DNA from: Nostoc sp. ATCC 43529
GTDB lineage: Bacteria > Cyanobacteriota > Cyanobacteriia > Cyanobacteriales > Nostocaceae
Reading direction: 5' to 3'
Assembly (NCBI GenBank): GCA_003326205.1
Contig: LWTK01000094.1
Span: 1-64,000 of the forward strand
DNA: 64,000 nt
Shown piece by piece: positions 1 through 64,000 of the stretch. Under the pieces are notes generated by a model. The model was not told the origin of the DNA, searched no databases, and was given only the letters and a program-made list of their open reading frames with translations. Position numbers and translations under genes: made by a program. Positions within the stretch are counted from its first letter, which is position 1, and each line of letters begins with the position of its first letter.

Positions 1-402
1 CTCAGCAGTGAAGGTAGCAAGAACCGTTTGTATGGTGGTTCTGGCGATGACATTTTCTTCTCAAATCTCGATGACTTCTTGTTTGGTGGCGATGGTGATG
101 ATGTGCTATTTGCTGGTATTGCAGGTGGTAATAAACTCAATGGCGGCACTGGTATTGACCAATTCTGGATTGCTAGTAGCAGCCTGCCAACTGCTAAAAA
201 CATCGTCAGCGATTTTACAACAGGCATTGATAAAATCGGGCTTGGCGGTATTGGCGTGACTCAATTTAGTGCCTTAACGCTATTGCAACAGGGTAGTGAT
301 ACTTTGGTGAAAACTGGAAATACAGAGTTGGCTTTATTAGTTGGAGTTACCTCAACTACGCTCAGTGCCAATGATTTCGTTTTTGTTGCTAGTGTAGTTT
401 AG
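1..402 (+). CDS. RTX-type calcium-binding protein, C-terminal fragment
   Basis: This is the 3' end of a larger gene; the frame is open from base 1 to the TAG at 400-402, so the true start lies outside the window. The visible 133 residues open with glycine/aspartate-rich nonapeptides ([30 protein letters not shown]), the GGxGxDxUx signature of hemolysin-type repeats that bind calcium and fold into a parallel beta-roll. They end in a hydrophobic, non-repetitive tail ([11 protein letters not shown] and onward) of the kind that often follows RTX repeats in cyanobacterial proteins. Such proteins normally leave the cell by type I secretion, and a candidate exporter lies 7 kb downstream. The catalytic or adhesive part, if any, is not visible. 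Confidence 0.85.
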
Positions 403-449
403 TCCAAAGTTGATTACAGCGAATTATATTCGCTACTACACAAACTAAC

Positions 450-565
450 AGGACTTACGCAAAATTATGAAAAAACGTAGACGCGGAGCGGCTTGCCGCA
501 GGCTACCGCAAAGAACGCAAAGTACACAAAGAAAAAGAGTTTCACAGAGTTTTTGCGTAAGTCCT
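450..565. repeat. MITE-like element with 15-bp terminal inverted repeats
   Basis: AGGACTTACGCAAAA at 450-464 is repeated exactly in inverted orientation at 551-565. The 116-bp unit between has no reading frame and contains a short internal palindrome (GCGGCTTGCCGC region). The shape is that of a miniature inverted-repeat element; no flanking target duplication is obvious. Confidence 0.7.
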
Positions 566-625
566 AGTAGAGAAGACTGCGACCTCCTCACCGCCTGCGC
601 AGACTAACATAAAATTAGGATTTTT

Positions 626-645
626 AACCCGCGCAGGCGGGTTTT
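626..645 (+). terminator. GC-rich hairpin with T tract
   Basis: A perfect 7-bp stem AACCCGC/GCGGGTT with loop GCAG is followed by TTTT. It lies 220 bp after the RTX gene and about 230 bp before the MFS gene, so it could end the upstream transcript or act as a leader terminator of the MFS gene. The rest of 403-873 contains only the MITE-like element and a weaker TAGCCC/GGGCTA hairpin near 653-679. Confidence 0.6.
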
Positions 646-873
646 GTCTGTGTAGCCCCGATTTACAATCTCCGGGCTAGTATTAATTTAGACTTTTCAA
701 ACAATCTCTTAGAGGAGAGTCAAGATGTTTCCTCCCTGGTAAGTTGCTAGAAACCAATTCAGTCAGCGATTCGCCTTAGTTAGGCAGAGCTTTTGTTCGT
801 GGATTCCCCCTCCAGATCCAACGCAGTAATCAGTTTGCGTAGCGATGGAATCTTAAGGACGGAGAATTTCACA

Positions 874-2052
874 ATGTCATTGAACGATGAACAGAAAACT
901 GCCAGGACAGTGATGAGATTAACCATCATTTTCCTGATGATTGAATTGTTAGATGAGTTGGTTGATGGGGTGCGAGGCGCGGCTTGGCCTTTGATTCGCA
1001 ATGACTTACACCTATCTTATGTACAGGTCGGCATGTTGTTGACCATTCCCAATACGATCGCCAGCTTGATTGAGCCAATTCTAGGAATTTTGGGCGATGT
1101 TGGTCAACGACGGCAGTTGATTTTGGGCGGAGGAGTTGCTTTTGCGATCGCTCTACTTTTCATTTCCCTCAGCAATGACTTTTCATTGCTATTAGCCGGG
1201 TTTGTGTTATTTTATCCAGCATCCGGCAGCTTTGTCAGTTTGTCCCAAGCAACCCTGATGGACATTGAGCCGACTCGCCACGAGCAAAACTTGGCGCGTT
1301 GGGCATTAGCTGGTTCGTTGGGTAATGTCATTGGGCCTTTAATCTTGGCAGGTATAATTGCCTTACAAAGCAGTTGGCGGAGTGCTTTTTTCGTCCTAGC
1401 GGTATTGACGGTATGGTTGTTAGCACTGCTGTGGCGTTATCCAATTGCAACTCCAACATCTTTTGAAGATGCACCCGCACTCAGCTTCAAGGATGGCATA
1501 CGCAATGCGATCGCTGCATTAAAACGACCTTCTGTATTGCGCTGGCTGACTTTGTTGCAATTTTCAGATTTGATGTTGGATGTGCTGCACGGCTTTATCG
1601 CGCTGTACTTTGTCGATGCGATCGGTACAAACAACACGCAAGCGAGTTTGGCTGTCACAATTTGGCTAGGGTTTGGCTTGCTAGGCGATTTTCTGTTGAT
1701 TCCCCTACTTGAACGGGTGTCGGGATTGAGTTACTTAAAGGTGAGCGCCTTCCTGGTGTTAGGTCTTTACCCTGCTTTTCTTGTAGTACCCCACCTTAAG
1801 GTCAAACTGATTATTTTGGCTTGTTTAGGTTTGCTCAATGCCGGTTGGTACTCAATTCTCCAAGGGCAATTGTACACAGCGATGCCAGGGCAGAGTGGCA
1901 CGGTCATGACACTCAGCAACGTGTTTGGTTTAGTCGGTGGGTTAATTCCGCTGGCAGTAGGAATTTTAGCTCAACAGATTGGTTTACAACCAGCAATGTG
2001 GGTGTTACTAGTAGCACCTATAGCCTTACTGCTTGGACTGTTTAAAGTTTAA
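874..2052 (+). CDS. MFS transporter
   Basis: A 392-residue polytopic membrane protein with about 12 hydrophobic helices, matching the major facilitator superfamily. The segment around residues 65-85 (GILGDVGQRRQLILGGG) has the acidic-glycine/arginine character of the loop 2-3 MFS signature. The substrate cannot be told from sequence. The frame is open back to a TTG at 793, but ATG 874 is preferred because GGAG (861-864) lies 9 bases before it. The stop codon TAA (2050-2052) is the last part of an 11-bp target duplication created by a repeat element, so the protein end was preserved exactly when the element inserted. No neighbour suggests a substrate. Confidence 0.85.
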   Translation: MSLNDEQKTARTVMRLTIIFLMIELLDELVDGVRGAAWPLIRNDLHLSYVQVGMLLTIPNTIASLIEPILGILGDVGQRRQLILGGGVAFAIALLFISLSNDFSLLLAGFVLFYPASGSFVSLSQATLMDIEPTRHEQNLARWALAGSLGNVIGPLILAGIIALQSSWRSAFFVLAVLTVWLLALLWRYPIATPTSFEDAPALSFKDGIRNAIAALKRPSVLRWLTLLQFSDLMLDVLHGFIALYFVDAIGTNNTQASLAVTIWLGFGLLGDFLLIPLLERVSGLSYLKVSAFLVLGLYPAFLVVPHLKVKLIILACLGLLNAGWYSILQGQLYTAMPGQSGTVMTLSNVFGLVGGLIPLAVGILAQQIGLQPAMWVLLVAPIALLLGLFKV

Positions 2053-2396
2053 CGTGAATTCGATGTACAGGATTTTGACCTCACCCCCAGCCCCTCTCCT
2101 AATAGGAGCTACGGTGTACACACAAGTCGAAAAAACCCTATCTATAAAAGATTTGAAGAAAGGTAGGGTGCGTTATGGACGGCAGTCCTAACGCACCGCC
2201 AAAGATTTACGGTGCGTTACGCTGGCGCGATAACACACCCTACAACACCCTTAGAAGAGTTGAAACCCATGCTGGCTATACTTGTGTGTACACCGTAGCC
2301 TAATAGGAGAGGGGAGCAAAAAGCCTAATTTTTCGTTACTCCTCCCTCTCCTTCGAGGAGAGGGAGGCTGGGTGGGTGAGGTCTATCGAATTCAGG
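2053..2396. repeat. 143-bp palindromic element, interrupted copy
   Basis: Its ends are CGTGAATTCGAT (2053) and, inverted, CCTGAATTCGAT (2396). It is flanked by an exact 11-bp direct repeat TTAAAGTTTAA (2042-2052 and 2397-2407), taken as a target duplication. After removing the nested 190-bp element and one copy of its 11-bp duplication, the element is 143 bp, exactly the length of the second copy at 18796-18938, which it matches in inverted orientation nearly throughout. The interior holds two CT/AG-rich hairpins (CCCCTCTCCT/AGGAGAGGGG and CCTCCCTCTCCT/AGGAGAGGGAGG). There is no reading frame. Confidence 0.9.
2109..2298. mobile_element. 190-bp nested MITE with perfect 18-bp inverted repeats
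   Basis: CTACGGTGTACACACAAG (2109-2126) is matched base for base in inverted orientation at 2281-2298. The insertion is bracketed by the direct repeat CCTAATAGGAG (2098-2108 and 2299-2309), an 11-bp target duplication lying in a hairpin of the host 143-bp element. Inside is a second, imperfect inverted pair (GTAGGGTGCGTTA near 2163; TAACACACCCTAC near 2231). It has no coding capacity, so it must have been moved by a transposase encoded elsewhere. Confidence 0.9.
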
Positions 2397-2407
2397 TTAA
2401 AGTTTAA

Positions 2408-2876
2408 GAAATCTTACAAAATTTGAGATTTTCGATCTGTTAGAGGATTAATACAGGGTACTGAGCCTACAAACGCGACCTAAAAATTGTACGTAAATGT
2501 AGTAACTTATTTTACAAAGGAACCATCTTATGGACATGGTTCCTTCCTACTTTATTAAAAGATTAAAAGCTTACATCTGTCAGACCAATTACTCCTGCAC
2601 CCCCTAGCTGTGGGATTGAGGCATACTTGCATTAAAACTTAGATGAAGGCAGCGTCCCGCTGATATGCGTGTATATGCGATCGCCAAGAAGACCTTTGCA
2701 TCAGCCCAAAACCGCTATTAACTCAGTCTATTTACTGAGGTTTTCCAAAAATTTAGACAATAAGCTGTATAGTGCATTCCTCACCTTGCTAGCAAAGAAT
2801 ATTACTCTTACTAACTATTTTGCAATCTCAAGAGAAACAGGTGTGAGGCAACCAAATATCATACTTAAAACCAATT
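2408..2876. other. Intergenic region without recognised gene
   Basis: This AT-rich stretch upstream of the VCBS protein holds short hairpins (GGAACCAT/ATGGTTCC near 2519-2544) and a HIP1-like core near 2680. An open frame from 2669 to 2905 has no recognisable protein character and runs into the next gene in another frame. I see nothing else. Confidence 0.5.
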
Positions 2877-5615
2877 ATGACTGCATCATTTACCAATGCG
2901 ACTAACTTCTTAGCTGGAACAAGCCCTAATTCCGTTGTAGTGGAAGATATTAACGGTGACGGTAAAAAGGATTTGGTGGTAGCTAACTCTGATTCCGAAA
3001 ATGTTTCAGTGCTGCTTAACGATGGTAATGGTGGCTTTGGCACTGCTACCAACTACCCAGCTGGTACATCTAGCAATTTTGTTGCCGTAGCAGACTTCGA
3101 CGGTGATAGCAAACTAGATTTTGTAGTCACAAACTATGATTCCGGCACTGTCTCGCTACTAGTTAACGATGGCAACGGTGGCTTTAACGCTCCTATCACT
3201 TTCACAGTTGGGTCGCAACCCAACTCCATTGCTGTCGGAGACTTTAACGGTGACAGCAAACTGGACTTAGTGGTAGCTAATTCTGGTGGTACTGATGTCT
3301 CGCTATTAGTGAACGATGCCAATGGTGGCTTTAACGCTGCCACAAGTTTCACAGTCGGCACAAAACCTTATTCTGTTGCCGTGGGAGATATTAACGGTGA
3401 CGGCAAATTGGACATTGTAGCCGCAAACTATGATTCCGCTAATGTCTCTGTGTTGCTCAACAATGGCAGTGGCAGCTTTAACACTGCTACGAACTTCACA
3501 GCAGGTACAAATCCCGCTGCCGTTGCTGTGGCAGATATTAACGGTGATAGCAAGCTGGACTTGGTGGTAGCTAACTATGGTTCCAACAATGTTTCAGTGC
3601 TGCTAAACAATGGTAGTGGTGGCTTTAACGCTGCGACCAACTTTACAGTTGGGACAGGCCCTAGTTCTGTTACCGTCGAAGACATTGACGGCGACGGTAA
3701 AAAGGACTTGGTGGTAGCTAACTCTGATTCCGATAATGTTTCAGTGCTACTCAACGATGGTAATGGTGGCTTTGGCACTGCTATCGACTTTACAGTCGGT
3801 TCCAGTCCTAAGTCTGTTGTTGTGGCAGACTTTAACAATGACAGTAAACTCGATTTGGCGGTAGCTAACTCCAGTACTAACGATGTCTCAGTATTGTTCA
3901 ATAGAGAATTAGTATTGGATGTTGATACTGTTGATGAAAATATCGCTGCTGCAACTCAAATTGCCACTTTCACTACTGGCTCAAGCACCACTCAGGAGTA
4001 CACCTATAAATTAATAGCGGGTACTGGTGATACTGATAATGCTTTCTTCACCATTGTTGGAAATAGTTTACAAATAACCGATTCTCCCAACTTTGAAATC
4101 AAATCAGCTTACAACATTAGAGTATCTAGCACCGACATTGCTGGATTAATTGTTGAAAAAGAATTACTTATCAATGTCAACGACCTCAATGAAATTCCTA
4201 CAAGCTTAATATTTACCCCTACCGCTGACGATGACGACGATGATGATGACGATAGCGGTAGTGGTGATGACGATGATGATGATAATGATGATGACGATGA
4301 TGACGATGGTGGTAGTGGTGATGGAGATGATGATGATAGCGATTTACAAATCGTCGGTTACTTCGGTACTATCGACCCAGACAAAGATGACAAACATACT
4401 TATAGCTTAGTGGCGGGTAATGGTGATACCGATAATAGTGCATTCATCATTGAAGAAAATGCCCTAATACTTAACTCTGATATCACCAAATCCAGTTATA
4501 AAATCCGCGTCCGTACTACTGACGCTGGTGGGCTTTCTTTTGACAAGGAGTTGGATGTTAATCTTGATGGCTTTGGGTCTACAACTACCCAGATAACAAC
4601 TATTTTCCAACTTGTTAATATTACTCAGAATATCTTTACTGTCAAAAGTAAATTCAAGGGCGGCAAAGGAAAACTTTCCATCAAGATTAAAACTCACAGT
4701 TCAAAAGAAGTAAAAGAATTGTGTGTATTTAATGTTGATGATGATGAAGGTAAGATTGACGGCATAGCCCCTGGTGCAGAAGGTTATGCAAAAGCGGCTC
4801 TTTTGCGTTCAAAGGTGATTTTCTTCTCCCTTGGAAATCAACCTAATGGTTTTAATACTGCTGACTTGACAAACATCTTAGAATTTGAGTCTAATACCAA
4901 ACTCCGATTTTATATGGTATCCAACAGTACTACTCAGGCTGTACTGTCTGGAAAAACCTCTTTCTCAAGTGTCGTTTTTTCTTCCAGCACGAGTAGCAAC
5001 TCACAAAGCTCAGAAAATGGAGGATTTTCTCTCAACTTCGAGAGTTTAGTTGTTACGGTTGAAGCAACAAATCAACAAGTCACTTTGGGCACAGGTTTGC
5101 AAGGCAAAAAAGAAGGCGAACTGATTGATTTACGGGATGTGAAACAATCAGTAAAAGCTGATTTTAAAGTTCACAGAGAAGCTGCACTCAACAACTGTGT
5201 CGGGTTTTATCAAATTGCTGATGAGAGTGGTGGCATTGACACCAATAATGATGGTGTGGCAGATATTCTTGTTGGACAGGCTGGTTATGCCGAAGCCGCT
5301 GTGCGTCAGCGTATTACAGGCATTGATTTGACAGTGATTAACCAAGGTACAGCTTCTCACAGTGGCACTTTTGCTGCTGGTTCGCTGTTTGCACCGTTTA
5401 TTATTGTCAACGGTAAACCCGATGCATTTGTTGATGAAAATAGCAATAATAATCCCACGGTTTATTTTGCATTCTTGGGCGCTAATACTGATAAGACAGA
5501 TCACATTCGGCTGTTGGGAAATAACACCTTTGGTTTTGAAGATTTGGCAAATGGGGGCGACAAAGATTACAACGATATCATTGTGCAGATCAATTTGACT
5601 GCTAATGCTGTGTAA
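2877..5615 (+). CDS. VCBS/FG-GAP repeat protein with cadherin-like and DUF4114 domains
   Basis: A 912-residue protein, probably secreted or surface-bound. Residues 5-347 are seven tandem 49-residue FG-GAP/VCBS units, each with a DxNGDxKxDLVVAN calcium-loop core and a NVSVLLNDGNGGF end. Residues about 350-445 and 492-570 are cadherin-like modules (DENIAAATQIATF; GTIDPDKDDKHTY), separated by an acidic linker (about 450-490) that is almost entirely Asp with a few Gly/Ser. The C terminus (NTFGFEDLANGGDKDYND) is the DUF4114 signature. There is no N-terminal signal peptide, which fits export by a C-terminal type I signal; the T1SS pair downstream is the obvious candidate. ATG 2877 has no strong ribosome site. 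Its cargo or adhesion role is inferred. Confidence 0.88.
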   Translation: MTASFTNATNFLAGTSPNSVVVEDINGDGKKDLVVANSDSENVSVLLNDGNGGFGTATNYPAGTSSNFVAVADFDGDSKLDFVVTNYDSGTVSLLVNDGNGGFNAPITFTVGSQPNSIAVGDFNGDSKLDLVVANSGGTDVSLLVNDANGGFNAATSFTVGTKPYSVAVGDINGDGKLDIVAANYDSANVSVLLNNGSGSFNTATNFTAGTNPAAVAVADINGDSKLDLVVANYGSNNVSVLLNNGSGGFNAATNFTVGTGPSSVTVEDIDGDGKKDLVVANSDSDNVSVLLNDGNGGFGTAIDFTVGSSPKSVVVADFNNDSKLDLAVANSSTNDVSVLFNRELVLDVDTVDENIAAATQIATFTTGSSTTQEYTYKLIAGTGDTDNAFFTIVGNSLQITDSPNFEIKSAYNIRVSSTDIAGLIVEKELLINVNDLNEIPTSLIFTPTADDDDDDDDDSGSGDDDDDDNDDDDDDDGGSGDGDDDDSDLQIVGYFGTIDPDKDDKHTYSLVAGNGDTDNSAFIIEENALILNSDITKSSYKIRVRTTDAGGLSFDKELDVNLDGFGSTTTQITTIFQLVNITQNIFTVKSKFKGGKGKLSIKIKTHSSKEVKELCVFNVDDDEGKIDGIAPGAEGYAKAALLRSKVIFFSLGNQPNGFNTADLTNILEFESNTKLRFYMVSNSTTQAVLSGKTSFSSVVFSSSTSSNSQSSENGGFSLNFESLVVTVEATNQQVTLGTGLQGKKEGELIDLRDVKQSVKADFKVHREAALNNCVGFYQIADESGGIDTNNDGVADILVGQAGYAEAAVRQRITGIDLTVINQGTASHSGTFAAGSLFAPFIIVNGKPDAFVDENSNNNPTVYFAFLGANTDKTDHIRLLGNNTFGFEDLANGGDKDYNDIIVQINLTANAV

Positions 5616-5728
5616 TATAGCAATCCTATTTGAGTTGTAAAAAATGTCAGTTGTGGCTGTTGACTGTTAACACTTAACAGCCAACAGTTTAGGTAGCAAG
5701 ATTTCACAAATGATTTAGAACTGCTATA
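5616..5728. repeat. TATAGCA-family miniature inverted-repeat element (copy 1)
   Basis: The left end TATAGCAATCCTATTTGAG is mirrored by a right end whose complement begins TATAGCAGTTCTAAATCAT; the match continues into TTGTAAAA/TTGTGAAA. The interior has its own palindrome (TGTTGACTGTTAA / TTAACAGCCAACA). The element starts on the base right after the stop codon of the VCBS gene. It is one of several related elements in the window (32112, 48642, 31265, 31611). Confidence 0.7.
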
Positions 5729-5766
5729 GGCAGAAGGCAATAGGGAAAGATTTATTGCCTTCTGCC
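5729..5766. terminator. Perfect 14-bp hairpin after repeat element
   Basis: GGCAGAAGGCAATA (5729-5742) pairs perfectly with TATTGCCTTCTGCC (5753-5766) across a 10-base loop. It directly abuts the TATAGCA element. It could terminate transcription of the VCBS gene, but there is no long T tract, so it may be just another repeat palindrome. Confidence 0.45.
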
Positions 5767-5790
5767 TTATAATTTGCAGAATTTTTTCAA

Positions 5791-6003
5791 TAGACCTCTG
5801 CCTTGAAAATAGGGACTGGGGACTGGGGACTAGGAAAGAAATATTTTCATTCCTTCGTTGTGAATTGTGCTCATGGAGTAAGAGTGCAAAAATCCTTGAA
5901 TCACCCCTCCCCAACCCTGCCCTTGTGAAGGAAGGGGAGGGGGCAAGATTTCAAGTTTCCTTTCTTTATAAGGGGGGTCTATTCGACTTATGCAAGAGGT
6001 CTA
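5791..6003. repeat. 213-bp inverted-repeat element with TAGACCTCT ends
   Basis: TAGACCTCT (5791-5799) is inverted at 5995-6003, with the match extending weakly inward (TAGACCTCTGCC against TAGACCTCTTGC). The interior carries a short tandem GGGACTG array (5811-5834) and a 9-bp stem CCCCTCCCC/GGGGAGGGG (5904-5942). It is non-coding and looks like a composite of repeats. Confidence 0.5.
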
Positions 6004-7110
6004 ATAATCTAACAATCAAATAACACTATTTACCCAGAACCAGGGTTTTTATTGATACTTGTAAAATGTGTCTTCTACTTTTTTGGAGATCAAATTTCGG
6101 TAATTACATAGTAAAATCGCACAAATTCACGCTAAAACGAGAATCAGCCGGAAATGCGAGAAATATTAAATTAGTAAATATACTGAAGCCAGTCATTGTC
6201 TTTCCTTCATAGATTTAATAGTTGATTCCTCTACAGTACTTTTTCAGTTATTCATATTGGACTTAACTGACAAAGAGTGATGCGGAATTCTTTAACAGTT
6301 AGGTATGGGTGCTATTTCATGAGGAAAGACCGCTGTCTTTCTTTATCAGTGATACTGTTGTTCCCTATATCAAAGAATTTGTAAAAAATAATTCAAAAAT
6401 TTAAAGTTTTTTTTATTACTAATTCTTAACTAGGGTATTTACTTAGGAAAATTTTTGTGATATTTTCATGTTGACTATCATAACTTGAAATGCACCAGGC
6501 TAAATTTAGCAAACACGTCTGGATGTATCAGTTTAGTTGTGAGTATTCATTCTCCATAGTTGCAATAGTAAATTTGGAATTTCATCTTGTATAAATCTAT
6601 GTAGCATTAACCAAGTAATAATCTATTCTCAATTTATTATTAAAACTAGGGAGGAGAGAGTAGGGTATATTCGTTTTCTACCTTTAGTTGTCGGATTTTA
6701 CCGTGATTGATTGTCTTGGAAATAAGCGGTGGGCAGTAAGTACAGACGTGATTAATCGCTTCTGTAAGAGAGTAGGTAAGGAAAGCTTTGTTTATGTTGA
6801 GTTATGGGTTTTTACGGGGAATGCTAATTTTAAGAAATATTACAAACTGTGTTTATTTTGAATAATATAACCGTAATAACCGTGGATCTAAATGTAGGTT
6901 TGTAATTAGCAAATTTGTTATCTGTGGGATGGTGTATCCACATACGCTAAATGCCACATTGTCAAGTTAGGAGTTAGAAGTGAGGCAGTGCAGTCTTAAA
7001 TGTTTCTTTAATAAGCAAATGGCGAACCCCGTGGAGGGTAAGAATTGTGTTAATTATTTATCCCTAGCTCATAACTCGATCGCTCATTTTTACCTTTTGA
7101 CTTATTTGAC
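6004..7110. other. Long AT-rich region upstream of type I secretion genes
   Basis: About 1.1 kb with no reading frame of protein-like composition on either strand. It probably contains the promoter and leader of the T1SS transporter. I see AT-rich stretches with scattered TATAAT-like hexamers, but no site specific enough to name. Confidence 0.5.
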
Positions 7111-10100
7111 ATGACTTATATTAAGAACACTTTTCCGGAATTTCTCACAACCATAGAGGGGTTCGATCGCCTACCAGATGAAGCGATCGCCAACGTATCC
7201 CAACAGCTGCAAGCTTGGCGTTATCGATTGGGTCAAAAAATCATCGGCAAAGAAAGTCTGCCGCAACAGATAACAATCATTTACGAAGGACAGGTGCGGC
7301 TGTTGGGATACGAACCCCAGACCCAAATCCCAACCACCTTGAAATTACTGCAACCAGGGGAAATCATCGGCGAAATTGGTTTATTGCGCGAGATTCCTTG
7401 TGAAACAGCGATCGCCTCCACCGAGGTAGTATGTTTAACCTTGAGTGCGGCAGTATATTTTCAGCTATTAGAGTCATACCCAGCATTTGCCGAGGCTCGT
7501 AAAAACCGCAGTAACTTAGTAGAAGTATTCGATATTCTCGGTGGCTATTGGCAAAAGCAAGCGATCGCCACATTAAACCTGAAAGAACTCACACAAACAG
7601 CTTTACTAGATGCGACAATTCAGTACGTAAATCCAGGGAAAACTTCATTCACCCAACTCGATAGCGGACGCGTTTGGTTTGTTAGTGGGGGTACCGTCAC
7701 CAACTTTGCTGCTGGCGATCGGTTAGAACCAGAGGACGATCGAGACAAGATCCACGTTACAAGTCAAACTCCCGCACGCCTACTCGGTCTAAATCCCTCG
7801 ACTTTAATCTTGCAAGATACTCGTCAGCTAGAACTTGCAGTCAGTAACACCCAACCACCCAGCCAAGAAGAACTAGATATTCCCTACGCATCAGATGAAA
7901 TAGTTCTATCACAAACAAACGGTCAGACCTCCAAGAACTCAGGAAAACGCATAAAATACCCGTTTTTTGGCGGCAAAGGAGAATTAAATTCAACCTTCGC
8001 CTGCTTCCAAATGCTTGCGAAACACTTAGAAATGCCGTTTCGCCGAGAAGTGGTTCGTCGCATTTTAAACGAGCAAATCAAACGCCAGGGTAATATATCC
8101 TTTCCCGCCGTTGCTTACCTATCAGAGTTAATCGGACTCAAGGCGCAACTTGTAGATCTGCCAGTAGCCTCAGTAACTCGGATTCCCACACCCGCATTAA
8201 TTCGCTACGGCGATAATTTTGCCGTTTTGTATGAAACCGACGCCAATACTATCGTTGTGGGCGTACCATCCCAAGGAATTGTCCGCTGCAAACCGGCTCA
8301 ATTTGTTGAACAATTAGACACCGACCCCACCAACTTCCCGCCACAAGTCAGGGTACTACTGCTGACAGCTACCAAAGAAACACCACAAGAACGTTTTGGT
8401 TTGCGGTGGTTTCTCCCTTATTTGTCACGCTATCGCCGAGTATTGATAGAAGTATTTATTGCTTCCTTTTTCGTGCAATTAGCAGCATTGGCAAATCCTT
8501 TGGTAGTGCAGTTAATTATTGACAAAGTAATCACCCAAAATAGTATTGGTACCCTACATATTTTGGGTATTTTACTATTAGTAGTCGGGCTATTTGAAGC
8601 GGTGTTGACTACCTTGCGAACCTACTTATTTGTCGATACTACGAATCGTATCGATATGGGTTTAGGGTCGCAAATTATCGACCACTTATTACGTCTGCCG
8701 CTGCGCTATTTTGAAAAGCGACCGGTGGGGGAACTTTCGACTCGAATTAACGAACTAGAAAATATTCGTCAGTTTCTCACCGGTACTGCTCTAACAGTAG
8801 GGTTAGATGCTCTATTTTCTCTCGTTTATATTGGTGTGATGCTGATTTATAGTTGGCAACTCACTTTGGTAGGTTTAAGCACAATCCCCGTGTTTGTGAT
8901 TATTACCTTAATAGCATCTCCTACTATTAGCAGACAGTTACGTGGTAAAGCCGAACGCAACTCCGAAACTCAATCTTATTTAGTGGAGGTGATGTCAGGA
9001 ATTCAAACAGTAAAAGCGCAGAATATCGAATTGCGATCGCGCTTTTCCTGGCAAGAACGTTATGCTCGTTATGTCGCCGCTGGTTTTAAAACAGTTGTCA
9101 CTTCTACCCTCGCCAACTCCACCAGTAACTTTCTCAACAAACTCAGCAGCTTATTAGTGTTATGGGTAGGAGCTTATTTAGTACTGCAACAAGAATTAAC
9201 TTTAGGTGAATTAATCGCCTTCAGAATTATCTCTGGTTACGTTACCAGCCCAATATTACGCCTAGCTCAACTTTGGCAAAGCTTCCAAGAAACTGCCTTG
9301 TCCATAGAACGCTTAAGCGATATTGTCGATACCCCAGAAGAAGCAGAAACAGACCGTTACAATATACCCTTACCGGCAATTACTGGAGAAGTCAAATACG
9401 AAAACGTTTCCTTCCGATTTGGTACCAGCGGCCCTCTACAACTTTCTAACGTCAACCTCGAATTTCCTCCTGGAAAATTTGTTGGAATTGTCGGACAAAG
9501 TGGTTCTGGAAAAAGTACCATGATGAAATTATTGCTGAGACTTTATGAAACCGAGTCCGGCAGAATTTTGATTGATGGTTACGACATTGCCAAAGTAGAA
9601 CTTTATTCACTGCGGCGACAAATTGGTGTAGTTCCCCAAGAAACATTGTTATTTGATGGCACAGTTCAAGAAAATATTGCCCTCACAAATCCCGATGCGA
9701 CAACCGAAGAAATTATTCAAGCGGCTCAGGTAGCCTGTGCCCACGAATTTATCATGAACTTGCCCAACGGTTACAACACGCGGGTGGGAGAACGGGGTTC
9801 TGCACTTTCTGGTGGACAACGACAAAGAATTGCGATCGCTCGTTCTGTTTTACAACGACCAAAATTACTAGTTTTAGATGAAGCAACTAGCGCCTTAGAT
9901 TATCCCACAGAGCGACAAATCTGTCTCAACTTAGCTAGAGCATTCAAAGGTAATACAGTATTTTTTATTACCCACCGACTGAACACAGTTAGTAATGCAG
10001 ACATGATCGTTGTCATGGATAACAGCAGGGTTATAGAAAAAGGTAGCCATCAAGAATTAATGGCTGCTAAAGGTCATTATTACTACCTGTATCATCAGCA

Positions 10101-10116
10101 AGAAGTCAACTTATGA
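7111..10116 (+). CDS. Type I secretion ABC transporter with cNMP-like and C39-like domains
   Basis: This 1001-residue exporter has four parts. Residues about 15-135 resemble a cyclic-nucleotide-binding beta-barrel (LLQPGEIIGEIGLLREIP, as in CRP-type domains). Residues about 281-415 form a C39-peptidase-like domain: a Cys is kept near 298 (STFACFQML), but the catalytic His of the usual GHFVVL is Asn (GDNFAVL, about 369), so it is probably a non-cleaving, HlyB-like domain. Residues about 430-720 are the transmembrane region. The ATPase domain has Walker A GQSGSGKST (about 794), signature LSGGQRQR (about 900) and Walker B LLVLDEATSALD (about 920). A HlyD adaptor gene follows 137 bp downstream. 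It likely exports RTX/VCBS-type proteins such as those upstream; relation to HetC-like exporters is possible but not shown. Confidence 0.88.
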   Translation: MTYIKNTFPEFLTTIEGFDRLPDEAIANVSQQLQAWRYRLGQKIIGKESLPQQITIIYEGQVRLLGYEPQTQIPTTLKLLQPGEIIGEIGLLREIPCETAIASTEVVCLTLSAAVYFQLLESYPAFAEARKNRSNLVEVFDILGGYWQKQAIATLNLKELTQTALLDATIQYVNPGKTSFTQLDSGRVWFVSGGTVTNFAAGDRLEPEDDRDKIHVTSQTPARLLGLNPSTLILQDTRQLELAVSNTQPPSQEELDIPYASDEIVLSQTNGQTSKNSGKRIKYPFFGGKGELNSTFACFQMLAKHLEMPFRREVVRRILNEQIKRQGNISFPAVAYLSELIGLKAQLVDLPVASVTRIPTPALIRYGDNFAVLYETDANTIVVGVPSQGIVRCKPAQFVEQLDTDPTNFPPQVRVLLLTATKETPQERFGLRWFLPYLSRYRRVLIEVFIASFFVQLAALANPLVVQLIIDKVITQNSIGTLHILGILLLVVGLFEAVLTTLRTYLFVDTTNRIDMGLGSQIIDHLLRLPLRYFEKRPVGELSTRINELENIRQFLTGTALTVGLDALFSLVYIGVMLIYSWQLTLVGLSTIPVFVIITLIASPTISRQLRGKAERNSETQSYLVEVMSGIQTVKAQNIELRSRFSWQERYARYVAAGFKTVVTSTLANSTSNFLNKLSSLLVLWVGAYLVLQQELTLGELIAFRIISGYVTSPILRLAQLWQSFQETALSIERLSDIVDTPEEAETDRYNIPLPAITGEVKYENVSFRFGTSGPLQLSNVNLEFPPGKFVGIVGQSGSGKSTMMKLLLRLYETESGRILIDGYDIAKVELYSLRRQIGVVPQETLLFDGTVQENIALTNPDATTEEIIQAAQVACAHEFIMNLPNGYNTRVGERGSALSGGQRQRIAIARSVLQRPKLLVLDEATSALDYPTERQICLNLARAFKGNTVFFITHRLNTVSNADMIVVMDNSRVIEKGSHQELMAAKGHYYYLYHQQEVNL

Positions 10117-10117
10117 A

Positions 10118-10250
10118 CACGAGTCAGAATTCACGAGTCAGAATTCAGTAATAACCGTAGGGTGGGCACTGACATCCATAAATAGTGCCCACCCTACAAA
10201 AGTCAAAGTCTCATTTTCAATCCAAAATTCAAAATCCAAAATCCAAAATC
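10118..10250. repeat. Repeat cluster between T1SS genes
   Basis: Three repeats fill the gap between the transporter and the adaptor: a direct repeat of CACGAGTCAGAATT (10118-10148) beginning just after the stop codon; a perfect 14-bp inverted repeat GTAGGGTGGGCACT / AGTGCCCACCCTAC (10157-10170, 10184-10197); and a tandem CAAAATC heptamer run (about 10221-10250) that reaches the bases before the adaptor start codon. The hairpin could modulate read-through between the two genes. Confidence 0.75.
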
Positions 10251-10253
10251 ACT

Positions 10254-11822
10254 ATGACTCAACTTAATGGGAATCACACCAACGGTAATTATAAAAATGG
10301 AGCCAAGCAAGATTCACCAGTTGTGACAAAACAACAGAAAGTTGCTCCAGAATCGTTAATTAAATCAACTCCACAGGAGTTGGAACAGTCCGTTATTTTG
10401 CGGCAATCTCCAGTTTGGTCGCGTACAATTATGGCGACCTTGATGGCCTTAGCCTGTTTTGGAATTGCTTGGGCTTATTTTGCCAAAATTGAGCAAGTAG
10501 TACCAGCAACAGGCCAACTAAAACCCGAAGGAACAGTCAAAGATGTTCAAGCTCCTGTCAGTGGAGTAGTCAAAGCACTGTATGTCAAAGATGGACAAGA
10601 AGTTAAAGAAGGAGATGTACTACTAACTTTTGATTCCATTGCCTCTGTTGCAGAATTAAATTCTTTGAATAAAATTCGCGTAGCATTAACAAAAGAAAAC
10701 CAAATTTATCGGCGGCTCTTGGGAGCAAGTACCGCTACTACATCAGAACTATTATTTTTACGTGGTAACTTGCCACCAGAAACCACTTTTTTGTTGAAAA
10801 GTCGGGCAGCTTTAGTAGCAGAAAATGATTTATTGCGGACTCAATTAAGAAACTCCGGTCAAAATTATGCACTGGGAATTGATGAACAGCAGCGTCTACG
10901 AGCTGCCAAACAGGAATTAGATTCTCGTTCAGCTGCGGCGCGGTTAGAAGTAGAAAAAATCAGAAAACAAGTAACTCAAACTCAAGTTAAATTGGAAGAT
11001 AGTAAATCAAGTTTAGCTATTCAACAAAGAATTTTAGATAAACTGAAAATTCTCGCAGAAGAAGGTGGCATTTCTCAGCTTCAGTATCTCAACCAACAAC
11101 AAGAAGTACAAAACCGCACAGCCGAAGTAGCCCAATTAGGCGAAGAACTCAAACGTCTCCAGTTCGACATTGAGAGGGGACAGGAAGAGGTAAGCAATAC
11201 AGTAGCTGTCACTGACAAAAACGTTTTGGATAAAATAGCTGACAACAAAAAACGTATTGCTGAAATCGATAGCCAATTCATGAAAGTTGTGCTAGATAAC
11301 GAGCAACGTTTAGCAGATATAAATAGTAAAATCTCTCAATCAGAGTTAAACGTCAAATATCAAGAACTCCGCGCACCGGTATCTGGAACAGTTTTCGATT
11401 TGCAAGCTAAAAATCCAGGATTTGTAGCCAATCCAACTACAAAACTGATGCAAATTGTACCCAATGAAAAATATATAGCTGAAGTTTTCATCACCAACAA
11501 AGATATCGGTTTTGTGCGAAAAGGCATGAAAGTAGATGTCAGAATCGACTCCTTTCCTTACAGTGAATTTGGCGACATTAAGGGTGAAGTAGCTGGAATA
11601 GGTTCGGATGCATTACCGCCAGATCAAACACATCAGTTTTATCGATTCCCAGCTAAAGTTTCTTTAGATAAACAATCCTTAGTTATTAAGGGTAAAAACG
11701 TCTCTTTACAGTCAGGGATGTCTATCAGTGCCAATATCAAAGTCAGAGAAGAACGAACTGTGTTGAGTCTGTTCACTGAGTTGTTTACCAAGCAAGTTGA
11801 TAATCTTAAAGGGGTACGTTAA
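10254..11822 (+). CDS. HlyD-family periplasmic adaptor (membrane fusion protein)
   Basis: At 522 residues from ATG 10254; the frame is open further upstream through repeat DNA (from 10185), but those 23 codons are repeat-encoded and unlikely to be used. After a hydrophilic Asn/Gly-rich start, one membrane helix (about 85-105, IMATLMALACFGIAWAYF) precedes a biotinyl-lipoyl-like half (QAPVSGVVKALYVKDGQEVKEGD), a long coiled-coil hairpin (about 180-370), the second lipoyl half (ELRAPVSGTVFDL) and a beta-barrel end. This is the adaptor that bridges an inner-membrane ABC exporter to a TolC-like outer-membrane channel. It pairs with the transporter just upstream; no TolC gene is in the window. Confidence 0.88.
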   Translation: MTQLNGNHTNGNYKNGAKQDSPVVTKQQKVAPESLIKSTPQELEQSVILRQSPVWSRTIMATLMALACFGIAWAYFAKIEQVVPATGQLKPEGTVKDVQAPVSGVVKALYVKDGQEVKEGDVLLTFDSIASVAELNSLNKIRVALTKENQIYRRLLGASTATTSELLFLRGNLPPETTFLLKSRAALVAENDLLRTQLRNSGQNYALGIDEQQRLRAAKQELDSRSAAARLEVEKIRKQVTQTQVKLEDSKSSLAIQQRILDKLKILAEEGGISQLQYLNQQQEVQNRTAEVAQLGEELKRLQFDIERGQEEVSNTVAVTDKNVLDKIADNKKRIAEIDSQFMKVVLDNEQRLADINSKISQSELNVKYQELRAPVSGTVFDLQAKNPGFVANPTTKLMQIVPNEKYIAEVFITNKDIGFVRKGMKVDVRIDSFPYSEFGDIKGEVAGIGSDALPPDQTHQFYRFPAKVSLDKQSLVIKGKNVSLQSGMSISANIKVREERTVLSLFTELFTKQVDNLKGVR

Positions 11823-11829
11823 CTTGTAA

Positions 11830-11874
11830 CAGAATTCAGAATTCTGAATTCAGAATTCTGAATTCAGAATTCAG
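11830..11874. repeat. GAATTC-type STRR array
   Basis: Alternating CAGAATT/CTGAATT heptamers form a near-perfect palindrome in the space between two convergent genes. It belongs to the same class as the arrays at 12971, 19821, 19986, 24672, 24974 and 39067. Confidence 0.8.
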
Positions 11875-11939
11875 GAGTACGGGCTTACACTGTTCTTATA
11901 AACGTTCAAAAACCTAACTGAACTATTGCTTATTCTCAG

Positions 11940-12923
11940 TCATTTCGCTTGAAACATTAAATATGTCCCTCCTAAGCCTTCAACAATTGTGCGTGTATTA
12001 GCAATCATCATTTTTTGATAAGTATCTGCTTCGCCTCCAGGTTCTCCAAGTCCCTCAGAATATAGCATCCTCTGAGAAATTTTCACATCAGCTTCTGTGG
12101 CTACAGATTCAATTAAATTAGGGTTAATTGCTACCTCAGGAAAAATAGTAGGTACTTTAGCCTCTTTAATATTTTTAGCCAAATTGTTTACTCGTGGAGC
12201 TGTTAGTTTTTCCTGAGTGCGAATACCTTCCATTCTCCCTGCTAACGAAATACCGTATGCTTTAGCATAATAACCAAATGCATCAGAGGTAGTAACTAGC
12301 TTGCGTTGTTTGTCAGGAATACTGGCAATTGTTGATTTAATCCAGCTATCTAGTTGAGTGAGTTCATTGGTGAGTTTTTTTGTATTGCTGGTATAAATCT
12401 CTGCATCGCTAGATGATAATTTTTTGAGGTTACTACTAATTATTTTTACCATCTCCATCGCATTCTTAGTATTATGCCAAATATGAGGATCGCTTACCCT
12501 TTTACCACCTTGGATAAATGTTTGTGGCTTAGACAGTGCAACTTGAGCAACGGCTATTTTTGGTGCAGAATTTTTTGTGGTTTTAATTAATGCGATCGCA
12601 TTTGGCTCAAAATTGTAACCAGTATAAAGAATCAGATTAGCTTGCTCAATAGCTTTACGATCTTCCGGCTTTAGTTTATAAACTTTCGGATTGGCGGTTG
12701 GGGAAATCAAACAAGTGAGGTTAACTGTATTCTCTGCAATTTGTCTGGCTAAGTCGCAAAGTACACTTGTAGTTGCTACGACTCGCGGAAGATTTTCATT
12801 TACTTCGGCCGTAGTCTGAGTAAATGTAGTTCTTACAGCTTGATTCCCACACCCAACAAATCCAAATGTAAATACAACAAGAATAGCTCGTAATAAATTA
12901 TTTTTTGGTGATTTTTCTGACAT
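11940..12923 (-). CDS. ZnuA/MntC-family substrate-binding lipoprotein with altered metal ligands
   Basis: A 327-residue member of the cluster A-I metal-binding family (TroA/ZnuA). The N terminus is a lipoprotein signal with lipid-accepting Cys25 (GFVGC). The family usually coordinates Zn or Mn with His, His, His/Glu and Asp. Here the second site is present (DPHIW, His147), but the first position reads NPKVY (Lys80), the third TTSDAF (Ser213) and the fourth YSEGLG (Glu290), judged by alignment from memory. It may therefore bind another metal, bind weakly, or act as a chaperone. The second of two in-frame ATGs is chosen because AGGAG sits 6 bases before it and touches the first. No permease or ATPase gene is adjacent. 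A Zur/Fur-like box lies about 30 bp upstream. Confidence 0.8.
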   Translation of the reverse strand: MSEKSPKNNLLRAILVVFTFGFVGCGNQAVRTTFTQTTAEVNENLPRVVATTSVLCDLARQIAENTVNLTCLISPTANPKVYKLKPEDRKAIEQANLILYTGYNFEPNAIALIKTTKNSAPKIAVAQVALSKPQTFIQGGKRVSDPHIWHNTKNAMEMVKIISSNLKKLSSSDAEIYTSNTKKLTNELTQLDSWIKSTIASIPDKQRKLVTTSDAFGYYAKAYGISLAGRMEGIRTQEKLTAPRVNNLAKNIKEAKVPTIFPEVAINPNLIESVATEADVKISQRMLYSEGLGEPGGEADTYQKMMIANTRTIVEGLGGTYLMFQAK

Positions 12924-12951
12924 CCTCATCTCCTACTGGATGCATAAAAAA

Positions 12952-12968
12952 GATAATCATTATAATTC
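12952..12968 (-). promoter_or_regulatory. Zur/Fur-like operator upstream of metal-binding lipoprotein
   Basis: AGATAATCATTATAA matches the 7-1-7 palindrome TGATAATCATTATCA, the cyanobacterial Zur-type box as I recall it, at 13 of 15 positions. It sits 30-45 bases before the lipoprotein start codon, a normal operator position. Fur or another FUR-family regulator could also bind it. No other gene starts close by on the opposite strand. Confidence 0.6.
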
Positions 12969-13745
12969 AAGAATTCTGAATTCAGAATTCAGCAGACAAG
13001 GTTTTTGCAAGCAAAATGTAGCTTTACGCGACGGGCTGCAAAACTGCTAAAGGTAAAAGCACCAAGATACGAGGCGATGCTAGGGTGTCTGTTTGGTAGA
13101 AAATGTAGTTGCAGCCTGTTACCATCTGCATCAAGCAACTATACCATTGTGCTGATGTGCCGTCAAAATCGCAAATTGATTCAGGAAAGGAATGTGGTAA
13201 TGGAGGCGCGTATCGCTCATACGGGTTGAAGGGAGCAAAGCAAGTCGTGAATCTAAGGCAATTGTAGCTGTGCTTTTATGATGTGTGATATGTATTTGTT
13301 ACAAAATTGCTGAATTGGGGATTTTTAACCATTAATCAATTGCTGTTGCTTCCTGAAAAAAAGCTATATTTAGAAAAAGCTAGCGATCGCCAACTAATAT
13401 GGATATTCGCAAAAAACTTAACCGTGTTGTAGAGTAGCTTCATGAATTCTAACTCCAGAAGCAATCAGAGGAACCTTTCTTTGATAGCAGCATTGGAATT
13501 GTAATATTAAGATTGCAGTTGAAAAAATAGCAAGACTTTTATAAAAATTATCTTTTAGTACATTAGAGTTCTAAATTCTTTATTATTCATATAAAGCTTC
13601 TACTTTATTGCGTAAAAAAACTTCCTCTCAAGTCCAAAACACTGATTTCCTACTCCTCAGTCACTATATACCTAAATAGCTTCCAAAATCAAAGCAGATT
13701 ACTTGTAGAACAACTCCTCAAAGCTGACATTATTCAAGATAAACG
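12969..13745. other. Intergenic region with STRR and repeat remnant
   Basis: This contains a GAATTC-type STRR (12971-12992), a stretch of higher GC at about 13000-13260 whose open frame (13005-13229) has no recognisable family character and may be a decayed gene, and a fragment at about 13625-13710 resembling the right half of the 31611 repeat element (TTTCCTACT core, AAAATCAAAG end). I see no RNA gene. Confidence 0.45.
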
Positions 13746-14081
13746 ATGGTAATTTTAGTTGTTACAATTAACACCTTTATTTCGTTGATACTACTCTATA
13801 TTGCTTTGCAGGTGTGGCAACTTAAGCAGCGATTAGCATCTGTAGCAGATAGCTTAACTGCCTATGAAATTTGTACCCATACAACACTGCATCAAGCACC
13901 GGAAAATATTTATCTGAATCAGCAGAATATTTATAACTTACGACAGAGAAACCAAGCACTACAGATACAAATTCAACAAGTGCAGCAAATTATCAGTCTG
14001 ATTTTACTAGGGCGGCAAATCTGGCAGCGTTATTTTCAAAGACGAGAGTTAACGCCTCACAAAACAAGATTCATAAAATGA
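13746..14081 (+). CDS. Small membrane-anchored coiled-coil protein
   Basis: A 111-residue protein I do not recognise by family. The first 20 residues are a strong hydrophobic helix (ILVVTINTFISLILLYIAL), followed by a polar region rich in Gln and Asn with heptad-like character (about 60-90), a second hydrophobic patch (IISLILLG) and a basic tail (HKTRFIK). It lies 300 bp upstream of the YtxH and DUF948 genes on the same strand; all three are small envelope-type proteins and may be functionally linked. The start ATG 13746 follows a weak ribosome site. Confidence 0.6.
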   Translation: MVILVVTINTFISLILLYIALQVWQLKQRLASVADSLTAYEICTHTTLHQAPENIYLNQQNIYNLRQRNQALQIQIQQVQQIISLILLGRQIWQRYFQRRELTPHKTRFIK

Positions 14082-14380
14082 GTTAATCAACAAAAGCTGA
14101 CAATTGAGCAAATCCTAAGCCAGAAGTCAAGATTGACAGCAAAATGATGACTCCTGAATTCTTAGAATAAAAGCAACATTTGTGGCTGATATTTTGTCAG
14201 GATAGTAACTACCGCACTGTGACAGAAGTTCTGGCTACCTTTAACAAAGGACTTAAACCCTTAGTCTGCTGAATTAAGATGCTAGCTGGATTTGCACCGT
14301 GCTACACATAGATAAAATTGTTTAAGTCTTGCAAGGGGGGAAAACCCACCTAAAATGGGTCTAAGGAGAGAAACAACAAA

Positions 14381-14731
14381 ATGTCTAATAATCGTTCTGG
14401 AATATTTGTTGGCGGTTTGATGCTGGGAGCTACCATCGGCGCTTTGGCCGGTTTACTCGTTGCTCCACGCACAGGGCGCGAAACGCGGAAAATATTGAAA
14501 AAATCTGCCAATGCCATCCCAGAATTGGCAGAAGATATATCGACAAGCGTGCAAATCCAGGCAGATCGTCTTTCTGCCAGCGCACTGCGAAACTGGGATG
14601 AAACTTTAGATAGATTAAAGGAAGCGATCGCCGCAGGTGTAGATGCTAGTCAGCGAGAAAGCCAAATCTTGAAGCGTCAAACATCACCTGAAGATTCAGA
14701 TTCGCTTCCCCAGCAATTAGAACGCTTATAA
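14381..14731 (+). CDS. YtxH domain protein
   Basis: A 116-residue protein with the YtxH pattern: a short Gly/Ala-rich membrane segment (FVGGLMLGATIGALAGLLVAP, residues 9-29) followed at once by the conserved APRTGRETRK motif and a long amphipathic helix. YtxH proteins are general-stress-associated membrane proteins; the molecular role is not established. AAGGAG (about 14363) precedes the start codon by 12 bases, and an ACCCA/TGGGT hairpin lies just before it. The DUF948 gene begins 11 bases after the stop, so the two are almost surely co-transcribed. Confidence 0.85.
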   Translation: MSNNRSGIFVGGLMLGATIGALAGLLVAPRTGRETRKILKKSANAIPELAEDISTSVQIQADRLSASALRNWDETLDRLKEAIAAGVDASQRESQILKRQTSPEDSDSLPQQLERL

Positions 14732-14742
14732 ATGATGTAACC

Positions 14743-15282
14743 GTGATCGACCCCCTGTTTTGGTTGGGACTTTCCTTGCTCTTAGTCGCCACAAGCTTAA
14801 CTGCCGTTTTAGTGGCGGCCATACCGGCTTTGCAGGAGTTAGCACGCGCAGCCCGGAGTGCAGAAAAGCTATTTGACACACTCTCACGAGAATTACCACC
14901 GACCCTAGATGCTATCCGCGTCACAGGATTAGAAATTACTGACTTAACTGATGATGTCAGTCAAGGCGTAAAAAGTGCCAGTCAAGTTGTCAAACAAGTT
15001 GACCAAAGCCTTGATAGTGCAAGAATTCAGGCTCAAAATCTGCAAGTAGGTACGCGCAGCATAGTTGTTGGCGTCAAAGCAGCTTGGAGAAACTTCACGC
15101 GCCAAAAGCCAACAAGACGAATGAGCGATCGTCTCGGCGGCAATGAAAAACCAGCACTGACGTTGCGAGAACGAGAAGTGTTGAGACAAGACAATCACCG
15201 CATCAAACCAGAAGCCTACCGCGCCAATGACAGTTACAACGAGACTGCTAGCTGGGAAACAGATTTTGATGATGAAGAGTGA
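14743..15282 (+). CDS. DUF948 domain protein
   Basis: A 179-residue protein beginning at GTG 14743. One N-terminal membrane helix (about 4-27, FWLGLSLLLVATSLTAVLVAAIPAL written in part) leads into a long helical domain (residues 30-115) with the repeated polar/hydrophobic pattern of DUF948, then a charged tail. DUF948 proteins commonly sit beside YtxH proteins, as here, and are thought to be envelope-associated; function unknown. No Shine-Dalgarno is evident before the GTG, so translation may be coupled to the upstream gene. Confidence 0.8.
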   Translation: MIDPLFWLGLSLLLVATSLTAVLVAAIPALQELARAARSAEKLFDTLSRELPPTLDAIRVTGLEITDLTDDVSQGVKSASQVVKQVDQSLDSARIQAQNLQVGTRSIVVGVKAAWRNFTRQKPTRRMSDRLGGNEKPALTLREREVLRQDNHRIKPEAYRANDSYNETASWETDFDDEE

Positions 15283-15338
15283 ATTGCGGCATGGGGAGAT
15301 AGGGAGATGGAGAGATGAGAGAATAATTCCAAACTTCA

Positions 15339-15388
15339 AACTCCTCACTCCTAACTCCTCACTCCTAATTCCTAACTCCTAACTCCTG
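15339..15388. repeat. CTAACTC heptamer STRR
   Basis: Seven-base units of the type CTCCTAA/CTCCTCA run in tandem between the DUF948 and TPM genes. Related arrays occur at 16338, 22950, 24325, 56381 and 56537. Confidence 0.8.
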
Positions 15389-15524
15389 CCCCCCGCCCAA
15401 AAAGGCTTTGCTTTGATCCCTAAGATTAGAGTAAAGTAAACAAGTGTAAAGAAGTATGATTTTTCCAGTACTCTTTTAAAACAACTTGTTCACTTTTACC
15501 TTTGATATTTCTATAAAAACGTTC

Positions 15525-16331
15525 ATGCAGTCTTGTTTTTGGCGACGAATCCTGGTATCCATTGCAGTATTTTTTCTGGCTGGGTCAATTTGGGTGATGC
15601 ATTCTTCCCCAGCGCTGGCTTATGACAATCCTGACTTACTTCCAAAGACCTTTACCCCAGTTGTAGACTTAGCTAAATCTCTCCCTGAACTACAAGAAGA
15701 AAAACTTGTCAAAGATTTAGAGCAGTTTGAAGTAGATACGGGCTGGAAATTGCGAGTGTTGACTCAGTATGACCGCACACCCGGTCGGGCAGTGATTAAT
15801 TATTGGGGCTTAGATGATAAAAGTATTTTGCTAGTTGCTGATTCTCGCGGCGGTAACATCTTGAGCTTTAGTGTCGGCGATGCTGTTTATGAACTTTTAC
15901 CCCGGACTTTCTGGATAGAACTGCAAACCAGGTTCGGCAATTTGTACTTTGTACGCGAGCAAGGCGAAGACCAAGCCATTTTGCAAGCTTTAGAATCTGT
16001 TAAAGGCTGTTTACTCAAAGGTGGTTGCAATGTCGTCCCCGGACTGCCACGAGAACAGTGGATTCTCACCTTGATTACTTCAGTTATTGGTGGGATAATT
16101 TGCGGATTTGCAGCTCAACCCCGCGAACAAGGGCAAGTTTTTGCTTGGCAATGGGCTTTAATTTTCTCTCCTTTGTGGGGAATCTTATTTATTGCCTTTG
16201 GCATCGGCCCAGTAGTGACACGTACAAACGACTGGTTACCCCTAGTTCGTAATATTTCTGGGTTTCTCATTGGCGTCTTGGTTGCTTATCTATCTCCTAT
16301 TTTCAGTCGGCCTTCTTCCACTAACGAGTGA
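15525..16331 (+). CDS. TPM-domain (Psb32/TLP18.3-like) membrane protein
   Basis: At 268 residues from ATG 15525 (an in-frame TTG lies 39 bases earlier). A signal or membrane segment (ILVSIAVFFLAGSIWVMHSS) ends in ALAYDNP, a plausible cleavage site. Residues about 40-165 match the TPM fold, named for TLP18.3, Psb32 and MOLO-1 (VDLAKSLPELQEEKL, LEQFEVDTGWKLRVLTQ). In plants the thylakoid lumen relative TLP18.3 takes part in photosystem II repair. The C terminus adds two or three hydrophobic helices (about 175-255), so the TPM domain would face the lumen or periplasm and be anchored on both sides. Role in photosystem II is inferred only. Confidence 0.78.
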   Translation: MQSCFWRRILVSIAVFFLAGSIWVMHSSPALAYDNPDLLPKTFTPVVDLAKSLPELQEEKLVKDLEQFEVDTGWKLRVLTQYDRTPGRAVINYWGLDDKSILLVADSRGGNILSFSVGDAVYELLPRTFWIELQTRFGNLYFVREQGEDQAILQALESVKGCLLKGGCNVVPGLPREQWILTLITSVIGGIICGFAAQPREQGQVFAWQWALIFSPLWGILFIAFGIGPVVTRTNDWLPLVRNISGFLIGVLVAYLSPIFSRPSSTNE

Positions 16332-16337
16332 AGAGTA

Positions 16338-16412
16338 CTGAGTTAGGAATTAGGAGTTATGAGTTATGAGTGGTAAGTTCTAACTCCAAACTCCTAACTT
16401 CTAACTCCTAAC
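16338..16412. repeat. Inverted heptamer STRR
   Basis: GTTAGGA-type units on the left half face TCCTAAC-type units on the right half, making a long imperfect hairpin between the TPM and methylmutase genes. Confidence 0.7.
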
Positions 16413-16462
16413 TCTCTTAAACTGATAAGCTGAAAGCTAAATATTTGAGAAGCTCAACAACA

Positions 16463-17089
16463 ATGGAATGGCACGTAACTGATGCTCAAAGTTTAGCAAT
16501 CATTGATAGTGAAATTGGCGATCATGTCTTTTCACCAGCAGAGTATGAGATTGTGCGTCGGGTAATCTACGCCACGGCTGACTTTGAGTATAAGTCTTTG
16601 ATTCGCTTTTCTGAGCGTGCCTTGCAAGCTGGAGCAGCAGCCTTAGCTGCGCGTACCACGATTGTGGTAGATGTACCGATGGTACAAGTAGGTATTGCCT
16701 ACGACATCCAAAATACCTTTGCTAATCCAGTGTATTGCAGTATGGAAGCTTTGACACGCCCACAAATAGAAAAAACGCGGGCTGCATGGGGAATAGAAAC
16801 CCTGGCAAAGCGTTATCCAGAGGGTATTTTTGTGGTAGGTCAAGCGCAAACCGCATTAACAGCATTGGTAGATTTAATCGAAGCTGAGGAAATTAGACCC
16901 GCTTTAATAATTGCAACTCCGGTGGGATTTGTAAATGTCGATGCAAAGGTGCGTTTACAAGACTCTCTGGTTCCCCACATTACAATAGAAAGTCGTAAAG
17001 GTAATGCAGTTATAGCAGCTGCGATCGTTGACGGATTGGTAGATTTGGCTTGGCAAGCCTATGGGCAAGATAGAAATCGAGGAAGCTAG
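16463..17089 (+). CDS. cobH: Precorrin-8X methylmutase family protein (CobH/CbiC)
   Basis: A 208-residue protein, the family's usual size, from ATG 16463. Family landmarks are visible: IIDSEIGDHVFSPAE at the start, ALAARTTIVVDVPMVQ in the middle, VGQAQTALTALVDLI and the ATPVGFVNVD loop. CobH moves the C-11 methyl to C-12 of precorrin-8X in cobalamin synthesis. The catalytic His43 of the Pseudomonas enzyme (VRMVHACG) aligns with Tyr36 here (VRRVIYATAD), so the usual general acid is missing. Cyanobacterial relatives I recall share this. The protein may still act on the corrin ring or may have changed role. No other cobalamin gene and no B12 riboswitch is adjacent. Confidence 0.82.
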   Translation: MEWHVTDAQSLAIIDSEIGDHVFSPAEYEIVRRVIYATADFEYKSLIRFSERALQAGAAALAARTTIVVDVPMVQVGIAYDIQNTFANPVYCSMEALTRPQIEKTRAAWGIETLAKRYPEGIFVVGQAQTALTALVDLIEAEEIRPALIIATPVGFVNVDAKVRLQDSLVPHITIESRKGNAVIAAAIVDGLVDLAWQAYGQDRNRGS

Positions 17090-17188
17090 GAAAGTCGGCT
17101 CTGTGTTATCCTGTATCCAAAAGAGTATTCCTAATTAGTGAATATCCTGATATTTTATTAAATATTACCGAGTAAGGAGCCTAGTACT

Positions 17189-18601
17189 GTGGTAACTGAG
17201 GGTTTAAGTTTAAGCGCTTATATTGCAATCCCCGTAGTTTTAAGTCTTTTACTTGAGGGAGACAACATAAAAGTATCTGTAATTAAAAATGTTAGTCAGG
17301 AGTCTATAGAACAACAAGCGATCGCTCCCAACCCCCAGTTAATCAGCACTAAAACAGCTGGAAAAACATACTACGTTAGTGGTAGAGGGAACGACAAAAA
17401 TAACGGACTTTCCACCTCATCGCCTTTTAGGACTATTCAAAAGGCAGCAAATCTTACCAAGCCTGGAGACACCGTACTCGTTATGAACGGAGTCTACACA
17501 AATGCAAATCCGAAAGGAGAGGTAATAACAATTACTCGCTCTGGAACTCCAAATGCATGGATTAAGTTTAAAGCATATCCTGGACATTCACCAAAACTTC
17601 AACACAATGGATGGCATGGAGTTTTGATTAACAATGGAGCTTCATATATTGAAGTAAACGGGTTTGAGGTAATAGGAAATAATGCCCGTGTAACTCTTGA
17701 TTATGCAATGAGCCAGAAGAGTAATAGAACGAATCCGCTAACAAATGGAAACTGCATTAGCGTAGATGGACGAAAAAAAGGCCATCCCCACCACATACGC
17801 ATTATTAACAACAAGACACATAGCTGTGGTGGTTCAGGTATTGGAGTCATTGAAGCGGACTATGTGACTATAGATAATAACGTAGTGTTTGATAATGCCT
17901 GGTACAGTATCTATGCTAGCAGTGGTATCTCATTGCTGCGTAATTGGAACTTTGATAATAACCAGGGATATAAGATGTTCGTAACCAACAATAAGGTCTA
18001 CAACAATCGACAGTATGTTCCTTGGATTAAGACCGGAACTATCACGGACGGTAATGGAATTATTCTCGATAGTTTCACTAAAGAAAAAAACTCAACATAC
18101 CCTCCATATAAAGGACGTACTTTAGTTAAAAATAATCTGACATTTCATAACGGTGGTTCAGGCATTCATGCATTTTATAGCGACCATATTGATATTATCA
18201 ATAACACAGCTTTTCTAAATAACCAGACTCCAGAACTTAACTTAGGACAAATATTTACTTTCACATCAAATGATGTGAAAGTTTTAAATAATATTCTCTA
18301 TGCTTTTCCTGGCAAAAATGTTAACAGCAACAGTAAAGGTAAAAACGTTATTTTTGATTACAATATATACCTGAATACTCCATCTGCAAAAGTGAAAGGG
18401 TCTCACGATATTGTTGCAGATGCAGATTTTATCGGGGCACATCCCACTTTGAAAAAAATAGCTGGTGATTGGAACTCACAATTATCTAAGCAAAATCGCT
18501 CTGCACCAACTTCTATCAAGCTTGACTCAACAAGTGTTGTTTGCGAACCAGTGAGTTTTACTCTCAGAGGTAAACTCATCAAGGTAGGATGTTCGCGTTA
18601 G
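17189..18601 (+). CDS. Right-handed parallel beta-helix protein
   Basis: A 470-residue protein from GTG 17189, with AAGGAG (17174-17179) 9 bases upstream. A hydrophobic N-terminal stretch (YIAIPVVLSLLLEG) may be a signal. Residues about 65-90 (TYYVSGRGNDKNNGLSTSSP) are the DUF1565-like opening typical of pectate-lyase-like beta-helices, followed by many short turns with Asn ladders (NNKTHSCGGSGIGV, VNGFEVIGNN, IDIINNTAFLNN). Such proteins bind or cleave polysaccharides outside the cell. I cannot identify catalytic residues with confidence. No sugar-related gene lies next to it. Confidence 0.78.
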   Translation: MVTEGLSLSAYIAIPVVLSLLLEGDNIKVSVIKNVSQESIEQQAIAPNPQLISTKTAGKTYYVSGRGNDKNNGLSTSSPFRTIQKAANLTKPGDTVLVMNGVYTNANPKGEVITITRSGTPNAWIKFKAYPGHSPKLQHNGWHGVLINNGASYIEVNGFEVIGNNARVTLDYAMSQKSNRTNPLTNGNCISVDGRKKGHPHHIRIINNKTHSCGGSGIGVIEADYVTIDNNVVFDNAWYSIYASSGISLLRNWNFDNNQGYKMFVTNNKVYNNRQYVPWIKTGTITDGNGIILDSFTKEKNSTYPPYKGRTLVKNNLTFHNGGSGIHAFYSDHIDIINNTAFLNNQTPELNLGQIFTFTSNDVKVLNNILYAFPGKNVNSNSKGKNVIFDYNIYLNTPSAKVKGSHDIVADADFIGAHPTLKKIAGDWNSQLSKQNRSAPTSIKLDSTSVVCEPVSFTLRGKLIKVGCSR

Positions 18602-18634
18602 GCAACTCCAAAAAATAAATTATCCTACTTAAAG

Positions 18635-18679
18635 TAGTTGACTGTTGACTGTAAACTGTTCACAGTCAACGGTCAACTA
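18635..18679 (+). terminator. 18-bp hairpin after beta-helix gene
   Basis: TAGTTGACTGTTGACTGT (18635-18652) pairs with 18662-18679 at 17 of 18 positions across a 9-base loop. It sits 34 bp after the stop codon, where a terminator would be, but lacks a T tract; similar palindromes occur inside other repeats here, so it may equally be repeat DNA. Confidence 0.45.
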
Positions 18680-18795
18680 TAACAATGGAATATTTTCTTA
18701 CTACACACTGGGAACGCCAACAACTCTGGGGACATTGAGGAATCTTGCGATTCGACAGCGTAAGAATCCCCATCTAAGTAGGTAGACATAATTAA

Positions 18796-18938
18796 CGTGA
18801 ATTCGATAGACCTCACCCACCCAGCCTCCCTCTCCTACTAGGAGAGGGAGGAGTAACCAAAAATTAGGCTTTTTGCTCCCCTCTCCTTCAAGGAGAGGGG
18901 CTGGGGGTGAGGCCAAAATCCTATACATCAAATTCACG
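18796..18938. repeat. 143-bp palindromic element, intact copy
   Basis: It starts CGTGAATTCGAT and ends ATCAAATTCACG, giving near-perfect inverted termini. TTAA flanks both sides (7 of 8 bases match if extended). In inverted orientation it matches the interrupted copy at 2053-2396 along its whole length, including the CAAAAAGCCTAATTTTT spacer between two CT-rich hairpins. It lacks the nested 190-bp insertion. The remainder of 18602-19085 is non-coding. Confidence 0.9.
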
Positions 18939-19085
18939 TTAATTAAATGTAAGATTGGAGCTTTGTTCGTAGTAAGCGATTTATCGCTCTTAACAGACGT
19001 TTTAATGGCTCAAGCCTATACTACAAACTTTAGTTTAATTGAGTCCTTCTACTTATAATCTCTGATTTAGATGGGGTGGATTCAA

Positions 19086-19775
19086 TCACTCCTCTACTCT
19101 ACGCCGACGCCGAGGCGGCCTTCTTTCTTGTCGATCTTCACGCAAGCGACGGCCAACTTCGCTAAAGAAATCGCGTCGCAAGTAAGGATAATCGCTGACC
19201 CACAACTCACGACTGGGAATGTATATATCGGTGAACTCTTCGATGCTGCTTAAATCTGGGCGATTTGACATCACTACCATTTCTGCAATTTGACCGCGAG
19301 CTATGGCTTTGTGGCTAGGACGTAGCGGTACGTCAAATTCAATGGTAAATCCGGTGTCATCACCCACCTCTAAGTTAATCCGTTTTTCTCGGTTTTCTAC
19401 AATTACTAATTCACCTTTGCTATTGACGGTTTCCTGTTTCCCAATTAACTGGTCTGTAATCCACCAATCCAGGACTCGACCGCGAAAAAAACCGCTATAT
19501 TTGTAACGGCGACATTGTAAATTTCGCATACTTGCTTGAAACACTGGATACCACAGCCAAAACAAAGCGCTAATTACCCCCAGCACAAATATTATGGGGC
19601 CAAAGTGTAGCCCGAACAAGGCTCTTACAAGCAGAATTACGACTATGGCGACTACAGAAATTAACAGGCGTTGCAATAAATTTGCAAACTTTCCCCAGTA
19701 GTACTTGTACTGAAGACCAGTGGCAATTAAGGGGACAATTTGTTCAAATTTCTGGCGAGTCAGTGGTACTAACAT
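19086..19775 (-). CDS. Conserved-looking two-helix membrane protein
   Basis: A 229-residue protein not assigned to a named family. Two close hydrophobic segments (about 38-53, ISVVAIVVILLVRALF; about 58-77, FGPIIFVLGVISALFWLWYP) form a hairpin anchor. The following soluble domain (about 90-205) is beta-rich, with RYKYSGFFRGRVLDWW and VPLRPSHKAIARGQ segments. The C terminus is strikingly basic (ERRPPRRRRRVEE). Orthologues in cyanobacteria have been annotated loosely as permease-like, which this sequence does not support. It is separated by 250 bp of STRR-bearing DNA from dapB on the same strand. Confidence 0.7.
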   Translation of the reverse strand: MLVPLTRQKFEQIVPLIATGLQYKYYWGKFANLLQRLLISVVAIVVILLVRALFGLHFGPIIFVLGVISALFWLWYPVFQASMRNLQCRRYKYSGFFRGRVLDWWITDQLIGKQETVNSKGELVIVENREKRINLEVGDDTGFTIEFDVPLRPSHKAIARGQIAEMVVMSNRPDLSSIEEFTDIYIPSRELWVSDYPYLRRDFFSEVGRRLREDRQERRPPRRRRRVEE

Positions 19776-19820
19776 GAGTGCTGAGTACTAAGTAATGGGT
19801 AGTGAGTTTGAAGAAGAATA

Positions 19821-19850
19821 CAGAATTCAGAATTCAGAATTCAGAATCAA
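19821..19850. repeat. GAATTC-type STRR array
   Basis: Four CAGAATT heptamers in tandem. A second array of CTGAATT/CTGAGTT units lies at 19986-20020, just after the dapB stop codon on its strand. Confidence 0.75.
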
Positions 19851-20026
19851 TTAGTGGGGATACGCTGCCTTAAGGAAGCTACAGACCCGTTACTAATAGC
19901 CACTAAATTGAAAATTACGCGCTTTGTGTTTCACCGTTTATACTCCTATGGAGAAGCAAGGTGCATTCACCAGTCGTACTCAGGTAAATTCTGAATTCTG
20001 AGTTCTGACTCCTGAATTCTTTGTTA

Positions 20027-20863
20027 TTAAAGTATTTTTTCTAATCCATATACTAACGACTTTAGCGCTAAGACTTTACGAATGGCTAATAGTACTCCTG
20101 GCATATAGCAAGCGCGATCGCTCGTATCATGTCGTAAAGTATAAATCTGTCCGGGTGCGCCAAAAATAACTTCCTGATGAGCAACTAATCCTGGTAAGCG
20201 CACGCTGTGAATTCTGATGCCTTCCTCTGCTTGGCTTCCCCTAGCTCCTGGTAATTTCTCAGTTTCTTGTACTAACGCAGGATTAAAGGTTTTACCTAAT
20301 TCTCCTAATAACTGCGCCGTTTGAATGGCAGTACCGCTGGGAGCATCAGCTTTTTGGTTGTGATGCAGTTCAATAATTTCTACGTGGTCAAAATATTGAG
20401 AGGCGGCGACTGCGGCTTGTTGCAGCAGCACCATACCAATGGAAAAGTTAGGAATAATCAAACAACCAGTACTAGCTTTCTCGGCAAAGTCTGTGAGATC
20501 TTCAATTTGTTCTGGACTTAATCCAGTGGTGCCAACTACAGGGCGAATACCGTAGGCGATCGCACTGCGAATATTGTCATAAACTGAATCGGGATGGGTA
20601 AAGTCTACCATCACCCCTGGCGGCCCTTGTCTTTCTCCAGCCACATAACCCAACATCGGTTCTAATTGATTGGTAATTGGCACTTCCAAAGGTTCGCTTA
20701 AACCCGCCAGTTCTCCAGCGTCTTTATCTTGATGTTCTGGACTGCTATCAATTGCACCCACTAAATTCAAATCGGGTGCTTGCGCCACTGCCTTAACTAC
20801 TTCACGACCCATTTTACCAGCAGCACCGTTGACAATAACCGGGATAGGAGCTTGATTCGTCAT
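20027..20863 (-). CDS. dapB: 4-hydroxy-tetrahydrodipicolinate reductase
   Basis: A 278-residue protein, the typical DapB length. It reduces 4-hydroxy-tetrahydrodipicolinate with NAD(P)H in the diaminopimelate/lysine pathway in the cytosol. The nucleotide-binding loop [11 protein letters not shown] is at residues 12-22, the segment [14 protein letters not shown] is in the dinucleotide domain, and the catalytic/substrate motif [15 protein letters not shown] is at about 163-177. The ATG at 20863 agrees with the family start. It is transcribed away from the candidate small RNA and the PsbP-like gene. Confidence 0.95.
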
Positions 20864-21037
20864 ACGTTGAAAAATTCTTTTTAAGTCAACAAGGGAATTG
20901 TAAAGACTTTTGCGAGTAAAAATACCAATCCCCAGTCCCTAGCTCGTTTTTCATGGATGACGGTGAAAATTTTTTCACTAGCACTGCCGTGATAAGTAAA
21001 TCTTATGAAAAAGTTAAGCTTTTTTTGTCAAGTCTAG

Positions 21038-21066
21038 TTGACTAATCGTAATAAAATTTGTTAAAT
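21038..21066 (+). promoter_or_regulatory. Candidate sigma-70-type promoter
   Basis: TTGACT (21038-21043) and TTAAAT (21061-21066) are separated by 17 bases. The predicted start near 21073 would give a transcript ending at the terminator at 21221-21246, with no reading frame between. Promoter hexamers are common by chance in AT-rich DNA, so this rests on the pairing with the terminator. Confidence 0.4.
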
Positions 21067-21072
21067 TTATTT

Positions 21073-21246
21073 ACATAGGTTAACAAAGCAGCAAAGCAAG
21101 CCACCTAGCTAAGGTTAGAGGTTGTATATGACCTTGAGGTTTTTGGTTAGCTTAGATGTTAACTACAAAATAGACTTCGGTATCGGTATATCTCATCGAC
21201 ATTTGGACTTCTCCCATTTACCTCGGCTATCAAGTCGGGGTTTTTT
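21073..21246 (+). ncRNA. Candidate small RNA (about 175 nt)
   Basis: A promoter-like pair, a terminator and no protein-like frame bound this stretch. Inside, AGCTAA near 21106 can pair with TTAGCT near 21149, enclosing an AGGT/ACCT hairpin (21118-21139). The whole stretch looks more structured than its flanks. It does not match any small RNA I can name from memory; I checked it by eye against 6S, Yfr1 and tmRNA features and found no clear match. It is divergent from dapB. Confidence 0.4.
21221..21246 (+). terminator. Rho-independent terminator
   Basis: CCTCGGC and GTCGGGG form a 7-bp stem with two G-T pairs and loop TATCAA, followed at once by TTTTTTG and a further T run. No protein gene ends upstream of it on this strand, which is why a small RNA is suspected. 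Confidence 0.65.
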
Positions 21247-21387
21247 GTTTTTTTGATTAGCTGCTTATTTCTTAAACTGATTCTAGTTATCTTTGAGATG
21301 AATTTCGCTATTAGCCATAGGTTTTAACCTCTGGCGAGTCATGGCTTCAGGTGTGAGATTTTAAACATCATCTGTCCGCCTGAGTTC

Positions 21388-21438
21388 GCCTGAGAATGAA
21401 TTCTCAGGCTTATAGTTCAAGTCAGCTTAAAGCTGACT
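21388..21438. repeat. Two palindromes in PsbP leader
   Basis: GCCTGAGAA pairs with TTCTCAGGC (21388-21409), and AGTCAGCTT with AAGCTGACT (21420-21438). Two further stems follow nearer the gene: CCTTGGAAT/ATTCCGAGG (about 21519-21538) and CCGAAGCG/CGCTTGG (about 21550-21567). The series may be repeat DNA or leader structure. Confidence 0.5.
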
Positions 21439-21633
21439 ATGCTCAAATACTCAAGATTAATAATTGAAGAAATTTAAATTTATTGGTTTAGCTGCGTGAG
21501 TTTTGGCCCATCATCTAGCCTTGGAATTTATTCCGAGGCGGGTCTTCATCCGAAGCGTACCGCTTGGTGGGAAAATAAAAACGAGAAATGATGCTTGCCT
21601 GGTATTGCCTCCAGCCCAAAGGAACCTGTATAA

Positions 21634-22179
21634 ATGTGGAAACGAATTGTATTAATTTTGCTATTGGTGTTGAGCTTCAGCCTGAGTAATTCTGGCGTAG
21701 CAGTTGCAGCTGGACTGAAAAGCTTTGTAGACACCAATGATGGCTATCAGTTTTTATATCCTAATGGCTGGCTGCAAGTTAAAGTTGCCAACGGCCCTGA
21801 TGTGGTTTTTCACGATTTAATTGAGGTATCTGAAAATGTTTCTGTAGTCATTAGCCCAGTTCCAGAAAATAAAACCTTAGCAGAATTGGGAACTCCAACA
21901 GAAGTAGGGTATAAATTGGGAAAAGCCGCTCTAGCGCCTCCTGATTCCGGCCGTTCAGCCGAATTAATCAATGCTGCACAGCGCGAAGTCGATGGTAAAA
22001 CATACTACCTTTTAGAGTATGAAGTTAAACTCCCCAATCAACAGGAACGACACAACATCGCCAGTGTAGCTGTTAGCCGTGGTAAACTTTTTACCTTCAA
22101 TGCCTCAATTTCTGAAAAACGCTGGCCAAAAGTTAAACAAACAATTGATGAAGTTGTAAATTCTTTTTCTGTCTATTAG
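21634..22179 (+). CDS. psbP: PsbP-like (CyanoP family) protein
   Basis: A 181-residue protein with a signal sequence (IVLILLLVLSFSLSNSGVAVAA, about 4-26) and a PsbP fold: FVDTNDGYQFLYPNGW near the start, VVFHDLIEVSENVSVVISPV, then YYLLEYEVKLPN and HNIASVAVSRGKLFTFNAS. PsbP proteins sit on the lumenal side of photosystem II. The classical CyanoP lipoprotein carries a lipidated Cys at the signal end; no Cys is present here, so it would be a soluble or signal-anchored variant. The stop codon TAG is the first unit of a TTAGTCA heptamer array. It is read in the same direction as maf. Confidence 0.85.
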   Translation: MWKRIVLILLLVLSFSLSNSGVAVAAGLKSFVDTNDGYQFLYPNGWLQVKVANGPDVVFHDLIEVSENVSVVISPVPENKTLAELGTPTEVGYKLGKAALAPPDSGRSAELINAAQREVDGKTYYLLEYEVKLPNQQERHNIASVAVSRGKLFTFNASISEKRWPKVKQTIDEVVNSFSVY

Positions 22180-22308
22180 TCATTAGTCATTGGTCATTAG
22201 TCATTGGGCATAGGAAAAGGACAAGGGGAAAGGGAAAGGGGTAAGGGGAAAAGGGGAAAGATTAAATTTATTCCTTTTCCCTTTAACCTTTAACCTTTTC
22301 CCTCTTTC
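22176..22308. repeat. STRR array and purine/pyrimidine mirror repeat
   Basis: TTAGTCA-type heptamers (22176-22207) start on the stop codon of the PsbP gene. They are followed by a GGGAAAAGG-type purine run (about 22210-22260) and a complementary CCTTTTCCC run (about 22272-22308), forming a low-complexity hairpin before maf. Confidence 0.7.
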
Positions 22309-22350
22309 CATACCCATGCCTCCCCTGCCCCCCTTGCCCCCTGCTTCTCT

Positions 22351-22944
22351 ATGAGCATTCCACCTTTTGTACTGGCCTCAGCTTCCCCAGCGCGACGGCG
22401 CTTGCTGCAAACTGTTGGTATTGAACCGATAGTTCGACCTAGTGATTTTGATGAGTCGCAAATCCAATTAAGTGAACCTGCACAATTGGTCAAAACTCTT
22501 GCCCAGTACAAAGCCCAAACCGTAGCCCCCCAGTTTGAATCAGCTTTGATTATGGGTTGTGATTCGGTTCTGTCTGTAAATAATCAGATTCATGGCAAAC
22601 CAGTAGATGCTGATGAAGCGATCGCCCGTTGGGAGATGATGCAAGGTAGCTTTGGTGACTTATACACAGGTCATGCCTTAATTGACCCTAACCAAAACCA
22701 CACTTTAGTCAAGTCTCAAGTTACAAGAGTTTACTTTGCTCCCATGAGCGACAAGGCAATTAAAGCTTATGTGGCCACAGGCGAACCTCTCAAGTGTGCT
22801 GGCGCATTTGCCCTTGAAGGTTTTGGTAGTTTGTTCGTTGAAAAGATTGAAGGCTGTCACAGCAATGTAATTGGACTGAGTTTACCCTTACTGCGGCAGA
22901 TGCTAGCAGAACTGGGATACGATGTTACGGATTTTTGGCAATAG
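22351..22944 (+). CDS. maf: Maf family nucleotide pyrophosphatase
   Basis: A 197-residue protein of normal Maf length. Family motifs are clear: [17 protein letters not shown] at the N terminus (phosphate-binding SxSPRR motif, Pro-Ala variant), DFDES, the GCDSV strand-loop (about 69-73), and [18 protein letters not shown]. Maf proteins hydrolyse non-canonical or modified nucleoside triphosphates and restrain septation when overproduced. The C terminus has [22 protein letters not shown] in part, with the conserved VIGLSLPLL. Heptamer repeats follow at 22950-22998. Confidence 0.92.
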
Positions 22945-23043
22945 TTATTGGGGATTGGGAGTGAGGAGTTAAGAGTTAGGAGTGAGGAGTTAAGAATTAT
23001 TCTCCTTGTCCCCTTGTCTCCTCATCTCTCCATGTCTCATGCC

Positions 23044-23277
23044 CTATGCCCAATAACTAAATTGTCTAATATTTAGTATTGCCTCTCCATGATCTGGAAT
23101 CCAAGCCAGCCATTCATCTTCTGAAACTGGACATAATAAAAGTGCTTCGTCAAAACTCAAAGGGTTGGGAAGTTCCAAAAGCTTCACCCAACTAGAAACT
23201 CTCAAGTGCTGTAAATCCTCCAGATTCCGCCTTCTTGCTTGGACAGCAAAATCTGGTCTTTTAGAATCTAGTTTCAT
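23044..23277 (-). CDS. Small hypothetical protein
   Basis: A 77-residue soluble protein with no recognised family. It is rich in charged and aromatic residues (DEALLLCPVSEDEWLAWIPDHG), has a plausible ATG start and stands alone between maf and pcyA on the opposite strand. Its composition is protein-like and not low-complexity. Confidence is moderate because of its length. Confidence 0.6.
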   Translation of the reverse strand: MKLDSKRPDFAVQARRRNLEDLQHLRVSSWVKLLELPNPLSFDEALLLCPVSEDEWLAWIPDHGEAILNIRQFSYWA

Positions 23278-23480
23278 ATCTTCGCCTTAGCCTTAACTAA
23301 TGGGCTAATCTAAAATTATTTCTGTAACTTAGACTACAAAATAAATAATACTTGTGAAAAGCAACTGTCTTATAACTTTACGTTCGCTGATGTAAGTGTT
23401 TGCTTAATATTGCAAGCTATGACTGTGAGGCACGGCAAGTTGTAGACTGGCTACTAGACCGCAATTCTCCCAACTAGAAT

Positions 23481-24230
23481 ATGTCATTTACTTCTATGCC
23501 CTCGCTGCGCGAACAACAACATCCCCTAATTCGTCAGCTAGCTGATTGTATTGAGGCAGTTTGGCATCAGCATCTCGATCTATCGCCCTACCATTTGCCA
23601 GCTGAGTTGGGGTATGTGGAAGGTAGACTAGAAGGGGAAAAACTGACCATTGAAAACCGTTGCTATCAAACCCCCCAGTTCCGGAAAATGCACTTGGAAC
23701 TGGCAAAAGTCGGGAATATGCTCGATATTTTGCATTGCGTCATGTTTCCCCGTCCTGAATACAACCTGCCGATGTTTGGTTGTGATTTAGTGGGGGGTAG
23801 AGGTCAAATTAGTGCGGCGATCGCAGACCTTTCTCCCATACATGTAGAACGTACCTTACCAGAATCTTATACTGCTGCCCTCACACAGTTAACAGTGCTT
23901 AACTTTTCCCAACCGCGCGAATTACCTGACTGGGGAAATATTTTTTCAGACTTTTGCATCTTTGTGCGCCCCACTTCTTCAGAAGAAGAAACAATGTTTT
24001 TGTCTCGCGTGGGAGAATTTTTAGAGATTCATTGTACCCAAGCGATCGCCTCTAGTCCAGTTCCACTCGAACAAGTCACACAAAATCTCGCCGGACAACA
24101 CAACTACTGCACTAAACAGCAGCAAAACGACAAAACCCGTCGCGTCCTAGAAAAAGCCTTTGGCCCAGCTTGGGCAGAACATTACATGACCACAGTTTTA
24201 TTCGACCTTCCCCAGGAGATTGCCAGATAA
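23481..24230 (+). CDS. pcyA: Phycocyanobilin:ferredoxin oxidoreductase
   Basis: A 249-residue enzyme that reduces biliverdin IX-alpha by four electrons from ferredoxin to phycocyanobilin, the chromophore of phycobilisomes and many phytochromes. Length is typical. The active-site residues known from the Synechocystis enzyme (Glu76, His88, Asp105) correspond to Glu73 (HLELAK), His85 (DILHCVMFP) and Asp102 (MFGCDLVGG). The C-terminal [18 protein letters not shown] is characteristic. No heme oxygenase gene is adjacent. ATG 23481 is preceded by an AT-rich leader. Confidence 0.97.
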
Positions 24231-24249
24231 AAAATCTCCAAGAGGTAGA

Positions 24250-24318
24250 GGACAAGGGGACAAGGGGACAAGGGGACAAGGGGACACGGGGACACGGGGA
24301 CAAGGGGACAAGGGGACG
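24250..24318. repeat. 8-bp minisatellite (GGGGACAA)
   Basis: Eight to nine tandem copies of GGGGACAA, two carrying GGGGACAC, directly follow pcyA. The octamer is out of step with the heptamers common elsewhere. A related GGGGACACGGAGATACGGGG string lies inside the aminotransferase gene at about 41930. Confidence 0.85.
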
Positions 24319-25258
24319 AGAATAACTCCTAACTCCTCACTCCTCACTCTTAACTCCTAATGCCCCATGCCCAATGCCTAATGCCCTTATTCCCGCATCT
24401 GTAGGTTCTGTTACGTTTTCCCGTGACTGATAAATGTAGAATTCATTCAACGAGAGTTTGATGGAGTCCCAAAATAGAAGCAGGGAGATTAGTAAGACCA
24501 ATTAGCTTTAACTAGGTTACAGATAATGACGCGGGGACACAGTGACACAGTGACGCGGAGAATAATGTGTAGCAAAATTTTTGAGAATTGGTATCAGGTC
24601 TTTGAAACAAATGATTTTTGATCTTGTTTTTCAATGTTGTAAATAACTGTAGCCTCCGCTGATTAAGCATAAGAATTCTGAATTCTGAATTCTGAATTCT
24701 GAATCAATAAGACTTGGATACCCAGGTTTGATAATTAGCACAAAATCAAGCAGGTGTGCAAGATTGATTTTCCAAGTATTCTGACTTCGATTCTTGAGTT
24801 GGAAAATTCTTTTATCAGTAAATAGTTAGTAACCTTCACTGATTAGTTAATGTGAACTAGTTTATCTTTGCGGTAGTGAATGTAGTAGTACAGTACCGCA
24901 TCATAGTAGTTTTGGATTTTTAATAGAGACGTGAGATATCACGTCTCTATATCTGAATGCCCCACTAATTAATTTGAATTCAGAATTCAGAATTCAAATA
25001 GCCAGCTACAAGAGGGCATCATTTTGCAAAGCTTTAGTGTGAGTGTTGAGTGTCGATCGCGCAATGAATTTTAAGCCATATCCATTGTTTGTCCTAATAC
25101 CAATTTGAAAAAAGAACGCGACAGATATACACGCTCAAACCCTTGTGATATCTAGTCTTCTTAATACAAGAATTTTGAATTGGTATAAGCGGCTGGCTAT
25201 TGATTAAAAACCCTTTTTTACTCGCATCAGCACAATTCAGATAAACGGGCAACATACT
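24319..25258. other. Repeat-rich intergenic region upstream of devB
   Basis: No gene is seen. It holds heptamer STRRs (24325-24385), GAATTC-type arrays (24672-24706, 24974-24999), an imperfect inverted repeat GCGGTAGTG-N12-CAGTACCGC (24870-24899), a perfect 10-bp hairpin AGAGACGTGA/TCACGTCTCT (24925-24948) and a 90-bp unit with ATACCAATT inverted ends (25097-25186). A GTA-N9-TAC string at 24879-24893 is one base too wide for a standard NtcA site. The devB promoter must lie in this region or in the last 70 bp. Confidence 0.6.
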
Positions 25259-26689
25259 ATGTCAAGGGTGACCGAGAAGCCAAAGCCAACTGAACAGACA
25301 TTTAATCCCGAACAACCTAAGATTTGGTGGGGTATTGCTGTAGCGGTGCCAATAGTGATTGCTGCTGGAGTACTAGGTACAGCCAAAATCGAGCAGCTGA
25401 AAAAACTAAATGTATCCGCACCTGTAATGCCGTCTAGCAATAGCGTTAGCGCTGTGGGGCGTTTGGAACCGCGAGGCGAAGTTATTAAATTGTCTGCGCC
25501 ATCCTCAGGATTAGCGCCATCCTCACGAATTCAGCAACTTCTAGTCAAAGAAGGTGAAAAGGTCAGACAAGGCCAAATTGTGGCAATTTTGGATAACCGC
25601 GATACTCAAATAGCCGCACTAGAAGAAGCAAAAGCTAAAGTCCAAGAAGCTCGTGCTAATTTAGCGCAAGTCAGAGCCGGATCTCCGCGAGATATTCAAG
25701 CTCAAAGATCGGTTATTGCTCGCCTACAAGCGCAGTTAGTTGGCGAAAAGAATGCTCAACAAGCGACAATTGCTCGAATTGCAGCTCAGTTAAGTGGAGA
25801 AAAACTCGTCCAACAAGCAACCGTGAATCGGCTAGAAGCTGAACTTAGCGGACAAAGAGAGGCTCTTAGAGCAACCTTGGCACGTATCCAAGCCGAACAG
25901 CGTAATGCTCAAGTCGATGCTGGGCGATATGAGTTTTTATACAAAGAAGGTGCGATTTCCCAGCAGGAACGCGATCGCAGACGCTTGAGTGCGGTTACAG
26001 CTAATCAGCAGGTTGCTGAAAGTCAAGCTACCCTGAGGCAGACATTGGCAACTCTAAGACAGCAACTTGCCGAGGCTAGAGCTACTCAAATACAAAATTT
26101 AGCAACTTTGCAACAGCAGCTGATTGAAGCCAAAGTCAACCGTGACAAAACTGTAGCAACTTTGCAAAGGCAAATTGATGAAGAGAAAGCTAGATTGAGT
26201 AGGCTTTTGGAGGTTAGTCCGACTGATGTGCAAGTCGCCCTAGCCCAAGTTAGTAATGCGATCGCTAATGTTAGAAAAGCCGAAGCAGAACTGAAATTGA
26301 GCTACGTTCAAGCGCCAATTGCTGGAGAAATTTTAAAGATTTACACCAAGTCGGGTGAAGCTATCGGTGCAAATGGCATTGCTGAACTTGGGCAAACTAA
26401 TCAAATGTTTGTAGTTGCTGAAGTCCCTGAAGATAGTATTAGCAAAGTGCGTCTCGGTCAAAACGCTACGATCGCTAGCGATAATGGAGCATTTAGCGAA
26501 GAACTAAAAGGAACTGTCACTGAAATTGGCAGAAAAATTGGCAAAAAAGATGTGCTAAATACAGATCCAGCAGCAGATGTTGATGCCAGAGTTATAGAAG
26601 TGAAAATTGCTTTGTCTCAAGAAGATAGTCTGAAAGTTTCTGGTTTAACTTATGCGAAAGTTCTTGTGGAAATTAATAACAATAACTAA
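25259..26689 (+). CDS. devB: DevB-type membrane fusion protein of ABC exporter
   Basis: A 476-residue HlyD-like adaptor, close to the length of Anabaena DevB. One membrane helix lies at 22-41. Lipoyl halves are at about 65-115 (AVGRLEPRGEVIKLSAP) and 335-360 (LSYVQAPIAGEIL). The coiled-coil hairpin holds three 18-residue repeats in the rising arm (153-206) and three in the falling arm (264-317), a symmetrical extension. In heterocystous cyanobacteria DevBCA with TolC exports the glycolipids of the heterocyst envelope; paralogues also exist, so the exact role is inferred. devC starts 24 bp downstream. Confidence 0.85.
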   Translation: MSRVTEKPKPTEQTFNPEQPKIWWGIAVAVPIVIAAGVLGTAKIEQLKKLNVSAPVMPSSNSVSAVGRLEPRGEVIKLSAPSSGLAPSSRIQQLLVKEGEKVRQGQIVAILDNRDTQIAALEEAKAKVQEARANLAQVRAGSPRDIQAQRSVIARLQAQLVGEKNAQQATIARIAAQLSGEKLVQQATVNRLEAELSGQREALRATLARIQAEQRNAQVDAGRYEFLYKEGAISQQERDRRRLSAVTANQQVAESQATLRQTLATLRQQLAEARATQIQNLATLQQQLIEAKVNRDKTVATLQRQIDEEKARLSRLLEVSPTDVQVALAQVSNAIANVRKAEAELKLSYVQAPIAGEILKIYTKSGEAIGANGIAELGQTNQMFVVAEVPEDSISKVRLGQNATIASDNGAFSEELKGTVTEIGRKIGKKDVLNTDPAADVDARVIEVKIALSQEDSLKVSGLTYAKVLVEINNNN

Positions 26690-26713
26690 CTCCTCAGCAA
26701 TCAATTTTTAATA

Positions 26714-27868
26714 ATGACTAAAAAAATCCCTCTGTCCTGGCTACAACTAACCAGAGAAAGGACTCGCCTTGCTGTGGCTTTGGCAGGAATCGCTTTTGCT
26801 GATATTTTGATGTTTATGCAACTCGGATTTCGGGATGCATTGTATTATAGTAACGTTCGATTCCACAGCAGTTTGCAGGGCGATATTGTTTTAATTAACA
26901 GTCAATCTAGTGCTGTTTTAGCCATGAGAAGCTTTTCTCAACGACGATTATATAAAGCTTTAGAGTTACCAACAGTAGAATCAGTACACCCTATATATTT
27001 AGATTATACAACCTGGAAAAATCCTATAACAGGTCGCCCTCGTAGTATCCTGGTATTTGGGATGAACCCAGAAAATAACCTAGTTAATTTGCCTGGAGTT
27101 CAAGAAAATTTAGAAAAACTTAAACTACCAGATGTAGTTTTATTTGACCGTTCTTCTAGGGTTGAGTATGGACCAATTGCTGCTGATTATGACCAGGGGA
27201 AGACCGTCACAGCAGAAGTACGAAGACGGCGAATTAGAGTAGTAGGAATATTTACATTAGGTGCATCATTTGGTGCAGATGGAAACTTAATTACCAGCGA
27301 TGTTAACTTTCTGCGGTTATTCAACACTCGTCAGAAAGGATTAATTGATATTGGGTTAATTAAATTGAAACCTGGAGCAAATGTTAATGCTGTTGCTGAG
27401 GATTTAAAGAAATATATACCTAAAGAAATAAACGTTTTAACTAAACAAGAATTTATTGATTTTGAGCGAAATTACTGGGCAAGTAGCACAGCTATCGGAT
27501 TTATTTTCACGCTAGGAACTATCATGGGTTTTATTGTCGGAACTGTAATTGTTTATCAAATTCTTTATACAGAAGTTTCAGATCACTTAGCTGAGTACGC
27601 CACTCTTAAAGCCATAGGCTATACACATAACTATTTATTGAAAGTTATTCTGCAAGAGGCTTTTCTACTAGCTGTTTTAGGATATATGCCAGGAATAATT
27701 TTTTCTTTGTTTATGTATCAAAGTGCAAGAGAAGCAACACTTTTACCAGTATTTATGAGCTTCGATCGCGCCACAACCGTGTTGATTTTGACCATAATTA
27801 TGTGCTTTGTTTCCGGTGCGATCGCAGTCCGAAAATTACGCTCTGCCGACCCAGCAGATATATTTTGA
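26714..27868 (+). CDS. devC: DevC-type ABC exporter permease
   Basis: At 384 residues, close to the family length of 385. It has a MacB/FtsX-like layout: one N-terminal helix (about 18-38), a periplasmic domain (about 45-250), and three C-terminal helices (about 258-282, IGFIFTLGTIMGFIVGTVIVYQ in part; 312-335; 352-372). The C-terminal VRKLRSADPADIF is typical of DevC proteins. It would form the membrane channel with DevA and receive DevB. The overlap in gene order and spacing with devB and devA marks an operon. Confidence 0.87.
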   Translation: MTKKIPLSWLQLTRERTRLAVALAGIAFADILMFMQLGFRDALYYSNVRFHSSLQGDIVLINSQSSAVLAMRSFSQRRLYKALELPTVESVHPIYLDYTTWKNPITGRPRSILVFGMNPENNLVNLPGVQENLEKLKLPDVVLFDRSSRVEYGPIAADYDQGKTVTAEVRRRRIRVVGIFTLGASFGADGNLITSDVNFLRLFNTRQKGLIDIGLIKLKPGANVNAVAEDLKKYIPKEINVLTKQEFIDFERNYWASSTAIGFIFTLGTIMGFIVGTVIVYQILYTEVSDHLAEYATLKAIGYTHNYLLKVILQEAFLLAVLGYMPGIIFSLFMYQSAREATLLPVFMSFDRATTVLILTIIMCFVSGAIAVRKLRSADPADIF

Positions 27869-27964
27869 AGAAGAATACATAACTCAGAATTCAGAATTAA
27901 TTGAACTGCCAGTTTTTTAGAAACAGTTCCATGTCGTAAATGATAAATTATAACTAACAAATTT

Positions 27965-28675
27965 ATGAAGAGAGAAGAACCAGTAATTTCCATTAAAAAT
28001 CTGAATCATTACTATGGCAAAGGCGCACTGAAGAAACAGATTTTATTTGACATCAACCTAGAAATTAATGCTGGTGAAATTGTAATTATGACCGGGCCAT
28101 CAGGTTCAGGAAAAACCACATTACTGAGCTTGATTGGTGGTTTGCGGTCTGTACAAGAGGGAAGTTTGAAATTTTTAGGGGAAGAAATATTCGGTGCCAG
28201 TCAAAACAAACTGGTGCAAATGCGGCGTAACATTGGTTATATTTTCCAAGCTCACAATTTGCTGGGGTTCTTGACTGCCAAACAAAACGTACAAATGGCA
28301 GTAGAATTAAACGATCGCGTTTCTCAAGCAGAAGCGATCGCTAAATCAGAAATGATGCTGCGTGCTGTTGGTTTAGAAGAAAGAATAAATTATTACCCAG
28401 ATAATCTTTCTGGGGGACAAAAACAAAGAATTGCGATCGCCCGTGCCTTAGTCAATCATCCTCCCCTAGTGCTAGCAGACGAACCAACAGCAGCATTAGA
28501 CAAACAATCAGGACGCGATGTCGTAGAAATCATGCAGAGTCTAGCTAAAAACCAAGGTACAACTATCTTGTTAGTCACACACGACAACCGCATTTTAGAC
28601 ATCGCCGATCGCATCGTAGAAATGGAAGATGGCCTGTTAACTCGTAATTCTTCAAATACAGTTATCCAGTCATAA
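27965..28675 (+). CDS. devA: DevA-type ABC exporter ATPase
   Basis: A 236-residue LolD-like ATPase: Walker A GPSGSGKTT (residues 44-52), Q-loop region IFQAHNLLGFLT, signature NLSGGQKQRIAIARA, Walker B PLVLADEPTAALD, and H-loop VTHD. It powers DevC. A 96-bp gap holding a short GAATTC-type repeat separates it from devC, which is wider than devB-devC spacing but still compatible with one transcript. A heptamer array with inverted halves follows the stop codon. Confidence 0.9.
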   Translation: MKREEPVISIKNLNHYYGKGALKKQILFDINLEINAGEIVIMTGPSGSGKTTLLSLIGGLRSVQEGSLKFLGEEIFGASQNKLVQMRRNIGYIFQAHNLLGFLTAKQNVQMAVELNDRVSQAEAIAKSEMMLRAVGLEERINYYPDNLSGGQKQRIAIARALVNHPPLVLADEPTAALDKQSGRDVVEIMQSLAKNQGTTILLVTHDNRILDIADRIVEMEDGLLTRNSSNTVIQS

Positions 28676-28680
28676 TTTAA

Positions 28681-28787
28681 TTTGTCCTTTGTCATTTGTT
28701 CTTTGTCGTTGGCAAAAGACAAATAACTAATGACTAATGACCAATGACTAATGACTAGTGACTAATGACTAGCGACAAATGACAAAC
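28681..28787. repeat. AATGACT heptamer array with inverted flanks
   Basis: About seven AATGACT-type units (28723-28775) sit between TTTGTC-type units and their complement, so the whole can fold back. It lies between devA and a convergent gene. Confidence 0.8.
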
Positions 28788-28809
28788 ATAATTATTGTTT
28801 AGCCAAGCC

Positions 28810-29613
28810 TTATTTTTTCGTTCCAGGTTGGTTTGGTGGAGTTGGGGCGACTGGTTGGCGACTAGTGCGAAACGTCACATTCACGCCTTCATTTGATTGT
28901 TCCAACACCAGTAATGGTGTAGGCTTAGCCTTTTGATCCCAATGCATAGTAGCAATCCGACCTTGAATAGTTGGTTGCCAACTATCTTCATCGTCCATAG
29001 GACTTAAATAAGTTTCTATACAATCAATAATTTGACTAATAGTTGCGGAAGTTGCTTGCGTCGGTAACTTCATTAACCGGACTTGAATCCGAAATAGTAC
29101 GCGTTTAGCAGAGTTTGGTGGATTACCAGTTTCATACTCTACATCAAAAATTTCATCCACCTGCCGACCGGCACTGTTAGCAATTCCCACCGATCCTTGT
29201 TGGGCTTGATTTGGGCGCAGCGCTTGAGAAATTTTATCTTTGACCTTAATCTTTACTTGATTAAGAATCGCAAAGTGAAATACTTCCTCTGACATCCGCA
29301 TTCGTAGATAATCTAGGTTGAAATCCCGTGAATTTACCAAATCGGGATTAGTTTCCATTTTGCGAATCGTTTCCAAGGCTAGCTTAAATTTTTTTTCTAA
29401 TTCTCGCGCCCGGAATTGTTCAAACTTAATTTTTTTCTCCAGTTTACTCATCTGGAGTTTACTATACACAATTAAAGCAATCACCACTAAAGCCAGTCCT
29501 CCAGAGGTTAGCACCAAGAATGGTGGTGTTTGAGGATTACTTGCTGGCACTTCCTGGGATGCCTTTTTAGTTTTTGTCCCAGAGGATTGGGCAAGAAACA
29601 TCGAAGTAGGCAT
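28810..29613 (-). CDS. Single-pass membrane protein with coiled coil
   Basis: A 267-residue protein that I do not place in a named family. After an Ala/Pro/Gln-rich start, one membrane helix (about 31-50, PFLVLTSGGLALVVIALIVY) is followed by a charged coiled coil (about 53-90, KLEKKIKFEQFRARELEKKF) and a soluble domain (about 95-245) with an end rich in Pro (PVAPTPPNQPGTKK). It appears to be anchored with its bulk on one side of the membrane. It converges on devA and is divergent from the HAD phosphatase gene. Confidence 0.7.
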   Translation of the reverse strand: MPTSMFLAQSSGTKTKKASQEVPASNPQTPPFLVLTSGGLALVVIALIVYSKLQMSKLEKKIKFEQFRARELEKKFKLALETIRKMETNPDLVNSRDFNLDYLRMRMSEEVFHFAILNQVKIKVKDKISQALRPNQAQQGSVGIANSAGRQVDEIFDVEYETGNPPNSAKRVLFRIQVRLMKLPTQATSATISQIIDCIETYLSPMDDEDSWQPTIQGRIATMHWDQKAKPTPLLVLEQSNEGVNVTFRTSRQPVAPTPPNQPGTKK

Positions 29614-29718
29614 GGTTGGAAAACTGAAAAACTTGACTCCTAACGTTTAGGATTCCCAAATTTTTCAAGCCATCTTGCTGTATCATTATTATTTTTTACA
29701 GCTTTTTACAAACCGCAC

Positions 29719-30504
29719 ATGCCAAAACATCTGAGCCTCACTGCCCTGTCTGAGGTTTCACTTACTTGCCTGAGTAATATTCGTCTCATCGCCACAGATA
29801 TGGATGGCACTTTGACTAAACGAGGAAAATTTACTCCTGCATTGCTGCAAGCTTTAGAAGATTTAGCAACAGCTAACATTAAGGTACTGATTGTCACAGG
29901 ACGTTCTGCTGGGTGGGTGAGTGGATTGAGTAGTTTGATGCCTGTGGCAGGTGCTATGGCAGAAAATGGCGGTTTGTACTTTCCACCTGGAAACCAGAAA
30001 CCAGTAGTTTTAACACCCATTCCCGATTTAGTTCAGCATCGCCAGCAGTTGGCTACAACTTTTGAAAAGTTACAAACTCAATTTCCCCAAATCCAGGAAT
30101 CTGTTGATAATCGCTTTCGTGTCACGGATTGGACTTTTGATGTAACTGGTTTGAGTCAAGATGAACTACAAATTTTAGATCGTCTCTGTCAACAAATGGG
30201 TTGGGGATTTACTTACAGTAACGTCCAGTGTCACATAAAACCCCAAGGACAAGATAAAGCTGTGGGATTGTTACAGGTATTGCGCGAATATTTCCCCGAT
30301 TATTCACCAGAACAAATTATTACCGTAGGCGATAGTCCTAATGATGAAAGTTTATTCGATCGCCGTTATTTTCCTGTTTCTGTAGGTGTGGCAAATGTGC
30401 TGGAATATGCAGATAAATTACAACATCAGCCCGCTTATATTACCAATGCTGCCGAAGGCGATGGATTTTGTGAGTTATCTAATTACATTTTGCAAAGCTT
30501 CTAA
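29719..30504 (+). CDS. HAD-superfamily (Cof/IIB type) phosphatase
   Basis: A 261-residue hydrolase. Motif I is ATDMDGTLT (residues 25-33) with both catalytic aspartates, motif II is VTGRSAGWV, and motif III/IV is the HIKPQGQDKAVGL lysine with TVGDSPNDESLF. The cap lies between motifs II and III, as in type IIB members acting on sugar or nucleotide phosphates. The substrate is not determined; sucrose-phosphatase-like and Cof-like enzymes share this layout. The codons before residue 20 are less conserved-looking, so a later start is possible, though the first ATG is plausible. Confidence 0.82.
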   Translation: MPKHLSLTALSEVSLTCLSNIRLIATDMDGTLTKRGKFTPALLQALEDLATANIKVLIVTGRSAGWVSGLSSLMPVAGAMAENGGLYFPPGNQKPVVLTPIPDLVQHRQQLATTFEKLQTQFPQIQESVDNRFRVTDWTFDVTGLSQDELQILDRLCQQMGWGFTYSNVQCHIKPQGQDKAVGLLQVLREYFPDYSPEQIITVGDSPNDESLFDRRYFPVSVGVANVLEYADKLQHQPAYITNAAEGDGFCELSNYILQSF

Positions 30505-30567
30505 ATCCTCAATTAGGAAGAATCAGAACTTGCTCTAAAATAATCTTGTAGCACTGATTTTATAACT

Positions 30568-31269
30568 ATGACAGCTACTCTACCTGTTAGTGTCGAATCA
30601 GAAATCTTTTACCCCAGTGCTGATGGTCAACCAGTGGCAGAAACCTACGACCACCTTTATGCTTTATTAACTACTTTAGAAGTACTCAAACAGTATTTAG
30701 CAGACCGTCAGGCAACAGTATTAGCAAATCAATTTCTTTACTATGCACAAGGTTTTCCCAAATTACGGGTAGCCCCAGATGTGATGGTAATTTTTGATGT
30801 TGCACCCGGCGGTCGCGACAACTATAAAATTTGGGAAGAGGGTCAAGTACCAACAGTGATTTTTGAAATGACATCTTTTAGTACTAAAGGACAGGATGAA
30901 ATTTTCAAAAAGACTCTGTATGAGCAGTTAGGCGTTAAAGAATACTGGTTATTCGACCCAAAAACTGAGTGGGTAGAACAACAGTTACGCGGCTATCGGC
31001 TGCGGGGAGAAATCTACGAACCCATAGAGGATGGACGCAGTGAACCGCTACAACTGCGTTTAGCGATTGAAGGAAAGATAATTGTATTTTATCGAGAAGA
31101 TACAGGCGAAAAATTGCTCATTGGCGATGAATTGATAGAAGCTTTACGCCAAGAAGTTGTAGCAAGACAGCAGGCAGAAGAACGCGCAGAACAGGAACGC
31201 CAACGTGCAGAAGAAGCGCAATTAGAAATAGAACGATTAAAGGCAAAATTGCGTTCGCTCAACATATAG
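30568..31269 (+). CDS. Uma2 family (DUF820) endonuclease-like protein
   Basis: A 233-residue protein with the cyanobacterial Uma2/DUF820 PD-(D/E)xK nuclease fold: VAPDVMVIFDV, WEEGQVPTVIFEMTS, and KKTLYEQLGVKEYWLFDP carry the expected acidic and Lys residues. The C-terminal 40 residues are a Glu/Gln/Arg-rich coiled coil (RAEQERQRAEEAQLEIERL), common in this family. Dozens of paralogues occur in filamentous cyanobacteria and most have no known role. Its stop codon TAG lies inside the left end of a TATAGGA repeat element. Confidence 0.85.
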   Translation: MTATLPVSVESEIFYPSADGQPVAETYDHLYALLTTLEVLKQYLADRQATVLANQFLYYAQGFPKLRVAPDVMVIFDVAPGGRDNYKIWEEGQVPTVIFEMTSFSTKGQDEIFKKTLYEQLGVKEYWLFDPKTEWVEQQLRGYRLRGEIYEPIEDGRSEPLQLRLAIEGKIIVFYREDTGEKLLIGDELIEALRQEVVARQQAEERAEQERQRAEEAQLEIERLKAKLRSLNI

Positions 31270-31393
31270 GACTCATATTTGATTTTTGAACAAAATTCAG
31301 TACCCTTTAATCTTCTATAAGCCTCTTGCCTATTGCCTTTTGCCTCTTGCCTACCCACATCGATCGGTTCATAAATAAAATCGGATTCCTATA
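31265..31393. repeat. TATAGGA-family miniature inverted-repeat element
   Basis: The left end TATAGGACTCATATTTGATT is mirrored by a right end whose complement reads TATAGGAATCCGATTTTATT, and the match continues to TGAAC. The element starts four bases inside the Uma2 coding region and provides its stop codon. Confidence 0.7.
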
Positions 31394-31429
31394 GACCCCG
31401 ATACTATTAAGTAAATTTTTTGTACTTTT

Positions 31430-31456
31430 AATTACGAATTACGAATTACGAATTAT
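31430..31456. repeat. GAATTAC heptamer array
   Basis: Three to four tandem GAATTAC units lie between two miniature elements in the gap between the Uma2 gene and the small gene at 31762. Confidence 0.75.
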
Positions 31457-31610
31457 TATCAAGTCAAATTTATTACTTTAAGTATCTTACAATAGATGGA
31501 TGTCTAACGGGTTTCATCTATCACCCAGAGAGGCTAAGAGACTAACAGATACTTCAAAAAAACAGTTTAGCGTTTGATTTCCAACTTCTACCAGAAAGTA
31601 CAAAACCAAA

Positions 31611-31722
31611 TACTAGGACTCCTATTTGATTTTTGAAAAAACTCGCCCTCAATTCAAAAAGGTTGATTTCCTACTTCCTATCTAGACAAATAAATTCAAA
31701 AATCAAAGCGGATTACTGTATA
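31611..31722. repeat. TTTGATTTTTGAA-type inverted-repeat element
   Basis: TTTGATTTTTGAA near 31625-31637 is mirrored by TTCAAAAATCAAA near 31695-31707, with TAGGACTCC/GGATTACTGTA at the outside. Its interior and right half resemble the fragment at 13625-13710. It lies just upstream of a 55-codon gene and may carry part of that gene's promoter. Confidence 0.65.
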
Positions 31723-31761
31723 GAGTCAATAATTTACCTTTAAATATTGAGGTATAAAATC

Positions 31762-31929
31762 ATGCAAGAAATTGAGAGATTCTTTGGTAACTTATTCAGT
31801 AGCATACTCAACCGCTTTAAATATTCTGCAATGGACGCGACTGAGCGAAAAATCAAAGAAACCGTCGATCGACAGGTCGAACAACATCGTCAAAGATCCA
31901 AGCCTCAGGATGGAGAAGATCGGCAGTAG
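31762..31929 (+). CDS. Small basic amphipathic protein
   Basis: A 55-residue protein from ATG 31762 (GAGG 9 bases upstream); the frame is open five codons further back without a better start. It begins with an amphipathic helix (IERFFGNLFSSILNRFKY) and ends in a charged Gln/Arg/Lys-rich part (VDRQVEQHRQRSKPQDG). I do not recognise it, but the start site, composition and the strong terminator 93 bp downstream support a real gene. Confidence 0.6.
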   Translation: MQEIERFFGNLFSSILNRFKYSAMDATERKIKETVDRQVEQHRQRSKPQDGEDRQ

Positions 31930-32021
31930 AAATATCTTTTGCTGGTGAATTCAGGTATCAGAACGGCGTGGCGATCGCCTCTGAAAAAGCTCAAAATAGC
32001 GATATTTTCATTACTAAAATC

Positions 32022-32056
32022 ATAGCGCTTCCCAGTTATTGAATGGGCAGCGCTAT
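32022..32056 (+). terminator. Terminator of small gene
   Basis: ATAGCGCT/AGCGCTAT forms an 8-bp stem, extended inside by CCCA/TGGG, and is followed by TTTTC. It ends the 55-residue gene. Confidence 0.65.
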
Positions 32057-32111
32057 TTTCTCATCTTCACTCTCTGAGGGGTATTATATTCAGTAATATT
32101 TATATTGCTCT

Positions 32112-32281
32112 TATAGCAATCCTAAATGAGTCGTGAAAAATATGGATAAGAAAACGAACTGCCAAGAACGCCTTCGCGTTGGCGAAGCCTCTCGTAGAGA
32201 AGCGTCTCGTTAGAGAAGGACGCAAAGGTAAGAAAGAAGAAAGAGATATATAATTTTCACAAATGATTTAGGACTGCTATA
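32112..32281. repeat. TATAGCA-family miniature inverted-repeat element (copy 2)
   Basis: TATAGCAATCCTAAATGAG at the left is mirrored by a right end whose complement is TATAGCAGTCCTAAATCAT, continuing into GTGAAAA on both sides. The 170-bp unit holds a separate GAGAAGCGTCTC-type palindrome that is common in this genome. It sits 76 bp before the first kinase gene. Confidence 0.75.
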
Positions 32282-32357
32282 GAAAAAAAAATCAGATACA
32301 AACTAAAGTAGATAAAACAATACCACAAAACACCCTTATAGTTACTAGTGCTAATTT

Positions 32358-33980
32358 ATGGAAACACTGCTAAACGACCGCTATCGAGTTATTCGGACTT
32401 TAGGAAGCGGTGGGTTTGGTGAGACTTTCTTAGCGGAAGATACCCAAATGCCTTCCAACCGCCGTTGTGTAATTAAACAGCTAAGACCAATTCAAAACAA
32501 CCCGCAAATTTATAAGTTAGTACAAGAAAGATTCCAGCGGGAAGCGGCAATTTTAGAAGATTTAGGCGGTACAAGTAACCAAATTCCCACTTTGTATGCT
32601 TATTTTCAGTCAAATGGACAATTTTACTTGGTTCAAGAGTGGATAGAAGGTGATACCTTAACAGCGAAAGTCCAAGAACAAGGCTTATTAAGTGAAAGCG
32701 CCGTCAGAGAAATATTAATAAATTTATTACCAGTACTAGAACAAGTACACAATCAGCGGATTGTCCATCGAGATATCAAGCCAGATAACATCATTTTGCG
32801 CCATCGAGACCATAAAGCAGTGCTGATTGATTTCGGCGCTGTCCGCGAATCGATGGGAACAGTGGTGAATTCCCAAGGGTTACCTACGAGTTCGATTGTC
32901 ATTGGTACGCCGGGATATATGCCAAGCGAACAAGCCGCAGGTAGACCAGTTTATTCAAGCGATTTATACAGTTTGGGAATGACAGCAATTTATCTTCTCA
33001 CTGGAAAACAACCACAAGAATTAGAGACAGATTCGCGCACTGGAGAAACTATTTGGCACAGACATGCTTTGAGTATCAGTCCTACATTAGCAGGGGTGAT
33101 AGATCGAGCGATCGCCTACCATCCACGCGATCGCTTTGCCACAGCCAGAGAAATGCTAGACGCTTTGCAATTTGGCCCAGTAGCGCCAACAGTACCTTAT
33201 AATCAACCGCCAGTAGCGCCAACAGTACCTTATAACCAACCGCCAGCAGTCAACGCACAACCTCCTGCAACACTACAAAATACAGTTGCTGTCAGTCCAG
33301 GTTCTAGCAGTCAACCTACCCATCAAAATACTGGAAACAAGAGTGGACAAAAAGGAATCCTTCTCGGTTTTTTAATTGCCGGTGGTTTAATTGGTAGTTC
33401 TATTGTTATTGGTTTTGCTCTTAATAAATCAAATCAACCAATAGCAGATACGCCTTCATCAACTGAACTTTCAACAAATAGTAATGACAAAAACGTCCCA
33501 CCATCGGTAAGTTCTCAGCAGCCTGTTGATACTCCAGTTGCACAACAAACTACGCCTCCTGTTCGAGAGCCTGTTGATACTCCAGTTGTGCAACAAACTA
33601 CGCCTCCTGTTCAACAGCAGCCTTCTTCAACACAACAACAAATTACTCGACCTTCACCAGAAGAAGCAGTAGAAGGCTATTATCAAACTATTAATAATGG
33701 CGAATATCAAGATGCGTGGAATTTGTTATCTCCTAGCTATCAAAATAATCAACGTCTTCACCCCAAAGGTTATCTTTCTTATATTGATTGGTGGGGAGGG
33801 CAAGTAGAAAACGTAGATGTTGAACAAGTGAGTTTAATAGAAAATAATTCAGAAACAGCTACGGTTAATGCTCAATTGAGATACTTACTTAAAAATGGCA
33901 AACAATCATCTAGTTCTGTGCGTTTCTTTCTTTTATGGGATGAGGGAAATAATAAATGGGTTATAACTGGTGCTAAATAA
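32358..33980 (+). CDS. Membrane-anchored Ser/Thr protein kinase (kinase 1)
   Basis: A 540-residue kinase. The catalytic domain (1-270) has the glycine loop GSGGFGETF (16-24), Lys in VIKQL (about 40), the catalytic loop HRDIKPDN (about 137) and DFG (about 158), with GTPGYMPSEQ in place of the classical APE segment. A Pro/Thr/Gln linker with perfect 33-bp (33180-33245) and near-perfect 48-bp (33521-33616) direct repeats flanks one membrane helix (about 333-358). The outer C-terminal domain (433-540) resembles an NTF2/IMS-type fold (EEAVEGYYQTINNGEYQDAW). It is convergent with the FHA exporter gene 52 bp away and related to kinase 2, suggesting a phospho-signalling unit. Confidence 0.9.
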   Translation: METLLNDRYRVIRTLGSGGFGETFLAEDTQMPSNRRCVIKQLRPIQNNPQIYKLVQERFQREAAILEDLGGTSNQIPTLYAYFQSNGQFYLVQEWIEGDTLTAKVQEQGLLSESAVREILINLLPVLEQVHNQRIVHRDIKPDNIILRHRDHKAVLIDFGAVRESMGTVVNSQGLPTSSIVIGTPGYMPSEQAAGRPVYSSDLYSLGMTAIYLLTGKQPQELETDSRTGETIWHRHALSISPTLAGVIDRAIAYHPRDRFATAREMLDALQFGPVAPTVPYNQPPVAPTVPYNQPPAVNAQPPATLQNTVAVSPGSSSQPTHQNTGNKSGQKGILLGFLIAGGLIGSSIVIGFALNKSNQPIADTPSSTELSTNSNDKNVPPSVSSQQPVDTPVAQQTTPPVREPVDTPVVQQTTPPVQQQPSSTQQQITRPSPEEAVEGYYQTINNGEYQDAWNLLSPSYQNNQRLHPKGYLSYIDWWGGQVENVDVEQVSLIENNSETATVNAQLRYLLKNGKQSSSSVRFFLLWDEGNNKWVITGAK

Positions 33981-34032
33981 CCAGAGACGCGATAAATCGC
34001 CGTCTCTACAATAATCATTCCTGATTTTTTGT

Positions 34033-36399
34033 TCAAAAAATATCTTTTCGCTTTTGCAAATAAAATGTCATAGTTAAATAAATAAATGCGTGTAAACATA
34101 AAATACTCCAATTCAAACTCAAATTAGACCATGTTGCTTCATAAACAGATGTTGGTTCAAATGGTTGGGTAAGTGTACTACCATCAGATAATTTAATCGG
34201 TTCGGGAACCAGTTGATTAAGGTTAACCAAAGTACCGTAAGCTCCCACTGACCAACGACTTAGCATTAACCAAGAAACTTTACTCGCAATACCTTCCATT
34301 TTGAACAAAACGCCAGAAAAGATAAATTGAGGAAGCAACAACAAGGGTAAAGCACTATTAGCTTGACTAGTATTTTTGACAAATGCTGAAACAAATAAAC
34401 CCAAACTAAAACTAGTTACAAGTGTCAAAAATGTAGTAATAATTAATCCCCATTGCCAAGAGATTAATTCTGGTTGTGGGGATTTAAAAAATACAAAAAT
34501 TACCGCTGTCATTAACAGAGTTTGTAATCCTGCTAAAACTGAAAGAATAGCGACTTTAGAAGCAAGATAAGCAAATAAACCCAAATTCACCAGCCGTTCT
34601 CGCAGATACATCGCTGACTCTTTGACAATTTCTTGTAATGAGCTAGAAAGTCCTACCCATAACGCAGCACAAGTAAATACAAATAAGACACGCAAAGCTA
34701 AAGGTGCAAGAGTCGGATCTGGTTGTTCTCCTAATACTAAAGGGTCTTGATTTCGGATAGCGAATGTCATTAAACTAATACTAATAGGTGCTGTTAAAAG
34801 TGCTAAAGCAAGGTTCACGCGATCGCGCTTTTGAATTTGAAAGTAACGTTGGGCTAAAATCTTAAATTGTTCCCAAAAAGAAATGCCATGACTGTGATTA
34901 TTGACAATATTTGATTCTCGTAATTGAGTGCCAGAATTGAGACGGTTATCAATATAACGTCGATAATCATCTGATTGCCGAAATTTGTTAGCTTGGTCGA
35001 TGATGTTTTCCGGTTTTTCTAGCTGATTATAAATATCAGCAAAGTCATCTTTAACGCCAAAAAACTGTAAACATTCATCAGCAGGGCCAAAATAACATAG
35101 CCGTCCTCCTCGACCCAAAAACACAACGCGATCGCACAATTTAATATTCGTCGTTGCATGAGTCACCAAAATAACCGTCCGTCCCTGAGAGGCTAATTTC
35201 CGTAACAGCTGCATCATCTTTTTATCCAATCCCGGATCGAGTCCGGAAGTTGGTTCATCTAAGAAAAATAACTTCGGATCGGCTAGTAATTCCACTCCAA
35301 TACTTACCCGTTTCCGCTGTCCTCCACTCAGTTCAGACACCTTAGCATCCCGACGATGGGACATTTCTACATCTTGTAAAGTCTTTTCCACCACCTGAAT
35401 AACATCAATATCCGGCGGTAGTCGCAGCTTGGCAGCATAGGTGAGAACTTCAGACACCGTGAGTTCTTGGTGAATAATGTCATCTTGGGGTACATAACCA
35501 ATGTGCGTGCGGTACATGTTGAAATTGTTCCGCAAATTTTCACCATTTAAATAGACTACACCTTGGGTTGTTTGCTCTACCCCCAATAGCGTCCGCATCA
35601 AAGTTGACTTTCCAGCACCACTTCCTCCCACCAAGGCGACAAACTGTCCGGGTTCAATGGGTATAGAAATATCATCCAATCGTCGCTTGTCTCGATCTTG
35701 AATTACTAGATTGCAAGCATCCAAGCGAATTTTATTTCCTGGGTCAAGTATTTGTAACTCATCGCCACGCAGCACTAGTGTAAATGGCCCGATACGAATT
35801 GTTGCTCCTGCTGACAATACAGCAGTGCCATTGACTTTTTGCCCATTTATAAAGACACCATTGGTACTGTAATCGCGCAGAATATAACGCCCTTGAGCAT
35901 CAGTATCAATTGTCGCGTGGCGGCGAGAAACAGTAGGGGCTTCCAGAGGTAAAGTAGCGTTGACATCGCGACCTAGTAAAACTGACCGATTTTTCAGAGA
36001 AACCCTTTGTAATTGCTGTGTATTGTTCCCTGAGGGCTGGGTTCGATTATAGTAGGTCAGTACTATCTGGTCTTGAGAGTTCTGACCAATGCGAATTTCT
36101 GTGCCGTTTTTGAGGCTATAGCCAGATTCTGGAGTTATGCGGATCTGATTGATATAAAGCCCATTGGTACTAGGTTTTTCACCATTTCCATCATAAATGC
36201 GATAATCTTCGCCATCTTTGCGTAGGAGAGCTTGATATCTGCCTACAAGTTGCCAATCTATAGGGACAACTAGATCGGCAAAAGCGCGATCGCGCCCCAA
36301 TATATGTTGTTGCTCCTTCAGTTCAAAGTATAAGATTATTCCTTTATTTTCTAGTTTTAAATAAGAATTTACGTTTGTACTATTTATGCCTGCACTCAT
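34033..36399 (-). CDS. FHA-FHA-ABC(G) transporter, ATPase fused to permease
   Basis: A 788-residue half-transporter. Two forkhead-associated domains come first: FHA1 at about 32-98 lacks the phosphothreonine-binding SRxH (reads VGRYQ), while FHA2 at 141-207 keeps GRD, SRRH (158-161) and Asn180, so it should bind phosphothreonine. The ABC domain has Walker A GGSGAGKST (258-266), signature LSGGQRKR (357-364) and Walker B FFLDEPTSGLD. Six hydrophobic helices (about 530-780) form an ABC-2 permease. The layout is that of mycobacterial Rv1747, which is paired with the kinase PknF. Here two kinase genes flank it, kinase 1 convergent and kinase 2 divergent. The substrate is unknown. Confidence 0.9.
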   Translation of the reverse strand: MSAGINSTNVNSYLKLENKGIILYFELKEQQHILGRDRAFADLVVPIDWQLVGRYQALLRKDGEDYRIYDGNGEKPSTNGLYINQIRITPESGYSLKNGTEIRIGQNSQDQIVLTYYNRTQPSGNNTQQLQRVSLKNRSVLLGRDVNATLPLEAPTVSRRHATIDTDAQGRYILRDYSTNGVFINGQKVNGTAVLSAGATIRIGPFTLVLRGDELQILDPGNKIRLDACNLVIQDRDKRRLDDISIPIEPGQFVALVGGSGAGKSTLMRTLLGVEQTTQGVVYLNGENLRNNFNMYRTHIGYVPQDDIIHQELTVSEVLTYAAKLRLPPDIDVIQVVEKTLQDVEMSHRRDAKVSELSGGQRKRVSIGVELLADPKLFFLDEPTSGLDPGLDKKMMQLLRKLASQGRTVILVTHATTNIKLCDRVVFLGRGGRLCYFGPADECLQFFGVKDDFADIYNQLEKPENIIDQANKFRQSDDYRRYIDNRLNSGTQLRESNIVNNHSHGISFWEQFKILAQRYFQIQKRDRVNLALALLTAPISISLMTFAIRNQDPLVLGEQPDPTLAPLALRVLFVFTCAALWVGLSSSLQEIVKESAMYLRERLVNLGLFAYLASKVAILSVLAGLQTLLMTAVIFVFFKSPQPELISWQWGLIITTFLTLVTSFSLGLFVSAFVKNTSQANSALPLLLLPQFIFSGVLFKMEGIASKVSWLMLSRWSVGAYGTLVNLNQLVPEPIKLSDGSTLTQPFEPTSVYEATWSNLSLNWSILCLHAFIYLTMTFYLQKRKDIF

Positions 36400-36691
36400 A
36401 AACTTAAGTTGGTTTCAAAATGTTTAATTATGGATTATTAAGAGCAGGCGCACTCGCGGTACAGCACCCGCTACGAATGAAAGACTTTTTCGTCCCCTAC
36501 ACCCATGTTTCTTAAGAGCAGTTTACAGACGCGCTCACTGATGGAACAAAAAAATAAAATCTTCTTCCTTGTGCCTCCTGCCTTCTGCCTTGTTTATTAA
36601 AAGAATCTTGTCATGAGATATAGCAGGTTAAACCCAAAATAAGGAAAATATCTAAGGTACATTGAGAAAGGGCGCACGCTTGTAACTTTTC

Positions 36692-38506
36692 ATGACAACA
36701 ACGCTGCTAAACAATCGCTATCAAGTTATCCAGGTCATCGGTGCTGGTGGATTTGGCGAAACCTTCCTCGCTGAAGACACCCACATGCCTTCTGGGCGTC
36801 GCTGCGTAATTAAGCAACTCAAACCGATAACCAACAATGACCCGCAAACTTACCAAATAATCCAAGAACGGTTTAAGAGAGAAGCAGCAACCTTGGAATA
36901 TTTGGGTGAAAGTTGTAACCAAATTCCCAAACTCTACGCTTATTTTTCTGAGAGTGGGCAATTTTACCTCGTCCAAGAATGGATTCACGGCCAAACTCTG
37001 ACAAAAATTATTGAAGCCAAAGGATTTGAGAGTGAAGCTGTTGTGCGGGAAATCCTCTTGAGTCTGCTGTCAGTTTTGGATTATGTCCACAGCAAAGGGA
37101 TTATTCACCGGGATATCAAACCTGAGAACATCATTATCCGTTCTGTTGATGGCAAACCAGTTTTAATTGATTTTGGTGCAGTCAAAGAAACAATACGTTC
37201 CGTGGTGACTTCCCCAGGATACCCCACGCGATCGCTCGTCATTGGTACGCCTGGGTATATGCCCAGCGAACAAGCCGTTGGGCGTCCAGTTTACGCCACA
37301 GATATCTACAGCTTGGGCTTAACAGCAATTTATTTGTTGACTGGCAAACACCCGCAAGAACTACTAACCGATTTGCAAACTGGTGAAATCCTTTGGCATC
37401 AGCACGCGCCTCATGTCTCTGCCCAATTGGCTGCGGTACTCAATCAGGCAATAAAACCTCATGCAGGCGATCGCTTCAGTACTGCTAGTAAAATGTTATA
37501 TGCATTGCAGTCTCCTAGTTATATTTCGCCACAGCCACCTACAACTGCTAACACAATCAGCTTATCCCCCCCTGCGACATCAACTCGACAAACAGAAGCG
37601 ATATCTTCCCCCCAAAAAACTCCAATAATTAATGGATCTTCTAAACCTGGAAATTGGCAAAAACCTGCTGTGATTCTTGGTAGTTTGCTGGTAGGCGGCT
37701 TAATTGGTGCAGTTGCAATTTCTGGCATGACTCGTCAGCAACAACTACAAACAACCACTGCCACAAGTCCCACTCCATCACCAGAATCTCAGCCGACTCC
37801 TACATTTACCAATCCACCAGTTTCTTCCCAAACTTCTCCAGTTCCAGTTGTACCCACCTCACCACCACAGCCAGAAGTAACTCCTGAATCCATACCAACT
37901 TTTAATCCCCCAGTTGCATCTAGGCCACAGCCACAAAACGAGCCTGTAACTTTAGAGACTCCAACACCAGTAGCGACATCAACACCACAGCCAGAACCAG
38001 AAAATCAGGTTCCGGTTCCCACACCACAGAAAAAGCCCCTAAGTAAATTAGCTGCAACTGCCAGCAAGCAAGACGTTCCCGCATTTCCCACAGGTACATC
38101 CAGAAATGTTGTAGAAGCTACCCTCGGCAAACCAAGGAAAGATTTAAGAGGCGCGTGGGGTAATACCCGCGCTGTTGTTTACAAACTTGTGCCAAACAAA
38201 ATAGACCTTGGCTACCTATTCGATCGCAATTCTCAAGCACTGCGCCAAACCGAGGTATCTTTTGCCGATTCTGTAGAACCACAGCTAATGGAGTCTACTC
38301 TAAATCGACTTTTGAACGGCCAAGCCACTGAAGAGATTAAGCAGGGGCTTAAACAGGTACAGCAGGGTCAGTCTGATAATTTTAGTTTCAGAAATGGCTC
38401 AGTTAAGGGCCAGATTATTCGCCAAGAATGTAATTTTATTTACATTAGTATTTGGGATGAAGATTTACATGATTTTGTAAATCCATCTACAGGTAAAAAA
38501 TGTTAA
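36692..38506 (+). CDS. Membrane-anchored Ser/Thr protein kinase (kinase 2)
   Basis: A 604-residue kinase with a catalytic domain (1-270) closely similar to kinase 1: glycine loop GAGGFGETF, Lys in VIKQL, catalytic loop HRDIKPEN (about 139), DFG (about 160). A membrane helix (about 327-346, VILGSLLVGGLIGAVAI) is followed by a Pro/Thr/Gln-rich linker and a C-terminal domain (about 450-604) whose start (GTSRNVVEATLGKP) resembles the BamE/SmpA-like GxxxxxVxxxLGxP motif. It is divergent from the FHA transporter gene with 292 bp between them, so a shared control region is likely. Substrate assignment to the exporter is an inference from gene order. Confidence 0.9.
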   Translation: MTTTLLNNRYQVIQVIGAGGFGETFLAEDTHMPSGRRCVIKQLKPITNNDPQTYQIIQERFKREAATLEYLGESCNQIPKLYAYFSESGQFYLVQEWIHGQTLTKIIEAKGFESEAVVREILLSLLSVLDYVHSKGIIHRDIKPENIIIRSVDGKPVLIDFGAVKETIRSVVTSPGYPTRSLVIGTPGYMPSEQAVGRPVYATDIYSLGLTAIYLLTGKHPQELLTDLQTGEILWHQHAPHVSAQLAAVLNQAIKPHAGDRFSTASKMLYALQSPSYISPQPPTTANTISLSPPATSTRQTEAISSPQKTPIINGSSKPGNWQKPAVILGSLLVGGLIGAVAISGMTRQQQLQTTTATSPTPSPESQPTPTFTNPPVSSQTSPVPVVPTSPPQPEVTPESIPTFNPPVASRPQPQNEPVTLETPTPVATSTPQPEPENQVPVPTPQKKPLSKLAATASKQDVPAFPTGTSRNVVEATLGKPRKDLRGAWGNTRAVVYKLVPNKIDLGYLFDRNSQALRQTEVSFADSVEPQLMESTLNRLLNGQATEEIKQGLKQVQQGQSDNFSFRNGSVKGQIIRQECNFIYISIWDEDLHDFVNPSTGKKC

Positions 38507-38850
38507 TTTTCAATTTAATTTTTGTATCCTATAAGACAGATACAATATTCAACATCAGAGTGAAAAACCCAGTCTTTTGAGCAAAAATTAACAGAATTTC
38601 AGTCTTATTAAACACAAAAAGTAGGTTTTTAAGATTAGTAAATTTGTGTTCTAAGTTTTGGGAATAAACTCATAAAACTCTGTCTTGACCATGCCCAATG
38701 CCCATTTTCAATTCTGAGTCATCATAAAGTTATAAATACCATTATTAAGTTTTTAATAATACTTGTCTCAGCTTCCACATCCATGTCGTAAAGTGCAATC
38801 AAAATTGTGTAATCTGAAAACAGCTAAGCTAATGATTCTATTGAGGTCTG
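38507..38850. other. Intergenic region after kinase 2
   Basis: AT-rich, with a weak hairpin region near 38540-38580 and no protein-like frame. It probably contains the promoter of the next small gene; nothing specific is seen. Confidence 0.5.
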
Positions 38851-39063
38851 ATGACTCCTACAATTATGCGTCAGCTTTGGTCTGTGGTTGAAACCGCCCA
38901 AGCGAAGATCCTCTTACAACTTGATGATGCTAGCTTGGTGCAGTGGTTGGTGAAACAAACAGCAACGCAAATTTTGTTAAATTCCAACGAAACTGATTTT
39001 CTCAGCCACTACATTCAATCTCGGCTAGCACTCATACGCGATATTGCTCATGAACGTCAGTAA
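38851..39063 (+). CDS. Small helical hypothetical protein
   Basis: A 70-residue, apparently all-helical soluble protein (LWSVVETAQAKILLQLDDASLVQWLVKQ) with no recognised domain. Composition and the sensible ATG start support a real gene. It stands alone, 28 bp of pure STRR away from the convergent ribD gene. Confidence 0.65.
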   Translation: MTPTIMRQLWSVVETAQAKILLQLDDASLVQWLVKQTATQILLNSNETDFLSHYIQSRLALIRDIAHERQ

Positions 39064-39066
39064 ATT

Positions 39067-39091
39067 TAGAATTCTGAATTCTGAATTCTTT
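39067..39091. repeat. GAATTC-type STRR between convergent genes
   Basis: Three GAATTCT units fill nearly all of the space between the 70-residue gene and ribD; there is no room for a separate terminator. Confidence 0.75.
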
Positions 39092-40303
39092 TCACGCTCG
39101 ACTTGTTTGGGGAAAATAACCTTCCACTAAGCAGTCTGAGCCTATTACACGCCAACGAACGCGTTCTAAAGACAGTGCCTGAGTCATAGTAGTAAAACCT
39201 AAATCGCCTACAGGTGTAGGAGCAATGCTACCTCCAATGATTTTTGGGGCAATAAACGCTAAGATTTTTTGCACTGCTCCTTGAGCGATCGCACTAGCAG
39301 CTAAAGTACTACCACACTCCCACAACACACTACAAAAACCCCGTTCATATAAGTACGCCATTGCTCGATCTGGTGTAAGTGATGTCAGTTCCACTACCTC
39401 CACCCCAAGTTTCCGCAACAGTTCTTGAAAATCAGGGTTAGCACCCTCTTCTGTCAACACCAAAGTTGGAGCATCCGCAGTTTGCCACAGGTGGGCATTT
39501 TCCGGTAAGTTAAGACGACGACTCATTACCACCCGCAGGGGATTATGTGCCCCTACCTGATGGCTAGTTAAATAAGGATTATCTAGTCGTACTGTATTAC
39601 CGCCGACAATGACAGCATCACAAGCCGCCCGCAACTGATGTACTTCAGTGCGGGAATCTTGGCTTGTTACCCAAGCACTGTGACCAGAGGTAGTAGCAAT
39701 TTTGCCATCTAAAGTCATGGCATATTTTAAAATTCCCAAAGGTCGTTTGTAGAGAATGCGATGAACAAAACCTTCATTTAGCTGACGACAAGCCTCTTCC
39801 TCTACTCCTACCAACACCTCAATCCCCGCCGCACGTAAGCGAGCAATACCTCCTCCAGCCACCAGTGGATTCGGATCGACCATACCCACTACCACCTTGG
39901 CCACCCCTGCTTTAACCAAGGCTTCCGAACAAGGGGGAGTGCGTCCGTAGTGATTGCAAGGTTCGAGGCTGACGTAGATTGTTGCCCCTTGGGCTTGAAC
40001 TCCTGCTGCTTTCAAGGCAAACACTTCTGCATGAGGCTCACCTGCACGAGGATGAAATCCTTCCGCGACAATCTCGCCATCCTTGACAATCACCGCTCCC
40101 ACTAGTGGGTTTGGTGAAGTACGCCCTAAGGCGCGGCGAGCAAGTTCCAAACACCGCTGCATCATCCGAGAGTCAAAGTCAGTTCCTACTTTTTCTTTCG
40201 GCGGTGAACCCGAATCGGTATTAGGCCGCATTATAAATGTATTTTCTTGAGGGTAATTGGGTAGGGATGCATCCGCTTGAGCGACCACTGGGAAATTATC
40301 CAT
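39092..40303 (-). CDS. ribD: Bifunctional riboflavin deaminase/reductase
   Basis: At 403 residues from the ATG at 40303 (18 further codons are open upstream but look non-native). The deaminase half (about 47-190) has the zinc site HAE (GEPHAEVFAL) and PCNHYGRTPPC; the reductase half (about 190-400) has MTLDGKIATTSGHSAWVT and the nucleotide-binding GGNTVRLDNPYL. The enzyme performs the second and third steps of riboflavin synthesis in the cytosol. The N terminus carries a roughly 40-residue extension before the deaminase domain, seen in some cyanobacteria. No other rib gene is adjacent. Confidence 0.93.
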   Translation of the reverse strand: MDNFPVVAQADASLPNYPQENTFIMRPNTDSGSPPKEKVGTDFDSRMMQRCLELARRALGRTSPNPLVGAVIVKDGEIVAEGFHPRAGEPHAEVFALKAAGVQAQGATIYVSLEPCNHYGRTPPCSEALVKAGVAKVVVGMVDPNPLVAGGGIARLRAAGIEVLVGVEEEACRQLNEGFVHRILYKRPLGILKYAMTLDGKIATTSGHSAWVTSQDSRTEVHQLRAACDAVIVGGNTVRLDNPYLTSHQVGAHNPLRVVMSRRLNLPENAHLWQTADAPTLVLTEEGANPDFQELLRKLGVEVVELTSLTPDRAMAYLYERGFCSVLWECGSTLAASAIAQGAVQKILAFIAPKIIGGSIAPTPVGDLGFTTMTQALSLERVRWRVIGSDCLVEGYFPQTSRA

Positions 40304-40660
40304 AATTTTAGGCAACACTGTAAGTATTCTGCACACATGGGCGCAGCCTCTTGGCAAGAGAATCGCGCTTTGCTCCTGATAATTAAACAGAGTGATATCC
40401 AGGCGCTATTATTTAGCTGTTTTAACTTGCATCAGCCTGTAATATTTACATTTCACTCTAGCTTGAATCCTATAACAATTCTCATTTCGATGAGGTACAT
40501 AAGTATTGTGCCGCTACAACGATTTGTACTATTTTCTCAGCACTGGGCAATAACTTTAGAACTTCACGGTTACCCAAATCACAAGTTCGGTGACTCAGGA
40601 CTCAGTTTGGGATAGAGTATTGTGTGTGCCAACTTCGATCGCCACCTGATGGAGACTGCA
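40304..40660. other. Divergent intergenic region between ribD and thioredoxin
   Basis: Contains the promoters of two divergent genes. A long frame (40277-40615) overlaps the ribD start on the other strand and lacks protein-like composition. An imperfect hairpin region is visible near 40376-40420. Nothing further can be assigned. Confidence 0.45.
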
Positions 40661-40996
40661 ATGAGTAAGGCTGTAATCACCATAACTGATGCCGATTTTG
40701 AAACCGAAGTGTTAAAAGCTGAGCAGCCTGTATTAGTTTACTTTTGGGCTTCCTGGTGCGGCCCTTGTCAATTAATGTCGCCCATGATTAACTCAGCTGC
40801 CAGTGCTTATAGCGATCGCCTCAAAGTCGTTAAAATGGAAATTGACCCCAACCCACTTACGGTTAAACAGTACCAAGTGGAAGGAGTCCCCGCCCTCAGG
40901 CTAATTCAAGGAGAAAAACTACTAGAATCCACTGAGGGAGTCATCGGCAAAGATAAATTACTCAGCCTTTTAGCCAAGCATTTAGATACTAATTAG
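40661..40996 (+). CDS. Thioredoxin
   Basis: A 111-residue thioredoxin with the canonical active site WCGPC (YFWASWCGPCQLMSPM, about 26-41) and the cis-proline loop VEGVPALRLIQ. It reduces disulfides in cytosolic targets. Three candidate starts exist; ATG 40661 is chosen because GGAG ends 6 bases before it and it gives the usual N terminus (MSKAVITITDADF). The stop codon TAG is the start of a TTAGTCA heptamer array. It is divergent from ribD. Confidence 0.92.
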   Translation: MSKAVITITDADFETEVLKAEQPVLVYFWASWCGPCQLMSPMINSAASAYSDRLKVVKMEIDPNPLTVKQYQVEGVPALRLIQGEKLLESTEGVIGKDKLLSLLAKHLDTN

Positions 40997-41043
40997 TCAT
41001 TAGTCAATAGTCATTGGTCATTTGTCATTGGACAAATGACAAA
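40993..41043. repeat. TTAGTCA STRR overlapping a stop codon
   Basis: TTAGTCA-type units begin on the thioredoxin stop codon and end in an ATTTGTCATTGGACAAAT-type fold-back. A further palindromic patch (GCTTTGCTATACC... region, 41093-41160) follows. Confidence 0.75.
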
Positions 41044-41186
41044 GCGCAAAGTTTCTTATCGGGTTTCCTGTGATAGAGTAGCGATTCGCTGTGTGCGGAA
41101 GCGTCTGGCTTTGCTATACCGTATCCCTACGGACAAGCAAGCCAGCAAAAGCGTCTCCATACACAGAAGGATACAGAACTTCGTAA

Positions 41187-41248
41187 CTAATGACTAGTGA
41201 CTAATGACTAGTGACTAATGACTAACGACTAATGACTAATGACTAATG
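41187..41248. repeat. ATGACTA heptamer array reaching a start codon
   Basis: Eight to nine tandem ATGACTA-type units end at the ATG used by the aminotransferase gene. There is no Shine-Dalgarno-like sequence between the array and the gene, so the array occupies the whole leader proximal to the start. Confidence 0.85.
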
Positions 41249-42511
41249 ATTAACATACAGTTTGCAAAACGTTTACAACCCCTACAATCTAATGTATTTG
41301 CTGATATGGATAGAGCCAAAGCACTTGCCTTGGCTGCTGGACAACAGCTAATTGATTTGTCTTTGGGGTCTTCTGATTTACCAGCCGAGGCGCATGTTAT
41401 TGAGGCGATCGCCCAATCTCTTCACGATCGCACTACCCACGGCTATCTATTATTTAATGGTACCCAAGGCTTTCGCGAAGCCGCAGCCAACTGGTACGAA
41501 AAAAAATTTGGCATCAAAGTCGATCCGCAAACTGAGGTGCTACCCCTGATTGGTTCTCAAGAAGGTACCGCTCATTTACCCTTAGCATTGCTTAACCCTG
41601 GTGATTTTGCCCTGTTGCTCGATCCTGGCTACCCCTCCCATGCTGGAGGAGTCCACCTTGCAAGTGGGCAAATTTACCCAATGCCATTAAGGGAAGAAAA
41701 CGGTTTTTTACCAGTGTTTGCTGATATTCCGGCCCCAGTCCTGGCTCAGTCGCGGATGATGGTATTAAGTTATCCCCACAATCCCACAGCCGCGATCGCT
41801 CCTTTATCTTTCTTCCAAGAAGCCGTCGCCTTCTGTCAGCAACACAATCTCGCCTTGGTTCACGATTTTCCTTACGTGGATTTGGTATTTACAGCGACTG
41901 GGGACTGGGGCAAAGAAGGACACAAAGACATGGGGACACGGAGATACGGGGACAATTCCCTTCCCACGTCCTCTTCCCAGTCCCTAGTGCCTTCAATTTT
42001 GCAAGCCGATCCAGAGAAAAGCATTTCAATCGAATTTTTTACCCTTTCCAAGTCCTACAACATGGGTGGCTTCCGCATTGGCTACGCCATCGGCAATGCC
42101 CAGTTAATTAATGCTTTACGCCAAGTAAAAGCCGCTGTTGATTTTAACCAGTATCGGGGAATTTTAAATGGGGCGATCGCTGCTTTGACTGGGCCTCAAA
42201 GTGGGGTAAAAACTGCTGTAGCTACCTTCCAGCAGCGCCGTGATGCTTTCATTACTGCTTTACACCGCATTGGCTGGAATGTTCCCACTCCCCAAGCCAC
42301 AATGTATATCTGGGCAAAGTTGCCTTCACGTTGGAGCCAAAACTCCATAGAATTTTGCACTCAGCTGGTGAAACAAACTGGTGTAGCTGCTTCCCCAGGT
42401 GCAGGTTTTGGCAAATCTGGCGAAGGGTATGTCCGCTTTGCTTTGGTGCATGAGCCTTCTTTGTTGGAAACAGCTGTAGAAAGAATGGCTAAGTTCCTAA
42501 ATTCAAACTGA
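41246..42511 (+). CDS. PLP-dependent aminotransferase (LL-DAP aminotransferase-like)
   Basis: A 421-residue fold-type I aminotransferase. It shows MDRAKALALAAGQQLIDLSLGSSDLP, LIGSQEGTAHLPLALLNPGD, the SYPHNPTAA motif and the PLP lysine in FFTLSKSYNMGGFRIG, then YIWAKLP. It is close to the LL-diaminopimelate aminotransferase group, though the substrate cannot be fixed by reading. Residues about 219-248 (GDWGKEGHKDMGTRRYGDNS and onward) do not look like the family and are encoded by repeat-type DNA (41900-41990), an apparent in-frame insertion before the PLP lysine. Its start codon lies in an STRR. It may thus be a functional enzyme with a surface loop, or mildly damaged. Confidence 0.85.
   Translation: MINIQFAKRLQPLQSNVFADMDRAKALALAAGQQLIDLSLGSSDLPAEAHVIEAIAQSLHDRTTHGYLLFNGTQGFREAAANWYEKKFGIKVDPQTEVLPLIGSQEGTAHLPLALLNPGDFALLLDPGYPSHAGGVHLASGQIYPMPLREENGFLPVFADIPAPVLAQSRMMVLSYPHNPTAAIAPLSFFQEAVAFCQQHNLALVHDFPYVDLVFTATGDWGKEGHKDMGTRRYGDNSLPTSSSQSLVPSILQADPEKSISIEFFTLSKSYNMGGFRIGYAIGNAQLINALRQVKAAVDFNQYRGILNGAIAALTGPQSGVKTAVATFQQRRDAFITALHRIGWNVPTPQATMYIWAKLPSRWSQNSIEFCTQLVKQTGVAASPGAGFGKSGEGYVRFALVHEPSLLETAVERMAKFLNSN
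41900..41990. repeat. In-frame repeat inside aminotransferase gene
   Basis: GGGACTGGG on the left (41901 area) is mirrored by CCCAGTCCC on the right (about 41977-41985). Between them lies GGGGACA-type sequence like the minisatellite at 24250. The segment is about 90 bp, a multiple of three, with no stop in the gene frame. GGGACTG units also occur at 5811-5834. Confidence 0.65.
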
Positions 42512-42885
42512 ATGCCAAGTATTTTTTCGCTGGGGTAGTACAAGACAGATGTGCTATCCCATTTTTACGTATATATACTAAAAAGTGAAATTAATTAAAT
42601 GCGTATTTTAAATTACTACGCGTTTTAAAATAATTCTGTAATTATACATATAGATATAGAAAAATATTCGTCATCATTTTATTGATAATCAACACGAACT
42701 TCACCCAATAAAGTCTTCCGGTTTCTTAAACTGGGTTTGTACGTTCAGCTACCAGAAACGGCTAACAATACAAATTGTGTTTTTAAGCAGCAGTATTGCC
42801 AAAAAGCCTGTAGCCAAGACAGTCCAAGCCTAGAAATAGCAGTAGTTTAAACCTTAACTTCCAAACTGACGGAGACTAAAAAAAA
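42512..42885. other. Intergenic region upstream of PEP-CTERM gene
   Basis: AT-rich with no frame of interest; presumably the promoter and leader of the PEP-CTERM gene. GGAG at about 42870 is its likely ribosome site. Confidence 0.5.
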
Positions 42886-43782
42886 ATGAAGATGACTTTT
42901 CAGAAACTTGTGATTGGTGCATCAATGGCTATTGGTGTGAGCGCTCTTGCAACTGCACCAGCACAAGCTGGGACGCTGACCGGTGCTACCATAGGTGGAA
43001 CAGCAGCAAGTGATTATTTAGTCTATGATGTGTCAGGTAACAGTACTGTACTTGTACCAAATACCCAAACAAACGTCCAGAAAGTTCTGGATGGTTCTGC
43101 TGCAAGCCCCACCGGAAATGTAGAGCTACGAGCCACCACTGAGCAGTCTGGTTTTGACTTCACCAAAAATACCACCTTGAGTGGACAAATCGGTGGTCAA
43201 AGTATTACCCTCAGCAGCCTGACAGCAACAGATTGGTTTAGTACTGGCTCAGGATTGAGTACAAGCTATGGGGCACAGAACTTTGCAAATACTTGGTTTA
43301 ACCAATTCTATGATGCAGCTGGTCTACCAAGTTATATCTCTCGCGCTCAAGCTTTTAGTGCTTTTTTGGGCATCGGTGGTTTCCAACGCTCTAGCGACCC
43401 CAATATCTCTTACGTTAACCAAAATGATACGACGGGCGAAATCAAAATTGGCTTAGCAGGTCACTACAATTTAAAAGATTACTATGCTCCTTTATTGGGA
43501 AGCTTGGGTAGTCTTCTCAAAAATGGATTCCAAGCCAGTGAAGTCGTTAAAGTTACGTACAATGGCAAGACCGATTTTCTTTACAGCTTCTCTGCTACCG
43601 CAAGTGGACTAACTAACAGTGCAGGAATAGGTGCTGATGGCAAATCTCACAGTGGTAATTACGAAGTCAGCATCAAAGGTGTACCTCCCACAGCTGTTCC
43701 AGAACCATCAGTAATACTTGGTTTGCTCAGTGTTGCTGGTATCTTTACTACCCGACGCCAACAAAAAAAAGCATCTATTTGA
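42886..43782 (+). CDS. PEP-CTERM sorted exported protein
   Basis: A 298-residue secreted protein. The signal peptide (LVIGASMAIGVSALATAPAQA, cleavage after residue about 28) precedes a Gly/Ser/Thr/Asn-rich domain, and the C terminus is a PEP-CTERM sorting signal: VPEPSVILG, a hydrophobic helix (LLSVAGIF) and a basic tail TTRRQQKKAS. Such proteins are processed by exosortase and often associate with extracellular polysaccharide. The body resembles cyanobacterial PEP-CTERM proteins of the NF038130 type, from memory only. No exosortase gene is visible here. A terminator follows 30 bp downstream. Confidence 0.85.
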   Translation: MKMTFQKLVIGASMAIGVSALATAPAQAGTLTGATIGGTAASDYLVYDVSGNSTVLVPNTQTNVQKVLDGSAASPTGNVELRATTEQSGFDFTKNTTLSGQIGGQSITLSSLTATDWFSTGSGLSTSYGAQNFANTWFNQFYDAAGLPSYISRAQAFSAFLGIGGFQRSSDPNISYVNQNDTTGEIKIGLAGHYNLKDYYAPLLGSLGSLLKNGFQASEVVKVTYNGKTDFLYSFSATASGLTNSAGIGADGKSHSGNYEVSIKGVPPTAVPEPSVILGLLSVAGIFTTRRQQKKASI

Positions 43783-43811
43783 GATAGTGGATGTAAGTCT
43801 AAAAAATGATT

Positions 43812-43835
43812 AGGGAGCTATTAGCTCCCTTTTTT
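43812..43835 (+). terminator. Rho-independent terminator of PEP-CTERM gene
   Basis: AGGGAGCT/AGCTCCCT makes an 8-bp stem with loop ATT, followed by TTTTT. It is a strong, textbook terminator 30 bp after the stop codon. Confidence 0.85.
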
Positions 43836-44144
43836 ATGAATATTTCTCTCCAAAATATCGAACGATGTATTCTGTTTGATAATTTTCGTAAGATCTAAAT
43901 AAAAACTCCTTTATTAAGGCATTTACCCTAATAGCAAATTATTTAATAGAATTAATAATAAAAGCTTTGTGAAGAAAAGCTTAATTTTTTATTAATTTTT
44001 GCTCTACATATAATATGATTTAATTATACCAGTATAGCTAAAAATAGTATATTATAATTCTTGACTGTATAAGATAACTCAAGGTTTCTATTGATCTCAC
44101 AATTCATCTGGCGATAATTGGCTTGTAACTTAAAATGATGATAA
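43836..44144. other. AT-rich intergenic region
   Basis: No gene is seen. It carries the promoter of the following response regulator; there is no recognisable operator. Confidence 0.5.
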
Positions 44145-44573
44145 ATGGCAATGACAGCACAATTACTGAATATAAATCACCAATTCCGTTCAAATCAAGC
44201 TAGACGAATTTTGTTAGTGGAAGACCACTATCTTAATAGAATGTTGCTCAGTGACTACCTAAGTTATTGTGGTTACGATGTCCAGAGTTTATCAGAAGGT
44301 TCTACTTTTTTTTCAACTATCGAAAAATTCCAGCCAGATTTAATGTTACTGGACTTGAAATTACCAGACGTTGACGGTTATTCCCTTTTAAAACAAGTCC
44401 AGCAAAAACCCCATTTAGCAAAAATACCTATTATTGTGGTTTCAGCATTTGCTTTTAAAGCAGATCAAGAACTAGCTCTGAGCTTGGGCGCACGTCACTA
44501 TTTTGTGAAACCTCTAAAACTCAAAGATCTAATCGTGACAATTGAAAAAGAATTTAGTTGTCGTCACAGATAA
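44145..44573 (+). CDS. Stand-alone receiver-domain response regulator
   Basis: A 142-residue protein that is almost entirely a CheY-like receiver domain. The acidic pair (VEDH) begins the fold, the phospho-acceptor Asp is in LMLLDLKLPDVDG (about residue 66), Thr/Ser follows in IIVVSAF, and the Lys is in FVKPL. There is no output domain, so it probably acts through protein contact or in a phosphorelay. No histidine kinase is nearby. A tiny gene converges on it 21 bp away. Confidence 0.92.
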   Translation: MAMTAQLLNINHQFRSNQARRILLVEDHYLNRMLLSDYLSYCGYDVQSLSEGSTFFSTIEKFQPDLMLLDLKLPDVDGYSLLKQVQQKPHLAKIPIIVVSAFAFKADQELALSLGARHYFVKPLKLKDLIVTIEKEFSCRHR

Positions 44574-44594
44574 GATTTTGTCCTATGTCTATAT

Positions 44595-44774
44595 TTACTC
44601 TGCTTTTTGCTCAGCGATGAACTCTTCAACACGCTGACTAATATTTTGTACAGAATTACCAATACTAGAAATTTTATTTTGTACTTCTGCTAGCAATAAA
44701 ACTGCTGCTTGCAGCTCATTAAGCGTATCAGCTATAGCCTCACGATACTGGGCTTCAAACTCTTGTAGATTCAT
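44595..44774 (-). CDS. Small coiled-coil protein
   Basis: A 59-residue gene: ATG at 44774 to TAA at 44595. The product begins MNLQEFEAQYREAIADTLNE and has a clear heptad pattern (LQAAVLLLAEVQNKISSIGN, then SVQNISQRVEEFI), which predicts a helical, possibly oligomeric rod. It ends 21 bp from the receiver gene on the other strand. There is no strong ribosome site before the ATG, but composition, lack of Cys/Trp and heptads argue against chance. I do not know a function; interaction with the receiver is possible. Confidence 0.6.
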   Translation of the reverse strand: MNLQEFEAQYREAIADTLNELQAAVLLLAEVQNKISSIGNSVQNISQRVEEFIAEQKAE

Positions 44775-45426
44775 AATTTATTTGTCTGTAATTATCATAA
44801 TAGTTATATTCTCAATAATAAGCACAAATTTAATTTACTAAATCCGTTAATTCGCTTAATATTAAAACTTCAACAAATTAGTGAGTTTGATAAAAAATAT
44901 ATAAACCTAACATACTAAACTAATTTTGCGTTGGCGATCGCTAGTTTTTACTGTCTCGCCATACTCTTACACAAAAGCAAGCAACAACAGCGTTTTGTGC
45001 ATTAAAACAGACCACTCTAGGTAGAGGTTGGAAGATTTGAAATCTAGAATGAAAATATTTATTTGATTTACTAGCAGTTGAGAATGTAGCTTGCTTAGTT
45101 GCAAGAGTACTGAAATAATTTTTCATCTAAAATCTAAAATTGGCACTGTCAAAAAACTAAAAATACTTTTTATTTAAAATAGAATTATAAGATGTTAAAT
45201 AGAAATTCAAAAAGCAAAGTTTTGATTTCAATAAATATTGAAAATTACACTCGCAGCTATAAAAACTAAGTGCAAGCAGAGGTTTTGGTCAAGGAAACTT
45301 CTACTTATACTCTTCTATAATATCGGCTAGAAGCTTAGCTACGTATATTTACTTTACAAGGCTTCGTAAAATGGGCAAGAAAAGATAATTTTTCTTAAAA
45401 TAGAGAAAGATTACTTAATTTTAGTT
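44775..45426. other. Intergenic region upstream of uvrC
   Basis: AT-rich, with one short frame (44941-45126, minus strand) that has no convincing protein character. It would contain the uvrC promoter; nothing else can be supported. Confidence 0.5.
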
Positions 45427-47304
45427 GTGACAATATCCACTCAAATACTACCACTGGTTAAAGAGCCGGAACGACTGGAAAACCGTCTCGCGGAAATTCC
45501 ACCGGAACCGGGGGTTTATTTCATGCGGGACAAAAGCGATCGCATCATATATATAGGTAAATCACGTAAGTTGCGATCGCGGGTGCGTTCTTATTTTCGG
45601 GATGGATACAACAAAAGCGAACGCATCGCCACAATGGTAAAATTAGTGACGGAAATTGAATTCATCGTCACTGATACCGAATCCGAAGCCTTGGCGCTGG
45701 AAGCCAACTTGATTAAGCAGCACCAGCCATACTTTAACGTCCTGCTCAAAGATGATAAAAAATATCCGTATCTCTGCATCACTTGGTCGGAAGACTATCC
45801 ACGGATTTTTATCACCCGCAAACGCCAATTAGGCAAAGAAAAGGATAAATTTTATGGGCCTTATACCGATGCTGGTTTGTTGCGAGAAATTTTACGTTTG
45901 TGTAAGCGCATCTTTCCTCAGCGACAACGACCCCAACCGCTTTTTAAAGATCGTCCTTGTTTGAATTATGATTTAGGGCGTTGTCCGGGTGTATGTCAAA
46001 AGATGATTTCACCAGAGGAATATCGCAAAATTGTCCAAAAAATCGCGATGGTCTTTCAAGGTCGAACTCAAGAGTTGATTGATATTTTGACCCAACAAAT
46101 GAACGCTGCTGCTGAGGACTTGAATTTTGAGTCAGCGGCGCGAATTCGCGATCAAATTTCTGGGTTAAAGTCACTAACAGCCGACCAAAAAGTATCCTTA
46201 CCAGATGATACAGTTTCGCGGGATGCGATCGCCCTAGCAGCTGACGCACAACACGCCTGCATTCAACTATTCCAAATTCGCGCTGGACAATTGGTGGGAC
46301 GCTTGGCGTTTGTGGCGGATGCTCATGCAGAACCAGGAGCAATTTTACAACGAGCCTTAGAAGAACATTACCAAACTGCTGACTCTGTGGAAATACCCAC
46401 AGAAATTTTAGTGCAGCATGAGTTACCAGATACAGAAATATTGGCAGATGTCTTAACTGAACGTAAAGGTAGAAAAGTGACGATTTTGGCTCCTTTGCGG
46501 CAAACTAAGGCAGAATTAATAGAGATGGTAGAGCGAAATGCCCAGTATGAATTACAAAGAATGCAAAAATTGGGCGATCGCAATCACCAAGCAATGCAAG
46601 ATTTAGCAGCTATTCTCGATTTACCAGATGTACCCCACCGCATCGAAGGTTATGATATTTCCCACATTCAAGGCTCAAATGCTGTAGCTTCGCAAGTCGT
46701 GTTTATCGATGGGTTACCCGCCAAGCAGCACTATCGCCACTACAAAATCAAAAATCCCACAGTCACAGCCGGACATTCGGATGATTTTGCTAGTCTGGCG
46801 GAAGTTATCCAACGCCGGTTTCGCAAGTATGCTGAAGATCCGCAATTAACACGTTTGGGTAATCCTGATTGGCCTGATCTAATTATGATTGATGGCGGCA
46901 AAGGTCAATTATCTTCAGTTGTTGCTGTTTTGCAAGAAATGAATTTATTGGAAGACTTGCGAGTTGTTAGTTTAGCGAAGCAGCGAGAAGAGATTTTTTT
47001 ACCAGGAGAATCTCAACCATTAACCACTGACGCAGAACAACCAGGGGTACAGCTATTGCGACGACTGCGGGATGAAGCGCATCGGTTTGCAGTCACTTTC
47101 CATCGTCAGCAACGCAGTGATAAATTAAAGCGATCGCGTTTGGATGAAATTCCTGGTTTAGGACATCATCGACAAAAGCAGCTACTAGGACATTTTCGCT
47201 CGGTTGATTATATTCGGCAAGCAACAACCGCACAACTCGCCGAAGTTCCCGGAATCGGGCCGCGTTTGGCTCAAGAAATTTACGATTATTTTCATCCATC
47301 TTGA
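45427..47304 (+). CDS. uvrC: Excinuclease ABC subunit C
   Basis: A 625-residue UvrC, normal length, starting at GTG 45427. It makes both incisions in nucleotide excision repair with UvrA and UvrB. Domains in order: GIY-YIG nuclease (GVYFM at 29-33, IYIGKS at 41-46), a Cys cluster ([13 protein letters not shown], about 178-190), the UVR motif binding UvrB ([13 protein letters not shown], about 232-244), the RNase H-like endonuclease with [15 protein letters not shown] and IDGGKGQL, and paired helix-hairpin-helix motifs at the C terminus ([20 protein letters not shown]). No frame damage is seen. Confidence 0.96.
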
Positions 47305-47362
47305 TCTGTTTAAAATTGCCATTACAATACTCCAATATTCTCAGTTATGTAATTAACAACTC

Positions 47363-47821
47363 TTAATCTAAAGTTACTACTTTGCCACAGTTTTGCAAAG
47401 CAAAATCTGCACGAATTTTTTGAGATTTTTGTAAGCCTCTTTCATCTAAGTAGCGTACTTTAAAATTAATTTGCACATATTTACCAGAATGAAGTCCAAG
47501 TATACGAGTTAAAAAAGAATCTGGTGGAGCCTCGACACCCCCAGGAGGATTAATCGCACAACAATCAGGATTCTCTTTAATATATTCATCAAAACTTGCA
47601 TACTTGATAAATTCGTGATATTGCATTTTTCCTGCAAATTTAATACGTAATTGTTCTGCACTATTTAAAGAATCAAAAGCTAATTTAATTTTCTCGTAAT
47701 CGCTGAGATAACGCATCTTAGCAAAGCATAACCCTGAGTAATTGAAGCTAAAGTATATGCTTAAAATGGTTAGTGGGAATCCGATTAAAAGGAAAATAGC
47801 CAAAAAATAAGTGCGGTTCAT
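47363..47821 (-). CDS. Membrane-anchored hypothetical protein (paralogue A)
   Basis: A 152-residue protein with an N-terminal membrane helix (FLAIFLLIGFPLTILSIYFSF, 6-26) and an outer domain with KMRYLSDYEKIKLAFD, KYASFDEYIKENPDCCAINP and INFKVRYLDERG motifs. Four Cys are present, including a CC pair. I do not recognise the family. It is a tandem paralogue of the gene at 48052-48546, which shares the helix, the CFAKMRYLSD stretch and the KYASFDEYIKxNPDCC stretch. It converges on uvrC. Confidence 0.72.
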   Translation of the reverse strand: MNRTYFLAIFLLIGFPLTILSIYFSFNYSGLCFAKMRYLSDYEKIKLAFDSLNSAEQLRIKFAGKMQYHEFIKYASFDEYIKENPDCCAINPPGGVEAPPDSFLTRILGLHSGKYVQINFKVRYLDERGLQKSQKIRADFALQNCGKVVTLD

Positions 47822-48051
47822 GATTGAATCTGCGATAATTTACATAGTTCTTCAGTCAAAACATCTTGCAGTCAAATCCAACTCCTATCTAAAAGATTTA
47901 TATCAATCTAATTTTGTTCTTATGATTACAATTTTATTATTAATATTCGATAATTTTGAGTTATTTAATAGGTGCAGTAATTCTCGTTTGGTACGGTAAA
48001 TTTTAAAAATATATACCTATACGTTCTTAGATACTTCTGGGCTTCATTTGA

Positions 48052-48546
48052 TTAGGGATCTTTATAAAATGGAATGGATAATGGATATCCGCAATTTTCT
48101 AAAGTATTTCCAAAACGTGTTTCTTGTACTCTCTGATTACCATTTTCATCTAAATAACGTACTTTGAAGTTAATCACTATCAAATCGCGAAAACCAAGTC
48201 CAGATATACGATCTAAAAATGAAGACTCTGGAAGAAATGAAGACTGTGCAATTTTGTAAGCTTTACCGTGATTGATAGAACAGCAGTCTGGATTTTGTTT
48301 AATATATTCATCAAAACTTGCATACTTGATATGTTCGTAAAATTTTACTTCTCCACCTACATCTACAGGTAATTTATCCTCTCTATTTCTATAATCAAAA
48401 ACTATTCGTAACTTTTCTTCATCACTTAAATAACGCATCTTGGCAAAACAGAAACCTGAATAATTTAAGCTATAGAAGATGCTTAAAATAGTTAATGGTA
48501 TTCCGATAAAAATGAAAATAGCTAAAACAAGGATACGGTCTATCAT
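48052..48546 (-). CDS. Membrane-anchored hypothetical protein (paralogue B)
   Basis: A 164-residue sister of the 47363 gene, with the same layout: membrane helix (LVLAIFIFIGIPLTILSIF), CFAKMRYLSDEEK, KYASFDEYIKQNPDCCSIN and FKVRYLDENG. It carries an insert of about 10 residues before DRISGLG. The two are separated by 230 bp and share orientation, so a tandem duplication is the simplest origin. The family appears to be exported or periplasmic; function unknown. Confidence 0.72.
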   Translation of the reverse strand: MIDRILVLAIFIFIGIPLTILSIFYSLNYSGFCFAKMRYLSDEEKLRIVFDYRNREDKLPVDVGGEVKFYEHIKYASFDEYIKQNPDCCSINHGKAYKIAQSSFLPESSFLDRISGLGFRDLIVINFKVRYLDENGNQRVQETRFGNTLENCGYPLSIPFYKDP

Positions 48547-49417
48547 TGTATTTCTGCGAATGAATTTATAGTAGTAATACCAATTTTATATTTTAGATTT
48601 TGAATTTTGGAATCAAAGTCTTTGCTACAAAGATGTTTCCAGAATCCTATTTGATTTGTAAAAATCGAGGGGCTTCAGATCCCCGACTTCTTTGAGAAGT
48701 TGGGGATCTTGTTGTTCACGAATAATTTAGGACTGCTATAGCATCTAAAAATCAATACGCTTGGGTTAAGTATTTTTGGTTTCAGCCACAAATTTCAGAA
48801 CACCAGCACTAGTAAGGCCAAAGCACTTCTGGAGGAATTACCAACGGCGTCGCGAATAAGTACGTTGGGAATTTTTAGAGCGAGATACGTGGAAATTCGG
48901 ACACGTTGTAAAGTTATGTTACGCAAATTGGCTAAACCGTCTGTACCTACTCTTCATGTTTCTTCAAAGCTCGCTAGTTTCGATGAAATATTATCTGACC
49001 AGAATTTAATATGATAAATCTAGTGAGTAAATATTAACTAAATCTTAAGACAGATATTTTGTAACCAAAGATACAGTAATTTTTGAATTTTAATTTTTGA
49101 ATACTAGAATGGCTTTTTTGTTTTTGTCTACAATCATTAAAAATCAGCCTCTCTCAAGGCATTAACCATAGGGATCACTCAATCTCTAAACAGAATTTAT
49201 TAAAAATTTAATTTATGTATCTAAAGTAGGAGGGTAAATTCACGTAAATTTTAGGATAATAGATTAAAGATATCCAAAATTTTTCAAACCTGAAATTTTG
49301 TTTAAAATCATTAGCTAATTTCACAGCAGTTTGTTAAGTTGGGTCGAACCAGAATTTTTTACTGGTTTAAGTAGCAGTTTTACCAAATAAAAAATAATTA
49401 GAACCAGGGGTATTGAA
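48547..49417. other. Intergenic region with repeat element
   Basis: About 870 bp without a gene. It contains a TATAGCA-family element (48642-48740) and otherwise AT-rich DNA. A small GC-richer patch near 48830-48950 has no frame I recognise. Confidence 0.5.
48642..48740. repeat. TATAGCA-family element, left end truncated (copy 3)
   Basis: The right end GACTGCTATA matches the other copies; the left begins at GAATCCTATTTGATTTGTAA and lacks the TATAGC tip. The interior holds a GATCCCCGACTTC/GAAGTTGGGGATC hairpin similar in sequence to the gltB-side terminator at 62184. Confidence 0.65.
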
Positions 49418-49597
49418 ATGCAGACAGTACAAAAGATTTACTGCCCAAATTGTGGTAGCCAAGCGGAGCGTTATTTTATTACTGATAATGAATTAACTCG
49501 GACACAATGCCCAAGTTGTGATTACTTGATGATTAGCTGCACTCGCACTGGCAAAGTGATTGAGGCTTACGCCCCAGGAATTCTTGCAAGAAAGTAA
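49418..49597 (+). CDS. Small zinc-ribbon protein
   Basis: A 59-residue protein: ATG 49418, TAA 49595-49597. Two CxxC pairs, CPNCG (9-13) and CPSCD (31-35), 18 residues apart, form a zinc ribbon; a further Cys41 follows. A short basic end (PGILARK) closes it. Small proteins of this type in cyanobacteria have been annotated as PriA-like fragments, but it is far too short to be the helicase. A nucleic-acid or protein contact role is likely but not shown. It is convergent with the phosphoribosyltransferase gene. Confidence 0.8.
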   Translation: MQTVQKIYCPNCGSQAERYFITDNELTRTQCPSCDYLMISCTRTGKVIEAYAPGILARK

Positions 49598-49628
49598 AAA
49601 TTAAAATTTTTGCATAAATCTGTGTTAG

Positions 49629-50303
49629 CTATTGTTTTTGTTGCTGGAGATATCCGATCGCTTCTAATGTATCTACCTGAGGAAATTGTGCGTAAAAATT
49701 ACTCACACTCCAGAAAGGTTCGGGTGTTTTCAAAACAATAATGCGATCGCCCCATTGATTCAACCAAGGTAGCAATTTTGGTGGTGCTACCGGAGTACAT
49801 AGCCAAATTGCTGCCGGCGAAAGGGCTTTGATGGCAGTAGCAGCAACAGCCATAGTCATACCTGTGGCAATGCCATCATCAACCAAGATTGCCGTAGCAT
49901 CCTTTGTATTCACCTGAGGACAAGCAGAAATTAATTGCTCCTCCAAAGACTTAGCTTGCTTAATAGCTTTATTTAAAGCCGCTTCTCGCCACCGTGCATC
50001 ATGTTTAGAGCGAAATAGTTTTTGCTCAGTCCAAAGAACATTTCCAGAACTTGTGACTGCACCAATAGCTAACTCTGGGTTTTCTGGATGGCTAATTTTT
50101 TTAGGTACAACTATCGTTAACGGACAACCCAAAAGACTTGCTATTGGTGCTGCCACCGGTACACCCCCCCTTGGCAAAGCATAAACGATTGGTACAGGTT
50201 TTATGCCAGAATCAATAGTTTGCTGAGTCAAAAGATCGTGAATTACTCGCGCCAATTCTTCACCCGCATGGATGCGATCGGCAAAAAGTGGGGTATATGA
50301 CAT
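49629..50303 (-). CDS. Phosphoribosyltransferase-domain protein
   Basis: A 224-residue protein with the type I phosphoribosyltransferase core. The PRPP-binding loop is AILVDDGIATGMTM (about 140-153) and the N-terminal YALPRGGVPVAAPIA (about 41-55) contributes the other side. Similar proteins, often near dienelactone hydrolase-type genes, have unassigned substrates. Length and composition are normal. It lies between a small zinc-ribbon gene (convergent) and a divergent DNA glycosylase gene. Confidence 0.85.
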   Translation of the reverse strand: MSYTPLFADRIHAGEELARVIHDLLTQQTIDSGIKPVPIVYALPRGGVPVAAPIASLLGCPLTIVVPKKISHPENPELAIGAVTSSGNVLWTEQKLFRSKHDARWREAALNKAIKQAKSLEEQLISACPQVNTKDATAILVDDGIATGMTMAVAATAIKALSPAAIWLCTPVAPPKLLPWLNQWGDRIIVLKTPEPFWSVSNFYAQFPQVDTLEAIGYLQQQKQ

Positions 50304-50502
50304 GGTTTCCCCTAGTGTCTTAGGACGGCACTGCCTTTATCATGACTGAATTTTGTCTGAAATTAACTGATAGAATAAGATTTGTATAAATAATAAGTAT
50401 TCAGTAAAAGTCTATTTGTGAAGTCTATTTCTGATAAGTCCCCAACCAAAGACAGACTTGAATCAGATAAGACTGGTGCTGATACCAAAATCGTAAATTT
50501 TC

Positions 50503-51183
50503 ATGAGCAGCGAAACCCAACTCAGCCTCTTTGATGACTCAACCTTTAACCAACGAGAGCTGATTCCCACAGACGCTAAGATTTCTATCCCTGCCGGAAC
50601 CTATTCCACTATGGCCGAGTTGGGGCAGCATTGCGATCGCTGCCACCGATGTGTACTAGGAAACACGCGTACTCATGCTGTTGTCGGACGTGGCAACCTT
50701 AAAGCTCCAATAATGGTTGTCGGAGAAGCGCCTGGTCAAAATGAAGACGAAACAGGTTTACCATTTGTGGGCAAATCAGGGCAGTTGCTGGAGAAAATTC
50801 TGGCATCTGTAAATTTGAGTACTGAAGAAGACATATACATTGCCAATATTAATAAGTGCCGTCCGCCAGATAACAGAGTTCCCACTAAGGATGAAATAGC
50901 AGCTTGCAAACCTTACCTGCTAGAACAAATTCGCTTAGTCGATCCCAAAATCATTCTGTTAACGGGTGCAACTGCGCTCAAAAGCTTGACTGGCGATAAG
51001 CAGCCGATTACTAAAATTCGCGGACAATGGCTAGAGTGGGAAGGACGTTTGTGTATGCCGATTTTTCATCCTTCTTATTTGCTGCGTAACCCTTCCAAAG
51101 AAAGAGGTAGTCCTAAATGGCTAATGTGGCAGGACATCCAAGCGGTGCGTGCCAAGTTAGATGAAATTAAATCAACTAAATAG
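50503..51183 (+). CDS. Family 4 uracil-DNA glycosylase
   Basis: A 226-residue enzyme that removes uracil from DNA in base-excision repair. The family 4 pattern is clear: Cys cluster CDRCHRC (about 44-50) for the [4Fe-4S] cluster, with partner Cys later (KCRPPDNR, ACKPYL), motif GEAPGQNEDETGLPFVG (about 73-89), and motif 2 HPSYLLRNP (about 188-196). The first 40 residues are a divergent leader. It is divergent from the phosphoribosyltransferase gene; 200 bp between them holds no noticeable operator. Confidence 0.93.
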   Translation: MSSETQLSLFDDSTFNQRELIPTDAKISIPAGTYSTMAELGQHCDRCHRCVLGNTRTHAVVGRGNLKAPIMVVGEAPGQNEDETGLPFVGKSGQLLEKILASVNLSTEEDIYIANINKCRPPDNRVPTKDEIAACKPYLLEQIRLVDPKIILLTGATALKSLTGDKQPITKIRGQWLEWEGRLCMPIFHPSYLLRNPSKERGSPKWLMWQDIQAVRAKLDEIKSTK

Positions 51184-51245
51184 TTAGCAACTATCTGGTG
51201 TTTTCTCAGGAACTCTGGAAAGTCGTAGAATGAGCAATGGCTGCC

Positions 51246-51698
51246 TTATAAATATGTAAATGGTGGCAAATAATCCACATCTAAAACTTGCTCAATAGTA
51301 TAAGGACAACTTTGTGGGAAACAATTTAATCCACTTTTCTTTTTTGCTTGTCGTAATGCATCAATGTAAACTTCATCAAGCACTGCGAGCAGATAATTAT
51401 AGAGGTTTTTAGATTTGGTTAATTTCCTAAGTTCCACCCGAAAATTATCAATTTCTACTTCCCAATGGTTTTTACAATCAGGCAGACTCCAATGTTGATA
51501 CAAAAGCAGGTGTTTGAGAAGTTGCAGTAGATAACTTTCTAGCTTGTGTTTCTGTTCGTTACCCAATGCTTCAATCTCCTCAATCAAATGCTCCCAATCA
51601 AGACGATCTAAATCTCGTTCTTGCAATTGTTTCAATGTAGTTTCTAACCACAATTGATAATCCTGTTCGTAGAGGATTTGAGTAGGGATTTTAGACAT
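51246..51698 (-). CDS. DUF29 domain protein
   Basis: A 150-residue helical protein with the DUF29 pattern (YEQDYQLWLETTLKQLQERD at about 9-28, then LIEEIEALG). DUF29 proteins are numerous in cyanobacteria and have no proven role. Its ATG overlaps the TAA of the gene before it by one base (TAATG), the last of a four-gene operon tyrS-pyrF-hypothetical-DUF29, so expression is probably by translational coupling. Confidence 0.88.
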   Translation of the reverse strand: MSKIPTQILYEQDYQLWLETTLKQLQERDLDRLDWEHLIEEIEALGNEQKHKLESYLLQLLKHLLLYQHWSLPDCKNHWEVEIDNFRVELRKLTKSKNLYNYLLAVLDEVYIDALRQAKKKSGLNCFPQSCPYTIEQVLDVDYLPPFTYL

Positions 51699-52348
51699 TA
51701 TTTAATATTCTCCTGATTTGCTTTTTTACGCACACTTCCAGCTTGACAATCGCGTAACCAAGCTTTAACCCCTTGAGCGATCGCACCATTACTACTATCG
51801 CGTGGCGGTGATGGTGGTTGTTGTTTTGGATAAGCACCTATTTGAGAAAACATCATTACTAAACGCCAACCACTACCAGTTTTAGTCAACAACAGCCAGT
51901 GAAATTCTTGTAATTCTATCGCTTGCTTACCTATGTACTGACGCTCTAATGTGCTAAAAAAAACTTGTTCGACCCCTAATGCAGAACTTTCAGAAGCATC
52001 TGTACTATATTCTTCAAGATTAAGCGGCAGGGGAGTAAACTCAGGTCTTCCTGCTACCAGCATATAGCTGTATAGGTCAGTGCTGCGGCTGCGACGGCGG
52101 GCGCGTTGTATAGCGCGGTTAGTATAACTCGGTAAATCTTGCAATAACCGTGTAACCAATGTTTCTAAATCTTGCTCAGAACACAAAGACTTTGACCCAC
52201 TGTTAGTGTTTCCCCTCTGAGCTAGAAAAGAGGGGCTAGGAGTAAAATTCTTTGCGAATGCTGAGCTATTCAAGATTGGTGTTACAAACCAGAAACCACA
52301 AACTAGGAGCCACAAGCCATAAATTTGATTTCTGATTTTTGCCTTCAT
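51698..52348 (-). CDS. Exported hypothetical protein
   Basis: A 216-residue protein with a signal peptide ([24 protein letters not shown], about 9-32). The mature part (about 33-216) has [22 protein letters not shown] and [22 protein letters not shown]. It looks like an envelope protein conserved in cyanobacteria, with no named domain that I can place. Start and pyrF stop overlap by four bases (ATGA), so it is translated directly after pyrF. Confidence 0.75.
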
Positions 52349-53076
52349 GCGATCGCACTCAAATCCTCAGAAATTCTCTTCCAAGCTAGCTCAGGTTCAG
52401 CAGCAGTAGTGATGGGACGCCCAATCACTAAATAATCTGCCCCAGCAATCATAGCCTGTGCAGGAGTGAGCGATCGCTTTTGATCGGCTTTGTCTGCCCA
52501 AGTCGGTCTAACCCCCGGACAAACTAGCAAAAAGTCATCTCCACAAGTTTGTCGCAGCTGTGTTACTTCTTGGGGCGAACAAACTACCCCATCTAAACCC
52601 GATTCTTGCGCCATCAGTGCCATTTCTAGAGCGTATTCTGGCAACTCTAAGGGAATCTTCAAGTCAAAGGCCAGTTGTCTAGCAGAAATGCTTGTCAACA
52701 AAGTAATAGCAATTAACTTCGGTGGTTTTACACCCGCTTGTGCTGCTCCTACTTGTGCCGCTTCTGTTGCAGCCTTGAGAGCTTCTCTACCACACGTAGC
52801 ATGAATTGTCAATAAATCCACACCATAACGAGCTGCACTACGACAAGCACCAGCGACAGTGTTGGGGATGTCATCAAACTTTAAATCCAGGAAAATCCGC
52901 TTTTGCCGGGATTTTAGCACCTCCAGAATTTTTGGCCCAGTGCTGGTAAACAACTCTAAACCTACTTTGAAGAAAGTAACATCCTCAAGTCGATCTACAA
53001 GGGCGATCGCACTTTCTTGGTCTGGCACATCCAAAGCCACAATAACTCGTTGTTGAGCCAATTCCCCATTCCCCAT
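52345..53076 (-). CDS. pyrF: Orotidine 5'-phosphate decarboxylase
   Basis: A 243-residue enzyme for the last step of UMP synthesis. The active-site motif is [10 protein letters not shown] (about 63-72), with [16 protein letters not shown] at the N terminus and [11 protein letters not shown] at the phosphate-binding end. The start ATG (53076) lies inside a GGGGAAT heptamer array, which also provides the GGAG-like ribosome site; the first few codons (Met-Gly-Asn-Gly) come from the array. A TTG at 53061 would be the next choice. tyrS ends 14 bp upstream. Confidence 0.94.
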
Positions 53077-53090
53077 TCCCTACTCCCCAT
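53062..53090. repeat. GGGGAAT STRR providing pyrF start and ribosome site
   Basis: Heptamer units ATTCCCC on the plus strand (GGGGAAT on the coding strand) fill the whole tyrS-pyrF spacer and the first codons of pyrF. Confidence 0.75.
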
Positions 53091-54371
53091 TTAAAGCACT
53101 AAACGGACAAACTTATTTTTGCCGACTTGTAAAACTTTACCCTGTAAATCAGCAGCAGCAGCGAAAGTGGTATCGACATCAGAAATGCGATCGCCATCTA
53201 AGCGCACTCCACCTTCTTGGATTTTCCGCTTGCCTTCCCCTGTACTTTTACACAAGCCAGTGACATTAAGAAGATAAGCTAACTTCACGGGAAATTGCGA
53301 CACTCCAGCTAAAGAGAATTCTGGAACAGCACCTTCTTTACCGCCGCTTTGGGCAGCTTCTTTGGCTTCTTTGGCTGCTGTTTCGCCGTGGTACTGTTTG
53401 ACAACTTCCCATGCTAAAAGTGTTTGGCGATCGCGCGGATTTTCTGGCAATCCATCTAAAGGTAAATCCGTCAACAGTTCAAAATATTGTTCCAGCAGAT
53501 GGTCGGGAACCCCTTGTAACTTCTGGTACTTTTGTCCTGGGTGTTCTGATAAAGCAATATAATTACCTAAAGACTTGGACATTTTTTGCACGCCATCCGT
53601 GCCAATTAAAATCGGCAACAGCATTCCAAACTGCGGCTTTTGACCAAAATGGCGCTGTAAATCTCTGCCCACAGCAATGTTAAATTTTTGATCGGTTCCT
53701 CCTAATTCCACATCTGCCTTCACGGCGACAGAATCAAAACCCTGCATTAACGGGTACAGGAACTCATGGATAAAAATCGGATTCTCTTTTTTATAGCGTT
53801 CAGCAAATCCCTCTTTAGCCAGCATTTGCCCGACTGTCATCGTAGAGAGTAACTCCAAAATTTTCTCTAAGTTAAGCTGGGAAAGCCATTCGGAGTTATA
53901 GCGCACCTCTAACCTTCCTGGTGTGTCAAAATCCAAGATAGGGCGTACTTGGTCGAGATAAGTCTGGGCATTTTGGGCTACATCTGCTTCCGTAAGCTGA
54001 CGGCGCACCTCAGATTTACCAGTCGGATCGCCAATGCGTGCTGTAAAATCCCCAATAATTAGAACTGCTGTATGACCGGCATCTTGAAACCCTCGCAGTT
54101 TTCGTACTGGTATGCTATGACCTAGATGAATATCAGCACCCGTAGGATCGATTCCCAATTTGATCCTCAAAGGTTGGTTTGTAGTTAATAAGCGCTTTTC
54201 TAGACTTTCACTGTTATTATCAGCTGGTTGTGGGAAAACTTCTACTACACCACGACGCAACCAATTCATATCTGGCGTCATCCCAGAAAATCCATCATCA
54301 GCTATGCTTTGTACACTAGAAGTTAAGTTGGTTATAAACACTTGCAATTTATCCACTTTCTCATCTGCCAA
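53091..54371 (-). CDS. tyrS: Tyrosyl-tRNA synthetase
   Basis: A 426-residue class I synthetase. HIGH-type motif HLGHS at 82-86, KMSKS at 263-267 (the TyrZ-like form), a central CP region and a C-terminal S4-like RNA-binding end ([17 protein letters not shown]). It charges tRNA-Tyr in the cytosol. It is the first gene of the operon with pyrF. Divergent from the penicillin-binding protein gene by 83 bp, so their promoters abut. Confidence 0.95.
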
Positions 54372-54454
54372 ACTACTATAATTGCAAAAAATTAACCGCC
54401 TTGCTTCGCCGAATTAATTACAGTTAAATTTACACATGAGGAAGTGAAATCGCC

Positions 54455-56380
54455 GTGTCGTCGTCTAGGACTTTTGAAGAGAAACAGCCACAACGTCAGG
54501 CTTCATCGGGTTTCGAGTTTTTGAAAGGAGTCGGTCAGGTAACTGGCGGTACTCTGCTTTCAATCACCATGCTGGCAAGTTCCATTGTAGCCGGAGGACT
54601 GGTTGGTTTAGCCATTAGTTTCCGTAATTTGCCAGATGTAAGACAGCTACGTAATTTCTTTCCCTCAGAAACAACTTACATTTATGACATTAAGGGTAAA
54701 CTTTTAGCTAGTGTCCACGGGGAAGCTAACCGAGAAGTAGTTCCCTTAGATAGAATTTCCCCAAATCTCAAACGGGCTGTATTGGCAAGTGAAGATAGCC
54801 ACTTCTACGATCACCACGGAATTAACCCCACTGGTGTTGGACGTGCTGTAGTAGTTAACGCTGTAGCTGGTGGAGTCAAAGAGGGTGGCTCTACTGTTAC
54901 CATGCAGTTGGTAAAAAACCTATTTTTGACTCGCAAGCGTGCCTTTACTCGGAAGTTAGCAGAAGGGGTGCTAGCAATTCGGTTAGAGCAAATTCTCACC
55001 AAAGACCAAATTTTAGAAATGTACCTCAATCAAGTTTATTGGGGTCATAACAATTATGGTGTACAGACGGCGGCACGCAGTTACTTTAATAAGTCATCAG
55101 AATATTTAACCTTGGGTGAGTCAGCAATGATGGCGGGTTTGATTCAAGCACCAGAAGAATTCAGCCCGTTTGCGAGTATGAAGCTGGCAAAACAGAAACA
55201 AAAAGAAGTGCTGGGACGGATGCTGGAACTGAATTGGATTAGCCAGCAAGAGTACGACGATGCCCTCAAGCAAGAAATCAAACTTGGCAAAATTAAATCC
55301 TTTCAAGGTAGTGCCCTACCTTATATAACTAATACTGTAGCTCAAGAGTTGGCTAAGAAGTTTGGGCGCGAGACACTGCTCAAGGGTGGAATGCGCGTGC
55401 AAACAACAGTTGACGCCAACTTTCAAATTATGGCGGAGGAAACTGTCGTCAAGTGGCATAAATCATTGCTGGGGCAGGGATTATCGAAAAATCAAATCGC
55501 TTTAGTGGCAATCGATCCGCGCACGCATTATATCAAAGCTTTGGTGGGTGGTGTAGATCCTAAAGTTAGTGAATTCAATCGGGCAACTCAAGCTCAACGA
55601 CAGCCTGGATCTTCTTTCAAACCCTTCGTTTACTATGCTGCGTTTGCTACTGGTAAATATGGGCCGGATACAACGGTGATAGATTCTCCAGTCAGGTATC
55701 AAGATGGTAGTGGTTGGTACTCTCCAAGAAATTACGATGGCAGTTTTAGTGGCCCTATGCCAATCCGTACAGCTTTAGCCCAATCACGGAACATTCCTGT
55801 GATTAAGATTGGTAAATCTATAGGGATGAATAGAGTTATAGAAACTTGTCGTACCTTGGGCATTATGAGTCCAATGGAACCTGTAACTTCACTACCTCTG
55901 GGCGCAATTGGTGTTACTCCCTTGGAAATGGCTAGTGCCTATGCTACCTTTGCTAACTATGGCTGGCAGTCTCCAACAACTGTAATTGCCCGTGTCAGTG
56001 ATAGTAGTGGTAATGTATTACTGGATAATACTCCTAAACCCCAGCTAGTTCTAGATCCTTGGGCTTCAGCAGCCATTATCGATGTGATGCGATCGGTAGT
56101 TACCAGTGGTACGGGTAAAGGTGCTGCTATCAATCGTCCCAGCGCTGGTAAGACTGGTACAACTTCCTCAGAAAAGGATATTTGGTATGTTGGGACTGTG
56201 CCGCAGTTAACTACTGCTGTTTGGGTAGGAAGAGATGACAACAGACAATTAGCTAGCCGTGCTACAGGCGGCGGTATGGTTGCTCCTATCTGGAAAGATT
56301 TTATGGAAAAAGCACTCAAAAATGTGCCAGTAGAAAACTTCAAGTCACCTTCGCAGTTTCCCCGCCCCAAGTCTAATTAG
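54455..56380 (+). CDS. Class A penicillin-binding protein (PBP1A family)
   Basis: A 641-residue bifunctional wall synthase from GTG 54455 (GAGGAAG 12 bases before). Residues about 30-60 form the membrane anchor. The glycosyltransferase (about 75-265) has EDSHFYDHHG, GGSTVTMQLVKN and the NQVYWGHNNYG helix. The transpeptidase (about 330-610) has the catalytic SxxK (PGSSFKPF, about 386), SRNIPVIK (SxN) and KTGTT (about 566). It polymerises and cross-links peptidoglycan in the periplasm. The stop codon TAG is followed at once by GTTAGGA heptamers, which begin in it. Confidence 0.92.
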   Translation: MSSSRTFEEKQPQRQASSGFEFLKGVGQVTGGTLLSITMLASSIVAGGLVGLAISFRNLPDVRQLRNFFPSETTYIYDIKGKLLASVHGEANREVVPLDRISPNLKRAVLASEDSHFYDHHGINPTGVGRAVVVNAVAGGVKEGGSTVTMQLVKNLFLTRKRAFTRKLAEGVLAIRLEQILTKDQILEMYLNQVYWGHNNYGVQTAARSYFNKSSEYLTLGESAMMAGLIQAPEEFSPFASMKLAKQKQKEVLGRMLELNWISQQEYDDALKQEIKLGKIKSFQGSALPYITNTVAQELAKKFGRETLLKGGMRVQTTVDANFQIMAEETVVKWHKSLLGQGLSKNQIALVAIDPRTHYIKALVGGVDPKVSEFNRATQAQRQPGSSFKPFVYYAAFATGKYGPDTTVIDSPVRYQDGSGWYSPRNYDGSFSGPMPIRTALAQSRNIPVIKIGKSIGMNRVIETCRTLGIMSPMEPVTSLPLGAIGVTPLEMASAYATFANYGWQSPTTVIARVSDSSGNVLLDNTPKPQLVLDPWASAAIIDVMRSVVTSGTGKGAAINRPSAGKTGTTSSEKDIWYVGTVPQLTTAVWVGRDDNRQLASRATGGGMVAPIWKDFMEKALKNVPVENFKSPSQFPRPKSN

Positions 56381-56593
56381 AGTTAGGAGTTAGGAGTTAG
56401 GAGTTATTAAGCAACTCATACCTCATATTGGTTTACCTCTAGCTAGATAAATTTTCCAAAATTAAGCAAAATTATAATTTTGGATAAATTAAGGAAGTAA
56501 CAAGGCTTTCAAGACCTGATTCACATAAAATTTTTAACTTCTAACTCCCAACTCCTAACTCCTAACTCCTAACTCCTAACTCCTAACTTGATG
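56381..56593. repeat. Paired heptamer arrays
   Basis: GTTAGGA units (56378-56406) continue from the stop of the penicillin-binding protein gene, and TAACTCC units (56537-56588) lie at the other end, pointing inward like inverted repeats. The 130 bp between is AT-rich. Confidence 0.7.
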
Positions 56594-56917
56594 TTAGGAC
56601 TGTTTTTCTAGCTCGGCTTTCATCCGTTCTAAAGTGAGGTGCATTTGGTCAAACATTTGTTGCGGGGTAACACCAAACTGACCTAACTGGGTTTTTAGTT
56701 GCTCTACTGTCATTTGTGCCATGAAATCTTCTGATAGCTCGAAGCGCTTCATAAAGATGCGATAGCGATCCATCATGGCTTCCATTTGCTCAATAAACAG
56801 CTTTTTGCCCTCGCGGTCAAATTTACCGTAGCTGTTGCCAAGCTTGATAAGTGCTTGATAATCATCAAACAACTGCTTTGCTTCTTGCTGAACTATTTCA
56901 GAATCGAAGAATCCCAT
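56594..56917 (-). CDS. DUF1825 family protein
   Basis: A 107-residue cyanobacterial protein, entirely helical and charged (QQEAKQLFDDYQALIKLGNSYGKF in part). It has the DUF1825 start MGFFDSEIVQQE and the IEQMEAMMDRYRIFMKRFELS core. Function unknown; the family is nearly universal in cyanobacteria. It is convergent with the penicillin-binding protein gene and has a plausible start at 56917. Confidence 0.9.
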   Translation of the reverse strand: MGFFDSEIVQQEAKQLFDDYQALIKLGNSYGKFDREGKKLFIEQMEAMMDRYRIFMKRFELSEDFMAQMTVEQLKTQLGQFGVTPQQMFDQMHLTLERMKAELEKQS

Positions 56918-57042
56918 GTTGCCTATATAAAACTGAGCGCCCAGACTCAGTAGCTTAATAGTTTGACTTCTATTTTTATTCTAGTGTAGAGAAGTAATCT
57001 AGTGGACAAGCTTCGGTTTGAGTACGGTTTATTGCCGAAATT

Positions 57043-57975
57043 TCAACACTTGACTTGAGAACGTTTCCCGTCTTTAAAGCCACCTAATAAAGCTGCAATA
57101 CTCAAAGCTTTAGCAATTGATTTTGGATTGCGGTTTTCATCGGGTTGAATTTTCAATCTGGTAGCGCATTTCAAAGCTAATGAATGTTGCGGGTTAAGTT
57201 TTAATGCTTGAGTGATGTAAACCCTGGCCATTCCTAGTAATTTTTGTCGGAGGTGTACAAAACCTAATAGGGCGTGATGATCGCTGTTATTAGGCTCTAA
57301 CTTGATGGCATCCCGTAGTTCTTGGACAGCTAGCGTCCATTTGGTTAGTTTAATATACTCAATAGCTCGCTCGTAATGACGTTGAGCGTAGTTTTTCAAA
57401 ACTGGTTTGACATTAGTTTCTTCACTTAATATCACTTTAACTGGCTTAACTTCTACCTGGGAAATCATGGGAAGAGGTTCTTGAGGTAGCAACAGATTAG
57501 ATTTATGCAACTGTAAGTAAACTAAATTCAGTATCCTGATTTGTTGGGTTACTTGATAAAACTGATGTAGTGATTTGTATTGAGCTTCTGCATAGCAGCC
57601 GATCGCTTCTTCGTAAAATAACTCTGCTTGGGGTGTAGTCATTTCCCGAATTTCCTGGAATAGAGCGCTTTTTTCAAATAAAGCTTGCTCCTTCAAGACT
57701 CTTGCTTGTGAAAACAACATTGTTATGGCACTCAAGCGCTTGTGTTGATTTTTCAGCTGCTCATAGGCTGGGTTGATTAAATGGCTAAATATTGCTGTTG
57801 CTAATTCTTGGTCTTGATTGCTACTTTTAGTATGGCGATCGGGATGTAGCAGTTTTGCTAAAGTGTGATAGCGTTTGAGAATCTGGCGATCGTCAGCAGT
57901 CACAGAAATTCCTAGCACAGCATAAGGATCGCAAAGCTGTTCAAGCCATTTCGGCGGTAGGAAAATTTGTGACAT
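57043..57975 (-). CDS. J-domain/TPR protein
   Basis: A 310-residue protein from the second in-frame ATG at 57975; an upstream ATG at 58041 would add 22 residues that do not look family-like. Residues about 17-75 are a DnaJ-like J domain (PYAVLGISVTADDRQILKRY) with the HPD motif (LLHPDRH) that stimulates Hsp70 ATPases. TPR-like helices at about 210-285 (YERAIEYIKLTKWTLAVQEL, and HALLGFVHLRQKLLGMARVY) follow. This suggests a co-chaperone that recruits DnaK to a particular client. A membrane anchor is not evident. Confidence 0.85.
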   Translation of the reverse strand: MSQIFLPPKWLEQLCDPYAVLGISVTADDRQILKRYHTLAKLLHPDRHTKSSNQDQELATAIFSHLINPAYEQLKNQHKRLSAITMLFSQARVLKEQALFEKSALFQEIREMTTPQAELFYEEAIGCYAEAQYKSLHQFYQVTQQIRILNLVYLQLHKSNLLLPQEPLPMISQVEVKPVKVILSEETNVKPVLKNYAQRHYERAIEYIKLTKWTLAVQELRDAIKLEPNNSDHHALLGFVHLRQKLLGMARVYITQALKLNPQHSLALKCATRLKIQPDENRNPKSIAKALSIAALLGGFKDGKRSQVKC

Positions 57976-58268
57976 CGTAGTAATCTGATCGCTTAAAAAC
58001 TTAAAATTAGCATCAAAGCCCAATGTCCACTTATGTGACACCTACTCAAGTTTATTCTCAAACCCTAAATCCTGGGACTTTCCACCCAAAAATCACAAAG
58101 GCAAGGTAGTGTCGTTGACTAAAATAAAATTATATGACCACTTTTTAAGTAAAAATTTAGCAATATATTGAAGATGGTTGCCACCATTATATTTCTTGAT
58201 TTTAAATTCTGAATTGCTGATGGCTGTTTGATTGTAAGAACTGTGGTACTGGTATATTTGTTAGGAAT

Positions 58269-58643
58269 ATGTTAACTAAGCGCAAAAGCCGAAGTGTTGC
58301 TGCTGTTCTAGCTTTTTCTGGCACGCTGACAATTTCCGGATTACATAAATTTTATCTGGGACAGCACCTATGGGGTATTTTGTATGTCTTGCTTTCTTGG
58401 ACGCCTATCCCTAAGGTAGCTAGTGCAATTGAGGGAGTTTGGTATTTAGCCCAAGATGAAGAAGCTTTCGATCGCAATTTTAATCTCGGCAAGTCAACTG
58501 TCAGGAATTTACAGCGGGTGAGTAATCAAGTAGGAGCAGTTGCTGATGCTTTGCGCGAACTCGATGCTCTACGCCAAGATGGACTAATTTCAGAATATGA
58601 ATTTGAGCAAAAACGCCGCCAACTGCTAGACCAAATTTCTTGA
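58269..58643 (+). CDS. TM2 domain membrane protein
   Basis: A 124-residue protein with two hydrophobic helices in a TM2-like hairpin (VLAFSGTLTISGLHKFYLG, then WGILYVLLSWTPIP), which contains the HKFYLG motif. The C terminus has a SHOCT-like helix (LRELDALRQDGLISEYEFEQ). A role is not known. The helix-hairpin-helix gene starts 15 bp after its stop, so the two are likely co-transcribed. Confidence 0.8.
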   Translation: MLTKRKSRSVAAVLAFSGTLTISGLHKFYLGQHLWGILYVLLSWTPIPKVASAIEGVWYLAQDEEAFDRNFNLGKSTVRNLQRVSNQVGAVADALRELDALRQDGLISEYEFEQKRRQLLDQIS

Positions 58644-58657
58644 TATTAGCGACAATC

Positions 58658-59191
58658 ATGAACAATTGGCTACCTTTCAATTTGAAACTGCAAAAACTCC
58701 GTGCCAAGTTGCTCAACGATCCCTACTATCGCTTGCAATCTGGGGAAGAAATCCAGATTGCGGCACAATTAGGCATTCGCATTGACGCTAATCAAGCTAC
58801 TGTAGATGATTGGTTGCGCTTGCCTGGTTTATCAATTCACCAAGCGCGATCGCTTGTGGAACTTTCACGTTCTGGTGTGAAATTTTACTGTATTGAAGAT
58901 ATCGCTGCGGCCTTGGCTATGCCTTCCCCGCGACTGGAACCATTAAAACCACTATTAAATTTTAGTTATTATGACCACGAATCTTTAGATTCTCCGACAA
59001 ATTTAGTTAATCCAAACACAGCAACAGTTGAAAATTTAGCAAAAATTCCCTTTTTCGATTTGTCTTTAGCACAAGCAGTAGTACAAAATCGTCAATCTGC
59101 TGGCCCTTTTCATAACCTAGCTGATTTCCAACGACGATTAGAGCTACCTGGTGATGCGATCGCTCAGTTAATGTATTTTCTTCGTTTTTAA
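58658..59191 (+). CDS. Helix-hairpin-helix (ComEA-like) protein
   Basis: A 177-residue protein from ATG 58658 (a TTG 18 bases earlier is in frame). It carries two or three helix-hairpin-helix units, e.g. TVDDWLRLPGLSIHQARSLVELSRS and TATVENLAKIPFFDLSLAQAVV. Such motifs bind DNA without sequence specificity; ComEA-type proteins act in DNA uptake, but there is no clear signal peptide here, so a cytosolic role is equally possible. It is co-directional with the TM2 gene. Confidence 0.82.
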   Translation: MNNWLPFNLKLQKLRAKLLNDPYYRLQSGEEIQIAAQLGIRIDANQATVDDWLRLPGLSIHQARSLVELSRSGVKFYCIEDIAAALAMPSPRLEPLKPLLNFSYYDHESLDSPTNLVNPNTATVENLAKIPFFDLSLAQAVVQNRQSAGPFHNLADFQRRLELPGDAIAQLMYFLRF

Positions 59192-59258
59192 GAGGTTATT
59201 TGTTAGTTACTCTTCTAAATAGCCAGTTGTCAAAGACAAACAACTGACTATTTACTAA

Positions 59259-59831
59259 TTAAATAAACCCAACGCGATCTAGAGGCCAAAAGCGAAATGT
59301 TGCCCGACCGATGATATTTTTTCTCGGTAAAAAACCCCAATAACGAGAGTCGTTACTGTCGTTACGGTTATCTCCCATAACAAAAAATTGGTCTTCTGGA
59401 ACTTTCACAGGCTGAAATGGCTGATTTGCTAGTTCAGCAATGTAGTCTTCTGCTAAGCGTTGGCCGTTGAGATAAACTTCGCCACGAACAACACTAATTA
59501 CCTCACCTGGCTGGCCAATGACTCGCTTGATGAAGGCTTGGTCTTGGGGATATCCTCGACGTTGTAGTTCTGCGGGTGGCCCAAAAACGATAATGTCCCC
59601 AGTTACGGGGGGGTGAAAATGATAGGAGATTTTTTCCACCACCAAGCGATCGCCAGTATGTAAGGTGGGTAACATCGAGTCAGAAGGTATGTAACGAGGT
59701 TCGGCGATAAAAGTCCGAATTAAAAGTGCCAAACATAAGGCGATCGCCACTAAAATCAGATTTTCCTGCCAACTACGCCATACTTTTAACGACGCACGCT
59801 CTTGCTTTGCATCACTTTCGTGAGGAATCAT
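59259..59831 (-). CDS. lepB: Signal peptidase I
   Basis: A 190-residue type I signal peptidase from the second ATG; an earlier one at 59864 is also in frame. One membrane helix (about 22-40, ENLILVAIALCLALLIRTF) is followed by the catalytic Ser box (YIPSDSMLPTL, Ser about 48), the Lys box (QAFIKRVIG, Lys about 99) and the GDNRNDSNDSRYWG box. It cleaves Sec/Tat signal peptides at the membrane's outer face. Convergent with the HhH gene. Confidence 0.94.
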   Translation of the reverse strand: MIPHESDAKQERASLKVWRSWQENLILVAIALCLALLIRTFIAEPRYIPSDSMLPTLHTGDRLVVEKISYHFHPPVTGDIIVFGPPAELQRRGYPQDQAFIKRVIGQPGEVISVVRGEVYLNGQRLAEDYIAELANQPFQPVKVPEDQFFVMGDNRNDSNDSRYWGFLPRKNIIGRATFRFWPLDRVGFI

Positions 59832-61151
59832 AGAAATTTTTAGCCAGTTAAAGAAGTGGAACAAATACCTTGATTATTTTGCCTTCAAAGGTATACTGAT
59901 AAGCAAGCTGAGTTTATCAATATAATTAATACATAGATTAAATAATACAGTTGTTGCATCTACCAAAGCTATGCAAAGCTGCTAATAATCAACTATGGTC
60001 TGTCTCAGCGAACATAAGCTGAAGATTAAGATTCTTAGATAGACAATTAAAAATTTTAATTCTAATTGCTGTAATTATAAGGCAAATTACTAGATAGTTT
60101 TCAGCTTTGCTTCCTCCTGCTAAAAAAAGCTATTTCTCGACTGTAAGCTACATAGTCCAGTCGGTTTTTCCTGTTATAAGCAAAAAAATAATTGAATTTA
60201 GTGTAATTAGTCAAGAAACATTTGATTCAAATGCAATGTTTAATGTTTTAATAGTTCTGTGACGGACTATTAAGATTTTAACAAATTGTTAATAAAAATG
60301 AGATTAAGTTACGTAATTTTACGGTAACAAGCTATATTAAATTGTAATATTAATAAGGTATGAGCCTGTTTAATTATCAATAAGAACAATAACAGAAAAC
60401 ATCAGTAGCAATTTTGACTAAAATTTCAGCATCAAACATAGAGTTAATCTAACAATAGAATTATTTTTGCTAAATAAGTAAAAAGTATCTAGATTAACGA
60501 CTAAGTGCCCCTTGGCAATGAGAAACTATATTGAATTAATTTTCGTCTATCTTTTTGATAGAAATTACAAAGCTAAATTCTCTAAGTTCAAAATTTAACT
60601 TTTTCTTAAAAGGGAAATAATGGCATTAGGCAGTAAAATATATTTTATGAATTTTATAACTAATAGTTTATTAGACCCTTTTGGCAAAAAATATTAGCGT
60701 TTGTGAGTAGTTTTGTACGTTAATTAATAATTCACTAAGTTGTCAGTAGAGAATTTTCCTATCAAAACTCTACCTCTAAAAAAGTGCGAATTAAAGACTT
60801 GACAGCTTAACTTCACTTATTTACTTGCAAATTTATTCCACCTGGAAGCATAGTACTGGTCTAGCTAGCAGTCGGGTAAGAGACAACAGTAAATTGAAAA
60901 TTCCTATTAAGAGGATTTAGAAATGTAGTTAATTATCTAAATTATCCTCCTTCCGAGAGCTAGTACTCAAAATCAGCAAATACAGACTTTGCTATTGATG
61001 AGTGGGTCGAGATGAAAGCTATAGAATTTGCATTCTCGATTTTAATTTTCGGAGTTATACAAAACAATTGATTTTTAAATATCTAAACAATTAAGTGTTA
61101 GAACATACAGTCATATACGTGGGATGGTTTTTTCGGTGAAGGAGCTATAAG
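59832..61151. other. Long AT-rich region upstream of polysaccharide deacetylase
   Basis: About 1.3 kb of strongly AT-rich DNA with no protein-like frame. It contains one terminator-like hairpin (60138-60169) and otherwise no recognisable structure. It must hold the promoters of both divergent genes and is unusually long for the window. Confidence 0.5.
60138..60169 (+). terminator. Orphan terminator-like hairpin
   Basis: CGACTG pairs with CAGTCG, with an inner CTA/TAG, then G and TTTTT. No gene precedes it on this strand within 950 bp, so it might end an unannotated small RNA or a transcript reading through from the HhH gene. Confidence 0.4.
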
Positions 61152-62069
61152 GTGGAAAATAATAAGCCGTTTTTTTGGCCAGAAGGAATATTAATTGGGT
61201 TGCTTGCCTTGGGTGGTGTTTTTAGTCTTGGTTTTATGATGCTTCTGAGGCCAAATACTTCGGAAGCTCAGAGTAAACCAAATATCAATGTAAATAATGT
61301 AAAGAATCTATCTGCAAATACAGGAACTCAGCAGCGCATTGAGAAATTCAAAGGAGCAATGCTGATGAGTTGGCAGCAACAGGCGCAAGTAAAAGGCTTT
61401 TCCTACCCGGTACCATCACGTTTTCAAGGCACGATAGTTAAAGAGGCAAAGCTGACTCAAGCAGAGAAAGTCATTGCTCTTACCTTTGATGATGGGCCTT
61501 GGCCTGAAACTACAAAGCAAGTACTAGATATTTTGAAATCAAATAATATTAAAGGGACATTTTTTGTTGTTGGGCAAAACCTGAAAAATTATCCAGAATT
61601 AGGAAAAGAGATTGTAGCTCAAGGTCATACCATTGCCAACCATACTTGGCATCATTGGTATCACTTCTTTAATCAGCAGGCAGCTGCCTTTGAAATCGAT
61701 CGCACAACAGACTTAATTTATCAAGTTACAGGTGTGAAAACAACTCTGTTTCGGCCTCCTGGTGGTATGATGCACAATGGCCTAGTTAATTATGCTAAAG
61801 GACAGAAATATACTGTAGTGATGTGGTCAGCTGACTCCATAGACTATAAACTGCCAGCTGTACCAAAGTTAATTGATAATGTAATTAAAGATTCAAGACC
61901 AGGTGGCATTGTGCTAATGCATGATGGTGGCGGGAACCGTTCTAGAACTGTGCAAGCTTTACCACAAATTATTAGTAACTTTAGAAAGCAAGGCTATCGG
62001 TTTGTAACTGTTCCAGAACTTTTAGAAATGCAAGATACAGAGATCAAGTTGCTTGCTAACAAAAAGTAA
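61152..62069 (+). CDS. Membrane-anchored polysaccharide deacetylase (NodB family)
   Basis: A 305-residue protein from GTG 61152 with AAGGAG 7 bases upstream. One N-terminal anchor (about 12-33) puts the NodB domain (about 105-290) outside. Metal and catalytic motifs are intact: TFDDGP (111-116), NHTWHH (H164 and H168), RPPGG (201-205), WSADSIDY and LMHDGGG. Such enzymes deacetylate peptidoglycan, chitin-like or exopolysaccharide N-acetyl sugars; the specific sugar is not known. A strong terminator follows. Confidence 0.9.
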   Translation: MENNKPFFWPEGILIGLLALGGVFSLGFMMLLRPNTSEAQSKPNINVNNVKNLSANTGTQQRIEKFKGAMLMSWQQQAQVKGFSYPVPSRFQGTIVKEAKLTQAEKVIALTFDDGPWPETTKQVLDILKSNNIKGTFFVVGQNLKNYPELGKEIVAQGHTIANHTWHHWYHFFNQQAAAFEIDRTTDLIYQVTGVKTTLFRPPGGMMHNGLVNYAKGQKYTVVMWSADSIDYKLPAVPKLIDNVIKDSRPGGIVLMHDGGGNRSRTVQALPQIISNFRKQGYRFVTVPELLEMQDTEIKLLANKK

Positions 62070-62183
62070 TAATTATTAATTATTAAGTTATTGGCCAATA
62101 ATAATTGGCTCAAAACTAAAATTATATTTTTTGGCTCAGGTGCTAAATGGTAATCCTAAATTGATTTCATTGAAGTTATAAAC

Positions 62184-62222
62184 AAAAGATCCCCGACTTA
62201 TTTAATAAGTCGGGGATCTTTT
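62184..62222. terminator. Bidirectional terminator
   Basis: A near-perfect palindrome: AAAAGATCCCCGACTTA pairs with TAAGTCGGGGATCTTTT across a five-base loop, with A and T tracts at both ends. It can end the deacetylase transcript (plus) and the glutamate synthase transcript (minus). It is the strongest terminator in the window. Confidence 0.9.
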
Positions 62223-62227
62223 GTTTA

Positions 62228-64000
62228 TCAATGACTACTAGTTACTAAACTGAACTCAGTTGTCTCTTTTTGAGGATCGGCTTCTGGACTATCAGCTTCA
62301 GAAGGCGGAACCAACTGCCAGAATTTCGGCAAAAATTCTTGCCAGTTTTGCAGAATTTTCTTCGCTTTTGGTGAATCAGTGCGTTCTGCATGAGTTTTGA
62401 TTAACTCTTGCAATTGCTTTGCACCTGCTTGGGTAATTACTCGCTGCATTTTGACAATTTCTGGGTTGACTAGCTCAGGGAATGAACCATCTTCATCTAA
62501 AAAGTATGCGAGTCCACCAGTCATTCCAGCCGCAACGTTACGTCCTACTTTACCAAGAACGACAATTACACCACCAGTCATGTACTCACAGCAGTGATCC
62601 CCAGCACCTTCAATGACTGCTACGCCTTTGGAATTTCTCACAGCAAAGCGCTCTCCTGCTAGACCGTTGGCAAATAACACACCACCAGTGGCACCATAAA
62701 GACAGGTATTACCAACTATGACGTTTTGTGAGGAATTATAAGTGGCATCAGATGGGGGTTTGATGATGATTTCACCACCATGCATTCCTTTGCCTACATA
62801 GTCGTTTGCCTCTCCTTCCAGGGTGAGAATAATGCCTGGGAGGTTGAAAGCGCCAAAGCTTTGTCCAACACTACCGGTGAATTTGAGATTAATTTGTCCT
62901 TCAAAACCGCTATCACCGTACTGGGAAGCGATCGCCCCTGCTAATCTAGTACCTACTGTTCTGTCAGTATTGATTATGGGGAAGGTCTTGGTAACACTAG
63001 ATTGGTTTTTGATGGCAGCTTGAATGTCGGGATCGGCAAGCAATTTGTCATCCAAAACCACGCCGTTGCTGTGGACTTCTTCATGCACTAACCAGTGACG
63101 ATTTTCTTTGGTATCTGGTAGTTGCAGTAAACAGTTGAGATTTAAGGATTGCGTTTTGGTAAGTTTTACTTCTGGGCGCACTTTCAATAAATCTGCACGT
63201 CCAATAATTTCTGACAATGAACGGTAGCCGAGTCGTGCTAACAAACTCCGCACTTCTTCGGCAATGAAGTAGAAGAAGTTGACAACTTGTTCGGGAATTC
63301 CTGTAAACCGCTTGCGGAGTTCTTCTTTTTGAGAAGCGACTCCCACAGGGCAGTTATTTGTGTGGCAGATACGCGCCATAATGCAGCCTTCAGCAATCAT
63401 GGCAATGGAGCCGAAACCGAATTCTTCAGCGCCCATCAATGCACCTATTACCACGTCCCAACCACTCTTAAGACCGCCATCTACCCGTAAAATCACGCGA
63501 TCGCGCAAACTATTTTCCATCAAAACGCGATGCACTTCACTTAAACCGAGTTCCCAAGGCGAACCTGCATGTTTAATGGAACTGAGTGGCGATGCACCTG
63601 TACCACCATCATGACCAGAAATTTGGATAATATCAGCATTTGCTTTGGCTACACCCGCGGCGATGGTTCCAATACCGACTTCTGCAACTAGCTTGACTGA
63701 AACTTTTGCTTTCGGGTTAATTTGGTGTAGGTCAAAAATCAGCTGGGCTAAGTCTTCAATTGAATAAATATCGTGGTGTGGTGGTGGTGAAATCAGCGTT
63801 ACACCAGGCTTAGAGCGCCTTAACATGGCGATGTATTCGCTCACCTTTGGCCCTGGTAGTTGTCCGCCTTCCCCAGGCTTGGCACCTTGGGCAATTTTAA
63901 TTTCAATTTGTTTGGCGTTGACTAAATACTCTGGGGTAACACCAAAGCGTCCCGATGCAACTTGCTTAATGGCACTATAAGCGCGATCGCCATTTCGCAA
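62228..64000 (-). CDS. gltB: Glutamate synthase large subunit, C-terminal part (start outside window)
   Basis: The frame is open to the window edge; 590 residues are visible and the N-terminal amidotransferase domain is missing here. The FMN-binding synthase region shows [58 protein letters not shown] and the 3Fe-4S cluster cysteines ([15 protein letters not shown]). The C-terminal GXGXG beta-helix follows ([32 protein letters not shown]). It makes glutamate from glutamine and 2-oxoglutarate. Cyanobacteria carry a ferredoxin-dependent and sometimes an NADPH-dependent form; this part does not settle which. Expression ends at the terminator at 62184. Confidence 0.93.

Follow-up and report, generated by a model that had tools for sequence, protein, structure and literature searches.

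A MITE nested within a MITE in Nostoc sp. ATCC 43529 and its probable placement by IS982-type and Tn5/IS50-like transposases

Structure of the Nested Elements

The window analyzed here, a stretch of 64,000 nucleotides from Nostoc sp. ATCC 43529, carries an MFS-type gene at 793-2052 (PF07690, E 1.8e-28), at the end of which a palindromic element begins. This outer unit spans 2052-2397, with ends ACGTGAATTCGAT and ATCGAATTCAGGT (the latter one change from the ACGT of its family), and is split by an inner element. Its 9-bp target duplication, TAAAGTTTA, has a left copy at 2043-2051, where it overlaps the stop codon of the upstream MFS-type gene, and a right copy at 2398-2406. The outer element starts on the last base of that stop codon, which stays intact. 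A sequence-only reading of the window had recognized the outer unit and its duplicated flanks, with edges at 2053-2396 and 11-bp duplications; the true family end, ACGTGAATTCGA, shows these edges to be off by one, and the 11-bp string is the 9-bp duplication extended by an A and a T from the termini of the element. The same reading held that subtraction of the inner insertion and one duplication leaves the length of an intact copy elsewhere in the window. This is so, but the length is 145 bp (346-190-11) and the copy lies at 18795-18939, rather than 143 bp and a start at 18796. The intact copy, flanked by the duplication TAATTA, displays the uninterrupted form of the inner target.

The inner unit occupies 2109-2298 (190 bp), as first described, and ends in inverted repeats that match perfectly over 19 bp where 18 bp had been read (20 bp if the symmetric flanking G/C is included). 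The left repeat, CTACGGTGTACACACAAGT, lies at 2109-2127 on the plus strand and its perfect inverse at 2280-2298 on the minus strand. An 11-bp direct repeat, CCTAATAGGAG, brackets the unit at 2098-2108 and 2299-2309, and is itself flanked by the target arms CTCT (2094-2097) and AGGG (2310-2313), which agree with the patterns CYCY and RGRG described below. With a mover's terminal repeats, a target duplication, no transposase gene and no listed ORF of at least 60 aa, the unit has the composition of a MITE. Its interior holds a third-level repeat at 2163-2243, bounded by GTAGGGTGCGTTAT and ATAACACACCCTAC, and similar DNA is found in the interiors of L022, L023, and L026.

With up to three mismatches, the 19-bp inner end occurs twice in the window, vs 0.01 expected in shuffles, and 41 times in the genome, vs 0 for the reversed pattern. 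With up to two mismatches it is present in 41 of 59 genomes searched, the window's own being one of them and all 34 same-genus relatives carrying it, and the reversed control gave 0 in every genome.

Both structures support, at base level, the proposed nested transposition of MITEs, with the inner insertion following the outer one; the nested pair itself is ordinary. An empty orthologous site was not found. The upstream gene was matched (69-70% identical) in 3 of the other 52 genomes of the genus, with no matching downstream DNA within the stretch examined in these three. Uninterrupted outer units elsewhere serve in place of the empty site.

The Mover of the Inner Element

An IS4-like mover had been suggested for the inner unit, and a search for an autonomous IS with its ends identified L111, an intact same-genus IS of 1508 bp with a 490-aa frame, identical to the inner unit in 19 of 19 bases at both ends. 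Related gene-bearing elements are L090 (1484 bp, from another family of the order and a 64% relative of L111), L113 (1500 bp, with its gene spread over at least two frames), and L091 (2805 bp, enlarged by a second insertion). In L091, at 1143-2360, the Tn5-like transposase gene of a same-genus genome is split by an ISAzo13-family transposase gene (NF033519, E 4e-105).

The L090 protein matches the IS4 model NF033590 (E 7e-111) and, over residues 35-436, the Tn5 transposase in the Protein Data Bank (E 1.6e-30). The three catalytic positions of Tn5 transposase, of the DDE type that goes with YREK in the IS4 family, align with the L090 protein. The YREK signature (Y-2-R-3-E-6-K) was present in six of seven loci (L090, L111, L112, L164, L165, and L166); in L113, no frame of at least 200 aa with this signature was found. 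The Tn5 dimerization domain PF02281 was matched in L164 with an E of 7e-5, too weakly to reach the curated cut-off, and was unmatched in L090.

In the available part of PMC2266710, the IS4 family is defined by a duplication close to one helix turn (about 10 bp), and its IS50 subgroup by ends of the form CW------Y---CA-A--W-, a size of 1350-1550 bp and a duplication of 8-9 bp. CTACGGTGTACACACAAGT fits the subgroup ends at 7 of 7 conserved positions, L090, L113, and L111 fall within the size range, and the modal duplication of 10-11 bp described below fits the family definition. Transposase homology, YREK, the 19-bp end and size therefore liken the inner mover to IS50/Tn5. However, its duplications are mostly 10-11 bp and not 8-9 bp, and so it is called IS50-like here and not filed as a member of the IS50 subgroup. 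The inner unit is a MITE and shares its ends, base for base, with an intact same-genus IS bearing an IS4-family, Tn5/IS50-like transposase.

The nearest named relative is ISSysp3 (IS4 family), from plasmid pAQ7 of Picosynechococcus sp. PCC 7002. Its transposase is 65% identical to that of L090, its ends, CTACTGTGTACACACAAGT, differ by 1 base from those of the inner unit, and its own flanks give a 10-bp duplication, CCCTCTAAAT. Unlike the window unit, a 190-bp gene-less derivative with an unrelated interior, ISSysp3 is a complete IS. Neither ISSysp3 nor GTGTACACACAAGT appears in any paper of the collection searched.

The Tn5-like transposase had no match in the window's draft genome, so the mover was lost, lies in unassembled DNA or entered from outside. 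Breakage of copies at contig ends is not indicated as the reason, as 0 of 24 end places lie within 2 kb of a contig edge. Eight stretches from genomes G028 and G009 do hold copies broken at contig ends. A nearly identical transposase query was matched in 31 of the 59 genomes, the window's own not being one of them; the 31 include matches to paralogs near 30% identity.

Target Duplication Lengths

Duplications flanking the inner-end family were measured in two sets of separate sites, whose genomes may overlap. In the first set (67 pairs of ends, some having an end in common with another listed pair), exact duplications measured 10 bp (n = 15), 11 bp (n = 12), 9 bp (n = 4), 12 bp (n = 1), and 7 bp (n = 1, a paralogous element), so that 10-11 bp accounted for 27 of 33 exact cases; nine further pairs had a duplication with one mismatch, and 25 had none. 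The second set came from a scan of genome contig records for complete short elements in Nostoc, Desmonostoc, Chamaesiphon, Pseudanabaena, Westiellopsis, and others. It yielded 115 stretches, of which 112 were usable (three at contig edges were dropped) and 109 remained after removal of three with first-set flanks. Here the lengths were 11 bp (n = 24), 10 bp (n = 18), and 9 bp (n = 6), with 10-11 bp in 42 of 48 exact cases and no exact duplication in 61. Of the gene-bearing elements, L090 and L091 have exact 10-bp duplications, as do ISSysp3 and an IS of Nostoc sp. C057 (flank repeat GTTTATTAAG). Less favorably, L111, whose ends equal those of the inner unit, has only a 12-bp repeat and L113 an 11-bp repeat, each with one mismatch, and L166 from Kovacikia is without a duplication. 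This Tn5-like family duplicates 9-12 bp, mostly 10-11 bp, which exceeds the published IS50 length of 8-9 bp (PMC2266710, available part) and agrees with the earlier expectation of an IS4-family mover.

Exact duplications were absent from 25 of 67 pairs in the first set and 61 of 109 in the second. Among 43 non-exact pairs checked, 12 differed by one base, vs 3% with zero or one mismatch in swapped flanks. Recombination between copies may explain others, an explanation also given for the lost matching duplications of ISRm22 in the part of PMC1525189 available. Inverted duplications were rejected as the main reason, as exact ones occurred in only 2 of the 43 (L234 and L268), vs 0.6% of swapped pairs. 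In the flanks of L234, L263, L268, and L152, the target copies differ by an inverted hairpin center, L263 and L152 having been judged by eye.

Target Choice

The flanks of the exact duplications reveal a target rule with C at positions -2 and -4 outside the duplication on both sides, or CYCY-(9-11 bp)-RGRG. When the 32 first-set cases with an exact duplication of at least 9 bp were aligned by their outer edges (64 half-sites), C was found at -2 in 63, at -4 in 58 and at both in 57. Pyrimidines filled -1 in 62 half-sites and -3 in 63, and the first duplicated base was C in 53. The rule held, though less strongly, in the second set, where C occupied -2 in 89 of 96 half-sites, -4 in 82 and both in 76. 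Both arms were exactly CYCY and RGRG in 24 of 31 first-set cases; in the second set, both were exact in 28 of 48 cases, one in 16 and neither in 4. Random places carried both arms in 114 of 156,000 trials. The register is kept at every duplication length in the second set: C stood at both -2 and -4 in 10 of 12 half-sites where 9 bp were duplicated, in 30 of 36 where 10 bp were, and in 36 of 48 where 11 bp were. ISSysp3 follows the rule only partially, with its arms ATCT and AGAT fitting at -2, not at -4. Used targets are also more palindromic than controls, with 9.98 of 16 possible pairs in 41 sites, vs 6.80 for random window places and 6.84 for shuffled arms.

From this pattern we infer that the transposase would treat two CYCY half-sites as one symmetric target, with their spacing setting the length of the duplication. 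For a clade of Tn5-like transposases in cyanobacteria, it is tentatively proposed that symmetric half-sites of this kind are read and that the target, not a fixed stagger, sets the 9-11 bp duplication. If true, hairpin repeats would be a standing landing pad, driving repeated MITE-in-MITE nesting in these genomes.

It is somewhat doubtful that the transposase instead recognizes an extruded hairpin or cruciform, not the CYCY/RGRG sequence, although several observations favor this. Insertions lie close to hairpin axes. In a comparison for which the second set was represented by its first 78 usable stretches, 43 used both-arm sites exceeded 287 unused ones with the same arms (spacing 10 or 11) in palindromicity, at 0.55 vs 0.32 for pairs within the duplication and 0.34 vs 0.25 for outer arm pairs (p 0.003); the target center therefore matters too. 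In addition, ISRm22, an IS4-family element, and ISPsy8 are reported to insert at the axes of REP palindromes (PMC1525189, available part), although ISRm22 has a different host, different repeats and 6-bp duplications in the same source. Against hairpin recognition, the register is fixed per base, with C at -2 and -4, and 8 of the 41 used sites reach no more than 7-8 of the 16 pairs, close to the 6.8 averaged by controls.

Tn5 transposase is a main laboratory tool. In the comparison with IS50/Tn5, the sharp arms CYCY/RGRG are a feature of the family described here. A naturally occurring relative whose palindromic target is this sharp and whose stagger is longer, perhaps target-dependent, would make the control of stagger length directly testable.

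The Outer Family and Its Candidate Mover

The outer unit belongs to a family with 40 near-full copies scored in the genome, a lower bound since 40 of 129 candidates were scored. Its ends, with up to one mismatch, occur 101 times in the genome vs 3 for the reversed control. Duplications were surveyed at 30 loci of the 40 scored copies and in the window, giving 38 rows. Exact duplications were of 7 bp (n = 15), 6 bp (n = 3, with the window copy at 18795 counted twice), 8 bp (n = 3), and 9 bp (n = 1, the window composite), and two further rows had a one-mismatch duplication. The 14 rows without a duplication comprise four family members (L062, L067, L069, and L070) and 10 that resemble chance pairs, and no end pair was obtained at 4 of the 30 loci (L065, L074, L078, and L084).

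One gene-bearing element with similar ends was found among 10 stretches examined. L200, an element of 1090 bp in a same-genus genome, has ends ACGTGAGTTCGACGG on both sides, a duplication of 7 bp (GGATTTA), and a frame of 313 aa matching the IS982 model NF033520 (E 3.7e-76). Its end equals the left outer end of the window in 11 of 13 bases and the variant ACGTGAATTCGAC, seen in many outer copies, in 12 of 13. These resemblances suggest that the outer unit likely belongs to an IS982-family mover. A parallel is MITECca01 of Cardinium, an IS982-derived MITE described in the available part of PMC9769881 as small and non-autonomous with IS982-type ends; its host is different, and the likeness to the outer unit is one of description. 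In the window's own genome, the IS982 fragments L210-L213, which lie on contig edges or close to them, have a somewhat different end, ACCTGAGTTCGGG, a second end type of IS982.

The 145-bp palindromes could in principle be repeats spread by replication or recombination, not mobile, with accidental direct repeats. The four paired family copies without a duplication and the four unpaired loci speak for this, but the reading is highly improbable given a duplication at the family's ends in 24 of 38 rows (two with one mismatch, and one copy counted twice), mostly of 7 bp, and the number of near-full copies. The sequence-only reading had supposed, from the identical 11-bp strings flanking both units, that a single transposase family was responsible for the two insertions and duplicated 11 bp each time. 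This is scarcely credible. Only 9 bp of the outer string are duplicated target, the rest being terminal bases of the element; duplications in the outer family are mainly of 7 bp, and its ends are unrelated to the inner ones. The closest element found that has similar ends and a gene encodes an IS982 transposase, not an IS4 one. A common mover was therefore rejected on ends, duplication length and transposase family.

History of the Nested Insertion

The preferred reading, to which we assign a probability of about 0.88, is that two cut-and-paste events by unrelated movers built the locus, an IS982-type element having placed the outer MITE and a Tn5/IS50-like element having later inserted the inner one. 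An IS982-type transposase would first have placed the palindromic MITE of 145 bp where the MFS-type gene has its stop codon. The 190-bp MITE would then have been inserted, with an 11-bp stagger, at the apex of one outer-element hairpin by a Tn5/IS50-like transposase of the ISSysp3-like kind present in cyanobacteria. Both MITEs would have been moved in trans.

The hairpins of the outer unit, CCCTCTCCT-N-AGGAGAGGG, satisfy the CYCY/RGRG rule, sites of this kind being located at hairpin tips, and the nested case in the window is one of several. Among 24 distinct places of inner-end elements in the window's genome, seven (L004/5, L013/25, L014, L017/18, L020, L024, and L026) have outer-unit sequence in the tested flank, while the 40 scored outer copies make up an estimated 0.07% of the genome. 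The 24 places were drawn from 30 loci, and 11 of the 41 end matches, about five further places, are not among them. Hairpin repeats are targeted because such repeats supply CYCY/RGRG sites, and the nesting is consistent with the Tn5-like family strongly preferring hairpin targets. Triplex-forming repeats, as treated in PMC4666352, are a candidate reading of these hairpins. Target choice, not chance, is offered as the reason for MITE nesting. Two repeat families that are abundant but anonymous in Nostoc-like cyanobacteria are tied to movers, that of the inner unit firmly and that of the outer unit tentatively.

Interiors and Arrangement of Inner-End Elements

The interiors of inner-end elements are diverse. 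Among 134 interiors of at most 430 bp, some from elements with an end in common, nine clusters and seven singletons were distinguished, and only 3 of the 134 matched any of five gene-bearing elements, which argues against the MITEs being plain deletion derivatives of the IS. L337, L338, and L340, examined apart from these, retain IS DNA beside their ends. In L008, L009, L013, L021, and L028, all of which have the 19-bp ends of the inner MITE, arrays of a 21-bp tandem repeat, TTGCACCTTTGTTGCATCGCC, make up most of the interior. At 14 of the 24 end places in the window's genome, there is no second end (up to four mismatches) within 1.5 kb, and at L002 (1501-1561) two 19-bp ends lie in the same orientation, 42 bp apart.
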